In this document: positions 1 to 64,000 of the stretch, piece after piece | Layout: each line of letters starts with the position of its first letter | Numbering within the stretch: the first letter of the stretch is position 1 | Assembly: GCF_023276435.1 (NCBI RefSeq) | Contig: NZ_JALLPO010000045.1 | Span: 1 to 64,000 of the forward strand | Source of the DNA: Sphaerisporangium perillae | GTDB taxonomy: Bacteria > Actinomycetota > Actinomycetes > Streptosporangiales > Streptosporangiaceae | Reading direction: 5' to 3' | Length of the DNA stretch: 64,000 bases | Translations under genes and position numbers: made by a program | The notes under the pieces: generated by a model | What the model saw: only the letters and a program-made list of their open reading frames with translations | Database searches by the model: none | What the model was told of the DNA's origin: nothing

Positions 1-34
1 GCCGGCGCGACCGGCGTCCCCGATGGCGAACCCA

Positions 35-1255
35 TCAACCCTTGATCTCCGTCCATGCCCGGGTCCACTCCGAGTAGTCCTTGCACTTGACGTCGGTACG
101 GCCGTCCAGGCACTGGACGATCGGGGTGGTCCAGTAGTGGACCTTCGCGAAGTAGGCCTCGTCGGTGGCGTGGTAGGTGTCGCAGAAGGTCTTGTCGGAG
201 GTCTGCGCGCAGGCCTCGGAGTTCGAGGGCGCCTCACCGAACCACTCGGCCACCTGGGCGTTGGCCTTGGGGGAGATGATCCAGTCGAGCCACTTGTAGG
301 CGCAGTTCGGGTGCTTGGCCTTGGCGGCGACCATCCAGGTGTCCGACCAGCCGGTGGCGCCCTCCTTGGGCAGGATGGCCTCGACGGGGGCCTTGTCGGC
401 CTTGACGAGGTTGGCGATGACCTGCCAGGTCGTGCCGGCCACGGTGTCGCCGCTCTTGAAGGACTGCACGGCCTTGGTGTAGTCCGACCAGTACTCGCCG
501 ATGTTCTGCTTCTGCTGCTTGAGCAGGTCGACGGAGGCCTGGAACTGCTTGTCGTCGAGGGCGTAGGGGTCCTTGATGCCGAGCTCGGGCTTGGTGGCCA
601 TCAGGTAGAGCGCGGCGTCGGCGATGTAGATGGGGGAGTCGTAGGCCGTCAGCTTGCCCTTGTAGGGGGAGGCCGGGTCGAACACCACGCTCCAGGAGTC
701 CGGCGCCGGGGTGACCTTGTCGGTGCGCCACATCAGCAGGTTGGCGCCCCGGCCGTGCGGGACGCCGTAGGCGACGCCGCCGACGGAGTTCCACGGCTTG
801 AGCTTCAGCCCCTCGAACACGTTCTTGTAGTTGGGGACCAGGTCGGTGTTGACCGGGGCGACCGTTCCGGAGGCGATCAGGCGCAGCGAGGCGTCGCCGG
901 AGGCGGACACGGCGTCGTACTCGCCGGTCTTCATCAGGTTGACCATCTCGTCGGAGGTGCCGGCGGTCTTGGTGTTGACCTTGCATCCGCTGGCCTGCTC
1001 GAAGGGGTGGACCCAGTCGACCTTGGGGTCGTTGGAGCCGTCCTCGGCGTACCCGGCCCAGGCGACCAGGTTGACCTGGCCTTCGCCGGCGCCGAGGCTC
1101 TTCTGCGCCTCCAGCTTGGGAGGGGTGAACCCGGTCTGGCCGGGGGCGGCGGTGCCGGCTCCGCCGCTGGTGGAGCCGCTGGTGGAGCCACCGCCGCAGG
1201 CGGCGGCGGCCAGCGCGAGCGCGGCGGTGGCGATCGCGAGTCGGGTGGACCGCAT
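35..1255 (-). CDS. Polyamine-type ABC transporter substrate-binding lipoprotein
   Basis: This 406-residue lipoprotein should bind a small cationic solute, probably spermidine/putrescine, outside the membrane and deliver it to an ABC permease. A basic start and hydrophobic stretch end in a lipobox with Cys20 followed by a Gly/Ser-rich linker. The mature part looks like the PotD/SBP_bac_8 fold, including the LVAWAGYAEDG and WVHPFEQASGC segments. An AGGAGAGA Shine-Dalgarno precedes the ATG. It lies 75 nt downstream of the ATPase gene on the same strand, so both are probably one operon; no permease is visible, and permeases would lie beyond the left edge. The fold is clear; the substrate is inferred from the family and the PotA-like partner. 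Confidence 0.85.
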   Translation of the reverse strand: MRSTRLAIATAALALAAAACGGGSTSGSTSGGAGTAAPGQTGFTPPKLEAQKSLGAGEGQVNLVAWAGYAEDGSNDPKVDWVHPFEQASGCKVNTKTAGTSDEMVNLMKTGEYDAVSASGDASLRLIASGTVAPVNTDLVPNYKNVFEGLKLKPWNSVGGVAYGVPHGRGANLLMWRTDKVTPAPDSWSVVFDPASPYKGKLTAYDSPIYIADAALYLMATKPELGIKDPYALDDKQFQASVDLLKQQKQNIGEYWSDYTKAVQSFKSGDTVAGTTWQVIANLVKADKAPVEAILPKEGATGWSDTWMVAAKAKHPNCAYKWLDWIISPKANAQVAEWFGEAPSNSEACAQTSDKTFCDTYHATDEAYFAKVHYWTTPIVQCLDGRTDVKCKDYSEWTRAWTEIKG

Positions 1256-1330
1256 GGTGTCTCTCCTAGGGATGGAGCGGAGTGCCGAAATGAGGAGGGC
1301 TGGGATGGGGGGCCGAATGGACGGAGAAGG

Positions 1331-2368
1331 TCAGGAGGCGATGGCGAACTCGTGGCGGCGGTTCCACACGAGCCGGACACGGCCGCCACGCAGGCCGGTC
1401 ACGTCCATGGAGGAGACCTCGAGGTTCTGCTGGAGGACGATCAGCCGGCCGCCGGCGTCGAGGTCGACGACGAACCGGGTCGCCGCCCCGGCGTACACCA
1501 CCTCGGCGACCGTGCCGGTGGCGCTGTGCTCGTCGGCGCCGACGGCGGCGTCCGGGTCGAGCACCAGGCGCAGCTTCTCCGGGCGCACGCTGTAGGTGCC
1601 CTCCTTGCCGAGGACGGCCTTGGCCGCCTCGCCGGAGATCAGGTTGGAGGTGCCGACGAACCCGGCCACGAACGGCGTCGAGGGCCGCTCGTAGACCTCG
1701 GCGGGGGTGCCGACCTGCTCGATCCTGCCCTGGTCGAACACCGCGATGCGGTCGCTCATGGTCAGGGCCTCCTCCTGGTCGTGGGTGACGAACAGGAAGG
1801 TGATGCCGACCTGGCGCTGGATCTCCTTGAGCTCCAGCTGCATCTCCTCGCGGAGCTTGAGGTCGAGGGCGCCCAGGGGCTCGTCGAGCAGCAGGACGCG
1901 GGGCCGGTTGACCAGGGCCCGCGCCAGGGCGACCCGCTGGCGCTGCCCGCCGGACAGCTGGGAGGGCCGCCGCGCCTCGAAGCCCGACAGGCGCACCGAG
2001 CGCAGGGCTTCCAGAGCGCGGTCCCGCCGCTCGGCCTTGCCGACCTTCTTGACCCGCAGGCCGTACTCCACGTTCTGCATGACGCTCATGTGCGGGAAGA
2101 GCGCGTAGTCCTGGAAGACGGTGTTGACGTCCCGCTCGAAGGGGGCCAGGCGGGTGACGTCGCGCCCGCCGAGCTCGACCGTGCCGGAGGTGGGCGACTC
2201 GAAGCCGGCGATCATGCGCAGCACGGTGGTCTTGCCCGACCCGGATGGGCCGAGCATCGCGAAGAACTCGCCGTCGGCGATGTCGAGGTCGACGCCGGCG
2301 ACCGCCTCCACCGGGCCGAAGCTCTTGCGGAGGCCGCGCAGCCGTACCGCCACGTTGTTCTCTGGCAT
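1331..2368 (-). CDS. PotA-like ABC transporter ATP-binding protein
   Basis: This ATPase of about 345 residues powers uptake for the adjacent binding lipoprotein. It has Walker A GPSGSGKT near residue 40, Q-loop [10 protein letters not shown], signature [15 protein letters not shown], Walker [13 protein letters not shown] and H-loop FVTHDQEEA, followed by a C-terminal TOBE-type regulatory region from about residue 265. That length and TOBE tail are typical of PotA/CysA/MalK importers. I chose the ATG at 2368, not the in-frame ATG 12 nt upstream, because a TATGTT hexamer sits exactly 7 nt before it, as for leaderless mRNAs, and the upstream ATG would lie within that hexamer. It is transcribed divergently from the GntR gene across a short shared promoter region. 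Confidence 0.87.
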
Positions 2369-2374
2369 GACTGC

Positions 2375-2396
2375 AAACATATGGGGTTAAATGTTT
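2375..2396. promoter_or_regulatory. Inverted repeat in divergent promoter, candidate GntR operator
   Basis: AAACAT (2375-2380) and ATGTTT (2391-2396) form a perfect 6-bp inverted repeat with a 10-bp spacer, extendable by C/G-flanking similarity. It overlaps the likely -10 hexamer of the minus-strand ATPase gene (2376-2381). It lies in the only intergenic region shared by the transporter operon and the divergent FadR-family regulator, where an autoregulated operator would be expected. The repeat is visible; its function is inferred. Confidence 0.4.
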
Positions 2397-2458
2397 CATG
2401 GGAGTGCACGATCCGATATCTATGTGGTAACCCGGCGGCGGCAGAGGAGAGGCACGGC

Positions 2459-3181
2459 ATGAACCCCACTCGCCTCGCCGTGTTCTCCCCGGTCGACAGC
2501 ACGGCCCGGGTGGAGGCCGTCGTCCGCCGCCTCGCCGACGCGATCGCCCTCGGCCTGCTGGCCGACGGGGAGCAGCTCCCGAGCGAGGCCGAGCTGGCCG
2601 GCAGTCTCGGCGTCTCGACCGTGACCCTGCGCGAGGCGCTCATGGCGCTGCGGCAGCGCGACCTGGTCGAGACCCGGCGCGGCCGGGGCGGAGGGAGCTT
2701 CGTCCGCGTCCCGCCCGACCCCTCCGGCGCCGAGTTCGAGGTGCGCCTGCGCGCCTTCACCGTGGGGGAGCTGCGCGACCTCGGCGACCACTACGCCGCC
2801 ATCGCCGGGGCGGCGGCACGCCTGGCGGCCCAGCGGTCCCTGCCCGGCGACGTCCAGCCCCTGTGGCGGTCCCTGGAGGAGATGGCCACGAGCTCCGACG
2901 CGCGCCGGGGGCGGGTCGAGGGGCGCTTCCACATCGAGGTGGCGGCCGCCTCCCAGTCGGCGCGGCTCACCCAGGAAGAGATCCGGTTACAGGCTGACAT
3001 CGGACCGTTGCTCTGGCTTCCGCGCTCGGGCGCCACCCGGCACGATGAGGTGGTGGCAGAGCACCGTGCCATCGCCGAGGCCCTCCAGCGGGGTGAGGCC
3101 GACCAGGCGCGCGATCTGGCCGAGCGTCACGTGCTCGACGCCATCGAGCATCTCATCGAGCTCCGGCTCCTGGAAACATGA
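2459..3181 (+). CDS. GntR/FadR-family transcriptional regulator
   Basis: This 240-residue regulator has an N-terminal winged helix (GEQLPSEAELAGSLGVSTVT, about residues 38-57, then LREALMALRQRDLVETRRGRGG) and a C-terminal FCD ligand-binding domain. The FCD domain keeps histidines suitable for metal coordination in FHIEVAAAS, EHRAIAEALQRG and AERHVLDA. The ATG is preceded by a GAGGAGAGG Shine-Dalgarno. It is divergent from the polyamine-type transporter and overlaps the following Cache-domain gene by ATGA, so it probably controls transport in response to a carboxylate or amine ligand. Family assignment is firm; the regulated genes and the ligand are inferred from context. Confidence 0.88.
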   Translation: MNPTRLAVFSPVDSTARVEAVVRRLADAIALGLLADGEQLPSEAELAGSLGVSTVTLREALMALRQRDLVETRRGRGGGSFVRVPPDPSGAEFEVRLRAFTVGELRDLGDHYAAIAGAAARLAAQRSLPGDVQPLWRSLEEMATSSDARRGRVEGRFHIEVAAASQSARLTQEEIRLQADIGPLLWLPRSGATRHDEVVAEHRAIAEALQRGEADQARDLAERHVLDAIEHLIELRLLET

Positions 3182-3915
3182 ACGGGACCATGGCCACGAA
3201 GGTTGAGGACGAGGCCGGCGCGACCGTCACCCGGGCGTGCCGGGCCGTGAGCGACACCGCCGAGCAGGTCTTCCGCGCCCTGCGCGAGCTCAGGGTCGCC
3301 GCCGCCGAGCAGGTCCGCCTCGTCCGGCGCGCCGGCCGCGAGCCGGCGACCGCCGACCTCGCGGCGCTGCGGCCGATGCTGTTCGGGCATCTCGGCGCGC
3401 TGATCGCGGGCATCGGCTTCATCGCCGCCCCCGGCCTGCTCTCCGACGCCCCCTGGTATCTGGAATGGTGGCAGGACGGCCCCAGCGGGGCTCCGGTGCA
3501 GCTCCTGCGCGATCTCAACCCCGCGAGCAGCGCCTTCTACGACTACACGCACTGGGACTGGTTCGCCGGGCCGCACTCCGGGGCCGAGCGCACGGTCTGC
3601 GGCCCCTACGTCGACTACCTGTGCACCGACGAGTACAGCCTCACGCTGTCGGTCCCGGTGCTGGTGGAGGGCGCCTTCATCGGAGTGGCGGCGGCCGACG
3701 TGCTCGTACGGTCCTTCGAGGGCGCCGTCATCCCCTCTCTGAGGCGCATCCCGGCGCCGGCGCTGCTGGTCAACGCCTCGGGCCGGGTCGTGGCCTCCAC
3801 GACGTCGCGGTGGCTGGCCGGATCGGTGTACCGGGGCGCGGCGGGTTTCACGGCACACCCCTGCGGTGACCTGCCCCTCCGGCTGGTTGCGGCAGAATTG
3901 CCTCATGCCTCTTGA
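3178..3915 (+). CDS. Cache-domain protein without membrane anchor
   Basis: This 245-residue protein has a helical first 80 residues followed by a Cache-like sensor core ([45 protein letters not shown]), the pattern of PAS-like ligand-binding Cache domains. I see no signal peptide and no convincing transmembrane helix, so it is probably cytoplasmic; most Cache domains are extracytoplasmic. Its ATG overlaps the stop of the GntR gene (ATGA) and its 3' end overlaps hisI by 11 nt, implying translational coupling. It may sense the transported solute and act with the GntR protein, but no partner domain is fused. Confidence 0.7.
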
Positions 3916-4246
3916 CCAGAAGATCGCGGATCGCCTGAAGCGCACTGCTGACGGGCTGGTGCCCGCGGTCGTCCAGCAGCACGACACCGGCGAGGTGCTG
4001 ATGCTGGCATGGATGGACGACGAGGCGCTCCACCGCACGCTCACCACCGGCCGGGCGACCTACTGGTCGCGCAGCCGGCGCTCGTACTGGGTGAAGGGCG
4101 AGACCTCCGGCCACGTCCAGTGGGTCAGGCACGTCGCCCTCGACTGCGACGGCGACACGATCTTGCTGAAGGTCGACCAGGTCGGGGCGGCCTGCCACAC
4201 CGGCGACCGCACATGCTTCGACGCCGACGTGCTCGAGGTGTCCTGA
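3905..4246 (+). CDS. hisI: Phosphoribosyl-AMP cyclohydrolase
   Basis: This enzyme opens the adenine ring of phosphoribosyl-AMP in the third step of histidine biosynthesis, in the cytoplasm. The 113-residue product contains the family hallmarks: [35 protein letters not shown], a metal-binding DCDGD, and the conserved cysteines in [11 protein letters not shown]. The length is right for the monofunctional form without a fused HisE domain. The ATG lies inside the end of the Cache gene in another frame. The TGA stop overlaps the ATG of the next gene (TGATG), so hisI is expressed with the Trp-associated membrane protein. No other his genes are present in the window. Confidence 0.93.
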
Positions 4247-4908
4247 TGACGGCGGCCGGCGCGCCGCCGCGTGCGGGCGCCACCCGGGACGGCGCGCGGC
4301 GCGCCCTGCCGGTGTGGGTGGCCGCCGGCGTGGCCGGAGCGGCGCTGGTCCTGTTCGCCTCCGGGCGCACCTGGGCGCAGGTCGCCTTCCCGGCGGCTCC
4401 GGGCGGCGGCGTCCACACCGCCCCGGTCGCGTTGTCCGGCGGCGATCTGGCCCCCGTCCTGAGCCCGCTGGCCCTGGCCTCGCTGGCCGCGGTGGTCGCC
4501 GTGCTGGCGACCCGCGGCCTGTGGCGCAGGGTGGTCGGCGTCCTGCTCGCGCTGCTCGGGGCGGCGGTCACCGTGGGCGCGTGGCAGGGAGCCTTCCAGG
4601 CGCACATGATCGCGGTCGCGGAGACGCGCGTCACGCTCACCAGCATGATCGACGTCGTGGTGTCGCCGGCGCGGCTCTGGCCGGTGCTCGCGATCACCGG
4701 AGGTCTGGTGCTCGTCGCGGCCGGCGCGCTGGCCGCGGTGCGCGGCGGCCGCTGGCCGGGCATGTCCGACCGGTACGAGCGGCAGGCGCCGCCGCTAGGC
4801 GCCGCGCGCGCGGAGCGCCCCGGCCGTGCCGAGCGGTCGCTGTGGGACGCCCTCGACCGCGGCGACGATCCGACCGACGCCGAGGGCCCCGGTCACCGCC
4901 CTGAATGA
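4246..4908 (+). CDS. Trp biosynthesis-associated membrane protein (TIGR02234-like)
   Basis: The 220-residue product has four predicted membrane segments, near residues 20-40, 65-85, 92-110 and 142-164, with an acidic/Arg-rich cytoplasmic tail ending at residue 220. The segment FASGRTWAQVAF after the first helix and the position between hisI and the trpC-B-A genes fit the actinobacterial Trp-biosynthesis-associated membrane protein family (TIGR02234). Its biochemical role is not known. The start ATG overlaps the hisI stop by one base, so the two are translationally coupled. The assignment depends on context and topology as much as on sequence. Confidence 0.75.
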   Translation: MTAAGAPPRAGATRDGARRALPVWVAAGVAGAALVLFASGRTWAQVAFPAAPGGGVHTAPVALSGGDLAPVLSPLALASLAAVVAVLATRGLWRRVVGVLLALLGAAVTVGAWQGAFQAHMIAVAETRVTLTSMIDVVVSPARLWPVLAITGGLVLVAAGALAAVRGGRWPGMSDRYERQAPPLGAARAERPGRAERSLWDALDRGDDPTDAEGPGHRPE

Positions 4909-5032
4909 CCCTCGCCAGGTGCTGTTTTCTATGACAAGTTGCCCACAAAGCGGAACATCGCCCCTGCACGGCACCGCTCATCGCTATGCTGCCGCAGCGC
5001 AAGAGGCGCATTGATCTCACAGGAGTCGTTCC

Positions 5033-5521
5033 ATGAGCTACGGGAATCAGCCGGGCAATCCTGAGGGTTACGACCCTCAGCAGCCCGGCGGCCAGCCCTC
5101 CGGGGGGTACGGTCAGCAGGGCGGCGGCTACGGCCAGCAGCCTGGCGGCTACGGTCAGCAGGGCGGGGGGTACGGTCAGCAGGGCGGGTACCCGCCGCCC
5201 CAGGGCGGTCACGGCTACGGCCAGCAGGGGCCCTACGGCGGCGGGCCGGCCGCGCCGGACAATCACCTCGTCCCGGCGATCCTCACCACGCTGTTCTGCT
5301 GCCTTCCGTTCGGCATCGTGTCGATCGTGAAGTCGTCGCAGGTCAACTCCAAGTGGGCCGTCGGTGACTACCAGGGGGCCATCGCCGCGTCCGAAGAGGC
5401 GAAGACGTGGTGGAAGCGGGCGCTCATCTGGGGCATCGTGGTCGACGTGGTGGGGATCGTCCTCTACTTCGTCCTTCTGGCGGTGCTCTTCAGCGCGAGC
5501 ACCGTGACCTACAGCAACTAA
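5033..5521 (+). CDS. CD225/dispanin-family two-TM protein with Gly-Tyr-Gln-rich N-terminus
   Basis: The first 75 residues of this 162-residue protein are low-complexity Gly/Tyr/Gln/Pro sequence with repeated GGYGQQ units, probably disordered and cytoplasmic. The second half is a CD225/interferon-induced-transmembrane-like domain: a first membrane segment with FCCLPFGIVSIV, then KSSQVNSKWAVGDYQGAIAASEEAKTW (given here only as a landmark start KSSQVNSKW), then a second membrane segment near residues 130-152. An AGGAG precedes the ATG, and a TATGCT -10-like hexamer lies near 4985. It is immediately followed by a DUF2752 membrane protein only 2 nt away, suggesting co-expression. Function is unknown in bacteria. 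Confidence 0.75.
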   Translation: MSYGNQPGNPEGYDPQQPGGQPSGGYGQQGGGYGQQPGGYGQQGGGYGQQGGYPPPQGGHGYGQQGPYGGGPAAPDNHLVPAILTTLFCCLPFGIVSIVKSSQVNSKWAVGDYQGAIAASEEAKTWWKRALIWGIVVDVVGIVLYFVLLAVLFSASTVTYSN

Positions 5522-5523
5522 CG

Positions 5524-5961
5524 ATGGCGACGCACGCGGAGCCCACCGGGAGGCGGGGCGGGGGCCGGATGCGGCCGATGCTCGCGCCCCTCGGTGCGGC
5601 GGCACTGACGGGGGCGGTCTTCGCGTACGTCGGCGCGGTGGATCCGAGCGCGCCGGGTCACTATCCGACCTGCCCGTTCCTGTTCCTCACCGGGCTCTAC
5701 TGCCCCGGTTGCGGGACATTGCGGACCATCCACGCGCTCGCGCACGGTGACGTGGTGGCGGCGCTCGGGCTCAACCCTCTCGCCGTGGCCACGATCCCGT
5801 TCCTGCTGTTCTGGTGGGGCCGGTGGACCCTGCGCACCTGGCAGCGGCGGCCGGTCCGCACGACGCTCGCCCATCCTGCCTACATCTGGGCGTTCCTCAC
5901 GCTGGTGATCGTCTACTGGATCGTGCGGAACCTGCCCTTCGGCAGGTTCCTGGCGCCGTGA
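5524..5961 (+). CDS. DUF2752 membrane protein
   Basis: This 145-residue protein has the DUF2752 signature: a short periplasmic loop with CPFLFLTGLYCPGCGTLR, where the CPGCG motif flanks a membrane helix, then helices near residues 77-98 and 115-135. The start ATG is 2 nt after the stop of the dispanin-like gene, so the two are almost certainly cotranscribed. Genes of this family recur beside trp/lgt genes in actinobacteria. The two closely spaced cysteines suggest metal or redox chemistry, but that is inference only; no enzymatic activity is established for the family. Confidence 0.78.
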   Translation: MATHAEPTGRRGGGRMRPMLAPLGAAALTGAVFAYVGAVDPSAPGHYPTCPFLFLTGLYCPGCGTLRTIHALAHGDVVAALGLNPLAVATIPFLLFWWGRWTLRTWQRRPVRTTLAHPAYIWAFLTLVIVYWIVRNLPFGRFLAP

Positions 5962-6163
5962 GGGTCCCGCATCCGGCCCCCTGTGGCGAGGCGACGGCGG
6001 TAAGCCCGATACCATCGGCAGGGCAAGGTCGGGAGAGGAAGCCGGCCTCCGAGCCGATCAGCCGGTCAGCCGATCACGGTCGGATGGCGAGGTGTCCTCG
6101 GCCCGCTGGCGCAGTCGACCGGAGGGACCCTGATCGGGTGAGCGAGCCAAGCGAGGAGATCAA

Positions 6164-6988
6164 GTGAGCGTGCTCGACGAGATCCTGGACGGCGTGCGAG
6201 CCGACCTCGCCGATCGGCAGCGGGCCGTGTCGCTGGCGGAGCTCAAGGACCGCGCCCAGCGGGCGCCGGCCACCAGGGACGCCTACGCCGCGCTGGGCGG
6301 GGACAAGGTCTCGGTCATCGCCGAGGTCAAGCGGTCCAGCCCTTCCAAGGGCGCCCTGGCGGCGATCGCCGACCCGGCGGCGCTGGCCGGCGACTACGAG
6401 GCGGGCGGCGCGCACGTCATCAGCGTGCTGACCGAGCGGCGCCGGTTCGGCGGCAGCCTCGACGACCTGGCCGCGGTGCGCGCGGCCGTCGACATCCCGG
6501 TCCTGCGCAAGGACTTCGTGGTCACCTCCTACCAGCTCTGGGAGGCGCGGGTCCACGGCGCCGACCTGGCGCTGCTCATCGTGGCCGCCCTTGACCAGAA
6601 CGCCCTCGTCTCGTTGATCGAGAGGGCCGAGTCGATCGGCCTCGCGCCGCTGGTCGAGGTGCATACTGAAGAGGAGCTCGACCGGGCCCTCGAAGCGGGT
6701 GCGAAGATCATCGGCGTGAACGCGCGGAACCTCAAGACCCTGGAGGTCGACCGCGACGTCTTCGCGCGGATCGCGCCCAAGATCCCGGACGGCGTCATCA
6801 AGATCGCCGAGTCCGGCGTGCGCGGCCCGCACGACCTGCTGGCCTACGCCCGCGCCGGAGCCGACGCCGTGCTCGTCGGCGAGAGCCTGGTCACCGGCAA
6901 GGACCCGAGGGCCGCGGTGGTCGACCTGGTCACCGCGGGAGCACACCCCGCATCGCGACTCGACAACGGACCCGAGAGGCAGCAGTGA
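6164..6988 (+). CDS. trpC: Indole-3-glycerol phosphate synthase
   Basis: This TIM-barrel enzyme cyclises CdRP to indole-3-glycerol phosphate in tryptophan synthesis. The 274-residue product has the family landmarks [67 protein letters not shown] and VLVGESLV, which include the catalytic Lys and Glu residues. The GTG start follows a GAGGAG Shine-Dalgarno. Its stop overlaps the GTG of trpB by 4 nt (GTGA), coupling the two. The 202 nt upstream contain no convincing Trp-codon leader peptide that I can identify. Confidence 0.95.
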
Positions 6989-8229
6989 CGATCGCAGAAG
7001 GCTCCCTCATCACCGCCGCCGACCTCGTGGGCGGCGGCGTCGCGGGCGACGACCCCGACGACCGGGGGCGCTTCGGCGTCTTCGGCGGCCGTTTCGTGCC
7101 CGAGGCGCTGATCCCGGCCCTCGACGAGGTCGCCAAGATCTACGCCGAGGCCAAGACCGACCCGGCGTTCATCAGCGAGTTCGACCACCTGCTGCGCACC
7201 TACGCCGGCCGGCCGACGACCATCACCGAGGTCCGCCGGTTCAGCGAGGTGGCGGGGGGCGCCCGCGTCCTGCTCAAGCGCGAGGACCTCACCCACACCG
7301 GCGCCCACAAGATCAACAATGTGCTGGGCCAGGCGCTGCTGACCAAGCGCCTCGGCAAGACCCGCGTCATCGCCGAGACCGGCGCAGGCCAGCACGGCGT
7401 CGCCACCGCGACCGCCTGCGCGCTGCTCGGCCTCGAATGCGTCATCTACATGGGCGAGGTCGACTGCGAGCGCCAGGCGCTCAACGTCGCCCGCATGAAG
7501 CTCCTCGGCGCGAGGGTCGTCCCGGTCGGCAACGGCAGCCGCACCCTCAAGGACGCCATCAACGAGGCCTTCCGCGACTGGGTGACCAACGTCGACACCA
7601 CGCACTACCTGTTCGGCACGGTCGCCGGGCCTCACCCGTTCCCCGAGATCGTCCGCGACTTCGCGCGCATCATCGGCGTCGAGGCCCGCCGCCAGGTCCT
7701 GGAGCTCACAGGCGGCCTGCCCGACGCCGTGGCCGCGGCCGTCGGCGGCGGCTCCAACGCCATCGGCATCTTCCACGCCTTCATCGGCGACGAGGGCGTC
7801 GCGCTCCACGGCTACGAGGCCGCCGGGCACGGCGTGGAGACCGGCGAGCACGCCTGCACCCTCACCGAGGGCTCGATCGGCGTGCTGCACGGCTCCCGCA
7901 CCTATGTCCTGCAGGACGACGAGGGCCAGACCATCGAGTCCCACTCGATCTCGGCGGGCCTGGACTACCCCGGCGTCGGCCCCGAGCACGCCTGGCTGAA
8001 GGACACCGGCCGCGCCACCTACCACGGCATCACCGACGCCGAGGCGATGGAGGCGTTCTCCATCCTGGCGCGCACCGAGGGCATCATCCCGGCCATCGAG
8101 TCGGCGCACGCCCTGGCGGGCACGATGAAGCTCGGCCGCGAGCTCGGCCCGGAGGCGACCATCCTGGTCAACCTCTCCGGGCGCGGCGACAAGGACATGG
8201 GCACCGCCATGAAGTACTTCAACCTGTAG
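6985..8229 (+). CDS. trpB: Tryptophan synthase beta chain
   Basis: This PLP enzyme condenses indole with serine to give tryptophan. The 414-residue protein contains the PLP lysine in [15 protein letters not shown], the catalytic Glu segment [10 protein letters not shown], the phosphate-binding VGGGSNAIG loop and a C-terminal GRGDKDM. About 30 residues precede the conserved [14 protein letters not shown], a slightly longer N-terminus than in enteric TrpB and normal for actinobacteria. The GTG start overlaps the trpC stop. TrpA starts 31 nt downstream of the stop, consistent with the two subunits being made together as an alpha2beta2 complex. Confidence 0.96.
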
Positions 8230-8260
8230 GCCTCAGACCTCTAAAGCGGGACATCCTGAC

Positions 8261-9055
8261 ATGACGACTCTGCAGACGGTGTTCGAGAAGGCACGGGCCG
8301 ACAGGCGCGCCGCGCTCGTCGGATACCTCCCGGCCGGCTTCCCCACCAAGGACGGCGCCATCGCCGCCGCGACCGCCATGGTGGAGGCCGGCTGTGACGT
8401 CATCGAGATCGGCCTGCCCTACTCCGACCCGCTGATGGACGGCCCCACCATCCAGGACGCCGTGCACCGCGCCCTGGTGAACGGCACCCGCATCGCCGAC
8501 GTGATGCGCACCGTCGAGGGAGTGGCCAAGAGCGGCGCGGCCGTGCTGGTCATGACCTACTGGAACCCGATCGACCGCTACGGCGCCGAGCGGTTCGCCC
8601 GCGATCTGGCGAACGCGGGCGGCACCGGCACCATCACCCCCGACCTCACCCCTGAGGAGGCCGGGCCCTGGCGCGAGGTCAGCGCCGCCTCGGGCATCGA
8701 CACCGTCTTCCTGGTCGCGCCGAGCTCCCCGGACGAGCGCATCCAGGCCGTGGCCGAGTGCTGCACCGGTTTCGTCTACGCCGCCTCGCTCATGGGCGTC
8801 ACCGGCGCGCGCACGAGCGTGGGCGCGGCGGCCGAGGGCCTGGTGAAGCGGTGCCGCGCCCAGACCGACCTGCCCGTCTGCGTCGGGCTCGGCGTCGGCA
8901 CGGGCGCGCAGGCCGCCGAGGTCGCGGGGTACGCCGACGGTGTCATCGTCGGCTCGGCGTTCATCCGCCGCCTCCTGGACGCCCCCGACGAGGCCTCCGG
9001 GCTGTCGGCGGTGCGCGAGCTCGCCTCCGAGCTGGCGGCGGGCGTCCGCGCCTGA
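8261..9055 (+). CDS. trpA: Tryptophan synthase alpha chain
   Basis: This TIM-barrel subunit cleaves indole-3-glycerol phosphate and channels indole to TrpB. The 264-residue protein shows the conserved GYLPAGFP, the catalytic Glu in DVIEIGLPYSDPLMDGPTIQ, and the phosphate-binding segments SLMGVTGAR and VGLGVGTGAQAAEVAGYAD. The ATG is the only start that keeps the full N-terminus; its Shine-Dalgarno is weak (GCGGGA). It is the last gene of the trpC-trpB-trpA run. About 100 nt beyond the stop there is an imperfect hairpin (CCTTCGGC...GCCGAAG, about 9192-9211) that could mark the transcript end. Confidence 0.95.
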   Translation: MTTLQTVFEKARADRRAALVGYLPAGFPTKDGAIAAATAMVEAGCDVIEIGLPYSDPLMDGPTIQDAVHRALVNGTRIADVMRTVEGVAKSGAAVLVMTYWNPIDRYGAERFARDLANAGGTGTITPDLTPEEAGPWREVSAASGIDTVFLVAPSSPDERIQAVAECCTGFVYAASLMGVTGARTSVGAAAEGLVKRCRAQTDLPVCVGLGVGTGAQAAEVAGYADGVIVGSAFIRRLLDAPDEASGLSAVRELASELAAGVRA

Positions 9056-9328
9056 CCCCGGTCAAGGGGCCGTTGGTCCCGCCGGAAAGGTCCTCCTGTC
9101 GGTTTCCCGAGGTCACCACACTTTGGCAGTCTTCTTTCGAAGATTGTTTACCGGACGCTTATCGGCCTCATGGTGGGCTGTACTGCCGGTAGCCTTCGGC
9201 GGAAGGCCGAAGTCCGGAGTGAGGTCCGCCGCCCCGGTGACAGGGGCGTCGCGGCTCGACCCTTCCGCGGCACGTTTCGCGGGGACAAAGGAGACGCTGA
9301 TGCTGGTGAGGTCGAGGAGGCCGCGCCG

Positions 9329-9877
9329 ATGAGGTCGCTTTACGCGCATCCGGCGGTACCCTGGGTGACGACCGTCGCCCGGCTGGTGGTCGCGGGCGTG
9401 CTGATCGTGGCCGGCTGGCTGAAGATCGGCACACCGGCGCTGTCGGTCCAGGCAGTGCAGGCCTACGAGCTGCTGCCGGCGCAGGTCGCCACCGCGGTGG
9501 GCTACGGCCTGCCGATCGTCGAGATCGTCGTCGGGGTGTTGCTGGTTGTCGGGTTGCTCACGCGTGCGGCGGGTGTCGTCTCCGCGCTGCTCATGCTGGC
9601 CTTCGTGGTCGGCATCGCGTCGGCGTGGGCGCGCGGCCTGCGCATCGACTGCGGCTGCTTCGGCGGCGGAGGCAAGCTGGCCGCCGGGCAGAGTCCCAGC
9701 TATTTCTGGGAGATCCTCCGGGACGGCGGGCTGTTCCTGCTGGGCGCGTGGATCGTCCGGTTCGCCCCCGGCCGCCTCTCGCTCGACTCCGCTCTGGGCC
9801 TGGTCGCGGCCCCGGCGGCGCACGACGGCGAGGATGGCGGCATCGATGGTGAAGAGCCCGGCATGAGCCCGGCATGA
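9329..9877 (+). CDS. MauE/DoxX-family membrane protein
   Basis: The 182-residue product has four membrane helices (about residues 13-32, 48-72, 75-93 and 123-141) and the MauE-like motif RIDCGCFGGGGK, a Cys-x-Cys facing the outside after helix 3. MauE-type proteins are thought to supply electrons or oxidation to thioredoxin-like partners, and a DsbA-like gene starts 24 nt after this stop. I chose the ATG at 9329 because a GAGGAGG Shine-Dalgarno lies 8 nt upstream; longer in-frame versions begin in sequence without family similarity. The role in disulfide formation is inferred from the pairing. Confidence 0.8.
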   Translation: MRSLYAHPAVPWVTTVARLVVAGVLIVAGWLKIGTPALSVQAVQAYELLPAQVATAVGYGLPIVEIVVGVLLVVGLLTRAAGVVSALLMLAFVVGIASAWARGLRIDCGCFGGGGKLAAGQSPSYFWEILRDGGLFLLGAWIVRFAPGRLSLDSALGLVAAPAAHDGEDGGIDGEEPGMSPA

Positions 9878-9901
9878 GCCAGATATGAAGGAGAGTCTCT
9901 G

Positions 9902-10654
9902 ATGGGAAAGGCCGCGCGGGAGGGTTCCGCCCGCGAGCGCATCAAGGCGCAGCGCGAGCAGGAGCGCCGGCAGCAGCAGCGCAAACGGGTCGTCACCATC
10001 GCCGCGGTGGTCATCGTGGCGATCGCGGTCATCGCGGGCGGCTGGTGGTATGTCCAGTCGGGCAAGTCCGAGACCGCCACCGCGCAGCTCGCCCCGATCA
10101 GCCACCAGGCCGACGGCACCACGGTCATGGCGAAGCCCGGCGTCGAGAAGCCCGTTCTCGACATCTACGAGGACTTCCAGTGCCCGGCGTGCAAGCTGTT
10201 CGAGCAGACCAGCACGCCGACGGTGAAGAACATGGCCGCGGCGGGCCAGGTCAAGGTCGTCTACCACCCGGTCAACATCTTCACCGAGGAGCCCGCCCAC
10301 GGCAACACCGTGCGCGCCTCCGCGGCGGCCCGCTGCGTGACCGACGGCAAGCAGTGGATGGCCTTCCACGACCGGCTCTTCAAGGAGCAGCCCGCAGAGA
10401 CGGCGCAGGGCTTCGCGCTCGATGACCTGGTGAAGTGGGGCAAGGAGGCCGGCGTCACTGATCCGGGCTTCGAGTCCTGCGTGCGGACCCAGAAGTACGC
10501 CCTGACCCAGGCCGACTTCAACAAGAAGGCCACAGACTCCGGGCAGTTCCCCAAGGGCACCCCGACGCTGCGGCTCAACGGCCAGGAGGTCGACAATGGC
10601 GTCGCGTTCAACCCCGCGTCCCTGCGCCAGGCCATCCTTGATGCCGCGAAGTAG
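9902..10654 (+). CDS. DsbA-like thioredoxin-fold protein, membrane anchored
   Basis: This 250-residue protein has a basic cytoplasmic stretch, one N-terminal membrane helix (about residues 30-50) and an extracytoplasmic thioredoxin/DsbA_4 domain. The redox motif CPAC is at residues 94-97 in YEDFQCPACKLF, and the cis-Pro loop is GTPTLRLNG near residue 222. An AAGGAGAG Shine-Dalgarno precedes the ATG. It follows the MauE-like gene by 24 nt and precedes lgt, so the two may form a disulfide-forming pair for exported proteins, as with DsbA-like/VKOR or MauE pairs in other actinobacteria. Direction (oxidase or isomerase) cannot be read from the sequence. Confidence 0.85.
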   Translation: MGKAAREGSARERIKAQREQERRQQQRKRVVTIAAVVIVAIAVIAGGWWYVQSGKSETATAQLAPISHQADGTTVMAKPGVEKPVLDIYEDFQCPACKLFEQTSTPTVKNMAAAGQVKVVYHPVNIFTEEPAHGNTVRASAAARCVTDGKQWMAFHDRLFKEQPAETAQGFALDDLVKWGKEAGVTDPGFESCVRTQKYALTQADFNKKATDSGQFPKGTPTLRLNGQEVDNGVAFNPASLRQAILDAAK

Positions 10655-10680
10655 GCCGGGAACCGGTAACGTCACCTGAC

Positions 10681-11892
10681 ATGCCCCTGGCCTCCATTCC
10701 CAGCCCGCCAGAAGGGGTCTGGTACCTCGGACCGATCCCTCTGCGGGCCTACGCTTTCTGCATCGTGCTCGGCGTCGTCGTCGCCGTCTGGATCGGCGAG
10801 CGCCGCTGGCGCGCCCGAGGCGGCGAGCCCGGCACGATCACCGATCTCGCCGTCTGGGCCGTTCCGTTCGGCCTGGTCGGCGGGCGGCTGTACCACGTCA
10901 TCACCGACTGGCAGCTGTACTTCGCGCCTGACGCCCCGAACCGGCCGATCGACGCCCTGTTCATCTGGCACGGCGGTCTCGGCATCTGGGGAGCCGTGGC
11001 GCTCGGCGGCGTCGGAGTGTGGATCGCCTGCCGCAGGCGCGGCATCTCCCTGTCGGCGGTGGCCGACACCGTGGCACCCGGCATCGCGGTGGCGCAGGCC
11101 ATCGGCCGCTGGGGCAACTACTTCAACCAGGAGTTGTTCGGCGGGCCGACCAGCCTGCCGTGGGGGCTGGAGATCGACCCGGGCCGTCCCGGCACGATCC
11201 CGGGCGAGGCGACCTACCACCCCACGTTCCTGTACGAGTCGCTGTGGGACCTCGCCTTGGCCGGCGTCCTGGTGTGGGCGGGCAGGCGTTACGGGCTGCG
11301 TCACGCCCGGCTGTTCGCGCTCTACGTCGCGGGCTACACGATCGGCCGCTTCTGGATCGAGGGCATGCGGGTCGATCCGGCCCACCACATCCTCGGCCTG
11401 CGGCTGAACCAGTGGACCTCCATCGTGATCCTCCTCGGCGCCCTGGCCTACTTCTGGCTGACCAGGAACAAGACCACCGAGGAGATCGTGGTCCCGGCGC
11501 GCGGTGACGCCCTCGACCCGGCGCACGACGCGGGCCAGGCCGACGAGCACGAACTCGCCGAGGCCGCGGCCGCGAACGCCTCCGCCGGGGATTCGCCCGA
11601 GCCGGGCGCCGCCGCGGAGGATTCACCGGGCGACGACGCGCCGGCCGCGAAGACCGGACCGGATGCCGGTGAGGCTGCTGTGGAGGCAGAGCCGGATGCC
11701 GGTGAGGCTGCCGTGAAGGCAGAGCCGGCCACCGCCTCGGCGGACGCGGACGACACCGCCGACCGGTCCCACCCGGCGAGCCAGGCCGACCCGCACGAGA
11801 GTGCCGGCGTCTCGGACGAGAAGGCCACTGCCCCCGGCGCGAGCGACGCGGCGGCTCCGGCGGCAGCGGACTCGGAGGCGAATTCGCGATGA
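10681..11892 (+). CDS. lgt: Prolipoprotein diacylglyceryl transferase with long acidic tail
   Basis: Lgt transfers diacylglycerol from phosphatidylglycerol to the lipobox cysteine of prolipoproteins at the membrane. The catalytic core spans about residues 1-265 with seven membrane segments, the Lgt signature in GRWGNYFNQELFGGP, and HPTFLYES. The remaining 135 residues are an Ala/Glu/Asp/Pro-rich cytoplasmic tail, unnecessary in short Lgt proteins but common in actinobacteria; it contains a 33-bp tandem duplication. A TAACGT hexamer ends 8 nt before the ATG, so translation may be leaderless. It serves the several lipoproteins encoded in this window. Confidence 0.94.
   Translation: MPLASIPSPPEGVWYLGPIPLRAYAFCIVLGVVVAVWIGERRWRARGGEPGTITDLAVWAVPFGLVGGRLYHVITDWQLYFAPDAPNRPIDALFIWHGGLGIWGAVALGGVGVWIACRRRGISLSAVADTVAPGIAVAQAIGRWGNYFNQELFGGPTSLPWGLEIDPGRPGTIPGEATYHPTFLYESLWDLALAGVLVWAGRRYGLRHARLFALYVAGYTIGRFWIEGMRVDPAHHILGLRLNQWTSIVILLGALAYFWLTRNKTTEEIVVPARGDALDPAHDAGQADEHELAEAAAANASAGDSPEPGAAAEDSPGDDAPAAKTGPDAGEAAVEAEPDAGEAAVKAEPATASADADDTADRSHPASQADPHESAGVSDEKATAPGASDAAAPAAADSEANSR
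11662..11727 (+). repeat. 33-bp tandem duplication in lgt tail
   Basis: Two adjacent 33-bp units (11662-11694 and 11695-11727) differ by only a few bases and encode 11-residue Ala/Glu-rich repeats in frame. The unit length is a multiple of three, so copy number can vary without a frameshift. Confidence 0.85.
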
Positions 11893-11977
11893 CCCAGGGC
11901 GGCTCCTCGGGGGGGCGCGCCGAGATCGGCTTCGGGCGCCATGAGCCGGTCGACGGGCTTCTGGGGTCCGGCGGCCT

Positions 11978-12793
11978 GTGAGCGCGCGCGGTGGCAGCAA
12001 GCGGCGACGGTCGTCGTTCGAAGTCGGGGCCCTGTCCGAGCGGGGCCTGTCCCAGCGGCAGCAGCGCGTCCTGTTCGGCGTGGGCACGGTGCTGGCGGTG
12101 CTGCTCGGCGGTTTCGGGCTGACCGCCATAGTGAGCACCCTCGGCGTCTCCGGCCCGCCCGCCGATCAGGGCACGCCCGCCGACGCGATCGGGCTGCCCC
12201 GTCCGGCCGACTACCAGGCGTGGCCGTCGCCCAAGCTCTTCGCCCCGATCGGCGACCGCAAGGCGGACAAGACCCCGTTGCGAGCCGAGGAGGTCTTCTC
12301 CGTGAAGAACCTCAAGAGCGGCAAGCTGACGCTCAGGCTGGCCGCCCGCCGCCTGGACGGCGCCTGCGCGCCCGCCGTGTGGGGCGGCAGCGTGCTGGCC
12401 AAGCTGGGGGAGACGGGCTGCACCCAGGCCGTGCGGGGCCTGTACCTCAGCGCCGACCGCCGGTACGTCGCCCAGTACACCCTGTTCAACATGGCGGACG
12501 CCGCCTCGGCCGAGGGGTTCGTGCAGCAGATGTCGACCCTCTACCGAGGGGGAGGGTGGGTGCGGGTGCTGGAGTCGAAGATCGCGGCGTTCCCCGCCGA
12601 CGGCTACAGCGAGGCCAGTGGCCACGCCATGGGGCACTACGCGGGGTTCGTGTGGGTCGGGCGGCTCGACGGCCAGGAGGCGACGGCGAAGGACGACTTC
12701 GTCTCGCTCGCTCTGAGCGCCCGGGCCGCGGAGAAGCCGATCTACCGTCGTATCGTCGCGGTCACCGGGCCCGCGGCACCCCCGGCCGGGTAG
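11978..12793 (+). CDS. Membrane-anchored protein of unknown function, paralogue 1
   Basis: I do not recognise a named family. The 271-residue product has an Arg/Lys-rich cytoplasmic start, one membrane helix (about residues 30-55) and a roughly 210-residue exterior domain. It shares with the next gene a two-cysteine pattern (CAPAVWG then GCTQAVRGLY, 17 residues between cysteines), a (A/Q)Q-Y segment YVAQYTLFNMADAASAEGF, and a late GFVWVG. The GTG start directly begins a basic N-terminus. Position after the MauE/DsbA-like/lgt genes suggests an exported protein with a disulfide bond. Function is unknown. Confidence 0.7.
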   Translation: MSARGGSKRRRSSFEVGALSERGLSQRQQRVLFGVGTVLAVLLGGFGLTAIVSTLGVSGPPADQGTPADAIGLPRPADYQAWPSPKLFAPIGDRKADKTPLRAEEVFSVKNLKSGKLTLRLAARRLDGACAPAVWGGSVLAKLGETGCTQAVRGLYLSADRRYVAQYTLFNMADAASAEGFVQQMSTLYRGGGWVRVLESKIAAFPADGYSEASGHAMGHYAGFVWVGRLDGQEATAKDDFVSLALSARAAEKPIYRRIVAVTGPAAPPAG

Positions 12794-12804
12794 GGTCGGT
12801 GGCC

Positions 12805-13452
12805 ATGCCCAGCCGTACGTGGATCGCCGTCGCGGTCGCGGGCGCGCTCGCCGGGGTGGGGGCGATCGTGTTCCTGGTCACCCGCCCGCAGACCGGTCCG
12901 GCCCCGGCGAGGATCCGCGCCGAGCGCACCTCCGCGCTGTACGCGCCCATCGCCAGCCGGCGCGACGATCCCCGCCCGCTGAGCGAGCGCGAGGTGTTCG
13001 GCTCGGCCGCACCGGCCTCCTCAGGGGTGACCATGGAGCGCCGTCAGGTCTCGATGTCGGCCGACTGCTCCGAGGCGCTGTGGGGGAGCGGTCCCACGGC
13101 GGCCGCCGCGGGATGCGCCCAGGTGGTGCGGGCGAGCTTCGCCAGCGCGGACGGCGGTGTGTCGGGCCAGTACGCCGTCTTCGACATGCCCGACGGCGCC
13201 TCGGCGGACCGGCTCGTCGACGCGCTCGGCTCCGGGCACGGCGGCGGCTTCCTGCGGCTCGCGCCCGGCCAGCCCGGCTCGTTCGACGCCGGCCACAGCA
13301 GGGCGGAGGTGCGGGCCCTCGGCCATTTCGTGGTCGTGAACTGGGTCGGGCCGGTGGGCGACGAGGGCTCGGTCGACCTGACCTTCCCGCAGGTGGCCCT
13401 GGAGGGCCTCGGCCGGTTCGTCCAGCAGCGGGTGCTGAGCGCGACCGGTTGA
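12805..13452 (+). CDS. Membrane-anchored protein of unknown function, paralogue 2
   Basis: This 215-residue protein has an N-terminal membrane helix (about residues 5-25) and an exterior domain aligning with the previous gene product: CSEALWG then GCAQVVRASF (15 residues between cysteines), GQYAVFDMPDGASADRL and VVNWVG. The cytoplasmic extension of paralogue 1 is missing. A TAGGGT hexamer ends 8 nt before the ATG, supporting this start and its own leaderless transcript. It lies 11 nt after the upstream stop. The pair looks like an old tandem duplication; no function is known to me. Confidence 0.7.
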   Translation: MPSRTWIAVAVAGALAGVGAIVFLVTRPQTGPAPARIRAERTSALYAPIASRRDDPRPLSEREVFGSAAPASSGVTMERRQVSMSADCSEALWGSGPTAAAAGCAQVVRASFASADGGVSGQYAVFDMPDGASADRLVDALGSGHGGGFLRLAPGQPGSFDAGHSRAEVRALGHFVVVNWVGPVGDEGSVDLTFPQVALEGLGRFVQQRVLSATG

Positions 13453-13732
13453 AACTTGACCCTCTCCTGACCGGTTACAGAGCACCTACCGAGCCTGCCA
13501 CCTGGAATAACATCTTTTTTACCGACGTTATGGAACTGCGGCCTGGGACGTACGACAACGGACATCGAGGTGTCCACCCATACGGTGAATGTTCGCGATT
13601 CCCACCTGGCGGGCACTATTCCGACAGGGTGAGGTAGTCTCTACACACCTAACAGCAGCAGGGCCAACGTCGTCCCTCTTGCCTGCACTCGCCAATCCAG
13701 ACGAAGCAGACGAAGACGACGGGAGGGATTCA

Positions 13733-18247
<4,515 letters not shown>

Positions 18248-18261
18248 GGGAGGTTTCACCG

Positions 18262-19746
18262 ATGGCCGACCCCAAGGGGTTTCTGACGCACGCACGTGAG
18301 CTGCCGGCGCGCCGCCCGGTCGACGTCCGCATCCGCGACTGGCGGGAGGTCTACGAGGACTTCCCGAAGCCCGCGCTCACCAAGCAGGCCGCGCGCTGCA
18401 TGGACTGCGGCATCCCGTTCTGCCACAACGGCTGCCCGCTCGGGAACCTCATCCCCGAGTGGAACGACCTCGTCTTCCGCGACGACTGGCACGAGGCGAT
18501 CGAGCGGCTGCACGCCACGAACAACTTCCCGGAGTTCACCGGCCGCCTGTGCCCGGCTCCGTGTGAGGCGGCGTGCGTCCTCGGCATCAACTCCGACCCC
18601 GTGGCGATCAAGCGGGTCGAGGTGGAGATCATCGACCGGGCGTTCGCCGAGGGCTGGGTTCCTCCGCAGCCGCCCGCGGTCAAGACCGGCCGGCGGGTCG
18701 CGGTCGTCGGCTCGGGGCCGGCCGGCCTCGCCGCCGCCCAGCAGCTCACCCGGGCCGGGCACGACGTGGTGGTCTTCGAGCGCGCCGACCGCATTGGGGG
18801 CCTGCTGCGGTACGGCATCCCCGAGTTCAAGATGGAGAAGCGGCACGTCGACCGGCGCCTGGCGCAGATGCGCGCGGAGGGCACCGAGTTCCGCACGGGC
18901 GTCAACGTGGGCGTCGACGTCACGGCCGAGCGGCTGCGCGAGGAGTTCGACGCGATCGTCCTCGCCGGTGGCGCGACCGCCTGGCGCGACCTGCCGGTGG
19001 CCGGGCGCGAGCACGCGGGCATCTACCAGGCCATGGAGTACCTCCCGCTCTCCAACAAGGTGCAGGAGGGCGACCTCAAGGTCTCTCCGGTGTCGGCCGA
19101 GGGCAAGCACGTCGTGGTGATCGGCGGCGGTGACACCGGCGCCGACTGCGTCGGCACGGCGGTCCGCCAGGGCGCGGCCTCGGTCACCCAGCTGGAGATC
19201 ATGCCGATGCCGCCGGACGCGCGGCCGCACTCCCAGCCGTGGCCGACCTACCCGATGCTGTTCAAGATGGAGAGCGCCCACGAGGAGCTCGAGGCCGAGG
19301 GCGGCGCGCGGGTGTACGCCGTGTCGACGACGGAGTTCGTCGCCGACGAGCAGGGACGGGTGAGGGCCCTGCGGCTGGTCGACGTGGAGGGCCCGGCGAC
19401 GGGGTTCAAGCCGATCCCGGGCAGCGAGCGGGAGATCCCGGCGGAGCTGGTCACGCTGGCGATGGGCTTCCTCGGGCCGGAGAAGGGCGCCCTGCTCGGC
19501 GACCTCGCCGCGCTGGCCGCCGACCCGGAGTCGTTCTTCGACGCCCGGGGGAACGTCGTTCGGGACAAGTCGTACATGTCGGGTGTGGAGGGCGTGTTCG
19601 TGGCCGGTGACATGGGTCGCGGGCAGTCGCTCATCGTGTGGGCGATCGCGGAGGGCCGCTCGGCCGCGGCCGCCGCCGACCGCTACCTGACCGGTCACAC
19701 GGCCCTGCCGGTGGCGATCCCGCCGACGGCCCGGCCCCTGGTCTGA
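18262..19746 (+). CDS. gltD: Glutamate synthase small (beta) subunit
   Basis: GltD takes electrons from NADPH via FAD and 4Fe-4S clusters to GltB. The 494-residue protein has the cysteine clusters CMDCGIPFCHNGCPLGN and CPAPCEAACVLGI in its first 110 residues, an FAD-binding GSGPAGLAAAQQL near residue 153, and a NAD(P)H-binding VIGGGDTGADCVGTA near residue 290. The C-terminal GDMGRGQSLIVWAI closes the FAD site. A GGGAGG Shine-Dalgarno precedes the ATG. A strong terminator begins 8 nt after the stop, so gltB-gltD is a two-gene unit. Confidence 0.96.
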   Translation: MADPKGFLTHARELPARRPVDVRIRDWREVYEDFPKPALTKQAARCMDCGIPFCHNGCPLGNLIPEWNDLVFRDDWHEAIERLHATNNFPEFTGRLCPAPCEAACVLGINSDPVAIKRVEVEIIDRAFAEGWVPPQPPAVKTGRRVAVVGSGPAGLAAAQQLTRAGHDVVVFERADRIGGLLRYGIPEFKMEKRHVDRRLAQMRAEGTEFRTGVNVGVDVTAERLREEFDAIVLAGGATAWRDLPVAGREHAGIYQAMEYLPLSNKVQEGDLKVSPVSAEGKHVVVIGGGDTGADCVGTAVRQGAASVTQLEIMPMPPDARPHSQPWPTYPMLFKMESAHEELEAEGGARVYAVSTTEFVADEQGRVRALRLVDVEGPATGFKPIPGSEREIPAELVTLAMGFLGPEKGALLGDLAALAADPESFFDARGNVVRDKSYMSGVEGVFVAGDMGRGQSLIVWAIAEGRSAAAAADRYLTGHTALPVAIPPTARPLV

Positions 19747-19754
19747 CACTCTGG

Positions 19755-19791
19755 AAGGACGGCGTCCCGTCGTTGGGACGCCGTCCTTTTT
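19755..19791 (+). terminator. Rho-independent terminator of gltBD
   Basis: A perfect 14-bp stem (AAGGACGGCGTCCC, 19755-19768, with 19775-19788) has a 6-nt loop and runs into five T residues (19787-19791). It is the clearest intrinsic terminator in the window and separates gltD from the subtilase. Confidence 0.9.
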
Positions 19792-19938
19792 GTATTAGTT
19801 TCGGTAGTCTCTTACATTCTTTATAGCTATATATGTCTATAACGGATCGATTGCCAAGATTTTCGGAGACAACTTGCTTTGGCGCTCGATCCCCTGAAAG
19901 ATGCTGCCTCGTTGTGTGACAGGCAGAGGGGAAGGTCG

Positions 19939-21693
19939 ATGGTGCGGGGGTACAGAAGACTCGGGGGCGCCGCCGTCTCGCTGGCAGTGGCGGCCGCGCT
20001 CGCCGCGGGCTCGCTCGTGACGGGCGCGGGCCCGGTGGCGGCCGCGCCCATAGAGGCGAAGACGGGCGAGTACCTCGTCTTCTACGCCCAGGGCGCCCAG
20101 GCCCAGGCGCTGAGCGCGATCAAGGCGGGTGGCGGCACGGCCGACGCCGTGGACGGCAAGCTCGGCTACGTCCTCGCCCACGGCCCCGGCACGGCCTTCG
20201 CCGAGCGGCTCGGCGCCAGCCCGGCGGTCGTCGGCGTTACCGACAACCGCCGGATCGGCGCGACCACCGCCCTGCACGCCCAAGGTCCGGCCTCCGTGCC
20301 GGCCCTGGTCCCCGCGACCTCCTCCGCACCGGCCTCCGTGCCCGCGAGCGCCTCGGCGCCCGCGGTCCCCGCCGCCGCCTCGGCCTCCGGGGTCGCGGCC
20401 GGCGCGGCGTCCTCGCGCGGCGGAGACCCGCTGTCGGGCCGCCAGTGGGACATGAAGATGATCGGCGCCACGCCGAGCGGCTCGTACGCCAAGGAGCGCG
20501 GCAGCAAGAAGGTCCTGGTCGGCATCATCGACACCGGCGTGGACGGCAGGCACCCCGACATCGCCCCCAACTTCGACCGCAAGCTCAGCCGCAACTTCGT
20601 GACCGACCGCCCGAAGGACCCGAACGGCAAGACGCTGGACGGGCCCTGCGAGCACAAGAGCTGCAAGGACCCGGTCGACGAGGACGACGACGGCCACGGC
20701 ACCCACGTCGCCAGCACCATCGGCTCGCCGCTCAACGGCATCGGCGTCGCGGGCGTCGCGCCGAACGTGTCGCTGGTCAACCTGCGCGCCGGCACCGACT
20801 CGGGCTTCTTCTTCCTCAAGCCGGTCCTCGACGCGCTCACCTACGCCGGCGACGCGGGCATCGACGTGGTCAACATGAGCTTCTTCGTCGACCCCTGGAC
20901 GTTCAACTGCACGAACAACCCGGCCGACTCCAAGGCCGACCAGCTGCAGCAGGCCGGCATCATCACCGGCGTCCAGCGCGCGCTCGACTACGCCCGCAAC
21001 CGCGGCGTCACGCTGATCACCGCGCTCGGCAACGGCGCGACCGACCTCGGCGCCCCGACGAGCGACGCCGAGAGCCCGGGCTATCCGCTCGGCAAGGAGC
21101 GCGAGCGCACGATCGACAACTCGTGCATCAACGTGCCGGCCGAGTCGCGCGGCGTCATCTCCGTCTCCGCCGTCGGCCCGAGCGAGCGCAAGGCCTGGTA
21201 CTCCGACTACGGCATCGAGCAGACCGACCTGTCCGCCCCCGGCGGCGACCCCTCCGACACCGGCACCTCGATCAAGGGCACGGCGAGGGAGATCCTCGCC
21301 GCCGCTCCGGCGGGGGCGTTGCGCAAGCAGAAGCTGATCGACGCCAAGGGCAAGCCGACCAGCTCCTCGGTGGTGCGCGAGTGCCACCACGGCAACTGCT
21401 TCTACTACCAGTACCTCTCCGGCACCTCGATGGCCTCGCCGCACGCCACCGGCGTGGCCGCGATCCTGATCAGCCGCTTCGGCAAGCCCGGCAAGGGCGG
21501 GCTGACCATGTCCCCGGCCCAGGTGGAGAAGCTGCTGTACGCGACGGCGACCCCGGTGGCCTGCCCGTCCTCCGGCTCCACCACCTACACGGTGAGCGAG
21601 GAGACCCACACCTGCGCCGGTTCCAAGGCGAAGAACGGCTTCTACGGGCACGGCCTGGTCGACGCCTACCGCGCGGCCACGACCAAGGGCTGA
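19939..21693 (+). CDS. Secreted S8 (subtilisin-like) serine protease
   Basis: This 584-residue exported protease has a signal peptide ending near AAA-P (residues 34-37), an I9-like prodomain (about 44-107), an Ala/Pro/Ser-rich linker (115-160) and the catalytic domain. The triad is Asp198 in IIDTGVDGRHPD, His253 in DGHGTHVAS and Ser497 in GTSMASPHATG, and the oxyanion Asn lies in TALGNGATD. Three pairs of cysteines suggest disulfides. I chose the ATG at 19939 (GGGGAAGG upstream) over a TTG 60 nt earlier because it gives a normal signal peptide. Upstream sequence is unusually AT-rich and may hold its promoter. No transporter or immunity partner is adjacent. Confidence 0.92.
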   Translation: MVRGYRRLGGAAVSLAVAAALAAGSLVTGAGPVAAAPIEAKTGEYLVFYAQGAQAQALSAIKAGGGTADAVDGKLGYVLAHGPGTAFAERLGASPAVVGVTDNRRIGATTALHAQGPASVPALVPATSSAPASVPASASAPAVPAAASASGVAAGAASSRGGDPLSGRQWDMKMIGATPSGSYAKERGSKKVLVGIIDTGVDGRHPDIAPNFDRKLSRNFVTDRPKDPNGKTLDGPCEHKSCKDPVDEDDDGHGTHVASTIGSPLNGIGVAGVAPNVSLVNLRAGTDSGFFFLKPVLDALTYAGDAGIDVVNMSFFVDPWTFNCTNNPADSKADQLQQAGIITGVQRALDYARNRGVTLITALGNGATDLGAPTSDAESPGYPLGKERERTIDNSCINVPAESRGVISVSAVGPSERKAWYSDYGIEQTDLSAPGGDPSDTGTSIKGTAREILAAAPAGALRKQKLIDAKGKPTSSSVVRECHHGNCFYYQYLSGTSMASPHATGVAAILISRFGKPGKGGLTMSPAQVEKLLYATATPVACPSSGSTTYTVSEETHTCAGSKAKNGFYGHGLVDAYRAATTKG

Positions 21694-21706
21694 GCCAGGG
21701 GTTTCC

Positions 21707-21745
21707 GGCCCCGGTCCGGCGGTTCGAATCTGCCCGACCGGGGCC
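21707..21745 (+). terminator. Hairpin after the subtilase gene
   Basis: GGCCCCGGTC (21707-21716) pairs perfectly with 21736-21745, with an inner GGC/GCC pair, enclosing a loop with GGTTCGAATC. There is no T-run, so it would be a factor-assisted or weak terminator. The loop resembles a tRNA T-loop but no tRNA body is present. Confidence 0.45.
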
Positions 21746-21984
21746 GTCGCCGTCCATGTGGGCCCCTCGCACACCATGCGACAACTATTCTGAGGAGTAC
21801 ACGAAGACCAATACGGACCTCGCGCGCCCTGTCGCACCCCTTGCGGTCCCCCTCCGGGGCCGCACCTCCTACCTGCGGCGACGTGCCGGGGAGCCGTAGA
21901 TGGCAGGCTCATGTCACCTGGATTTCGCCGGGTGCTGTGAACTTCGTCATCATCAAGTGGTCTGTACCAATTAGGGTAGGACTT

Positions 21985-23415
21985 GTGAGTCGTCGAGCGA
22001 AGATTGTCTGCACACTGGGGCCCGCCACCTCCTCTCCGGAGCGCCTGCGCGAGCTGATCGCCGCCGGGATGAACGTGGCGCGGTTCAACCTCAGCCACGG
22101 GAGCCACGAGCTGCACAAAGAGGTACACGCCAGGGTGAGGGAGGCGGCCGCCGAGCTCGGCAAGGCCGTCGGCGTCCTCGCCGACCTGCAGGGCCCCAAG
22201 ATCCGTGTGGGCCGGTTCGCCGAGGGCCCGGTACGTCTCGGCTTCGGTGACGTCTTCACGATCACCACCGAGGACGTCCCCGGTGACCGCGCCATGGTCT
22301 CCACGACCTACGAGGGCCTGCCCACCGACGTCAAGCCCGGCGACACGATCCTCGTCGACGACGGCCGCCTCTGCCTGGAGGCCACCGCCGTCGAAGGGCC
22401 GCGAGTCGTCACCAAGGTCGTCGTCGGCGGCATGATCTCCGACAACAAGGGCCTCAACCTGCCGGGCGTCGCGGTCTCCGCCCCCGCCCTCACCGAGAAG
22501 GACGAGGAGGACCTGCGCTGGGCCCTCCGCACCGGCTTCGACATGATCGCGCTGTCCTTCGTGCGCAGCCCCGACGACGCGGCGATCGTCCGCACCATCA
22601 TGGACGAGGAGGGCGTCCACCTGCCGCTCCTCGCCAAGATCGAAAAGCCGCAGGCGGTCGAGCGCCTCGAGGAGATCGTCGACGCCTTCGACGGCATCAT
22701 GGTCGCGCGCGGCGACCTCGGCGTGGAGCTCCCGCTGGAGCAGGTGCCGATCGTGCAGCGGCGGGCCATCGCGCTGGCCAGGGAGAAGGCCCACCCGGTC
22801 ATCGTGGCCACCCAGATGCTCGACTCCATGATGAGCGCTCCCCGGCCCACCCGGGCCGAGGTCTCCGACGTCGCCTACGCCGTCATGGACGGCGCCGACG
22901 CCGTCATGCTCTCCGGCGAGACCTCGGTCGGCAGTTACCCCATCGAGTCGGTCGCGACGATGGCGCGCATCGCCTCCGCGGCCGAGGCCGACTCGCTGGA
23001 GTCGACCCACACCTTCGAGCGGCTCCCCGAGACCACCGGCGGCGCCATCGCCCGCGCGGCGGCCGAGGTCGGCGCGATCGTCGGCGCCAAGGCGCTGTGC
23101 GCGTTCACGATGTCGGGGGAGACCGCGCGGCGGCTCGCCCGCTACCGGTCCCCGATCCCGCTGCTGGCCTTCACCTCCGCACCGGAGGTGCGCGGCCAGC
23201 TCGCCCTCACCTGGGGCGTCGAGACCTTCGAGGTGCCGTTCGTCCACCACACCGACGACATGGTGCGCCAGGTCGAGTCGGCCCTGCTGTCGACCGGCCG
23301 CTACGAGAAGGGCGACAAGGTCGTCATCGTCGCCGGCTCGCCCCCCGGCAACCACGGCTCCACCAACGCCCTGCGCGTCCACACCATCGGCTCCGCCGTC
23401 ACCAGCGGCGGCTGA
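21985..23415 (+). CDS. pyk: Pyruvate kinase
   Basis: This enzyme transfers phosphate from phosphoenolpyruvate to ADP in the last step of glycolysis. The 476-residue protein has the N-terminal RRAKIVCTLGPATSSPERL, the substrate-binding MNVARFNLSHGSH, LADLQGPKIRVG, the active-site lysine in LLAKIEKPQAVE, metal ligands in GIMVARGDLGVELP, and the C-terminal allosteric domain (AFTMSGETARRLARYRS). The GTG start gives the canonical N-terminus. The last 67 bp, including the stop, are partly duplicated just downstream. It sits upstream of pdtaR, an order I recall from other actinobacteria. Confidence 0.95.
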   Translation: MSRRAKIVCTLGPATSSPERLRELIAAGMNVARFNLSHGSHELHKEVHARVREAAAELGKAVGVLADLQGPKIRVGRFAEGPVRLGFGDVFTITTEDVPGDRAMVSTTYEGLPTDVKPGDTILVDDGRLCLEATAVEGPRVVTKVVVGGMISDNKGLNLPGVAVSAPALTEKDEEDLRWALRTGFDMIALSFVRSPDDAAIVRTIMDEEGVHLPLLAKIEKPQAVERLEEIVDAFDGIMVARGDLGVELPLEQVPIVQRRAIALAREKAHPVIVATQMLDSMMSAPRPTRAEVSDVAYAVMDGADAVMLSGETSVGSYPIESVATMARIASAAEADSLESTHTFERLPETTGGAIARAAAEVGAIVGAKALCAFTMSGETARRLARYRSPIPLLAFTSAPEVRGQLALTWGVETFEVPFVHHTDDMVRQVESALLSTGRYEKGDKVVIVAGSPPGNHGSTNALRVHTIGSAVTSGG

Positions 23416-23512
23416 CCACGGCTCGGCCGTCACGGGCGGCGGCCGACCACGGCTCCACCGATACCGTGCGCGTCCACACCATCGGCTCCGCCATGACGAG
23501 CAGCGGCTGACC
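23351..23512 (+). repeat. Duplicated 3' end of pyk (two 67-bp copies)
   Basis: The last 65 bp of pyk plus 2 nt (23351-23417) recur at 23446-23512 with roughly ten substitutions, separated by 28 bp. The second copy keeps the same-frame stop codon and has no start, so it is a non-coding duplicate. Confidence 0.85.
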
Positions 23513-23741
23513 GGCCGCTCGGCCGGTGGCCCTCGGGGCCGCCGGGTGGCTCTTCCCGCTCGTCGAGTCGTTCGTCCATTCGGCGCCGGGGCGGCGGGGA
23601 GTGGTGCGGCGGGGTCGGCGCCCCTGTGCCGCGGGTGACCCGGCGGATGTTCGCGGGTCCGGGGCAACTTTCGGTGGTGAGATCGCCAAGGGGCGCATGT
23701 GAGGCGGCCCGCCGGTAAGGCCCGCCGGTTGGATCGGCCGC
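23416..23741 (+). other. 326-bp gap between pyk and membrane-protein gene
   Basis: It contains the degenerate second copy of the pyk 3' end (to 23512), then G/C-rich sequence without a convincing reading frame or a clear terminator. I see no promoter that I would defend. Confidence 0.5.
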
Positions 23742-25445
23742 ATGACGGTAGCCGGGGAACAAGCTGACGAGGCCGGACGGTCCCGGGCCGGCCGCCCTGC
23801 CGCGTCCCGGCTGCTCCGCACGGCGTCCCGGGCGGTGCTCCAGCCGGTGTCTCGGGCGCTGCGCCGCCCGGCGGGCCCACTGGCGGCCGTGGCGGCGCTG
23901 TACGGGGTAACGCAGCTGTGGTTCGTCGGCCCGGGCCTGCGCTGGGGCTGGGACGAGCTGGTCTACCTCAGCCAGGTGAGCCCGAGTCTGCCCGACGCCG
24001 CGTTCACCGCGCCGCGCGCCCGTGGCATCACCTGGCTGGCCGCCCCCGCCGCGGCCTTCTCGCCCTCGCCGCAGGTCGTACGCCCTTGGATGACACTGCT
24101 GTCGTCCGCCGGGCTGTTCCTGGCGTACCTGCCATGGCTGCGGGTGCTTCGCCACCGCGGCCGGTCGTGGACGGTGGCGCTGGCCGCACTGCTGCTCGCC
24201 GGGCTGTGGGTCGCGCAGTACTACGGCGGCGCGGTCATGCCGAACCTGTACGTCGCCTACGGGTCGGTCGCGGCCACCGCCTTCCTGCTTCTTGCTCTCC
24301 GCGACCGGGCCCTGCCGGGTGCCGCCCTGGCGGGCGCGGCCCTCGCCGATCCGCCGAGGCGCGGCGTGCTCGCCGGGCTCGCGTTCAGCGTCGCGGCGGT
24401 CGCGGTGCTGCGGCCCGGCGACGCCGCGTGGCTGGTGCTCGGGTTCGTCGTGGCCGTGCTCGTGCTCCGCGAGGGACGGCGCGGCGCCGTGGCGGGCCCG
24501 GACCCGCAGGCCCTGAGCGGGCGGCGGCGTGCCTTCGCCGCCACCGGCCTGGCCATGGCCGGTGGGCTCGGCGCCGGGCTCGCGCCGTGGGTCGTCGAGG
24601 CGTTCCTGTGGCACGGCGGGCCGCTGCACCGCCTGCAGGAGGCCGCCAGGATCCAGGGACGGCTGCGGCCCACCTGGGGCGTGGTCCATGAGTTCGCCGC
24701 GCTCAACGGGCCGCTGCTGTGCCGGCCGTGCACGACCCCCATCAGGTACCCGCACCTGGGGATATGGTGGCTCGCTCTGCCTTTCGCGGTCGCCGGTGGG
24801 CTGCTCGCGGCACGCCGGCTCGGCGTGGCCCGGCCGTATGGGGTGGCCTGCGCCGCCGGTGCGGCCCTGGCGGCGCAGTACCTGTTCCTGGTGGGATACG
24901 GGGCGCCGCGCTTCCTGCTGCCCGCCTACGCCCTGCTGGCCCTGCCCGTCGCCCTGCTCCTGGTGCGGCTCGCGTCGTCCGGGCGGGTGGCCGCCGCGCT
25001 CGTCGTCCTGGCGGTGACCGGCCAGCTCGTCACCCAGCATCTGGTGCTCGGGCGCCGCGTGGAGCGGTCGGTGGCCTACCGGGCGGGGGAGCGGGTGGTG
25101 GCCGAGACGCTGCGGAAGGCGGGGCTACGCCCCCCGTGCGTCGTCGGCGGCCCGGCGGGGACGCTGCCCATCGCCTACGAGGCGGGATGCGCGTACCGCA
25201 CCGTGCGCGCGACCTCCCCGGCCAGGCTCGGCGGGGCGGTGGCGGCCTACGTCACCCACGAGCAGGAGACGCGGGCCGCGGGCCGGGTGCCCCGGCGCCT
25301 GCTCACGCCCGAGGGACGCGTGTGGTACCTGTGGCTGCCCGCGGCGGGCGCGGGGGAGGAGATGAGAACCGCGCGGCCTCGGCCACGCGGTTTCGCCGGT
25401 GCAGTGCCCCGAGTGGGATTCGAACCCACACTGTATGGATTTTGA
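23742..25445 (+). CDS. Polytopic membrane protein, possible GT-C glycosyltransferase
   Basis: The 567-residue frame encodes about ten membrane segments, starting near residue 45. After the first helix comes GPGLRWGWDELVYLSQ, an acidic first exterior loop like the catalytic loop of GT-C (polyprenyl-phosphate-sugar dependent) glycosyltransferases. A C-terminal soluble part (about residues 440-545) includes CVVGGPAGTLPIAYEAGC. The start ATG lacks a good Shine-Dalgarno. The frame runs 41 nt into the antisense of the tRNA gene at 25405-25477: its last residues, PRVGFEPTLYGF, are simply tRNA read in reverse. The true C-terminus may therefore have been altered. The activity is inferred from topology only. 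Confidence 0.6.
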   Translation: MTVAGEQADEAGRSRAGRPAASRLLRTASRAVLQPVSRALRRPAGPLAAVAALYGVTQLWFVGPGLRWGWDELVYLSQVSPSLPDAAFTAPRARGITWLAAPAAAFSPSPQVVRPWMTLLSSAGLFLAYLPWLRVLRHRGRSWTVALAALLLAGLWVAQYYGGAVMPNLYVAYGSVAATAFLLLALRDRALPGAALAGAALADPPRRGVLAGLAFSVAAVAVLRPGDAAWLVLGFVVAVLVLREGRRGAVAGPDPQALSGRRRAFAATGLAMAGGLGAGLAPWVVEAFLWHGGPLHRLQEAARIQGRLRPTWGVVHEFAALNGPLLCRPCTTPIRYPHLGIWWLALPFAVAGGLLAARRLGVARPYGVACAAGAALAAQYLFLVGYGAPRFLLPAYALLALPVALLLVRLASSGRVAAALVVLAVTGQLVTQHLVLGRRVERSVAYRAGERVVAETLRKAGLRPPCVVGGPAGTLPIAYEAGCAYRTVRATSPARLGGAVAAYVTHEQETRAAGRVPRRLLTPEGRVWYLWLPAAGAGEEMRTARPRPRGFAGAVPRVGFEPTLYGF

Positions 25446-25477
25446 GGCCATCGACTCTGCCGTTGGTCTATCGGGGC
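25405..25477 (-). tRNA. tRNA with CAA anticodon (Leu), short variable loop
   Basis: Reading the minus strand, a 7-bp acceptor stem (GCCCCGA / TCGGGGC), D arm (GACC...GAGTC), anticodon loop CTCAAAA, variable loop of 5 nt, and a T arm (GTGGG TTCGAAT CCCAC) form a full 73-nt cloverleaf with discriminator A. The anticodon CAA reads leucine UUG. The anticodon stem has four pairs plus a C-T mismatch next to the loop. CCA is not encoded. Leucine tRNAs normally carry a long variable arm, which this one lacks, so the amino acid identity is worth testing. Confidence 0.88.
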
Positions 25478-25527
25478 GCCGTGGTGCTCGTGTCCCTAAT
25501 CTAGCGGACATCGGTACTCTCTTGGTC

Positions 25528-26118
25528 GTGAGTACGCAGCGACGAGTGGTGATCGCGGAAGACGAGGCCCTGATCCGCCTCGACCTGAAGGAGATGCTGG
25601 AAGAAGAGGGCTATGCCGTCGTCGGCGAGGCCGGGGACGGCGAGACGGCGATCAAGCTGGCTCTGGAGCAGCGCCCCGATCTGGTGATCCTCGACGTCAA
25701 GATGCCCATCCTCGACGGCATCTCGGCCGCCGAGCGCATCGTGTCGGAGCGGGTGGCACCCTGCCTGATCCTGACGGCGTTCTCCCAGCGCGACCTCGTG
25801 GAGCGGGCGAGGGACGCGGGGGCCATGGCCTACCTGGTCAAGCCGTTCACCAAGTCCGACCTCGTTCCGGCGATCGAGATGGCCGTCAGCCGGCACGAGG
25901 AGATCACGGCGCTGGAGCGGGAGGTCACCACCCTCGGGGAGCGGCTGGAGACCCGCAAGCTCGTCGAACGGGCCAAGGGCCTGCTGATGGCCCAGCACGG
26001 CTGGAGCGAGCCGCAGGCGTTCCGCTGGATCCAGAAGGCCTCGATGGACCGCCGGATGAGCATGCGCCAGGTAGCCCAGGCCGTGGTGAGCGAGGCGCAG
26101 GAGCCCGAGGAGTCATGA
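25528..26118 (+). CDS. pdtaR: ANTAR-domain response regulator PdtaR
   Basis: This 196-residue regulator has a receiver domain with the phospho-acceptor Asp56 in LVILDVKMPI, acidic residues EDE at 11-13, and the conserved Lys in YLVKPF. A short coiled segment leads to an ANTAR RNA-binding domain (about residues 130-190, LVERAKGLLMAQHGWSEPQA). ANTAR regulators act by antitermination on paired RNA hairpins. The GTG start is supported by a TACTCT hexamer exactly 7 nt upstream, so the mRNA is probably leaderless. The partner sensor kinase PdtaS is not in the window. It is flanked by the tRNA and the LIV transport operon. Confidence 0.93.
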   Translation: MSTQRRVVIAEDEALIRLDLKEMLEEEGYAVVGEAGDGETAIKLALEQRPDLVILDVKMPILDGISAAERIVSERVAPCLILTAFSQRDLVERARDAGAMAYLVKPFTKSDLVPAIEMAVSRHEEITALEREVTTLGERLETRKLVERAKGLLMAQHGWSEPQAFRWIQKASMDRRMSMRQVAQAVVSEAQEPEES

Positions 26119-26446
26119 TCGTGACGACCCTGTCAATACGGGGCCTGTCACGCTGTCAACGTGTGGCCCCGCCGCGCGGCCGGGTCCTGCCCGTCACGGG
26201 GCCGTGCCCGCTTCCGAAACCCGCCCGGTCGATCTTTCACATCTCGCCACCTGCTATGTGACCTTTACTTTTCACGCTGATCGCCGAAGAGGACCGGTGT
26301 GATAACGAAGCGGTAACGTGATGTGACTCTGTACCGACCTGTGACTTGAGCTGGGTGTAATGCCGTCATCGACCCCTGGCCAGACTGCCAGGGTGGTTCT
26401 GTGGACCCGATCCCGACGTGCGGGATCAGGCGAAAGGAAGGCAACC
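26119..26446 (+). other. 328-bp leader region of the LIV binding-protein gene
   Basis: The left half holds repeated CTGTCA and GTGAC-type words but no gene. The right half has two compact hairpins ahead of the Shine-Dalgarno: CCCTGGC (26374-26380) with GCCAGGG (26387-26393), and GATCCCG (26409-26415) with CGGGATC (26421-26427). They could form a structured 5' leader that regulates the transporter; no known riboswitch class is recognised. Confidence 0.45.
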
Positions 26447-27637
26447 TTGCGGCCCAAGATTGCTCGCCTCGGGGGCGTGCTCGCCGTCGGTGTGGCACTT
26501 ACCGTTGGTCTCGCCGCCTGTGGTGGCGGTGACTCGGGCTCGACCGGTGGGGGCGACTCCGCCGCGCCGACCACGCTGAAGATCGGCTTTATGGGCGACC
26601 TGTCGGGTGAGAACTCCGGCATCGTCATCCCGCCGAGCAACGGCGCTCAGCTTGCCGTGGACGAGTACAACGCGACCAACCCCAAGGTCAAGTTGGAAAT
26701 GATCAAGTACGACAGCCGCGCGGACCCGACGACGGCCGTCAACCTGGCCCAGCAGGCCATCAAGAGCGACAAGGTCGTCGCGATGGTCGGTCCCGCCTTC
26801 TCCGGTGAGTCCAAGCAGGCCGTCCCGGTGCTGGAGGAGGCGAAGATCCCGAACATCTCCGCCTCGGCCACCAACGTGGACCTCGCCAAGAACGGCTGGA
26901 AGTACTGGCACCGCGTCGTGCCGAACGACGGCGTGCAGGGGCCGGCCATCGCCGACTTCATCGCCGGCGCCGCCGCCGCCAAGAACGTCTTCGTGGTCGA
27001 CGACAAGTCCGAGTACGGCAAGGGCCTCGGCGACGCGGTGCGCGCCCAGCTGAAGACCAAGGGCGCCACGGTCACCGACGACGCTCTGGACCCGGCCGCC
27101 ACGGACTACTCCTCGACGGTCAACAAGGTCGCGGCGGCCAAGCCGGACGCGATCTTCTTCGGCGGTTACTACGCCGCGGCCGGCAAGCTGATCAAGCAGC
27201 TCCGGGACAAGGGCGTGGACGCGAAGTTCTTCTCCGCCGACGGCTCCCTGGACAAGGGCATCATCGAGAGCGCCGGCGCCGCACAGGCCGAGGGCGTGCT
27301 CATCGGCTGCCCCTGCCGCATCCCGACCTCGGCCGAGACCGACGAGAAGGTCAAGAAGTTCGCCACCGACTACAAGGCGAAGTTCGGCGCCGACCCGCTG
27401 ATCTACGCGACCGAGGGCTACGACGCCATGACCGCGTTCACCAAGGCCATCGCCGGCGGCGCCACCACGGCGGACGCGATCAACGAGGCGGTCGGCAAGT
27501 CGGACTTCGATGGCATCTCCAAGCACATCAAGTTCGACCCGACCGGTGAGCCTTCGGCGAAGTCGATCTACATGTACCAGGTCAAGGACGGCCAGATCGG
27601 CCTGCTCGGCGACACGACGACGGCCAAGCTCGGCTGA
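26447..27637 (+). CDS. Branched-chain amino acid ABC transporter binding lipoprotein
   Basis: This 396-residue lipoprotein captures leucine/isoleucine/valine or related amino acids outside the cell. The signal ends at lipobox LAAC with Cys25, followed by a Gly/Ser linker. The mature part is a type-I periplasmic-binding (LivJ-like) fold with LKIGFMGDLSGENSG, AMVGPAFSGESKQAVPVL and VFVVDDKSEYGKGL. I chose the TTG at 26447, since AAAGGAAG lies 6 nt upstream and the result is a normal signal peptide; earlier in-frame starts add a non-signal stretch. It is the first gene of the LIV operon, separated from livH by a strong hairpin. Confidence 0.93.
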   Translation: MRPKIARLGGVLAVGVALTVGLAACGGGDSGSTGGGDSAAPTTLKIGFMGDLSGENSGIVIPPSNGAQLAVDEYNATNPKVKLEMIKYDSRADPTTAVNLAQQAIKSDKVVAMVGPAFSGESKQAVPVLEEAKIPNISASATNVDLAKNGWKYWHRVVPNDGVQGPAIADFIAGAAAAKNVFVVDDKSEYGKGLGDAVRAQLKTKGATVTDDALDPAATDYSSTVNKVAAAKPDAIFFGGYYAAAGKLIKQLRDKGVDAKFFSADGSLDKGIIESAGAAQAEGVLIGCPCRIPTSAETDEKVKKFATDYKAKFGADPLIYATEGYDAMTAFTKAIAGGATTADAINEAVGKSDFDGISKHIKFDPTGEPSAKSIYMYQVKDGQIGLLGDTTTAKLG

Positions 27638-27665
27638 CGGAAGGTAGTCACCGGCCAAGCCAGTG

Positions 27666-27698
27666 AGGGGCGGGAAACGCAGCTGCGCTCCCGCCCCT
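27666..27698 (+). terminator. Attenuator-like hairpin between LIV binding protein and livH
   Basis: AGGGGCGGGA (27666-27675) pairs perfectly with TCCCGCCCCT (27689-27698), and the loop contains the palindrome GCAGCTGC. There is no T-run. Placed after the binding-protein gene, it probably reduces read-through or stabilises the upstream mRNA so that more binding protein than permease is made. Confidence 0.65.
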
Positions 27699-27744
27699 GT
27701 CCGTGCCCGTCCTCGCGTGAAGGCTTCCTCGAAAGCGAAACCCC

Positions 27745-28713
27745 GTGTTCGATAACCTCCTCGGCTCCTTCTGGCCGTACACGATCGACGGCCTCATCCT
27801 GGGCGCGATCTACGGCCTCGTCGCCCTCGGCTACACGATGGTCTACGGCGTGCTGCGTCTCATCAACTTCGCGCACTCCGAGATCTTCATGATCGGCACC
27901 ATGGCGTCGGCGTTCGTCGTGATGACGCTCGGCATCACCACACCGCTCACCGGGTTCGCCCTGGTCGGTGGGCTGCTGTTGATGGTGCTCGTTGGAGGCT
28001 TCGCCTCCGCGGGCTCGGCCATGCTGCTGGAGCGCATCGCCTATCGCCCGCTCCGCAAACGCGGAGCCTCACGCCTGGCCGCGCTCATCTCGGCCATCGG
28101 CGCCTCGCTCTTCCTCCAGGAGCTCTTCGCCCTGGTGCTCATCCCGCACGTGTTCAACCGTCCGCAGCAGGGCCGCAACCAGATGGGTGTGGCCCGCATC
28201 ATGGAGAAGGACACCCTCTTCACGTTCGGCGGCGCGCAGATCCGGGTCGACCAGGTCCTGATCTTCGTGGCGGCGATCGGCATGATGGTCCTGCTGGACC
28301 TGCTGGTGAACCGCACCAAGATCGGCCGCGGCATCCGCGCCACCTCCCAGGATCCCGAGACCGCGGTGCTGATGGGCGTGGACATCGACAAGATCGTGCG
28401 GATGACGTTCCTGATCGGTGGCCTGATGGCCGGCGTCGCCGGCGCGCTGTTCGTGCTCCAGTTCGAGGTCACCAAGTTCTCCATCGGCTTCCTCCTCGGC
28501 ATCAAGGCCTTCACGGCCGCGGTGCTCGGGGGCATCGGCAACCTACGTGGAGCGTTGCTCGGCGGCCTGTTCCTCGGTCTGATCGAGAACTACGGTGCCG
28601 CCGTCTTCGGCTCGGGATGGAAGGATGTCATCGCGTTCACGGTTCTCGTCCTGGTCCTGATGTTCCGGCCCACCGGCATCCTCGGTGAATCACTCCAGCA
28701 GGCGCGCGCATGA
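27745..28713 (+). CDS. livH: Branched-chain amino acid ABC transporter permease LivH
   Basis: This 322-residue integral membrane protein forms half the transport channel. It has about eight helices and the LivH hallmark LGYTMVYGVLRLINFAHSEI near residue 30, and a late cytoplasmic coupling region including GRGIRATSQDPETAVLMGVD. The GTG start has little Shine-Dalgarno sequence (GCGAAACCCC), but the N-terminus MFDNLLGSFWPYTIDGL is typical. Its TGA overlaps the livM ATG by 4 nt (ATGA), so the permease pair is translationally coupled. Confidence 0.93.
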   Translation: MFDNLLGSFWPYTIDGLILGAIYGLVALGYTMVYGVLRLINFAHSEIFMIGTMASAFVVMTLGITTPLTGFALVGGLLLMVLVGGFASAGSAMLLERIAYRPLRKRGASRLAALISAIGASLFLQELFALVLIPHVFNRPQQGRNQMGVARIMEKDTLFTFGGAQIRVDQVLIFVAAIGMMVLLDLLVNRTKIGRGIRATSQDPETAVLMGVDIDKIVRMTFLIGGLMAGVAGALFVLQFEVTKFSIGFLLGIKAFTAAVLGGIGNLRGALLGGLFLGLIENYGAAVFGSGWKDVIAFTVLVLVLMFRPTGILGESLQQARA

Positions 28714-29861
28714 GCACCAACACCACGATCACCAACGGTAAGAACGCCTTCTCGGCGTTCATCGACGGCGTCCGCGACAGGTGGGCGTCCGCTCCCGGCT
28801 GGCAGCGCTGGACGGTCTACGTCCTGCTGTTCATCGCGGCGCTGCTGCTGCCTTCCGAGTCCCTCGGCCCGATCATGTCGCCGTACAGCGACTGGGCCAG
28901 CGTCCTGTTCTTCCCCATCGGCACCTACGTGGTGCTCGCGATCGGCCTCAACGTGGTCGTCGGCCAGGCGGGCCTGCTCGACCTCGGGTACGTCGCGTTC
29001 TTCGCCATCGGCGGCTACTCGATGGCGCTGCTCGGCACCAGGATGGGGCTGAACTTCTGGGAGATCCTCGTCGCCGGCGTGATCCTGTCGGCGATCTCCG
29101 GGATCGTGCTGGGCGGGCCGACGCTCCGCCTGCGGGGTGACTACCTCGCCATCGTCACCCTCGGCTTCGGTGAGATCGTCCGCCAGACGGCGGAGAACAC
29201 CGACGCCATCGGCGGCCCGCGCGGCATCGCCGGCATCCCGCACCCGCCGAGCATCGACGGTGTGACGGTCTTCGGCGTCGACATCTTTCACTACGGCGTG
29301 CTCGACCCCCGGCCGTACTACTACCTCCTGGTGGTGGTGGCCACCGCGATCATCATCTTCGTGAAGCGGTGGGAGAAGAGCCGGGTCGGCCGCGCCTGGG
29401 CCGCCATCCGCGAGGACGAGGACGCCGCCGAGGTCATGGGCGTGCCGACGTTCAAGTTCAAGCTGCTGGCCTTCGCCATCGGCGCCTCGATCGGTGGAGC
29501 CATGGGTGTCGTCTGGGCCTCCAAGACGATCTCGATCAACCCGAACGACTTCCTGTTCATGCTGTCCGCGACCATCCTGGCGGCGGTCGTGATGGGCGGC
29601 TCCGGCAACATCCCCGGCGTCATCCTGGGCGCGTTCCTCGTAGCCTGGCTGCCGGAGCGGTTCCGTGGCCTGTCGGAATACCGCATCATGGTGTTCGGCG
29701 CCGCGCTGGTCGCCCTGATGATCTTCCGTCCCGAGGGCCTGTTGCCCTCGCGCCGCCGCAAGGCGGAGCTGGCGGAGGGAACGGGTGGCATGGGCGCCAT
29801 GGGCGCGGAGGTCCCCGATCCGGAGACCCACGCCGCAGCAGCCGAAGGGGCAGCGAAATGA
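28710..29861 (+). CDS. livM: Branched-chain amino acid ABC transporter permease LivM
   Basis: The second permease subunit, 383 residues with about nine helices, pairs with LivH. Characteristic segments are GLNVVVGQAGLLDLGYVAFFAIGGY (landmark GLNVVVGQAGLLDLGY), LRLRGDYLAIVTLGFGEIVR and a coupling region GRAWAAIREDEDAAEVMGV. The last 35 residues are a Gly/Ala/Glu-rich cytoplasmic tail. Its stop overlaps the livG ATG by 4 nt, so livH, livM and livG form one coupled chain. Confidence 0.93.
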   Translation: MSTNTTITNGKNAFSAFIDGVRDRWASAPGWQRWTVYVLLFIAALLLPSESLGPIMSPYSDWASVLFFPIGTYVVLAIGLNVVVGQAGLLDLGYVAFFAIGGYSMALLGTRMGLNFWEILVAGVILSAISGIVLGGPTLRLRGDYLAIVTLGFGEIVRQTAENTDAIGGPRGIAGIPHPPSIDGVTVFGVDIFHYGVLDPRPYYYLLVVVATAIIIFVKRWEKSRVGRAWAAIREDEDAAEVMGVPTFKFKLLAFAIGASIGGAMGVVWASKTISINPNDFLFMLSATILAAVVMGGSGNIPGVILGAFLVAWLPERFRGLSEYRIMVFGAALVALMIFRPEGLLPSRRRKAELAEGTGGMGAMGAEVPDPETHAAAAEGAAK

Positions 29862-30629
29862 GCGATCCGCGTCCGCTTCTGCAGCTGCAGAAGGTCAAGA
29901 TGCAGTTCGGCGGCGTCACCGCGCTGCGCGATGTGGAGCTGACGATCAACGAGGGCGAGATCTTCGCGCTCATCGGGCCGAACGGCGCCGGCAAGACGAC
30001 GGTGTTCAACGTCGTCACCGGCGTCTACCGCCCGACGTCGGGCCAGGTGGTGTTCGACGGCGACCGCATCGACGGCATGAAGCGGTTCAAGGTCACCAAG
30101 CGCGGCGTCGCCCGCACGTTCCAGAACATCCGGCTGTTCCACAACATGTCGGCGCTGGAGAACGTCATGGTGGGCGCCGACGCGCACCACCGGGCGGGCA
30201 TGTTCAGCGTCGCGCTCGGCCTGCCGTGGCACCGCCACGAGGAGCGTGACGGCAAGGCGCTGGCCCGCGAGCTGCTGGAGTTCGTGGGCATCGGCCACCG
30301 CGCCGAGGAGACGGCCAAGAACCTCCCCTACGGCGACCAGCGGCGGCTGGAGATCGCGCGTGCGCTGGCCACCAAGCCCAAGCTCCTGCTCCTGGACGAG
30401 CCGGCGGCGGGCATGAACCCGGCCGAGAAGGAGTCCCTGCAGGGCCTGATCCGCAGGATCCGCGACGCCGGGCGCACCGTCCTGCTGATCGAGCACGACA
30501 TGGCGCTGGTCATGGGCATCAGCGACCGCATCGCGGTGCTGGACTTCGGGCAGAAGATCGCCGATGGTCTCCCCGCCGAGGTGCAGAACGACCCGCGGGT
30601 CATCGAGGCGTACTTGGGGGCTCCCGCAG

Positions 30630-30640
<11 letters not shown>
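29858..30640 (+). CDS. livG: Branched-chain amino acid ABC transporter ATPase LivG
   Basis: This 260-residue ATPase has Walker A GPNGAGKT (about residues 41-48), Q-loop FQNIRLFHNM, signature segment LPYGDQRRLEIARAL, Walker B LLLLDEPAAGMN and H-loop LIEHDMALVM, plus the C-terminal LivG extension NDPRVIEAYLG. The signature has PYGDQ in place of LSGGQ, which is normal for LivG. The start overlaps livM and its own 3' end overlaps livF by 11 nt, consistent with a tightly coupled operon. Confidence 0.93.
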
Positions 30641-31346
<706 letters not shown>

Positions 31347-31352
31347 GGCGCC

Positions 31353-31400
31353 GCGGTGTGACGAGCCTGGCCGGGACGGGCGTTCCGGCCGGGTCACCGC
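31353..31400. terminator. GC-rich hairpin between convergent livF and lipoprotein genes
   Basis: GCGGTG-T-GAC (31353-31362) pairs with GTCACCGC (31393-31400) with one bulge, and GGCCGG (31369-31374) pairs with CCGGCC (31385-31390) inside. It can fold on either strand and sits in the gap between two converging genes, so it may terminate both. There is no T-run. Confidence 0.45.
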
Positions 31401-31422
31401 CGCCCGGCGTGGAGGCGCGCGG

Positions 31423-31971
31423 CTAGCGCAGCGCCACGTCGATGCCCTTGGAGGGGCCGATGGCGCCCAGCGGCGGGTCGCCGAAGAACCTGATCTTGGT
31501 GATCTTCGCGTCCTTGGGGACGTCGTACCACAGGTCGAACTCCATGCGCACGAAGCTGCCGACGGGCAGTTCGTCGGGTTGCCGCTTGATGGCCTGGCCG
31601 AAGCTGTCGATGTGGAACGTGCGCCCGTCGGCCGCCACCAGCAGCTGCTGCTTGGCGTCGAACTTCTGGTTGGTCCGGTCGGTGCTCTCGATCAAAACCC
31701 GCACCCGGACGTACTGGCCCTTGGCGTTCCACTCGGCGTGGCTGCCGAACATGCTCGGCATGCCGTCCCGGAAGGCGAGGACGCGGAAGCGCATCTGCCC
31801 GTCGACCACCGGCGCCGCCTTGATCACCGACTCGTCGGGACGCGCCGTCTCGGCGGGGATCTCGTAGGTGGGGGACGGGGTCGCGGCCGGCTTGGCCGGG
31901 CCACCGGAGCAGCCGGTCAAGAATAAGGACGCGATGGCAGCGAAGCTCAGGAGGAGGAGAGGCGCCCGCAC
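31423..31971 (-). CDS. Lipoprotein with DUF4352-like domain
   Basis: This 182-residue lipoprotein has a hydrophobic signal ending in LTGC (Cys21), a Pro/Ala linker, and a beta-rich domain with YVRVRVLIESTDRTNQKFDA (a landmark of 20 residues) and GSFVRMEFDLWYDVPKDA, the pattern of the telokin-like DUF4352 domain of exported proteins. The GTG start is backed by a TAAGGT hexamer 6 nt upstream on the minus strand, suggesting a leaderless mRNA. It is transcribed away from the following amino acid transporter. Function is unknown; it may bind a ligand or envelope protein. Confidence 0.72.
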   Translation of the reverse strand: MRAPLLLLSFAAIASLFLTGCSGGPAKPAATPSPTYEIPAETARPDESVIKAAPVVDGQMRFRVLAFRDGMPSMFGSHAEWNAKGQYVRVRVLIESTDRTNQKFDAKQQLLVAADGRTFHIDSFGQAIKRQPDELPVGSFVRMEFDLWYDVPKDAKITKIRFFGDPPLGAIGPSKGIDVALR

Positions 31972-32132
31972 GATCGCACCTTAACCTTCGGCCCAGCCGG
32001 GAGTGCCAGGGTGTTACAGGTGTTGTGCGATCGTTTCTTTCCGGTAATACCCCTGGTGACCAGGTGCGGGACCATGGCCAGGGTTACGGTAACTTAACTT
32101 AACTCCGACATACAGCTGAACAGGAGGACGTT

Positions 32133-32996
32133 GTGGTCTTTTGGTCCAGGCGTCGCCGTTTGACTTCCATCGGGGCGCTCGCCGTGGGCGCCGCGTGCCT
32201 TCTCTCCGCCTGTGGTGGCGGATCCGACACCAGCGCCACGAGCTCGAGCGCGCCCGCCGGCAGTGCCGCGGCCGCCTCCGGGATCAAGTTGATCAATCCC
32301 GGCAAACTCACCACCTGCACGAACCTGCCTTATGAGCCGTTCCAGTTCAAGGAAGGCAGCAAGGTCGTCGGCTTCGACGTCGACATCGTGGACCTCGCGG
32401 CCAAGAAGCTCGGTGTGCCGCAGGACATCGTGGACATCGACTTCGCGGTGATCAAGAGTGGTGCGGCGCTGAACGCCGGCAAGTGCGACGTCGCCGCCGC
32501 CGGCATGACGATCACTCCGGAACGCCAGAAGAACCTGCTGTTCTCCGACCCCTACTTCGACGCGACGCAGGCGCTGCTCGCCAAGAAGGGCACCGGCGCC
32601 AAGTCGCTCGACGACGTCAAGGCCAAGGGCCTCAAGCTCGGCGCCCAGGCCTCGACGACCGGCCTGGACTACGTCAAGGGCAAGGGCTTCAACCCGACCG
32701 AGTTCGCCGACTCCCCCAAGGAGCTGCTGGGCCTGCAGTCCGGCCAGGCGGACGTGATCGTCCAGGACCTCCCCGTGGTCCTCACCTGGCTGAAGAAGCC
32801 CGAGATCGCCGACAAGTTCGAGGTGATCGCGAGCCTCGACACCGGCGAGCAGTACGGCATCGGCCTGAAGCTGGGCAACGACGCGCTGGTCAAGGTGATC
32901 AACGAGGAGATCGCCAAGGCCAAGTCCGACGGCACCTACGAGCAGATCTACGTCAAGTGGTTCGGCAAGAAGCCTGGCGAGCTTGGGATCTCCTGA
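32133..32996 (+). CDS. Polar amino acid ABC transporter binding lipoprotein
   Basis: This 287-residue lipoprotein (lipobox LSAC, Cys27) belongs to family 3 solute-binding proteins: TCTNLPYEPFQFKEGSKVVG, then GFDVDIVDLAAKKLG and DVAAAGMTITPERQKNLLFS. These bind polar or basic amino acids or cystine. The GTG start follows an AGGAGG Shine-Dalgarno by 5 nt. Upstream (32089-32104) the sequence TAACTTAACTTAACT is a short AT-rich run in otherwise GC-rich DNA and is likely part of the promoter. The permease starts 3 nt after the stop. Confidence 0.92.
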   Translation: MVFWSRRRRLTSIGALAVGAACLLSACGGGSDTSATSSSAPAGSAAAASGIKLINPGKLTTCTNLPYEPFQFKEGSKVVGFDVDIVDLAAKKLGVPQDIVDIDFAVIKSGAALNAGKCDVAAAGMTITPERQKNLLFSDPYFDATQALLAKKGTGAKSLDDVKAKGLKLGAQASTTGLDYVKGKGFNPTEFADSPKELLGLQSGQADVIVQDLPVVLTWLKKPEIADKFEVIASLDTGEQYGIGLKLGNDALVKVINEEIAKAKSDGTYEQIYVKWFGKKPGELGIS

Positions 32997-32999
32997 TCC

Positions 33000-33851
33000 A
33001 TGGCCGACCAGTCCATGACGGCCGAGCCGGCCGGGCCCGCCGGGCGAGCGCCCGGCGGGTCCAGGCTCAGCCCTCGTAAGAAGCAGCGGATCAGCCGCGG
33101 CGTCCAGTACGTCATCCTGATCGCCGCGGTCGTCGCGGTCGCCTTCCTGACCAACTGGCAGGGGCTCGCCCAGAACTTCGCCAAGATGGACGTGGCGAGG
33201 CAGGCGTTCCCCGACGTGTTCACGGTCGCGCTCCGGAACACCATCATCTACACCGTCGGCGGCTTCGTCTTCGGTTCCCTCGGCGGGCTGCTGCTCGCCC
33301 TCATGCGGCTGTCCTCCGTGCGGCCGTACCGCTGGATCGCCATCGTCTACATCGAGATCTTCCGTGGCCTTCCCGCACTGCTGATCTTCCTGCTCATCCT
33401 GTTCCTGCCGCTGGCACTGCCGGGCTTCGAGGTCCCCGGAGGGACCTACGGCCAGGGCGTCCTCGGCCTGACGATCGTGAGCTCGGCCTACATGGCCGAA
33501 ACCCTGCGAGCGGGCCTGCAGGCCGTCCCGAAGGGGCAGACCGAGGCGGCGCGCTCGCTCGGCATGTCCCACTCGCGGGCCATGATCTCGGTGGTCATCC
33601 CGCAGGCGATCCGCATCGTGATCCCGCCGACGACCAACCAGTTCGTCTCACTGCTGAAGGACTCCTCGCTGGTGCTGTTCCTCGGCGTGAGCGGTGAGTA
33701 CGTCGAGCTGACCAAGTTCGGCAACGACCTCGCGTCGACGACGAGCAACGCCACGCCCATCCTGGTGGTCGGCCTGACGTACCTGCTCGTCACCATCCCG
33801 CTGGGCTACCTGGCGGGCCGCCTCGAAACGCGTCAGGCGAAGGGACGGTGA
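33000..33851 (+). CDS. Polar amino acid ABC transporter permease
   Basis: This 283-residue permease of the His/Glu/Gln/Arg type (HisM/GlnP family) has about five helices after a 35-residue cytoplasmic start. Landmarks are [33 protein letters not shown], the coupling helix [20 protein letters not shown] and [17 protein letters not shown]. It begins 3 nt after the binding protein and its stop overlaps the ATPase GTG, so the three genes form one operon. A single permease gene implies a homodimeric channel. Confidence 0.92.
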
Positions 33852-34660
33852 CCCCGATGGCGCACGCGGTCGAGATCAGGGACCTGCACAAGTCCTTCGG
33901 CGACCTGGAGGTGCTGAAGGGCGTCGACTTCACCGTCGACGAGGGCCAGGTCGTCTGCGTGATCGGCCCGTCCGGCTCGGGCAAGTCGACGCTGCTGCGG
34001 TGCGTCAACCTGCTCGAACAGCCCACCAAGGGCAAGGTGACCGTCGGCGGCGTCGAGCTGACCGATCCGGACGTCGACATCGACGCGGCCCGGCGCAGGC
34101 TCGGCATGGTGTTCCAGTCGTTCAACCTCTTCCCGCACCTGACGGTCCTGCAGAACGTCATGATCGCTCAGCGGCGGGTGCTCAAGCGGGGCAAGAACGA
34201 GGCCGAGCGCATCGCCCGCGACAACCTGGACAAGGTCGGCGTCGGCGCCAAGTGCGACGCCTTCCCGCCCCAGCTCTCCGGAGGCCAGCAGCAGCGCGTG
34301 GCGATCGCGCGGGCCCTCGCGATGGACCCCGAGCTCATGCTCTTCGACGAGCCGACCTCCGCGCTCGACCCCGAGCTGGTGGGCGACGTGCTGTCGGTCA
34401 TGCGCGACCTCGCGCGCGACGGCATGACGATGCTGGTGGTCACGCACGAGATGAGCTTCGCGCGGGAGGTCGCCGACCGCGTGGTGTTCATGGACGGCGG
34501 CGTGATCGTCGAGGAGGGCCCGCCGGACCAGGTGATCGGCGCCCCTCAGCACGCCCGCACCCGCACCTTCCTCAAGAGGGTGCTCGACCCGACGCACGCG
34601 GAAGATGACGTGTCCGCGGGGCAGGATGGCGCCGCGGCGGACTCACCGCCGGCGCGCTGA
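33848..34660 (+). CDS. Polar amino acid ABC transporter ATPase
   Basis: This 270-residue GlnQ/HisP-type ATPase has Walker [10 protein letters not shown]-loop [16 protein letters not shown], signature [15 protein letters not shown], Walker [15 protein letters not shown] and H-loop [11 protein letters not shown]. The GTG overlaps the upstream stop (GTGA); an ATG three codons later is an alternative start. The C-terminal 25 residues are a variable acidic tail. A 10-bp GC hairpin (34691-34719) follows and probably ends the operon. Confidence 0.92.
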
Positions 34661-34690
34661 AGACCTGTCACGACCCTCGCCGGAGCGTTC

Positions 34691-34719
34691 GCCGGCCCCC
34701 GCGCCCGGCGGGGGCCGGC
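34691..34719 (+). terminator. Hairpin after polar amino acid transporter operon
   Basis: GCCGGCCCCC (34691-34700) pairs perfectly with GGGGGCCGGC (34710-34719) around a 9-nt loop. There is no T-run immediately after it, only GATCTTTGGGG further on. It probably acts as the transcription end for the operon. Confidence 0.55.
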
Positions 34720-34879
34720 CGCAAGGAGCCCGCGGGTGATCTTTGGGGCCATGTAGGGCTTCCCCGGCCGCACACGTTGTCTACTCAATCACCCACGGGC
34801 TCTGGCGTCACAACGCTAGCGAGCCATGGGGCTCCTGTGCAAAGAGAGTGGTAAATCGTAGCCCGATACGGACCAAATA

Positions 34880-35305
34880 TCACTGGGCGTCACGAAGCAT
34901 GCAGGTGAGTCGCGAAGTGCACACGCGGCGGCCCCGCTCGTCGGTGATCTCGATGTCGTACGTCGCGATGGTTCGGCCGCCGTGGATGCGGGTCGCGACG
35001 CCGGTGACGTGACCGGAGGTCGCCGCCCGGTGGTGCGTCGCGTTGATCTCCACGCCGACGGCCTGGCGGCCCGGCCCGGCGTGCAGGGCGGCGCCGGTGG
35101 AGCCGAGGGTCTCCGCCAGGACGCAGGAGGCGCCCCCGTGGAGCAGCCCATAGGGCTGGGTGTTGCCCTCGACTGGCATGCGCGCGACCACGCGCTCGGC
35201 CCTGGCCTCCAGGAACTCGATGCCCATGGTCGCGACCAGAGTGCCCTTGAAGTCGCCGTACACCGCTTCGAGACGGGCGAGATCGCCGGGATCCAGCATG
35301 GTCAA
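34880..35305 (-). CDS. PaaI-type hotdog-fold thioesterase
   Basis: The 141-residue product is a single hotdog domain, likely hydrolysing aryl- or acyl-CoA thioesters. It shows the PaaI/YdiI pattern: MPVEGNTQPYGLLHGGASCV with the HGG loop and following ALAET-like helix (VLAETLGSTGA), then VGVEINATHHRAA and the last strand. The TTG start has GGAGG 7 nt upstream; the ATG two codons later is too far from it. It converges with the amino acid transporter and is divergent from polA, only about 60 nt apart. Confidence 0.85.
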   Translation of the reverse strand: MTMLDPGDLARLEAVYGDFKGTLVATMGIEFLEARAERVVARMPVEGNTQPYGLLHGGASCVLAETLGSTGAALHAGPGRQAVGVEINATHHRAATSGHVTGVATRIHGGRTIATYDIEITDERGRRVCTSRLTCMLRDAQ

Positions 35306-35367
35306 AGGGAGGCCTCCAGTTGCACAGCCAGGGGTGTTCTGTCGTACATGGAGACTAGGCTGCGGGT

Positions 35368-38070
35368 GTGCCGAAGAAGGAACCGACCCCCTCCCGCCCC
35401 TGCCTGCTCCTGCTGGACGGGCACTCGCTCGCGTACCGCGCGTTCTACGCGCTGAAGGACGCGAACCTCATGACGACCGAGGGCCAGCACACCGAGGCGG
35501 TGTACGGCTTCACCTCGATGCTCATCAACGTCCTGCGCGACGAGCAGCCGAGCCATGTGGTCGTCTGCTTCGACCGGTCGGAACCCACCTTCCGGCACGA
35601 GGCGTACGAGCACTACAAGGCCAACCGCCAGGAGACCCCCGAGGACTTCCGCGGCCAGGTCAGCCTGATCTTCGAGGTGCTGGACGCGCTGCGGCTGCCC
35701 TACCTGTCGCTCGCCGGCTACGAGGCCGACGACCTGATCGCGACGCTCGCCCACCGGGCCGCCGAGCGCGACATGGACGTCCTGATCGTCACCGGCGACC
35801 GTGACGCCCTCCAGCTGGTGAACGACCGCATCACGCTGCTGATGACCCGGCGCGGCATCAGCGACATGACGCGGTTCGACCCCGCAGCCGTCGTCGAGAA
35901 GTACGGCCTGACCCCGACGCAGTATCCCGACTTCGCGGCGCTGCGCGGCGACCCGAGCGACAACCTGCCCAACATCCCGGGCGTGGGCGAGAAGACCGCC
36001 GCCAAGTGGATCAAGGAGTTCGGCTCGCTGAGCGAGCTGGTCGACCGGGTCGACGAGGTCAAGGGCAAGGTCGGCGAGAAGCTCCGCGAGCACCTCGGCC
36101 AGGTCATCCACAACCGCCAGCTCACCGAGCTGCGCCGTGACGTGCCGCTGGACGTCGACGTCGCCGACCTCAAGATGGGCCAGTGGGACCGCGACGAGAT
36201 CCACAAGCTCTTCGACACGCTCCAGTTCCGCGTGCTGCGCGACCGGCTCTACCAGAGCATCGGCACGGCCGAGCCCGAGGCCGAGGCCGGCTTCGAGGTC
36301 GAGGTCGACACGCTCGGCCCCGACGAGGTCGAGGCGTGGCTCGCCGCGATGCCCGAGGGCCGCGCGGGGCTCGCGATCAAGGGCGCCTACGGCAGCGGAA
36401 CGGGCACGATCGACGGCCTGGCCATCGCCGTCCCCACCGACGGCGAGGGGCGGCAGCGCGCGGCCTACCTCGACCTCACAGGCCTCACCCAGGCCGACGA
36501 GATCGCGCTGAGGGGCTGGCTGGCCGACGAGTCCCGTCCGAAGGCCCTGCACGACGCCAAGGGCCCCCTGCTGGCCCTGTGGGCCCATGGGCTCGACCTG
36601 CGCGGGCTGACGTGCGACACGGCCCTTGCCGCCTACCTCGCGATGCCGGGCCAGTCGTCCTTCCCGCTCGACGACCTCGTGCTGCGCTACCTCCACCGCG
36701 AGCTGCGCGCCGAGGCCGACACCGGCGGCCAGGCTGCGCTGTTCGACGACCCCGAGGAGAACGCCGGCGAGGAGCTCGCCGTCCGGGCGCAGGCCGTGCG
36801 CGACCTGGCCGACGCGCTGGAGGCCCATCTGGAGCCCAGGGGCGGCATCCGCCTGATGCGAGAGGTCGAGCTGCCGCTGGTGCGGGTGCTGGCCGAGCTC
36901 GAGCGTGACGGCATCGCCGCCGACCGCGACTACTTCACCGGGCTGGAGGCCGAGTTCGGCGCCGCCGTCAAGCAGGCGGTCGAGGAGGCCCACCGGGTCG
37001 TCGGCGAGCAGTTCAACCTCGGCTCGCCCAAGCAGCTCCAGGAGATCCTGTTCGTCAAGCTCGGGCTGCCGAAGACCAAGAAGATCAAGACCGGGTACAC
37101 CACGGACGCCGACGCGCTGGCGACGCTCGCCACCCAGACCGACAACGAGCTGCCGACGATCCTGCTGCGCCACCGTGACCAGACCAAGCTGCGCACCACC
37201 GTCGAGGGCCTGATCAAGGAGGTCGGCGACGACGGGCGCATCCACACCACCTACAACCAGATCAGGGCGGCCACCGGGCGGCTGTCGTCGGAGAAGCCCA
37301 ACCTGCAGAACATCCCGATCCGCACCGCCGAGGGCCGCCGCATCCGGCAGGGCTTCGTCGTCGGCGAGGGGTACGAAAGCCTGCTGACGGCCGACTACAG
37401 CCAGATCGAGCTGCGCATCATGGCCCATCTCTCGCAGGACGCCGCGCTGATCGCGTCCTTCGAGTCCGGGCACGACTTCCACAAGGCGACCGCCGCCCGG
37501 GTGTTCGACATCCCGCCGGAGCAGGTCGACGGCGAGCTGCGCGCCCGCATCAAGGCGATGAACTACGGCCTGGCCTACGGCCTGTCCGATTTCGGTCTCT
37601 CCGGCCAGCTCAGCATCCCCGTCGCCGAGGCGCGCGCGCTCAAGGACGAGTACTTCGAGGAGTTCGGCGGCGTCCGCGACTACCTCGGGGCGATCGTCGC
37701 GCAGGCCCGCCACGACGGCTACACCGAGACCATCCTCGGCCGTCGCCGCTACCTGCCCGACCTGACCAGCGACAACCGGCAGCGGCGCGAGATGGCCGAG
37801 CGCATGGCGCTCAACGCCCCCATCCAGGGTTCGGCCGCCGACATCATCAAGGTCGCGATGCTCAACGTGGGCGAGGCCCTGCGCGAGCACGATCTGCGCT
37901 CTCGCATGCTGCTGCAGGTCCACGACGAGCTCGTGTTCGAGGTCGCCCCGGGCGAGCTCGACCGGCTGCGCGAGCTGGTGGTCGCCCAGATGTGCGCCGC
38001 CTACTCGCTGCGGGTGCCCCTGGAGGTCTCCGTCGGCATCGGCCGCACCTGGCAGGACGCCGGCCACTGA
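35368..38070 (+). CDS. polA: DNA polymerase I
   Basis: PolA fills gaps and removes RNA primers in replication and repair. The 900-residue protein has an N-terminal 5'-3' exonuclease (LLLLDGHSLAYRAFYAL, GYEADDLIATLA, GDRDALQLV), a middle 3'-5' exonuclease-like domain, and a polymerase domain with motif A DYSQIELRIMAHLSQD, motif B RIKAMNYGLAYG and motif C LLQVHDELVFE. The proofreading acidic residues of the middle domain are mostly missing, as usual in actinobacteria. A TAGGCT hexamer 6 nt before the GTG suggests a leaderless transcript. In related genomes polA sits near rpsA and coaE, as here. Confidence 0.96.
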   Translation: MPKKEPTPSRPCLLLLDGHSLAYRAFYALKDANLMTTEGQHTEAVYGFTSMLINVLRDEQPSHVVVCFDRSEPTFRHEAYEHYKANRQETPEDFRGQVSLIFEVLDALRLPYLSLAGYEADDLIATLAHRAAERDMDVLIVTGDRDALQLVNDRITLLMTRRGISDMTRFDPAAVVEKYGLTPTQYPDFAALRGDPSDNLPNIPGVGEKTAAKWIKEFGSLSELVDRVDEVKGKVGEKLREHLGQVIHNRQLTELRRDVPLDVDVADLKMGQWDRDEIHKLFDTLQFRVLRDRLYQSIGTAEPEAEAGFEVEVDTLGPDEVEAWLAAMPEGRAGLAIKGAYGSGTGTIDGLAIAVPTDGEGRQRAAYLDLTGLTQADEIALRGWLADESRPKALHDAKGPLLALWAHGLDLRGLTCDTALAAYLAMPGQSSFPLDDLVLRYLHRELRAEADTGGQAALFDDPEENAGEELAVRAQAVRDLADALEAHLEPRGGIRLMREVELPLVRVLAELERDGIAADRDYFTGLEAEFGAAVKQAVEEAHRVVGEQFNLGSPKQLQEILFVKLGLPKTKKIKTGYTTDADALATLATQTDNELPTILLRHRDQTKLRTTVEGLIKEVGDDGRIHTTYNQIRAATGRLSSEKPNLQNIPIRTAEGRRIRQGFVVGEGYESLLTADYSQIELRIMAHLSQDAALIASFESGHDFHKATAARVFDIPPEQVDGELRARIKAMNYGLAYGLSDFGLSGQLSIPVAEARALKDEYFEEFGGVRDYLGAIVAQARHDGYTETILGRRRYLPDLTSDNRQRREMAERMALNAPIQGSAADIIKVAMLNVGEALREHDLRSRMLLQVHDELVFEVAPGELDRLRELVVAQMCAAYSLRVPLEVSVGIGRTWQDAGH

Positions 38071-38111
38071 CAGATCGCCGCGCCCCGCCACCCGCGGGGC
38101 CGCCTCCGGCA

Positions 38112-38138
38112 GGCCCGGCCACCCTGGCGGGCCGGGCC
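38112..38138. terminator. Hairpin between convergent polA and DUF2127 genes
   Basis: GGCCCGGCC (38112-38120) pairs with GGCCGGGCC (38130-38138) around a 9-nt loop. It lies in the 186-bp gap between two converging genes and could act in both directions. The rest of the gap is GC-rich, short-repeat sequence without a gene. Confidence 0.5.
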
Positions 38139-38256
38139 ACCCCGGCAGGCCGGAGCACCCGGATGACGGGACCACCCGCGGACGGTGGGGCCGCCTCTGA
38201 GCGGCCGGGGGAGCTCAGGAGGGCTCTGGCCCGGCCGGGCGGGTGCCGCTTGCGGG

Positions 38257-39057
38257 TCAGTCGGTCGTGGCGGTGGCGGGATGGTGGCGGTGGCCTGAGA
38301 GGGACTCCTCGACGGCGGCCGCCTCCACCTCCAGCAGGCTCGTCTCGTGGCGCTCGGCCTCGTGGGCCGCGCGCCCGCCCCGCAGGCCGAACAGCCGTTT
38401 GGACAGCAGGATGTACAGCACGGCCGCGAGGTTGATCAGCAGGATGACGATCCTGAGCCAGGTGACCTTCTCGACGATCTCGTAGATCTCGATCGGGACG
38501 AAGAGCGACGTCGCGACGACGGCGAAGTACTCACCCCAGCGCCGCAGCAGCCACAGGCCGACGCCCTCGGTCATGAGCAGCGCCCCGAAGACGAGCAGGC
38601 CGAGGACGATCCATGTCAGCGTCCTGCTCTCCGCGCTGAGCACCGTGCGCAGCGTGTGCACCACGCCCGACTCCTCGAGGTTCCAGCCGAGCTTGTCGGC
38701 CAGCGGCTGGAGCAGCGGCAGGTCCTCGTTGAAGGCCATGCTGATGGCGTCCTGGTGGGCGCGGAACCGCCAGATGCCGAACGCCGCCCCGAGCACCAGC
38801 AGGCCCTTGCCCCAGCGGAACACCGCCAGCAGACGCAGGATCGTGGCGTCGCGCAGCGCCTTGCCCCGAAGCACGATGGGCGCCTCCTCGGCCGGGCCGG
38901 AGCCGTGCGGCGCGCCGAGGGTGTAGTCACCGCACCGCAGGCAGCGCCAGGCCTCGCCCAGGGCCGTGTCGGCACGCAGGCGCCGGCGGAGCGCCTCCTC
39001 GGTAGGGGCGTAGGTGACATGGCCGTGACGGCCGCAGGCACGCAGACTCCAGTTCAC
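38257..39057 (-). CDS. DUF2127 membrane protein with N-terminal zinc-ribbon-like part
   Basis: The product of about 266 residues begins with a cysteine-containing stretch (WSLRACGRHGHVTYAPTEEA, then WRCLRCGDY) that could bind a metal, followed by four membrane helices in two pairs, the second pair with GVGLWLLRRWGEYFAVVATS. The VIEIYEI-like segment (SLFVPIEIYEIVEKVTWLR) is the DUF2127 signature. I start at GTG 39057, which gives the family-like N-terminus; a TTG two codons earlier is possible. It converges on polA. Function is unknown. Confidence 0.75.
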   Translation of the reverse strand: MNWSLRACGRHGHVTYAPTEEALRRRLRADTALGEAWRCLRCGDYTLGAPHGSGPAEEAPIVLRGKALRDATILRLLAVFRWGKGLLVLGAAFGIWRFRAHQDAISMAFNEDLPLLQPLADKLGWNLEESGVVHTLRTVLSAESRTLTWIVLGLLVFGALLMTEGVGLWLLRRWGEYFAVVATSLFVPIEIYEIVEKVTWLRIVILLINLAAVLYILLSKRLFGLRGGRAAHEAERHETSLLEVEAAAVEESLSGHRHHPATATTD

Positions 39058-39161
39058 GAGCAAATTTCAGCACATGCCAGGCGTGTACGTTGGATCGCCA
39101 CGGCGCCGAATGGGTTGTCCTAGGGTGAAAACCGACCCGCAGCCGATCCAGGAGAGCACTT

Positions 39162-40244
39162 GTGCGGAGCACGCCCGGCCTGACGTCCGTCATCGGCATC
39201 GTGAACGTCGGTGTCATGATCGTCGCCGTCGTGGCGCTGATCATCCTGCCGTTCGGCGACGACAAGGCCACCACCCGGCCGGCGGCCGTGCCCGCTCACA
39301 AGAGCCCGGTCCCCGCGGCGAGCCCGACGGCTCCGTCGGCGGCGACCGAGCGGTCAGCGAAGGAGGCCCGGGCCAACGAGCTCGGAGCGGTGCCGGTGCT
39401 GATGTACCACCGCATCCTGAAGAAGCGGCTCGCCTCCATCGACCGCACGCCCGCGCAGCTGCGCAAGGAGCTGGAGTGGCTGGCCGACCGCGGCTACGTG
39501 CCGATCACCGCGGCGGAGTTCACGGCCCGCGCCATCGACATCCCGGCCGGCGCGCACCCGGTCGTGCTCACCTTCGACGACGGCCACCCCTCGCACTTCG
39601 CCCTGGACGCCGACGGCCAGCCGAAGAAGGACACCGCGGTCGGCGTCATCTACGACGTCGCCTCCAGGCACCCGGGCTTCCGGCCGGTGGCGACCTTCTG
39701 GGTGAACAAGAACCCCTTCGGCCTGGTCGACCGCGACCGCCAGTCGGCGGCCGTGCGGTGGCTGGTCGACCGCGGGTTCGAGGTGGCCAACCACACCCTC
39801 GGCCATCCCGATCTGCACCGCCTGAGCAAGAAGAAGGTGAGCGAGGCGATCGTGCGGGAGGAGCGGCTGCTGAAGAAACTCGGCGCCCCGCCGTCGACCA
39901 CGTTCGCCCTGCCGTACGGCAGCAAGCCGAAGAAACGCTCGCTGGCGCACGAGGGAAAGTGGGACGGCACCTCCTACCACTTCCAGGCCGTCTTCCTCGC
40001 GGGAGCCGAGCCGGCGGTTTCGCCCTACGCGAAGGACTTCGACCCCTACGACATCCCGAGAATCCAGTCCAACGGTAAAAGGGGGGAGTGCCGCAGATGG
40101 TGCTCCCAGTACTGGCTGGGATGGCTCGACAAGCACCCTGATAAGCGATACACGTCGGACGGAGATCCTGTACACGTCTCCATGCCGCGTCGATTTCAGG
40201 GTAAGATCCAGGCCAAGTTCGATGGGCTGAAGATCGCCTACTAG
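39162..40244 (+). CDS. Polysaccharide deacetylase (CE4), membrane anchored
   Basis: This 360-residue protein has one N-terminal membrane helix (about residues 8-30), a Pro/Ala-rich linker and an exterior NodB-homology domain. Motif 1 is LTFDDGHPSHF, motif 2 NHTLGHPDL with the metal-binding HxxxH, and motif 3 FALPYGS. It should remove N- or O-acetyl groups from peptidoglycan or another cell-wall glycan. The GTG start follows GGAGAG by 5 nt. Upstream TAGGGT near 39122 may be its -10. It is the only glycan-modifying enzyme in this part of the window. Confidence 0.87.
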   Translation: MRSTPGLTSVIGIVNVGVMIVAVVALIILPFGDDKATTRPAAVPAHKSPVPAASPTAPSAATERSAKEARANELGAVPVLMYHRILKKRLASIDRTPAQLRKELEWLADRGYVPITAAEFTARAIDIPAGAHPVVLTFDDGHPSHFALDADGQPKKDTAVGVIYDVASRHPGFRPVATFWVNKNPFGLVDRDRQSAAVRWLVDRGFEVANHTLGHPDLHRLSKKKVSEAIVREERLLKKLGAPPSTTFALPYGSKPKKRSLAHEGKWDGTSYHFQAVFLAGAEPAVSPYAKDFDPYDIPRIQSNGKRGECRRWCSQYWLGWLDKHPDKRYTSDGDPVHVSMPRRFQGKIQAKFDGLKIAY

Positions 40245-40276
40245 GGGCTTGCGGGGTTGTGCGTGGGGACGCCGGA

Positions 40277-40305
40277 TTGACCACGCCCGCGTACTCTCAT
40301 ATGCT
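40277..40305 (+). promoter_or_regulatory. Predicted promoter of rpsA
   Basis: TTGACC (40277-40282) and TATGCT (40300-40305) are separated by exactly 17 bp, close to the consensus for the main vegetative sigma factor of actinobacteria. Transcription would begin near 40312 and give an untranslated leader of about 155 nt before the rpsA ATG. Confidence 0.6.
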
Positions 40306-40466
40306 GATCGCTGCGCTGTGGGCTCGCGTGCGCCTCGGACGGAGCGGGCTCGCGCTCGGTCATGTCGACCACGGGTCATCTCGACCATCTTCGGCTTGAG
40401 CGATAAAGAGGGCCTGCCGCGCGTCCGCCACATCGACATCTGTCCGCGTTCGGAGCAATTCCACAC

Positions 40467-41939
40467 ATGACGAGCAGCACTGAGGCCACCTCGAGCACCC
40501 CGCAGGTAGCGGTCAACGACATCGGTTCCGAGGAGGCCTTCCTCGCCGCGATCGACGAGACCATCAAGTACTTCAACGACGGCGACATCGTCGAAGGCAC
40601 CGTCGTCAAGGTCGATCGAGACGAGGTCTTGCTCGACATCGGCTACAAGACCGAGGGGGTCATCCCCTCGCGCGAGCTCTCGATCAAGCACGATGTCGAC
40701 CCGGCCGAGGTCGTCGAGGTCGGCGAGCACGTCGAGGCCCTGGTTCTCCAGAAGGAGGACAAGGAAGGCCGACTGATCCTGTCCAAGAAGCGCGCGCAGT
40801 ACGAGCGCGCCTGGGGCACGATCGAGAAGATCAAGGACGAGGACGGCATCGTCACCGGCACGGTGATCGAGGTCGTCAAGGGCGGTCTGATCCTCGACAT
40901 CGGCCTGCGCGGCTTCCTTCCCGCGTCGCTGGTCGAGATGCGCCGTGTCCGCGACCTGCAGCCGTACGTCGGCCGCGAGCTCGAGGCGAAGATCATAGAG
41001 CTGGACAAGAACCGCAACAACGTGGTTCTCTCCCGCCGCGCCTGGCTCGAGCAGACCCAGTCGGAGGTTCGCCAGACCTTCCTCAACACCCTTCAGAAGG
41101 GCCAGGTCCGCAAGGGCGTCGTGTCCTCGATCGTCAACTTCGGTGCGTTCGTGGATCTCGGCGGCGTCGACGGCCTGGTGCACGTCTCCGAGCTGTCCTG
41201 GAAGCACATCGACCACCCCTCCGAGGTCGTCGAAGTGGGCCAGGAGGTCACCGTCGAGGTTCTCGACGTGGACATGGAGCGCGAGCGGGTGTCCCTGTCG
41301 CTCAAGGCGACGCAGGAAGACCCCTGGCAGCAGTTCGCCCGCACCCACCAGATCGGCCAGGTCGTCCCCGGGCGCGTCACCAAGCTGGTGCCGTTCGGTG
41401 CGTTCGTCCGGGTCGAGGAGGGCATCGAGGGCCTGGTCCACATCTCCGAGCTGGCCGAGCGCCACGTGGAGATTCCCGAGCAGGTCGTCCAGGTCGGCGA
41501 CGAGATCTTCGTGAAGATCATCGACATCGACCTCGACCGCCGTCGCATCTCGCTGTCGCTGAAGCAGGCGAACGAGGGCGCGATCGGTGCCGACGTCGAG
41601 TTCGACCCCACGCTGTACGGCATGGCGGCGACCTACGACGAGCAGGGCAACTACATCTACCCCGACGGGTTCGACCCCGAGACCGGCGAGTGGCTCGAGG
41701 GCTTCGAGAAGCAGCGCGAGGAGTGGGAGCGGCAGTACGCCGAGGCCCAGACCCGCTTCGAGGCTCACAAGTCGCAGGTCGAGAAGGCTCGCGCCGAGGA
41801 GGCGGAGGCCGCTGGGCCGTCCACCTACTCCGGTGAGACGCCTCCCTCGTCCACCAGCCCGGCTCCGGCCGCGGGCGCCCTGGCCTCCGACGAGGCCCTG
41901 GCCGCTCTTCGCGAGAAGCTGGCGGGTGGCCAGAGCTGA
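40467..41939 (+). CDS. rpsA: 30S ribosomal protein S1
   Basis: S1 binds mRNA at the ribosome and helps initiate translation. The 490-residue protein has four S1 (OB-fold) repeats at about residues 42-110, 128-195, 212-280 and 297-366, visible as GDIVEGTVVKVDRDEVLLDI, GIVTGTVIEVVKGGLILDIG, GQVRKGVVSSIVNFGAFVDL and GQVVPGRVTKLVPFGAFVRV. These are followed by a roughly 120-residue acidic/Ala-rich tail typical of actinobacterial S1 proteins. A long leader precedes the ATG, with only a weak Shine-Dalgarno (CGGAGC). A strong hairpin with a T-run lies 22 nt after the stop. Confidence 0.96.
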   Translation: MTSSTEATSSTPQVAVNDIGSEEAFLAAIDETIKYFNDGDIVEGTVVKVDRDEVLLDIGYKTEGVIPSRELSIKHDVDPAEVVEVGEHVEALVLQKEDKEGRLILSKKRAQYERAWGTIEKIKDEDGIVTGTVIEVVKGGLILDIGLRGFLPASLVEMRRVRDLQPYVGRELEAKIIELDKNRNNVVLSRRAWLEQTQSEVRQTFLNTLQKGQVRKGVVSSIVNFGAFVDLGGVDGLVHVSELSWKHIDHPSEVVEVGQEVTVEVLDVDMERERVSLSLKATQEDPWQQFARTHQIGQVVPGRVTKLVPFGAFVRVEEGIEGLVHISELAERHVEIPEQVVQVGDEIFVKIIDIDLDRRRISLSLKQANEGAIGADVEFDPTLYGMAATYDEQGNYIYPDGFDPETGEWLEGFEKQREEWERQYAEAQTRFEAHKSQVEKARAEEAEAAGPSTYSGETPPSSTSPAPAAGALASDEALAALREKLAGGQS

Positions 41940-41960
41940 CGCTCTGAGTTTCCGTTCACG

Positions 41961-41989
41961 AAAGGACCCCACCGCGGTGGGGTCCTTTT
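41961..41989 (+). terminator. Rho-independent terminator of rpsA
   Basis: AAAGGACCCCACC (41961-41973) pairs with GGTGGGGTCCTTT (41976-41988) around a tiny loop, and the stem's 3' arm runs into TTTT. This is a clear intrinsic terminator. Confidence 0.88.
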
Positions 41990-42180
41990 CGTATCTCGCC
42001 GGATCACCGCCCCGATGGGCGGTCGGCGGCTTCCCGCCGCGTCCCTTGACGGCCCACCGTGCCCCCTGGCGGCGCTGTACGGGCCCAGGGAGGTCCCGGA
42101 ACGGCATACCTGGCAATTCCCCCCATCCCATCTGTCCGGTCCGCACACGGGCCCAGGAGGGCGCGCCCTACAGTGGGCGG

Positions 42181-42639
42181 GTGACGCGCATCGAGCGGGC
42201 CCAGACGAAGGACGCGGGGGAGATCCTGACCCTCCAGCGCGCGGCCTACGTGACCGAGGCCCAGCTGTACGGCGACCCCTTCATCGCGCCCCTGGTGGAG
42301 TCGCTGGAGCAGATCCGCGCGGTGATCGAGTCCGCGACGGTGCTCAAGACCGTCGCCGGCGGGCGCATCGTCGGGTCGGTGCGCGGCCGGCGCGCCGACC
42401 GCACGTGCCTGGTCGGACGGCTCGTGGTGGCGCCCGACCAGCGGGGCCGGGGGCTCGGCACCGCGCTGATGAAGGCCCTCGAGGCCGAACTCGGCCCGGA
42501 GGTCGACGCGTTCGGCCTGTTCACCGGGCACCTGTCCGAGGGGAACCTGCGGCTGTACCGGCGGCTCGGCTATCGCGAGACCGGGCGTGAGCGCGTCCAC
42601 GAGCACCTGACCATGGTCCATATGCGCAAGCCCGTGTAG
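42181..42639 (+). CDS. GNAT-family N-acetyltransferase
   Basis: The 152-residue product is a single GNAT domain that should acetylate an amine using acetyl-CoA. The acetyl-CoA pyrophosphate loop is visible in [20 protein letters not shown], followed by [19 protein letters not shown], the conserved C-terminal motif. The GTG start is supported by TACAGT 6 nt upstream and by the short family-like N-terminus; the substrate is unknown. It lies between rpsA and coaE on the same strand, with coaE starting 20 nt after its stop. Confidence 0.82.
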
Positions 42640-42659
42640 CGCCGGTTACGCTTCCGTGC

Positions 42660-43268
42660 ATGGTGAAGGTCGGGCTGACGGGTGGCATCGGATCGGGCAA
42701 GAGCGAGGTGTCGCGGCGGCTCTCCGACCGGGGCGCGGTGGTCATCGACGCCGACAAGATCGCCCGTGAGGTAGTGGAGCCGGGCACGAGCGGCCTCGCG
42801 CTCATCGTGGAGGCGTTCGGCCCGGGAGTGCTGCGCGAGGACGGCACGCTGAACCGCGAGAAGCTCGGGCAGATCGTGTTCGCCGATCAGGAGAAGCTCG
42901 CGCGCCTCAACGCGATCGTGCACCCCCGGGTCGGGGAGCGCGTCGGTGAGCTGCAGCGCGCGGCCCCCGACGACGCCATCGTCGTGTACGACGTGCCGCT
43001 GCTCGCCGAGAACGGGCTGGCCTCGATGTACGACCTGGTCATCGTGGTCGACGCCTCCGACGGGACGCGCCTTGACCGCCTCACCCGGCTGCGCGGCATG
43101 GCCGAGGAGGACGCCGTCGCCCGCATCAAGGCCCAGGCGACCAGGGAGGACCGGCTGAAGATCGCCGACATCGTCATCGAGAACGAGGGCGCCCTCGACG
43201 ATCTCGACGCGCGGGTCCCCGAGGTCTGGGCGGAGATCCAGAAGCGACGCGACACCGCGGTCGCCTGA
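42660..43268 (+). CDS. coaE: Dephospho-CoA kinase
   Basis: CoaE phosphorylates dephospho-CoA in the final step of coenzyme A synthesis. The 202-residue protein begins with the P-loop [17 protein letters not shown], then [41 protein letters not shown] and the lid [15 protein letters not shown]. The length is right for a CoaE without the GrpB-like fusion found in mycobacteria. A TACGCT hexamer 7 nt before the ATG suggests a leaderless transcript. It is the last housekeeping gene before the accessory block, and a short-unit tandem-repeat array begins about 14 nt past its stop. Confidence 0.94.
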
Positions 43269-43281
43269 CCCTGGGTCGGCC

Positions 43282-43455
43282 GACCCCGTGCCGACCCCGT
43301 GCCGACCGGCCGACCCCGTGCCGACCCCGTGCCGACCGGCCGACCCCGTGCCGACCGGCCGACCCCGTGCCGACCGGCCGACCCCGTGCCGACCGGCCGA
43401 CCCCGTGCCGACCGGCCGACCCCGTGCCGACCGGCCGACCCCGTGCCGACCGGCC
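43282..43455. repeat. Short-unit tandem repeat array (11/19/30-bp units)
   Basis: Ten copies of GACCCCGTGCC are interspersed with copies of GACCGGCC. The first units are double (11+11+8 bp, period 30), and the last six have period 19 (11+8). Copies are nearly identical, which suggests recent expansion by slippage. It lies between the coaE stop and the 3' end of the minus-strand receptor gene; a reading frame through it is only Pro/Arg/Ala repeats and is not a gene. Confidence 0.9.
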
Positions 43456-43525
43456 GGCCGCGGTGACGGCCGGCCGCCGCGCGTGAGCCGGGGACGGCCA
43501 GGCCCGCCTGGCCGGGATGGCCGGG

Positions 43526-46500
43526 TCAGAACGGTGCGTCCAGTGCGATCTGCCGCACCCCGGGCAGGTACGGGTCCAACTCGCCCGGGTCGAACCGGCA
43601 CATCCCGATGACGTACCAGAACTGCCCCGTGACGTCCCCCTCCGTCTTGTACCGGCCGTCCGGGCTGAGCGCCGCCCAGCCCTCGGCCAGCCCGAGCAGC
43701 GTGGCCCGCTGGAGCGGAACGTCTCCGGTGAGGTCCCAGAGGATCACCACGCCGTCGTCCCCCGCGCTGGCGAGCAGGTCGCCCGAGGGAGAGAACGCCA
43801 CCGACCAGACGCGGCGGGTGTGACCGACGAGCGTGTGCAGGTGGCGCCCCGACGCGGTGTCCCACAGCCGCACGACCAGGTCGTCCCCGCCTGTGGCGAG
43901 CCGGGTGCCGTCCGGGCTGAAGTCCACCGTCCAGAGCCGCCCGGTGTGCCGTCTCAGCGTGTGCAGCGGGCCGGCCGACCAGGGCGCGCCGCCGGCGTCG
44001 AGCCGCCAGACGCGGGCGGTGCCGTCGTTGCCCGCGCTGGCCAGCAGCTTTCCGGTGGGATCGAACCGTACGGCGTAGACCCGGTCGGAATGGCCTTCGA
44101 GAGCGGCCAGCCGCCTGCCGGAGTGCACGTCCCATAGTCTCACCACGCGGTCGTCGCATCCGGTGGCGACGGTGGCGCCGTCCGGGCTGAACGCGATCGA
44201 GCGCACGCGCCCGCGGTGCTCGGCGAGGTTGCCGACCTCCCTGCCCGAGGTGCGGTACCACAGGCGGACGCTGTCGTCGTCGTTGGCCGTCGCGAGGATC
44301 TCGCCGTCCGGGCTGAACGCCTCGGCCCAGACGTGGTCGGTCTCGACGTTGAGCTCGCGCTCGAAGGTGCCCGCCGCGATGTTCCACAGGTAGACGCCGC
44401 CGTCGTTGCTCGCGGTGGCGAGCACGGGCCCGGCAGGGCTGAAGATCGCGGAGATGAGCCGGTCGGCGGCGCCGGTCAGCTCGCGCAGCCGCCGCCCCGT
44501 GCGCGGGTCCCACAGCCGGACGTATCCGTCGTTGCCGCAGGTGGCCAGCATGGTGCCGTCCGCGCTGAACCGCACGGCGGTGATGCGGCGCCCGTGGCCG
44601 CGCAGCGTCTGGCGGCACTGGCCGCTCTCGGGGTCCCACAGCCGGGCGGTGCCGTCGTTGCTGGCGGTCGCGAGCTGCCGGCCGTCCGGGCGGAAGGCGA
44701 AGGGCCACACTGACCCGCGGTGGCCGGCCAGCTCGGCGCGCTGGCGGCCGGTGTCCGGCTCCCACATGCGCACCACGCCGTCGCTGTCTCCGGTGGCGAG
44801 CGTGTCGCCGCCGGGACTGAAGAGCACCTGGTACACCGCGCCGGAGTGGCCCTGGAGCGCGCCCAGCGGCCCTCCGGTGCGCGGGTCCCACAGCCGGACG
44901 GCACCGGAGGTGTCACCGGAGGCCAGGAGCCCTCCGGACGGATGGAAGTCCAGGGCGTAGACCCGGCCGGTGTGGCCTCGCAGGTCGTGGAGCCGCGCGC
45001 CGGTGGCGGGGTCCCAGATCTTGACGGCCCCGGTGTGGTCGCCGGCGGCGAGCATGCGGCCGTCCGGGCTGAGCGCCAGGCGGTAGACCGTGCCCTGGTG
45101 ACCGGTCAGCGAGTGGCTGAGCCGGCCGGTGGCGAGGTCCCACACGCGGATGGCGCCCCCCGCGTCGCCGGTCACCAGCCTGCCGGGCAGGAAGACGGCG
45201 GTGTAGATCGGGGAGGTGTGACCGGGCAGCGAGGCCACCGGCTCGCCGGTGGCGGCCGACCAGACGTGCATCACGCCGTCGGCGCCGCCCGCGGCCACCA
45301 GGTCGCCGGACGGGCTCAGTACGACCGGCCAGACCCCGTCGGCGTGCCCGGTGAGGACGTGGCGCGCGGCGCCCGTGGAGGGGTCCCAGATGCGCACGGT
45401 GCCGTCCGCGGCGCCGGTGACGAGCACCCCCGGCCCGTAGGCCACCTTGTACACCCGCCCGCGGTGGCCGTGCAGGGTGCGCAGCGGTGATCCGCTGACG
45501 CTGTCGCACACCAGCACCCCGCCGTCCTCGCTGCCCAGGGCGAGCAGGCCGCCGTCGGGACTGTAGGCGACCGGTTCCGGCAGGCGGCTGCTCTGGAAGT
45601 GGTAGCCGTACGGCACGCCGACGAGCGGGGGAGCCAGCTCGGGCGTCACGGGATGGCCCGGCGCGATGGCGGCGCCGCGCAGGGCGGGATCGGCCGCCAG
45701 CGACGCGGAGGCGGTGACGTCGATCAGCGCCGCGCGGTCCCAGCGGCTCTCCTCGGTGGCGATGTCGCGCAGATCGGCTCGGGGGAGCCGGGCGCGGGTC
45801 AGGTCGGCGCCGCGCAGGTCGGCCCCCGCGAGGACGGCCTGGTCCAGCCGGGCGCCGTTGAGGCGGGCGTCACGCAGGATCGCGCGGGTCAGGTTCGTGC
45901 CGACGAGCTGGGCGTCGGTCAGGTCGGCGCCGGTGAGGTCGACGCCCGCGAAGTCGCGGTACGAGAGGTCCTCGCCGTGCAGCCGGGCGCCGCGCAGGTC
46001 GGTCCTGGCGGGTGTGCGCAGCCTCGTTGTGATCTTTATGGCGTTAGCGCGGGCGGTGTCGTCGGCCGCGGGGTCGGCGAGCGTCCGGCCCGCCCACGCC
46101 TGGAGCCGGCCGGTGTCGGCCAGGTCGCACAGGAAGTCGACGATCAGCGCCGACAGCGGGCGCTGCGCGAGCTGCTCGCCGAGGGTCCGCGCGATGTGGC
46201 AGGCGACCAGCCACTCCATCACCGAGGAATGGATGAAGCCGAAGAGCCCCTCGTCGGTGCGGACGAGCAGGCTGCCGGTGCCCATCGCGTGAGCGGTCTG
46301 GCCGACCGACAGGCGGCTGTCGGCCAGCTCGGCGAGCGTCTCGGCCGCCTCGGTCAGCTCGGCCGGCTGGAGGTAGGATTCGCCGTTCTCCCACAGGCGC
46401 AGCGCCAGCGTCGTCGCCGCCCGCCGCAGCTCCTCGGCGGTCAGCTCTCCGGGCGCTCCGGGCACGTGCGTGCGCCGCTCCTCGAACAGCAGCCAGTTGT

Positions 46501-49354
46501 CGAGGATCTCGGAGTACAGGCCGGCCGCGCTGATGGCGTCACCCGCGCGCGCCACCGCGCGCAGCCGCTCGTCGGGCAGGTCGGCGATGAAGCTCAGCAT
46601 GCGGGGGTTCTGCGCGAGGCCGAGCAGGTCGGAGATGCCGGTGAGCAGGCTCATCCGGTCGTCGGCGGCCCGCGCGTCCCCGCCGTAGCGGTTCGCGAGG
46701 TACGCGCGCACCTGGGCGGGGGTGAACTCCTCCACGCTCAGCACCCGCCGGTGCGGCAGCGTGCCGACCCGCTCGCCGAGCGCGGTCAGCACCTGGGCGT
46801 GCGACTTGAAGTGCTGGGTGCGGCTGGCCACCACGACCTTGGCCTTGTCCTCGGCGGCCTGCAGGAGCGTGTCGAGGTGGTCGGCCGCGCGCTCGTAGGT
46901 GACCCGGGTGACCAGCTCGTCGAACCCGTCGAACAGCAGGACGATGCGGCCCTGCCGGAGCATGTAGTGGAAGGCCTTGAGGTCGATCAGCTCCTCACCG
47001 TGGTTGGCCAGATGCGCCGCCACCAGCCCGTCGACCGAATGCGCCTTGTCCAGGGCCCGCAGCTCGATGAGGATCGGGGTCAGATGGGGTAGCTCGGCCG
47101 GGATCCTGCGCGCGATCTCCCGCAGGGCGAACGTCTTGCCGCGGCCGAAGTCGCCGAGCAGCAGCACGAACCGGCCGTGGTCCGCGGCCAGCAGCCGCAT
47201 CAGCTCGCCGGTGAGGTCGTCGCGCACGCCCTGGCCGGCGCGGTCCACCTCGCGGTAGCGCTGCGGGACGTACAGGTCGGGCGGGTAGCGCCGGTCGCTC
47301 AGGAGCCGCGCCGTCTGGTCGGCGACGTGGTCGGACAGGTCGAGCAGCCCCTGGAACTCGGTGAAGCTGCGCAGCCGCACGCCGCGCCGCAGGGCGTCGT
47401 CGCGGACGAGCCGTGACGGGGTGGGCCCCTGGTACACCAGCTCCGAGCCGTGTTCCAGACCGGCCGCGTGGACCTGCCGCAGGAAGGCCGACACGTCGTC
47501 GGTGGTGAGCGGGCCCGAGTGCGCGCCGATGAGCTGCTGGCGGACGAACCCGTCTTCGGCGAGGGTCACCAGCAGGTGCGGCGGATCGCCCGGCACCTTG
47601 CGGATCTTGGCCCGGTCGCTGCGGGTCTCGCACACCTCGGCGACGCGGTCGAGCAGCAGGCTCGACGGGCTCGCCTGCCGTTCGGGCTCGCCGCCGGTGT
47701 CCGGCGGGGCCTCCAGGGGGTTGCGCTCGGCCTGCTCGACGGCGCTCGCCGGGGGGAACGTGCCGTGCACGGAGCGCCGGTCGTACGGGATCTCCTCGGG
47801 CGGGAGGATCTCCTCGCGGTCGCGCGCCCAGCGGCGGATGCCGGCGGGGGTGATCTCGATGATCTGGTGGCGCCCGGGCGCGAGGGACGGCACGCAGGGC
47901 AGGTCGCCGATCCAGCCGATCTCGTCGGGGCCGCCGCCGTGCAGCAGCAGGTTGAGCCGCGTGCCGAGCAGCCTTTCGAGCGCGCCCCGGTCGCGCAGGG
48001 CCGAGGGGGGATGGCCGACGGCCCCGACGCGCAGCCACCCCGTCTCCTCGAAGGGCCGCAGGCGCTCGGCGAACCAGGCGGCCTGGGCCTGCCCGATCTG
48101 GCCGTAGGCGTCCTCCTCGCGGTGGCTGATGGCCATGGTCGAGTTGAGCCCGGCCATGACGACCTTCAGCTCGGGCTCGGCGAACAGGCTCCAGGGCTGC
48201 GCGCTGTCGAACTCCGGGTCGCTCAGCCCCTGGTAGACGTCCTTGAACAGGCCCGAGAAGTGCCGCCATTTCGGCCAGTAGGGCGGCTCCGGGGCCACGT
48301 CGTCGGCCTCGCAGGTGGCGAAGTAGGCGCGGCTGGCGGCCTTGGTGACGTCGCGGGGGCCGGGCACGATCACGAGCCTGCGCTGCTCGAGGCCGAGGAG
48401 CACGCGGAGCCCGGTCAGGAACGCGAGCGCCTCGCCGTACTCGCGGATGCTGCCGGACTCGGTGATGTCGCCGGTGACCAGCAGCAGGTCGGGGCGGGGC
48501 GCCCCGGCGTCGGCCAGGCGGGTCAGGTCGGCCCACACGCTCGACTGGAGCTCGCCGGCGCCGAGCGGCTCGTCCGCCTCGGCGAGCCCGCGCCCGAAGC
48601 GGGGCCCGGAGACGTGCAGCACGGTGACCGAGGAGCGTTCCCCCTGCAGGGAGCCGGTCGCGGGGAACGCGGGCGGCGCCACGGGCGTCCTGCGCCGGGG
48701 CGCGACGCGCGGCGACTCGGCGCCCAGAGACGGGACTCGCGCGTCCGCGTCCGGGTAAGAGAAGCGCTCCGGAGTGCCCTGCCCCGGGAACGAGGTGATC
48801 TCGTGCGGGCCGCCGGGGTGGCCCGGACGCGTGCCGCCCGCCTCCCGGACCAGGGTGCCGGGGATGGTCTTGGCGGGGGCGGTCGGGAAGCCCGGCTGCT
48901 CGGCGGGCTTGGCCCGGCCCGACAGCGTGTGCTGGATGCGGCCGAGCAGCAGGGACCTGGCCTCCTTCGGGTCGCTCACGCCGACCAGGTCCACCCACGT
49001 GATCGTCGAGAGCAGCCCTTCGAGCGGGCACTCCTCGATGCGGATCGTCACCAGCCGGTTGCCGGGATTGTCGGGGTCGGCGCGGAAAGCGGTCAGCCAC
49101 TCCTGCCGCCCGAAGCGGGACCCGAGGTAGTTCCTGGACAGGATCGCGACGATCAGCTTGGCCTCGCTGACCCCTCGGTCCATGAAGTCGATGAAGTTGG
49201 TGCCCGGCACGAAGTCCCAGGCCTGGAGCATGGTGCGGTATCCGGCGGCCTCGAGCTGCCAGGCGATCCAGCCGGCCCAGCGCTCGTCCGCGGGGGAGTA
49301 GCTGACGAAGATGTCCACGCGCGCGCCGTTGCCACCGTCCATGCGGACTCCCAT
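43526..49354 (-). CDS. TIR - degenerate phosphoesterase - NACHT - pentapeptide - WD40 receptor
   Basis: This 1942-residue protein reads as an NLR-like receptor. In order it has: a TIR domain (about 12-145, IFVSYSPADERWAGWIAWQL) keeping a likely catalytic Glu85 in RQEW; a Pro-rich linker; a calcineurin-like phosphoesterase fold (about 242-505) whose metal motifs are lost; a region (565-695) vaguely like an Mrr-type nuclease fold; a NACHT/STAND NTPase with Walker A GDFGRGKT (734-741) and Walker B RIVLLFDGFDEL (803-814); pentapeptide repeats (about 1118-1200); and 14-15 WD40 blades (about 1260-1880). The GTG/ATG choice is minor: a second ATG four codons in has a better Shine-Dalgarno (GGGAG). 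A plausible job is that WD40/pentapeptide sensing releases TIR NAD+ cleavage; that is inference. Confidence 0.88.
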   Translation of the reverse strand: MGVRMDGGNGARVDIFVSYSPADERWAGWIAWQLEAAGYRTMLQAWDFVPGTNFIDFMDRGVSEAKLIVAILSRNYLGSRFGRQEWLTAFRADPDNPGNRLVTIRIEECPLEGLLSTITWVDLVGVSDPKEARSLLLGRIQHTLSGRAKPAEQPGFPTAPAKTIPGTLVREAGGTRPGHPGGPHEITSFPGQGTPERFSYPDADARVPSLGAESPRVAPRRRTPVAPPAFPATGSLQGERSSVTVLHVSGPRFGRGLAEADEPLGAGELQSSVWADLTRLADAGAPRPDLLLVTGDITESGSIREYGEALAFLTGLRVLLGLEQRRLVIVPGPRDVTKAASRAYFATCEADDVAPEPPYWPKWRHFSGLFKDVYQGLSDPEFDSAQPWSLFAEPELKVVMAGLNSTMAISHREEDAYGQIGQAQAAWFAERLRPFEETGWLRVGAVGHPPSALRDRGALERLLGTRLNLLLHGGGPDEIGWIGDLPCVPSLAPGRHQIIEITPAGIRRWARDREEILPPEEIPYDRRSVHGTFPPASAVEQAERNPLEAPPDTGGEPERQASPSSLLLDRVAEVCETRSDRAKIRKVPGDPPHLLVTLAEDGFVRQQLIGAHSGPLTTDDVSAFLRQVHAAGLEHGSELVYQGPTPSRLVRDDALRRGVRLRSFTEFQGLLDLSDHVADQTARLLSDRRYPPDLYVPQRYREVDRAGQGVRDDLTGELMRLLAADHGRFVLLLGDFGRGKTFALREIARRIPAELPHLTPILIELRALDKAHSVDGLVAAHLANHGEELIDLKAFHYMLRQGRIVLLFDGFDELVTRVTYERAADHLDTLLQAAEDKAKVVVASRTQHFKSHAQVLTALGERVGTLPHRRVLSVEEFTPAQVRAYLANRYGGDARAADDRMSLLTGISDLLGLAQNPRMLSFIADLPDERLRAVARAGDAISAAGLYSEILDNWLLFEERRTHVPGAPGELTAEELRRAATTLALRLWENGESYLQPAELTEAAETLAELADSRLSVGQTAHAMGTGSLLVRTDEGLFGFIHSSVMEWLVACHIARTLGEQLAQRPLSALIVDFLCDLADTGRLQAWAGRTLADPAADDTARANAIKITTRLRTPARTDLRGARLHGEDLSYRDFAGVDLTGADLTDAQLVGTNLTRAILRDARLNGARLDQAVLAGADLRGADLTRARLPRADLRDIATEESRWDRAALIDVTASASLAADPALRGAAIAPGHPVTPELAPPLVGVPYGYHFQSSRLPEPVAYSPDGGLLALGSEDGGVLVCDSVSGSPLRTLHGHRGRVYKVAYGPGVLVTGAADGTVRIWDPSTGAARHVLTGHADGVWPVVLSPSGDLVAAGGADGVMHVWSAATGEPVASLPGHTSPIYTAVFLPGRLVTGDAGGAIRVWDLATGRLSHSLTGHQGTVYRLALSPDGRMLAAGDHTGAVKIWDPATGARLHDLRGHTGRVYALDFHPSGGLLASGDTSGAVRLWDPRTGGPLGALQGHSGAVYQVLFSPGGDTLATGDSDGVVRMWEPDTGRQRAELAGHRGSVWPFAFRPDGRQLATASNDGTARLWDPESGQCRQTLRGHGRRITAVRFSADGTMLATCGNDGYVRLWDPRTGRRLRELTGAADRLISAIFSPAGPVLATASNDGGVYLWNIAAGTFERELNVETDHVWAEAFSPDGEILATANDDDSVRLWYRTSGREVGNLAEHRGRVRSIAFSPDGATVATGCDDRVVRLWDVHSGRRLAALEGHSDRVYAVRFDPTGKLLASAGNDGTARVWRLDAGGAPWSAGPLHTLRRHTGRLWTVDFSPDGTRLATGGDDLVVRLWDTASGRHLHTLVGHTRRVWSVAFSPSGDLLASAGDDGVVILWDLTGDVPLQRATLLGLAEGWAALSPDGRYKTEGDVTGQFWYVIGMCRFDPGELDPYLPGVRQIALDAPF

Positions 49355-49523
49355 CCCTCGCCTGCCCCAACCCGGCGTGACCGTCCTGCCCGGCCCCTCC
49401 TTCGCCCTCTGCCCGTGCTCCTCCGCGAGCGCGACGCCGCGCCGTGCCGCCCGGCCGGAGGGCCATTATCACCCGTGGCGCCGGGGCTTTCGAGGGATTT
49501 CGATCTCGCGCGGGTGTGCGATC

Positions 49524-50714
49524 ATGACGTACGTGATACGGCGGCTGGCGGTGCTGGACTGGGTCCGGCTCGGGGTGCTCGCCGTGGGGCTGGCGTGTGT
49601 GGCGACCGGGTTGCTCCCGGCCGCGGAGGCCGTCGCCAACGTCCGCCGCATCGGGCCGCTGCTGCTCTTCCTCGCGGCGGTGATCGTGCTGGCCGAGCTG
49701 ACCAAGGAGGCGGACGTCTTCGACGTCCTCGCCGGCCGGTTGGCGATCATCGGGCGCGGCAACTACGCCGCACTTTTCGTGCTCTGTACGGCTTTCGCGT
49801 CATTTGTCACGATATTTCTGAACCTGGATACCACCGCGGTGCTGCTGACGCCGGTCATGCTGGCCCTGGCGCCCCGCGCGCGCATCGCGTCCCTGCCCCT
49901 CGCGATGACCACGATCTGGCTCGCCAACACCGCGAGCCTCCTGCTGCCGGTCTCCAACCTGACCAACCTGCTGGCCATGGACCGGGTCGGGCTGTCCACG
50001 CACGACTTCGCCGCCCGCATGTGGGCCCCCCAGGTCGCCTCGATCGCCGTGACCATGCTGTTCCTGTGGATCTTCTACTGGCGGCGTGGAGAGCGGGGAG
50101 AGGACAGATACCAGCCGCCACCGCCGGTGCCCGTGGGCGACCGCGTGCTGTTCACCGTCGCGGGGAGCGCCTGCCTGCTGTTCATCGCCGCCATCCTCGC
50201 GGGCGCCCAGATCGGCGTCGCGGCCGCCGTCGCCGCCGTCCTGGTGATCGCGGCCTTCGCCTGGCGCGACCGGTCGAAGCTCACCTGGGGGCTGTTCCCC
50301 TGGCAGCTCCTGGTCTTCGTCACCGGGCTGTTCCTCGTGGTGCCGACCCTCAGCCGGTACGGGCTCGACGACCTGATGCGCGCGCTCGTCGGCGTCGCGG
50401 GCGACACCGCCGGCGACTACCGTGCCGCCGCGGCCGGGGCCGGGCTGTCCAACATCGTCAACAACCTGCCCGCCTACTACGCCGGGGAGCGGGTGATCCC
50501 CCCGGCCGGCCACGACCAGCTGCTCTCGCTGCTCATCGGCACGAACGTCGGCCCGGTGATCACGCCGTGGGGCTCGCTGGCCACCCTGCTGTGGTTCGAG
50601 TGGTGCCGCCGCCGCGCCGTGAAGGTGCCGATGGTGAAGTTCGTGCTCACCGGGGTCTGCCTGTGCGTCGTCGGCATCGCCGCCACGGTCACCGCGCTGC
50701 TGCTCACCAGGTAG
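49524..50714 (+). CDS. ArsB/SLC13-type membrane transporter
   Basis: The 396-residue product has about ten membrane helices and the ion-transporter-superfamily landmarks LNLDTTAVLLTPVMLALAPR, ASLLLPVSNLTNLL, AGAGLSNIVNNLPAYYAGE and IGTNVGPVITPWGSLATLLW, the second inverted repeat of which matches ArsB-like arsenite pumps closely. Other members move sodium or carboxylates, so the substrate is not certain; no arsenate reductase or ArsR is nearby. It is divergent from the TIR-NACHT-WD40 gene, with about 180 nt between starts, and its 3' end overlaps the IMPase gene by 11 nt, tail to tail. Confidence 0.82.
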   Translation: MTYVIRRLAVLDWVRLGVLAVGLACVATGLLPAAEAVANVRRIGPLLLFLAAVIVLAELTKEADVFDVLAGRLAIIGRGNYAALFVLCTAFASFVTIFLNLDTTAVLLTPVMLALAPRARIASLPLAMTTIWLANTASLLLPVSNLTNLLAMDRVGLSTHDFAARMWAPQVASIAVTMLFLWIFYWRRGERGEDRYQPPPPVPVGDRVLFTVAGSACLLFIAAILAGAQIGVAAAVAAVLVIAAFAWRDRSKLTWGLFPWQLLVFVTGLFLVVPTLSRYGLDDLMRALVGVAGDTAGDYRAAAAGAGLSNIVNNLPAYYAGERVIPPAGHDQLLSLLIGTNVGPVITPWGSLATLLWFEWCRRRAVKVPMVKFVLTGVCLCVVGIAATVTALLLTR

Positions 50715-51513
50715 CGGCGGCCACCAGGCCGAGCAGGTCCTCGACCACCTCCGGGCGCGCGGCGACGAAGCTCCGGCGGTGCGCCGGCAGGCCGGTGTGC
50801 CCGTCGTAGGGCCTCCCGTCGAACCCCCGCACGCACAGGCCGGTCTCCTGGGCGATCAGCAGCCCGCCGGGAAGGTCGACGGCCTCGGCCCGGTAGCCCA
50901 CCACGGCGTCGATGTCGCCCCGCGCGAGCATCACCCAGCCCAGCAGGGGCGCCCAGAGCTGCAGCACCCTTCGCGCCCGGACGTCGAGTGCGGCCTTCAG
51001 CGCCCGTACGGCCCGGTCGTCCCGGGCGACCGCGTGCCCCTGCGTCCAGGCGAGCACCGGCCCGTGCGTGCTGAACCGGCGCGGCGGGCACGGCACCGGC
51101 CCGCGGGGCCCGAGCGCGCCCCGGCCCCGCACAGCCGACCAGGTCTGCCCGCCGACGGGGTCGTGGACGACTCCGAGCTGCGGCAGCCCGTCGTGGCACA
51201 GCGCGAGCCCGACCACGTACAGCGGCAGGCCGATGGCGAGGTTGTTGGTCCCATCCAGCGGGTCGACGAACCACGTCCACTCGCCATCGGAGCCGCCGGA
51301 CACGCCGGACTCCTCGGCCACCACGCGATGGCGGGGGAAGGCCGCCTGGATGCGGTCCAGCAGGAGCTTCTCGGCCGCGAGATCGAGGTCGGTGACCAGG
51401 TCGCCGCCCTCCTTGGCCCGGATCCCGAACACGCCCGAGGCGCGCTCCCTGAGCAGCGTCCCCGCCGCCTCCGCGGCCTCCACGGCCACCCGGCGGGCGT
51501 GATCGAGATCCAT
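50704..51513 (-). CDS. Inositol monophosphatase-family phosphatase
   Basis: This 269-residue enzyme of the Mg2+-dependent, Li+-sensitive phosphatase family (IMPase/CysQ/FBPase-like) hydrolyses phosphate monoesters. Motifs present are VVAEESG, WFVDPLDGTNNLAIGLPLY and a third metal-binding AVDLPGGLLIAQETG in place of the usual W-D-A-A-G. The metal-binding acids E, D, D and D are all kept, so it should be active. An AGGAGG Shine-Dalgarno precedes the ATG. It is the last gene of a three-gene minus-strand operon starting 10 nt after the cupin-like gene. The substrate is unknown; inositol phosphate, PAP and a signalling nucleotide are all possible. Confidence 0.85.
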   Translation of the reverse strand: MDLDHARRVAVEAAEAAGTLLRERASGVFGIRAKEGGDLVTDLDLAAEKLLLDRIQAAFPRHRVVAEESGVSGGSDGEWTWFVDPLDGTNNLAIGLPLYVVGLALCHDGLPQLGVVHDPVGGQTWSAVRGRGALGPRGPVPCPPRRFSTHGPVLAWTQGHAVARDDRAVRALKAALDVRARRVLQLWAPLLGWVMLARGDIDAVVGYRAEAVDLPGGLLIAQETGLCVRGFDGRPYDGHTGLPAHRRSFVAARPEVVEDLLGLVAAATW

Positions 51514-51522
51514 GGGATCCTC

Positions 51523-52173
51523 CTAGATTCGCGCCAGGTGCTCCGCGGCCAGCCGGGCGGCCCGCGCGGTCTCCTCATCGTCGCAGTGCCTGCGGACCAC
51601 GCGGTGGGAGCGCGTGCCGACCGGGCCCAGGGAGAGATCGGCCGTGCCCTTCCGCCCGCTGCCCAGCGCGATGGTGGCCGTGTCGGTGCCTTCGGGGATC
51701 ACGCTGCGGTGGAACACCCCGGCGCGCAGCGTGTACACCTGGCCGGCGCCGTAGACCGCCGACGCGCCCGGGGTGTAGGTGACGATGCGGCCCGTGGGCC
51801 TGATGCTGTCCACATCGCCCTCGCTGACCACCTCGAACACCTGGTGCGTCGCTCGAGCGCCGCTGTCGGCCACGGCGGCGAGCTCGTTGCGCACCTGGCC
51901 GTAGAGGACGTAGCTGATCAGGTCCCAGCTGTGGCAGTGGATCTCGGAGGTGGTGGTGGCGACGCTCGGCAGGTCGGCCGACCACAGGTGCACGCAGACG
52001 CCGTGCTCGCCGCTGCGTTCCACCGGCAGGCAGACGAAGCCGAGCGGGTGGCGGACCGCCGTGATCGCGAATGCGCCCGCGGCGATGTCCCGGAGCAGCC
52101 GCAGCGCCCGGCGGGGGAGCGCGCGCGAGACCGGGCCCGATGTCAGCTCGTCGTACAGCTCCTGGTACTTCAT
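51523..52173 (-). CDS. Cupin-like metal-binding protein of unknown function
   Basis: The 216-residue product is unrecognised as a named family. Its middle looks like a cupin/RmlC fold: EIHCHSWDLISYVLYGQV supplies a His-x-His pair, and YTLRAGVFHRS supplies the second-motif histidine. This is a typical metal-site layout for small-molecule dioxygenases, isomerases or ligand-binding cupins. The ATG overlaps the stop of the upstream 2-TM gene (ATGA), so the two are translationally coupled, and the IMPase gene follows at 10 nt. A role in modifying or sensing a small molecule is plausible but unproven. Confidence 0.65.
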   Translation of the reverse strand: MKYQELYDELTSGPVSRALPRRALRLLRDIAAGAFAITAVRHPLGFVCLPVERSGEHGVCVHLWSADLPSVATTTSEIHCHSWDLISYVLYGQVRNELAAVADSGARATHQVFEVVSEGDVDSIRPTGRIVTYTPGASAVYGAGQVYTLRAGVFHRSVIPEGTDTATIALGSGRKGTADLSLGPVGTRSHRVVRRHCDDEETARAARLAAEHLARI

Positions 52174-53207
52174 GCCGAGTAAGGGTTCTTGGCGCGGATG
52201 GCCTTGCGGATGATCTCGACCACGTCGCGGTCGCCGTAGGACTTCGGCAGGCCGAGCCCGAGCGTCTCGAACAGCTTGCGGACCTCGTCGACCGTGGGCT
52301 CGTCGCCGACCTGTGTCGCCTTGGACGCCTCGATGGGCACCCGCCGCGCCTGGTCCAGGCTGGAGATCAGCTCGGTGGCGCAGTGGTCGTAGTAGAAGCT
52401 GCCGCGCCGGGTCATCAGGGCGCGGTTGGGGTCCTCGACCGTGATGATCACGTGCTGGGCCGACAGGTCCCAGCGGAACGTCGTCATCGTCGACGACAGC
52501 CCGAGGTGGATGTCGAGCAGGCTGAACCGCTGGCGGTACCAGCAGGCCGCGAGGATCGTGGCGTAGGACTCCTTGCGGGTGCGGTCGACCGTCCAGTACT
52601 CCCCGGTGCCGTCGGGGGCGTCGGACACCGAGCGGCGGAAGCGCACGTACGCCTCGCAGACGCCGATGTGGGTCGGGTCGATGATCTCCAGCCGCATGAG
52701 CATTGCCTTGCGCTCCCGGCGGGCGGCGACGACCAGCTCCGGCAGCGTCACCGCGCGCACGTAGGTGCCCGTGCCGCCCTTGAAGTACCAGCGGTCGGTG
52801 GACCGCCGCGCCTCGGTGAGGGCCTCCGCGATCTCGTCCGCCCCGTTCAGCACCTGGACGACCTGCAGGTCGTCGAGCACGCGCCGGGCGCTCTCGACGA
52901 CCGACTCCAGACGGGTGAGGCGGTCGAGGCGCAGGGGGAGGTCGGCCAGCGCTCCGGAGGTGGTGCGGAAGTTCTCCTTGATCGTCTCCTCCATGGGCTC
53001 CTGCCGCCACCGGTCGCGCAGGATCGCCGCGGTCAGGAGGCCGAGCACCAGGAGGGTCACCCCGCTGATCAGCTCGCTCTTCGGCTGGCCCATGATCTGG
53101 TCGCTCGCGGTCAGGCCGAGGAAGGCGATGAAGACGGCCAGCACGAGGGCGATGACGCCGTCGGCGTTCTTGCCGACCCAAGCAACGAACTTGCCCATGC
53201 GCTCCAT
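52170..53207 (-). CDS. Two-TM protein with large uncharacterised cytoplasmic domain
   Basis: The product of about 345 residues has two N-terminal membrane helices (about residues 17-35 and 48-65 of the ATG 53207 form), a short amphipathic/coiled segment, then a roughly 250-residue domain I do not recognise (landmarks [40 protein letters not shown] and [14 protein letters not shown]). I prefer ATG 53207; upstream starts add Pro/Arg-rich sequence. It begins a translationally coupled three-gene operon with the cupin-like and IMPase genes. Two-helix membrane proteins with a large soluble domain are common effectors or sensors in conflict systems, but this link is speculative. Confidence 0.6.
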
Positions 53208-53358
53208 GGCGCCCGCCCCGCCTCGACGATCAGTAAGCCCCGTGGTCATGGTAACGACAGGGTCAAGTACCGGCCAGTGGCGGCTCACGGAGCCCGGATC
53301 GCGACCGGCCGGCCTCCGGCACCGGAAATGTCGGTGGCTCCGCGTAGGTTATGGAGAC

Positions 53359-55467
53359 GTGAGGCCGGTAACAGATTTGCAGCGCAGGGTGGCCCCCTTC
53401 CAGGTCGTCACCGACATGACCCCTTCCGGCGACCAGCCGACGGCGATCGCCGAGCTGGAGCGGCGCATCAAGGCCGGTGAGAAGGACAACGTCCTGCTGG
53501 GCGCCACGGGCACCGGCAAGACCGCGAGCGTGGCATGGCTCATCGAGCGGTTGCAGCGCCCGACCCTGGTGATGCAGCCCAACAAGACGCTCGCCGCGCA
53601 GTTCGCCAACGAGCTTCGCGAGATGCTTCCCGGCAACGCCGTCGAATACTTCGTCTCCTACTACGACTACTACCAGCCCGAGGCGTACGTCCCGCAGACA
53701 GACACCTACATCGAGAAGGACTCCTCGATCAACGACGAGGTCGACCGCCTGCGTCACTCGGCGACCAACTCGCTGCTCACCCGCCGCGACACCGTCGTGG
53801 TGGCCTCGGTGTCGTGCATCTACGGCCTCGGCACCCCGCAGGAGTACGTCGACCGCATGGTGCGGCTCAAGGTCGGCCAGGAGATCGAGCGCGACCAGCT
53901 CCTGCGCCGCCTCGTCGACATGCAGTACGCCCGCAACGACCTCTCGTTCACGCGGGGCACCTTCCGGGTGCGCGGCGACACCATCGAGGTCATCCCGCAG
54001 TACGAAGAGCTCGCCGTGCGCATCGAGATGTTCGGCGACGAGATCGAGAAGCTCGCGACGCTCCACCCGCTCACCGGTGAGGTGATCACCGAGGACGAGG
54101 AGCTCTACATCTTCCCCGCCTCCCACTACGTCGCCGGTCCCGAGCGCATGGAGCGGGCGATCCGCGACATCGAGACCGAGCTGGCGGCGACGCTGGCGAC
54201 CATGGAGAAGCAGGGCAAGCTGCTGGAGGCCCAGCGGCTGCGCATGCGCACGACCTACGACATCGAGATGATGCGCCAGGTCGGCACCTGCTCCGGCATC
54301 GAGAACTACTCCCGCCACATCGACGGCCGCGAGTCCGGCTCGGCGCCCAACACGCTCATCGACTACTTCCCCGAGGACTTCCTGCTGGTCCTGGACGAGT
54401 CCCACCAGACCGTGCCGCAGATCGGCGCCATGTACGAAGGCGACGCCTCGCGCAAGCGCACCCTGGTCGACCACGGCTTCCGCCTGCCGTCCGCGATGGA
54501 CAACCGGCCGCTGAAGTGGGAGGAGTTCCTCGAGCGCATCGGGCAGACCGTCTACCTGTCGGCGACCCCGGGGCCGTACGAGCTCGGCCGCAGCAAGGGC
54601 GAGGTGGTCGAGCAGGTCATCCGCCCGACCGGCCTGGTCGACCCCGAGGTGCTCGTCAAGCCCACCAAGGGGCAGATCGACGACCTGGTCCACGAGATCC
54701 GCGAGCGCACCGACAAGGACGAGCGGGTCCTGGTCACCACGCTGACCAAGAAGATGTCGGAGGATCTCACCGACTACCTGCTGGAGCTCGGCATCCGCGT
54801 GCGCTACCTCCACAGCGAGGTCGACACGCTGCGCCGCATCGAGCTGCTCCGCGAGCTGCGCATGGGCGAGTTCGACGTGCTCGTCGGCATCAACCTGCTC
54901 CGCGAGGGCCTCGACCTGCCCGAGGTGTCCCTGGTGGCCATCCTGGACGCCGACAAGGAGGGGTTCCTGCGCAGCGAGACCTCGCTGATCCAGACGATCG
55001 GCCGTGCCGCGCGTAACGTCTCCGGCCAGGTCCACATGTACGCCGACCGCGTGACGCCCTCGATGGAGCGCGCGATCGAGGAGACCAACCGGCGCCGGGC
55101 CAAGCAGGTCGCCTACAACCAGGCGAACGGCGTCGACCCGCAGCCGCTCCGCAAGAAGATCGCCGACATCCTCGACTCCATGGTCAGGGAGGACGCCGAC
55201 ACCGAGAAGCTCCTCGGCGGCGGCCGGCAGCAGAGCCGCGGCAAGGCGCCGGTCCCCGGCCTGAGCAGCCGCCAGACGGGGCAGCACGCGAAGGCCATCG
55301 CGGGGGAGATGCCCCGGGCCCAGATCGAGTCGCTGGTCCAGTCGCTCACCGAGCAGATGCACACGGCCGCGGCCGACCTGCAGTTCGAGGTGGCCGCCCG
55401 CCTCCGAGACGAGATCAAGGAGCTCAAACGCGAAGTCCGCGACATGCGCGAGGCCGGCGTCCACTGA
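53359..55467 (+). CDS. uvrB: Excinuclease ABC subunit UvrB
   Basis: UvrB receives damaged DNA from UvrA and verifies the lesion before UvrC incision. The 702-residue protein has Walker [16 protein letters not shown], the beta-hairpin [16 protein letters not shown] that inserts between strands, [11 protein letters not shown] (DEAD-like Walker B), the helicase motif [18 protein letters not shown] and a C-terminal UVR domain for UvrC contact. The GTG start has TAGGTT 8 nt upstream (leaderless pattern) and gives a normal N-terminus before [17 protein letters not shown]. It marks the return to conserved housekeeping order after the accessory block. Confidence 0.96.
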
Positions 55468-55497
55468 CTGACCCACCGCCACCCAGCGGGGCCGCGG

Positions 55498-56109
55498 TCA
55501 GGAGGGTTGGGAGGCCTGGCGGAGGCGGTCGGCTTTGCGGGCGCGGCGCCTCCGCAGGCGGCGGAAGACCCACCAGGCCGGGACCGCCAGCACGACCAGT
55601 GCCACGATGACCAGCACGGGGAAGAAGACGGCGATCAGGCTCATGCCGAGCGATCCGGCGTCCTCCACAGTGCTCACGACCGGGGCGCCGACCCCGGCCG
55701 TCGAGACGTTGACGACCGGCCGGGCCGAGGCCTTCATGACGTGCACCGCGAGGGCGACGCCGATGCCGAGCACCCAGCTCACCCACGGGTTCTGGCTCAC
55801 CCAGGTGGAGTGGTCGAGCTGCGAGGCCGCCTGGGTGGCGCTGAAGACGACCCCGCCGGCGGCGGGCCGCACCGCCGTCTGGATCATGTCGTTGACGTGG
55901 TCGACGACGGGCACCTTGTCGAGCACCATCTCGGCGAGCAGCAGCACGCCGACGATCGCCAGCACCCAGCCGTTGGTCAGCCACGCGTAGTCAGGCGGCA
56001 GCCGTACGGCGTCGGTGAAGTTGGCCAGCAGCCCGACCACGAGCAGCGGAATGTAGGCGTTGAGTCCCGCCGCCGTGGACAGCCCGAGGCCGGTCAGCGC
56101 CGCGAGCAT
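55498..56109 (-). CDS. DUF4126 membrane protein
   Basis: The 203-residue protein has about four or five hydrophobic segments and the DUF4126 N-terminal landmark GLGLSTAAGLNAYIPLLVVG, with a Leu-rich second half and a basic tail. An AAGGGTGGG Shine-Dalgarno lies upstream of the ATG. It converges with uvrB only 30 nt away, with short complementary words but no clear terminator in between. The function of the family is not known to me; transport or membrane organisation is possible. Confidence 0.75.
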   Translation of the reverse strand: MLAALTGLGLSTAAGLNAYIPLLVVGLLANFTDAVRLPPDYAWLTNGWVLAIVGVLLLAEMVLDKVPVVDHVNDMIQTAVRPAAGGVVFSATQAASQLDHSTWVSQNPWVSWVLGIGVALAVHVMKASARPVVNVSTAGVGAPVVSTVEDAGSLGMSLIAVFFPVLVIVALVVLAVPAWWVFRRLRRRRARKADRLRQASQPS

Positions 56110-56268
56110 CGCAACCCACCCTTCCCGTTCTCCCGATGGAGAAGACGAATGAGGAGCTGCCCAGCGTTCCCGATGTCAGGCGCGGACCGGCTGATCTCGT
56201 GTGCCTGTTCGACTCCCGGGCACGGGTCAGATGGCGCCGAGGTCTTCGTGGACGCCTCGCCGTCGTCC

Positions 56269-57405
56269 TCAGGGGCGGGTGATGTCGTCGAGCCGCTCGA
56301 TGGCCGAGGTGAGCTCCTCGATGATCTCGTAGACGACCTGGCGGGCCGGCTTGACCTGGTCGAGCTGGCCGACCACCTGCCCGACGAAGTAGTTCGCCAG
56401 CTCCCGCGCACCCTCCTCGCCGTTCTCGGCGGCGTGCGAGATGCGGGCCAGCGCGCCCTCGGCGAGCAGGATCTGCAGGGGCATCGGCAGCGGGCCTGGG
56501 CTCTCGGGAGCCTCGTCCCACTCCTTGGTCCAGGCGGACACCAGCTGCCGCGCCGGCTTGCCCGTGCGGGAGCGGGACCGGACGGTGTCCAGGGAGGTGG
56601 CGGCGAGCATCTTGCGCTTGACGACCATGGGCGTCTCGGCCTCCTCGGTGGTGAGCCAGACCGAGCCGCACCACACGCCTTCGGCGCCGAGGGCCAGGGC
56701 CGCGGCCATCTGCCGCCCGCTCGCGATGCCGCCGGCCGCTAGCACGGGGATGGGCGCCACGGCGTCGACGACCTGCGGGACGAGCACCATCGTGGAGACC
56801 TCGCCGGTGTGGCCGCCGGCCTCGGTGCCCTGCGCGACGATCAGGTCGGCGCCGGCGGCGACCTGGCGGCGGGCGTGCTCCACCGTGCCGACCAGCGCGG
56901 CGACGGGCACGCCGGCGGTCCGCGCCTTCTCGACCATCTCCGGCGGGGGCGTGCCGAGAGCGCTGGCGATCAGGCCGATGGGATGCCGGAGGGCGACGTC
57001 GATGAGCCCGGTGGCGCCCGAGTGCGTGACCCGGCGGCCGATCTCGTCGGCCCGCCCGATCGAGCCGGGCGTGAACGGCTTGCCGTTGCCCACGCCGTAC
57101 TTGGTGAACAGGTGCGTCACGAAGTCGCGGTGGACCTCGGGGATGAAGTCCAGGAGCCGGGCGCCGGGGTCGTCGGCCGACCTGTCGATCTTCCCGGGCA
57201 CCAGCACGTCCACCCCGTACGGCCGGCCGCTCACCTGCCTGTCGATCCAGGAGAGCTCGCGGTCGAGCTGCTCGGGGGAGTAGGCGACCGCGCCCAGGAC
57301 GCCGAACCCGCCGGCGTTGGTGACGGCCGCGACCACGTCACGGCAGTGGCTGAACGCGAACAGAGGGAACTCGACGCCGAACCTGTCACAGATCTCCGTC
57401 CGCAT
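56269..57405 (-). CDS. Nitronate monooxygenase-like flavoprotein
   Basis: This 378-residue TIM-barrel flavoprotein resembles nitronate monooxygenase / enoyl reductase FabK-type proteins, which use FMN to oxidise nitroalkanes or reduce unsaturated substrates. Landmarks are VTNAGGFGVLGAVAYSPEQL, IVAQGTEAGGHTGEVSTMVL, the phosphate-binding PVLAAGGIASGRQMAAALAL and GAEGVWCGSVWLTTEEA. TACCGT lies 6 nt before the ATG, suggesting a leaderless message. The true substrate cannot be read from the sequence. It is followed by the DUF4126 gene 159 nt downstream. Confidence 0.82.
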   Translation of the reverse strand: MRTEICDRFGVEFPLFAFSHCRDVVAAVTNAGGFGVLGAVAYSPEQLDRELSWIDRQVSGRPYGVDVLVPGKIDRSADDPGARLLDFIPEVHRDFVTHLFTKYGVGNGKPFTPGSIGRADEIGRRVTHSGATGLIDVALRHPIGLIASALGTPPPEMVEKARTAGVPVAALVGTVEHARRQVAAGADLIVAQGTEAGGHTGEVSTMVLVPQVVDAVAPIPVLAAGGIASGRQMAAALALGAEGVWCGSVWLTTEEAETPMVVKRKMLAATSLDTVRSRSRTGKPARQLVSAWTKEWDEAPESPGPLPMPLQILLAEGALARISHAAENGEEGARELANYFVGQVVGQLDQVKPARQVVYEIIEELTSAIERLDDITRP

Positions 57406-57450
57406 GCCGTGACGGTAACCCGTGCCCCCTGGCCTGGTCCAGGGCGGCGT

Positions 57451-60632
<3,182 letters not shown>

Positions 60633-60647
60633 CAGGAGGTTTCCGTC

Positions 60648-61580
60648 CTGAGCCCCTACGCCGACGCCGAGGCCGTGTTCGCCGCCTACCTCGCCCATCT
60701 CACGGTGGAACGAGGGCTCGCGGCCAACACGCTCGCCTCCTACCGGCGTGACCTCAGGCGCTACCTCGACCACCTGCGGCCGCGCGGGCGCCGGTCCCTG
60801 GCCGAGGTGACGGAGGCGGACGTCGTGGCGTTCCTGGCGGCGCTGCGCGAGGGCGACGAGCGCCATCCCGCCCTGGTGGCCAGCTCGGCCGCCAGGGCCG
60901 TGTCCGCCGTACGCGGGTTCCATCGGTTCGCGCAGCGCGAAGGGCTCGCGGCGCACGACCCGGCGCACGGGGTGCATCCGCCGAGCAGGTCACGCAGCCT
61001 GCCGAAGGCCATGGGCGTGGCCGAGGTCGAGCGGCTCATCGCCGCGGCCGGCCCCAAGGACGCGCCGCTCACCCACCGCAACCGGGCGCTGCTGGAGGTG
61101 CTGTACGGCACGGGCGCGCGGATCTCCGAGGCCGTGGGGCTGACCGTGGACGACGTCGAGGCGGGGCGGGTACGGCTGCGCGGCAAGGGCGGGCGCACCC
61201 GGGTGGTCCCCCTCGGCAGGTTCGCAGGCGAGGCCGTGCGCGCGTACCTCACCCGGGCCCGTCCCGTCATCTGGGCGCAAGGGCGCGGCACCGCGGCCCT
61301 GTTCCTCAACGCCAGGGGCGGGCGGCTCACCCGCCAGGGGGCCTGGGAGGTCCTGCGGTCGGCCGCCGAGCGGGCCGGCCTGGCCGGGGTTTCCCCGCAT
61401 ATGTTGCGCCATTCGTTCGCAACTCACCTCCTCGACGGAGGAGCGGACGTTAGGGTTGTCAAGGAACTGCTCGGCCATGCCTCGGTGGCGACCACCCAGG
61501 TCTACACGCTGGTAGGTGTCGACAGGCTCCGTGAGGCATATGCGGCGGCTCATTACCGGGCTGAACGCCCAACTTCATAG
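60648..61580 (+). CDS. xerD: Site-specific tyrosine recombinase XerD
   Basis: XerD resolves chromosome dimers at dif together with a partner recombinase. The product has an N-terminal core-binding domain ([20 protein letters not shown]) and a C-terminal catalytic domain with Arg in [13 protein letters not shown], His-x-x-Arg in [15 protein letters not shown], His in [14 protein letters not shown] and the nucleophile Tyr in that last motif. A GTG at 60675 gives 301 residues but cuts the N-terminus short. I place the start at a CTG (60648), which has AGGAGG 8 nt upstream and gives a family-like N-terminal helix (310 residues); CTG starts are rare, so this is a judgement. Confidence 0.9.
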
Positions 61581-61670
61581 CTCTCGGGCGCGTCGCCTTG
61601 CCGCATACGTGCCCACCCCATAGTGTCCGTCCGGACGGTCCGGTTCGGGGCCGTCAGGGAGGTTCAACTG

Positions 61671-62597
61671 GTGACTGCGACCACAGACGCTTCTATCCGG
61701 GAGGTTCCCGGTACCCCCGATGGTGCCTGGGGCGACACCAGGAACGAAGGGATTCTCGGTCCCACCGGGCGGCCGCGTCCCGTCTTCCCTGATCCGGTGC
61801 CACCCACCACGCACGGTCCCGCGCGGGTCGTGGCGATGGTCAACCAGAAGGGCGGCGTCGGCAAGACCACCACGACGATCAACCTCGGCGCCTCGCTCGC
61901 CGAGTGCGGCCAGAAGGTGCTGCTCGTCGACTTCGACCCGCAGGGCGCCCTCTCCGTCGGCCTGGGCATCGACCCGCGCCCGCTCGAGGCGACGGTCTAC
62001 GACCTGATCATGGAAGAGCCCGACGTCACGGCCGAGGATGTCCTGCTCAGCACCAGCGTCGAGAACATGGATCTCCTGCCCAGCAACATCTTCCTGTCCG
62101 GCGCGGAGATCCGGCTCGTCAACGAGGTCGCCAGGGAGTACGCCCTCGGGCGTTCACTCGAGCCGTTGCTCCCGCACTACGACATCTGCCTCATCGACTG
62201 CCAGCCGTCGCTCGGCCTGCTGGCGGTCAACGCGCTGACCTGCGCCCACAGCGTCATGGTCCCGCTCGAGTGCGAGTTCTTCGCGCTGCGCGGCGTCGCC
62301 CTGCTCATGGAGTCGATCACCAAGGTCCAGGAGCGCCTCAACAAGAACCTCGAGATCGACGGCATCCTGGCCACCATGTACGACCCGCGCACCCTCCACG
62401 CGCGGGAGGTGCTCCAGACGATCATGCAGGGGTTCGGCGACAAGGTCTTCCACACGGTGATCAACCGCACCGTCCGGTTCCCCGACGCCACCCTCGCCGG
62501 CGAGCCGATCACCCAGTTCGACTCGGCCTCCATGGGCGCCACCGCCTACCGCGAGCTGGCCCGCGAGGTCCTCGCCCGCTGGTCGCAGGGCGGCTGA
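61671..62597 (+). CDS. ParA/Soj-family chromosome partitioning ATPase
   Basis: This 308-residue ParA-type ATPase has a deviant Walker A KGGVGKTTTTINLGA (after a 45-residue variable lead), the A' motif VLLVDFDPQGALSVGLGI and Walker B DICLIDCQPSLGLL. It is the non-parB-linked ParA copy that lies next to scpA-scpB in actinobacteria, as here, and probably helps segregation with the condensin complex. GTG 61671 has AGGGAGG 8 nt upstream; a GTG 48 nt earlier lacks one. The gene begins 90 nt after xerD and precedes scpA by about 120 nt. Confidence 0.92.
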   Translation: MTATTDASIREVPGTPDGAWGDTRNEGILGPTGRPRPVFPDPVPPTTHGPARVVAMVNQKGGVGKTTTTINLGASLAECGQKVLLVDFDPQGALSVGLGIDPRPLEATVYDLIMEEPDVTAEDVLLSTSVENMDLLPSNIFLSGAEIRLVNEVAREYALGRSLEPLLPHYDICLIDCQPSLGLLAVNALTCAHSVMVPLECEFFALRGVALLMESITKVQERLNKNLEIDGILATMYDPRTLHAREVLQTIMQGFGDKVFHTVINRTVRFPDATLAGEPITQFDSASMGATAYRELAREVLARWSQGG

Positions 62598-62720
62598 CCG
62601 CCGATCACGGCGGGCCGGCGCTCACCGGCGCGCCCCGCCGCCGGCTTCACGCGGGCGATGTCCGGGTCCGGGTGAGCGTGCCCCCGCCCGGTGACGGCCG
62701 CCGTGCGGGACAATAGGGCG

Positions 62721-63632
62721 GTGACCCCAGAGCCCGAGACCGCCCAGGCCAGGCCTGACGCCTTCCAGGTGCACCTGGAGGTCTTCGAGGGCCCGTTCGA
62801 CCTGCTGCTCGCGCTGATCTCCAAGCACAAGCTCGACATCACCGAGGTGTCCCTGCACCAGGTGACCGACGAGTTCATCGCCCATATCCGCTCGCGCGGG
62901 CCCGAGTGGGACCTCGACCTGGCCAGCCACTTCCTGCTCGTCGCGGCCACGCTGCTCGATCTGAAGGCGGCGCGGCTCCTGCCCACCGGCGAGGTCGAGG
63001 ACGAGGAGGACCTCGCGCTGCTGGAGGCCCGCGACCTGCTGTTCGCCCGGCTCCTGCAATATCGCGCCTACAAGGAGGTGGCGAAGGTCTTCGCGGGCAA
63101 GATGGCCGAGGAGGCGCTGCGTTTCCCCCGCGTGGTCCCGATGGAGCCGCAGTTCGCCGGCCTGCTGCCCGAGCTGGTGCTCGGCATCGGCCCCGAACGC
63201 CTGGCGAAGATCGCCGCCAGGGCCTTCACGCCCAAGCTGCCGCCGTCGGTCTCCACCGCCCACATCTACCAACCCGTCGCCAACGTCCGCGAGCAAGCGG
63301 CTATCCTTGTCCGACGGCTCCGGCGCATGCGCACGGCCACGTTCCGGGCCCTGACCGCAGACTGTGCGGGCACCTTCGAGGTCATCGCACGCTTCCTCGC
63401 CGTCCTGGAGCTCTTCCGGGAGGCCGCGGTCTCCTTCGAGCAGATAGAACCGCTCGGCGATCTGCACGTGACCTGGACCGGCGCCGACGACGGAGACGTC
63501 GCGGTGGCCGACGACTACGACGAAGGCCCTCCGGGCGACCAGAGCCGGGAGGGCGACGACATCCATGACGACCGGCAAGGCCGACCGGGCGCCGGAGGCC
63601 GGGAGAGCGAAGATGCATCCGATGAGTCCTGA
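62721..63632 (+). CDS. scpA: Segregation and condensation protein ScpA
   Basis: ScpA is the kleisin subunit that bridges SMC heads in chromosome condensation. The 303-residue protein has the N-terminal FQVHLEVFEGPFDLLLALIS, the helical middle ASHFLLVAATLLDLKAARLL and a C-terminal winged helix around ITLFRALTADC (landmark TFRALTADCAGTFEVIARFL, 20 residues), then a roughly 55-residue acidic tail. GTG 62721 is preferred; a GTG 30 nt upstream is possible. The tail overlaps the scpB start by 20 nt. It lies with parA and scpB, the usual condensin neighbourhood. Confidence 0.94.
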   Translation: MTPEPETAQARPDAFQVHLEVFEGPFDLLLALISKHKLDITEVSLHQVTDEFIAHIRSRGPEWDLDLASHFLLVAATLLDLKAARLLPTGEVEDEEDLALLEARDLLFARLLQYRAYKEVAKVFAGKMAEEALRFPRVVPMEPQFAGLLPELVLGIGPERLAKIAARAFTPKLPPSVSTAHIYQPVANVREQAAILVRRLRRMRTATFRALTADCAGTFEVIARFLAVLELFREAAVSFEQIEPLGDLHVTWTGADDGDVAVADDYDEGPPGDQSREGDDIHDDRQGRPGAGGRESEDASDES

Positions 63633-64000
63633 GGACGCGGAGCACGGCCCTGAGCCGGGCCCGCGGGCACAGGAGGCCCAGGAGATCTCCGCGCCGGGCC
63701 TCGCGGCCACGGGAGGGATCTCCGAGCCGAGTCCGGAGGCGGCGGAGGGCACGGGGGAGATCCCGGCGTCCGAGCCCGGCCTGCGGGCGGCTCTGGAGGC
63801 GATCCTGCTGGTGGTGGACGAACCGGTCGCCGAGGTGACCCTGGCGCAGGTGCTCGAGCGCCCCTCGCGAGAGGTCGCCGAGGCGCTGCGGGCCCTGGCG
63901 GCGGAATACACGGCCGCGGGGCGGGGTTTTGACCTGCGAGAGGTCGCGGGCGGCTGGCGTTTCTACACGCGGGCCGACTGCGCGGCCGTGGTGGAGCGTT
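63613..64000 (+). CDS. scpB: Segregation and condensation protein ScpB, cut by window edge
   Basis: Reading from ATG 63613 (or the ATG three codons on) gives an acidic, Pro/Glu/Ala-rich lead of about 55 residues, then the ScpB core: LRAALEAILLVVDEPVAEVT and VLERPSREVAEALRALAAEY, with FDLREVAGGWRFYTRADCA close to the edge. These are the first winged-helix elements of ScpB, which binds ScpA as a dimer. It overlaps the scpA stop by 20 nt in another frame, so they are coupled. The frame is open at the right edge, so the protein is partial. Confidence 0.85.
   Translation, partial: MHPMSPEDAEHGPEPGPRAQEAQEISAPGLAATGGISEPSPEAAEGTGEIPASEPGLRAALEAILLVVDEPVAEVTLAQVLERPSREVAEALRALAAEYTAAGRGFDLREVAGGWRFYTRADCAAVVER

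Follow-up and report, generated by a model that had tools for sequence, protein, structure and literature searches.

A TIR-NACHT-WD40 receptor gene of Sphaerisporangium perillae with a retained, catalytically dead phosphoesterase and a putative history of effector replacement

In this soil actinomycete, one gene in the window, by which we mean the whole 64,000-nucleotide stretch of DNA that was analyzed, probably encodes a very large NLR-like receptor. The protein would be one chain that works inside the cell, of a type found in filamentous actinomycetes. We place the likelihood of this reading, including the action and the effector-swap history outlined below, at about 0.6. In known NLRs, WD40 repeats sense, NACHT domains assemble in an NTP-driven manner, and TIR domains are activated by proximity and consume NAD+. 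By analogy, a conserved ligand would dock on the WD40 propellers of the receptor, the NACHT switch would exchange nucleotide and presumably drive the assembly of a ring, and the TIR heads would meet and either use up NAD+ or derive a signal from it, resulting in a growth stop or cell death. The NADase activity, the trigger and any role against phage are putative. With regard to its history, an ancestor-like form would have had an active phosphoesterase head, and three surviving cousins of this kind adjoin a SLATT_2 membrane effector. A TIR domain would then have been added ahead of the phosphoesterase (cousins with both survive), after which the phosphoesterase would have lost its metal ligands and stayed on in folded form, as a spacer or as a regulatory module. 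In the clade that contains the window copy, the gene would have settled beside an ArsB/CitMHS-type permease, where it would have been inherited since and to which it may be functionally tied.

Architecture of the receptor

The receptor gene occupies 43526..49354 on the reverse strand as one open frame of 1942 amino acids. The likelier start is the fifth codon, a Met at 49342 that gives a protein of 1938 residues; GGGAG is found five bases upstream, and the orthologues in G004 and G008 begin at the matching Met. An earlier sequence-only reading had proposed that six parts follow one another in this long gene, and the order TIR, calcineurin-like phosphoesterase (MPE), inactive restriction endonuclease fold (iREase), NACHT, pentapeptide and WD40 was borne out by Pfam, run region by region on the receptor protein, by the fold evidence for the MPE given below, and by the single 1942-residue frame. 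The effector thus stands at the N-terminus and the repeat sensor at the C-terminus. All of the following features lie on the reverse strand. The TIR domain (residues 13-138; 48941..49318) was recognized by Pfam TIR_2 (3.8e-33, residues 15-133) and by Foldseek, and its catalytic Glu85 (codon 49100-49102) is kept, as had been claimed. It is followed by the dead MPE (residues 240-515; 47810..48637) and the NACHT-associated iREase (residues 566-690; 47285..47659), which between TIR and NACHT could set spacing or contacts in an assembled ring. The NACHT NTPase with its following helical/winged region (residues 715-1100; 46055..47212; Pfam NACHT 3.2e-11) contains intact Walker A (GDFGRGKT, residues 734-741; 47132-47155) and Walker B (LLFDGFDE, residues 806-813; 46916-46939) motifs, again in agreement with the first reading. 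The pentapeptide repeats (residues 1116-1215; 45710..46009; Pfam Pentapeptide 1.2e-21) precede the WD40 sensor (residues 1262-1895; 43670..45571), for which Pfam recognized 14 stretches and in which 15 evenly spaced WD signatures were counted (residues 1283-1873), matching the 14-15 blades first proposed. A conserved tail (residues 1896-1942; 43529..43669), delimited by orthologue ends and alignment, completes the protein.

The middle of the protein had been described as a degenerate phosphoesterase next to an Mrr-like fold, with structure prediction suggested as a check. An AlphaFold2 model of residues 10-695, built from 27 aligned sequences (pLDDT 73.3, pTM 0.49), contained a phosphoesterase fold. 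Its closest solved counterpart by Foldseek was Rv0805 (1.7e-11), which we take to be a cyclic-nucleotide phosphodiesterase and from which the window copy differs in having lost most metal ligands. The same model matched the TIR domains of SPARTA, MyD88 and SARM1 at about 1e-5 to 1e-4. Sequence profiles gave Rv0805 at 1.6e-9, MyD88 at 4.2e-5, 5irl (a chain listed as an uncharacterized protein, which we take to be NOD2) at 1.2e-6 and NLRP3 at 0.007. For the MPE segment of the window (residues 236-560), both Pfam Metallophos (0.022) and the NCBIfam antiphage phosphoesterase DS9_1 (2.2e-11) stayed under their cut-offs, and the same segment in three relatives exceeded that of Pfam (4.9e-15, 5.6e-12 and 1.4e-14). 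The neighboring fold was matched by NA-iREase3 (PF22739; residues 566-673) at 5.5e-41, with 140.3 bits against a curated cut-off of 27. No solved structure matched this part in profile searches or among the 50 Foldseek matches listed, and the iREase assignment therefore rests on Pfam; judging by the name of the family, its curators already know the iREase-NACHT core.

The WD region was modeled with a pLDDT of 68.5 and a pTM of 0.52 and matched 2ymu (5.1e-38) and APAF-1 (3j2t, 3.4e-27; also 3shf). A division of this part of the protein into a pair of closed rings at a stated point was dropped, since a model of this quality leaves the split unfixed. PADLOC returned seven weak matches to the receptor, the best being bSEFIR (1.8e-8) over the TIR domain only, and none of its defence models was mostly covered.

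Catalytic residues and a proposed effector replacement

We collected 142 reading frames and, after 12 identical ones were dropped, compared 130 distinct copies, 125 of which have an MPE. The NTPase is highly conserved: Asp809 and Glu813 of Walker B are present in all 130 copies, and Lys740 of Walker A in 129, with one gap. The catalytic-column Glu is found in 111 of the 114 TIR copies; the TIR domains of L229 and L239 do not have it in the aligned column, which counts against the main explanation. The metal-ligand positions of the MPE vary in a graded way across the family. All seven are kept in eight copies, five in one copy, and three or fewer in the remaining 116, the window copy having two. 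Five of the copies with an intact MPE have no TIR (L068, L069, L070, L185 and L272) and three do (L230, L232 and L271). In one TIR-less copy (L068, from G012) a Trypsin_2 domain (Pfam 2.1e-14) precedes the intact MPE-iREase-NACHT part, and in L238-L240 a TIR is present and the MPE is absent altogether. Among the first 28 family rows, every row with a TIR had lost its MPE motifs, and L068, L069 and L070, which are without a TIR, had kept them. The rule suggested by these rows, that a TIR implies a dead MPE, was broken by L230, L232 and L271.

The iREase tells a different story. No (D/E)xK motif was found in its fold in the 21 aligned relatives. The sequence-only reading had regarded both folds as former enzymes; both are indeed inactive in the window protein, but their histories differ. 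Judged by these motifs, the iREase is inactive across the whole family, whereas the MPE lost its activity at a later time and on more than one occasion. A single protein thus contains dead enzymes of two kinds, one inactive family-wide and one inactivated later.

A tree of 51 chosen rows places these changes. The window clade (26 rows; TIR and dead MPE) forms one group (100/100), and its sister is the intact, TIR-less pair L069 and L185 (94/93). A second group with a dead MPE (L233, L274 and L275) is nested within an intact clade (100/100 and 95/86). The dead forms of the MPE go back to intact forms on two occasions or more, as seven exact residues are unlikely to have been regained. The order of TIR gain and MPE loss is less firmly placed: parsimony requires six changes of MPE state and three of TIR and cannot by itself fix their order, and the 2-3 independent pairs in which TIR and MPE changed are too few (the sign test was not significant). 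A further point against the main explanation is that nine dead-MPE copies have no TIR detected by HMM. In one of these (L273) unknown bases lie upstream, and among the other eight, six start at a contig end, L173 has a TIR in another frame, and L234 has a divergent TIR_2 according to Pfam. Taken with the surviving forms, the sequences make it seem that the TIR took over as effector and that the older phosphoesterase head lost its active site yet stayed as part of the protein. Intact, intermediate and dead forms would then show an immune receptor changing its killing head with the old head kept, a step that for NLRs is usually just inferred.

Purifying selection on the dead MPE is about as strong as that on the NACHT domain. 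For the window copy against three congeners, dN/dS was 0.21, 0.17 and 0.24 for the MPE, 0.20, 0.19 and 0.21 for NACHT, and 0.23, 0.17 and 0.23 for WD40, with values of 0.11-0.13 for the TIR and 0.49-0.80 for two linkers. In pairs that exclude the window copy the linkers gave 0.33-0.57, falling to 0.04-0.07 between the closely similar copies L073 and L074, and coaE of the same genomes gave 0.24-0.34. Because it is under purifying selection and has intact cousins, the MPE is a retained module. This supports in part the earlier proposal that former enzymes serve as structural or ligand-reading modules; any reading of a ligand by the MPE would be a further, putative function. One such function would be that the dead MPE still binds a nucleotide, possibly the product of the TIR domain itself, and tunes activation. 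The strength of selection, equal to that on NACHT, would fit this idea, as would the motif His (residue 448), which is invariant in 27 of 27 aligned rows, with intact and dead MPE alike; however, most of the six remaining ligand residues have disappeared from the window clade and structure explains the conservation equally well, and we consider nucleotide binding distinctly unlikely.

Inheritance of the locus and the neighboring permease

The receptor gene lies at a fixed locus. One flank consists of polA, rpsA, a GNAT gene and coaE, and the other of the ArsB/CitMHS-type permease, an inositol-monophosphatase-family gene, a protein with a weak Holin-X match, and uvrB; the names polA, rpsA, coaE and uvrB are those that we presume for these neighbors. 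The gene for dephospho-CoA kinase, coaE (42660..43268, forward strand), was assigned as the fixed neighbor on one side by synteny. It was found near the receptor in 66 of 80 named loci and 21 of 24 family loci, two sets that overlap in species. Pairwise distances of NACHT track those of coaE (Mantel r 0.83, n 77) and of the permease (r 0.91, n 85), none of 999 permutations reaching either value, and with a mean distance of 0.26 vs 0.29 the receptor has diverged no further than coaE. Within the genus, coaE adjoins the permease, and no receptor lies between them, in G002, G005, G006 and G007, and in G010 coaE adjoins uvrB. In G009 a decayed remnant with short MPE and iREase pieces (L182, 7326-7679) lies between the permease and coaE. 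Synteny, co-inheritance and empty sites together indicate that the receptor gene is old at this site and dispensable. The receptor does not behave like a mobile defence gene, a reading that was set aside in view of the fixed synteny and the co-inheritance; four neighbors of the receptor also gave no PADLOC match.

In the same genus, 8 of 11 genomes matched a longer N-terminal query, five of them with full-length orthologues. With an MPE-iREase query, 25 of 100 family genomes matched, 22 with the window type (54% or more) and three with a TIR-less type. Matches were found in 36 of 121 genomes of the order sample, which overlaps the genus and family samples, and, with an alignment query, in 14 of 197 of the class sample. 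A scan of genome contigs, of which the best 80 of 389 relatives (all with E 0) were used, returned Nonomuraea, Actinomadura, Microbispora, Streptosporangium and others, along with Micromonospora, Plantactinospora, Amycolatopsis and MAGs. One plasmid record covers at least 80% of the query (L009, NZ_LT559118.1), and this is an 11.85-Mb Nonomuraea gerenzanensis replicon filed as a plasmid. A gene constant in all relatives and with a housekeeping role had been named as the outcome that would speak against a receptor; the window-type gene is in fact absent from 78 of the 100 family genomes, and empty sites occur.

These data bear on what the receptor is for. Receptors that act against phage do not usually have a fixed locus and a slowly evolving sensor, and both features weigh against the main explanation. 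They could instead point to a receptor that triggers cell death in the development or stress response of mycelial actinomycetes and has no part in immunity, a reading also in keeping with the co-inheritance, the housekeeping neighbors and the absence of PADLOC matches in four of them. On the other hand, the gene is dispensable, being missing from those 78 family genomes and lost within the genus, and its cousins resemble conflict systems in their SLATT_2 genes and homogenized repeats; we judge this non-immune reading fairly unlikely.

On the other side of the receptor lies the divergent ArsB/CitMHS-type permease (49524..50714, forward strand; start assigned by eye), whose longer frame (49311-50714) matched Pfam CitMHS at 5.8e-35 and ArsB at 2.5e-24. 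The permease may be a partner of the receptor or a protein that it guards. A permease of the window type and the receptor stand head-to-head in 77 of 80 named loci, with the remaining three starting at a contig end, and in 23 of 24 family loci. The pairing persists in six loci from other actinomycetes or MAGs where the fetched stretch has no coaE (L168, L171, L173, L174, L175 and L226). All six window-clade loci of family f19 (L227, L228 and L281-L284) have a permease of a different subfamily, 31-34% identical, directly downstream, and Pfam CitMHS and ArsB were both found in the two loci tested. No permease match was found at 28 loci with receptors outside the window clade, six of which are under 10 kb. 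A close permease without a receptor occurs in 7 of 20 hand-picked receptor-less genomes. Only one uncut window-clade locus lacks the permease (L056, from G048, whose best permease relative is 26% identical), and its TIR N-terminus lies in another frame (11973-12234).

All of these observations would fit a model in which the receptor watches the permease, or a membrane state that it reports, and fires its TIR domain in response to an attack on the permease or a disturbance of it. Several points temper this idea. Synteny kept from an ancestor could by itself account for the window-type arrangement. It hardly accounts for the downstream one, but this is confined to one clade and so amounts to one evolutionary event, and L056 is a single case and possibly a sequencing error. 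We regard guarding as possible, if on the unlikely side. The locus provides a bacterial example of an NLR linked, at an unchanging site, to a single conserved membrane protein, and thereby a setting in soil bacteria where guarding can be put to the test. The same pairing could also mean that the permease is the membrane output of the receptor, gated by the TIR product, much as other TIR systems use separate effectors; the phosphoesterase cousins have another membrane effector gene, SLATT_2, and on this view the permease would have replaced it. Against such an output role, the permease persists alone in some genomes, like a transporter with its own job, and Pfam recognized no ligand-binding domain in it; we consider this version improbable. 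A broader guard account, in which a TIR-NLR exchanged its phosphoesterase effector for another, retained the inactive enzyme inside the chain, became a long-lived, vertically inherited sentinel of the permease and decays once the permease is lost, strikes us as unlikely.

Several smaller features of the locus were recorded. Between coaE and the receptor stop (43277-43476) lies a GC-rich tandem array of a 19-bp unit repeated 10.3 times, CGGCCGACCCCGTGCCGAC. The Holin-X-like protein has 372 residues (52170-53288, reverse strand; 5.5e-5, below the cut-off), and near the inositol-phosphatase gene is an unannotated reverse-strand frame (about 51523-52173) that we take to be cupin-like. Both are kept around the receptor in many loci, and neither matched PADLOC or NCBIfam. 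The L226 copy, which groups with the Micromonospora and Plantactinospora copies, lies in family f39, so that equating f19 with Micromonosporaceae is unsupported. One genome has a second, partial match (64%) in addition to a full receptor (G159:C2:186561-187028).

The sensor, the TIR-less cousins and related systems

The C-terminal part after NACHT is 820-849 residues long in 86 of 89 copies. Blade-to-blade identity at a lag of 42, compared in copies other than L230, L232, L271 and L272, lies at 0.24-0.38, with a median of 0.315, in 93 copies of the window clade and at 0.72-0.79 in the three SLATT-linked cousins (L069, L070 and L185). Homogenized blades together with a TIR occur as exceptions in L274 and L275 (dead MPE, 0.63-0.70) and L239 (0.59). 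These three copies, and L068 with an active MPE at 0.42, break a rule that equates homogenized blades with an active MPE. Draft short-read assemblies may collapse homogenized repeats, as is described for fungal NLRs (PMC12222747). The SLATT_2 gene is directly downstream on the same strand in L069 and L185 and divergently upstream in L070; it was identified by Pfam in L069 and L070 and by tblastn and HMM in L185. None was found at the other 141 of 144 loci scanned, TIR receptors included, several of these loci being short contigs. SLATT genes beside phosphoesterase or TIR effectors are described elsewhere, with a predicted pore-forming role, by Kaur et al. (2020; PMC7159879).

Taken singly, the domains are already known, and so are the overall layout of the receptor and bacterial NLRs with a TIR. 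The domain order, which the sequence-only reading did not recall as described, was found in none of the open-licence PMC papers searched, nor were the effector replacement and the permease pairing. With APAF-1 the receptor shares a STAND switch and a long WD40 sensor, its WD region matching full-length APAF-1 (3j2t, 3shf), whereas APAF-1 has a CARD and an AP-ATPase domain. The bacterial NLR-related anti-phage (bNACHT) proteins, as described in PMC12169576, similarly combine an N-terminal effector, a central NACHT and a C-terminal sensor. Their effectors are PD-(D/E)xK nucleases or unrecognized, with NCH1 or SNaCT parts, whereas the window receptor has a TIR, a dead MPE and an iREase ahead of NACHT and a pentapeptide and WD40 sensor; the two are likened by layout only. 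STAND NTPases in the conflict systems of multicellular bacteria have interchangeable TIR or calcineurin effectors, a STAND switch and inactive enzymes, and in GAP1-N1 systems phosphoesterase or TIR effectors are accompanied by SLATT genes (PMC7159879 and PMC8195603). In contrast, the window receptor stacks two effector heads in one chain, one of them dead, with cousins that represent intact intermediates. The fungal HNWD NLRs het-d and het-e also join NACHT to WD40 repeats, modeled as a double propeller (PMC12222747). Three TIR-less cousins (L069, L070 and L185) share homogenized blades with HNWD proteins, whereas the window clade has diverged blades in nearly fixed number. In one of these cousins (L070, from G006, 6225-12198) the receptor is split into two genes, one for MPE-iREase-NACHT and one for the pentapeptide and WD40 repeats, and the WD blades are near-identical.
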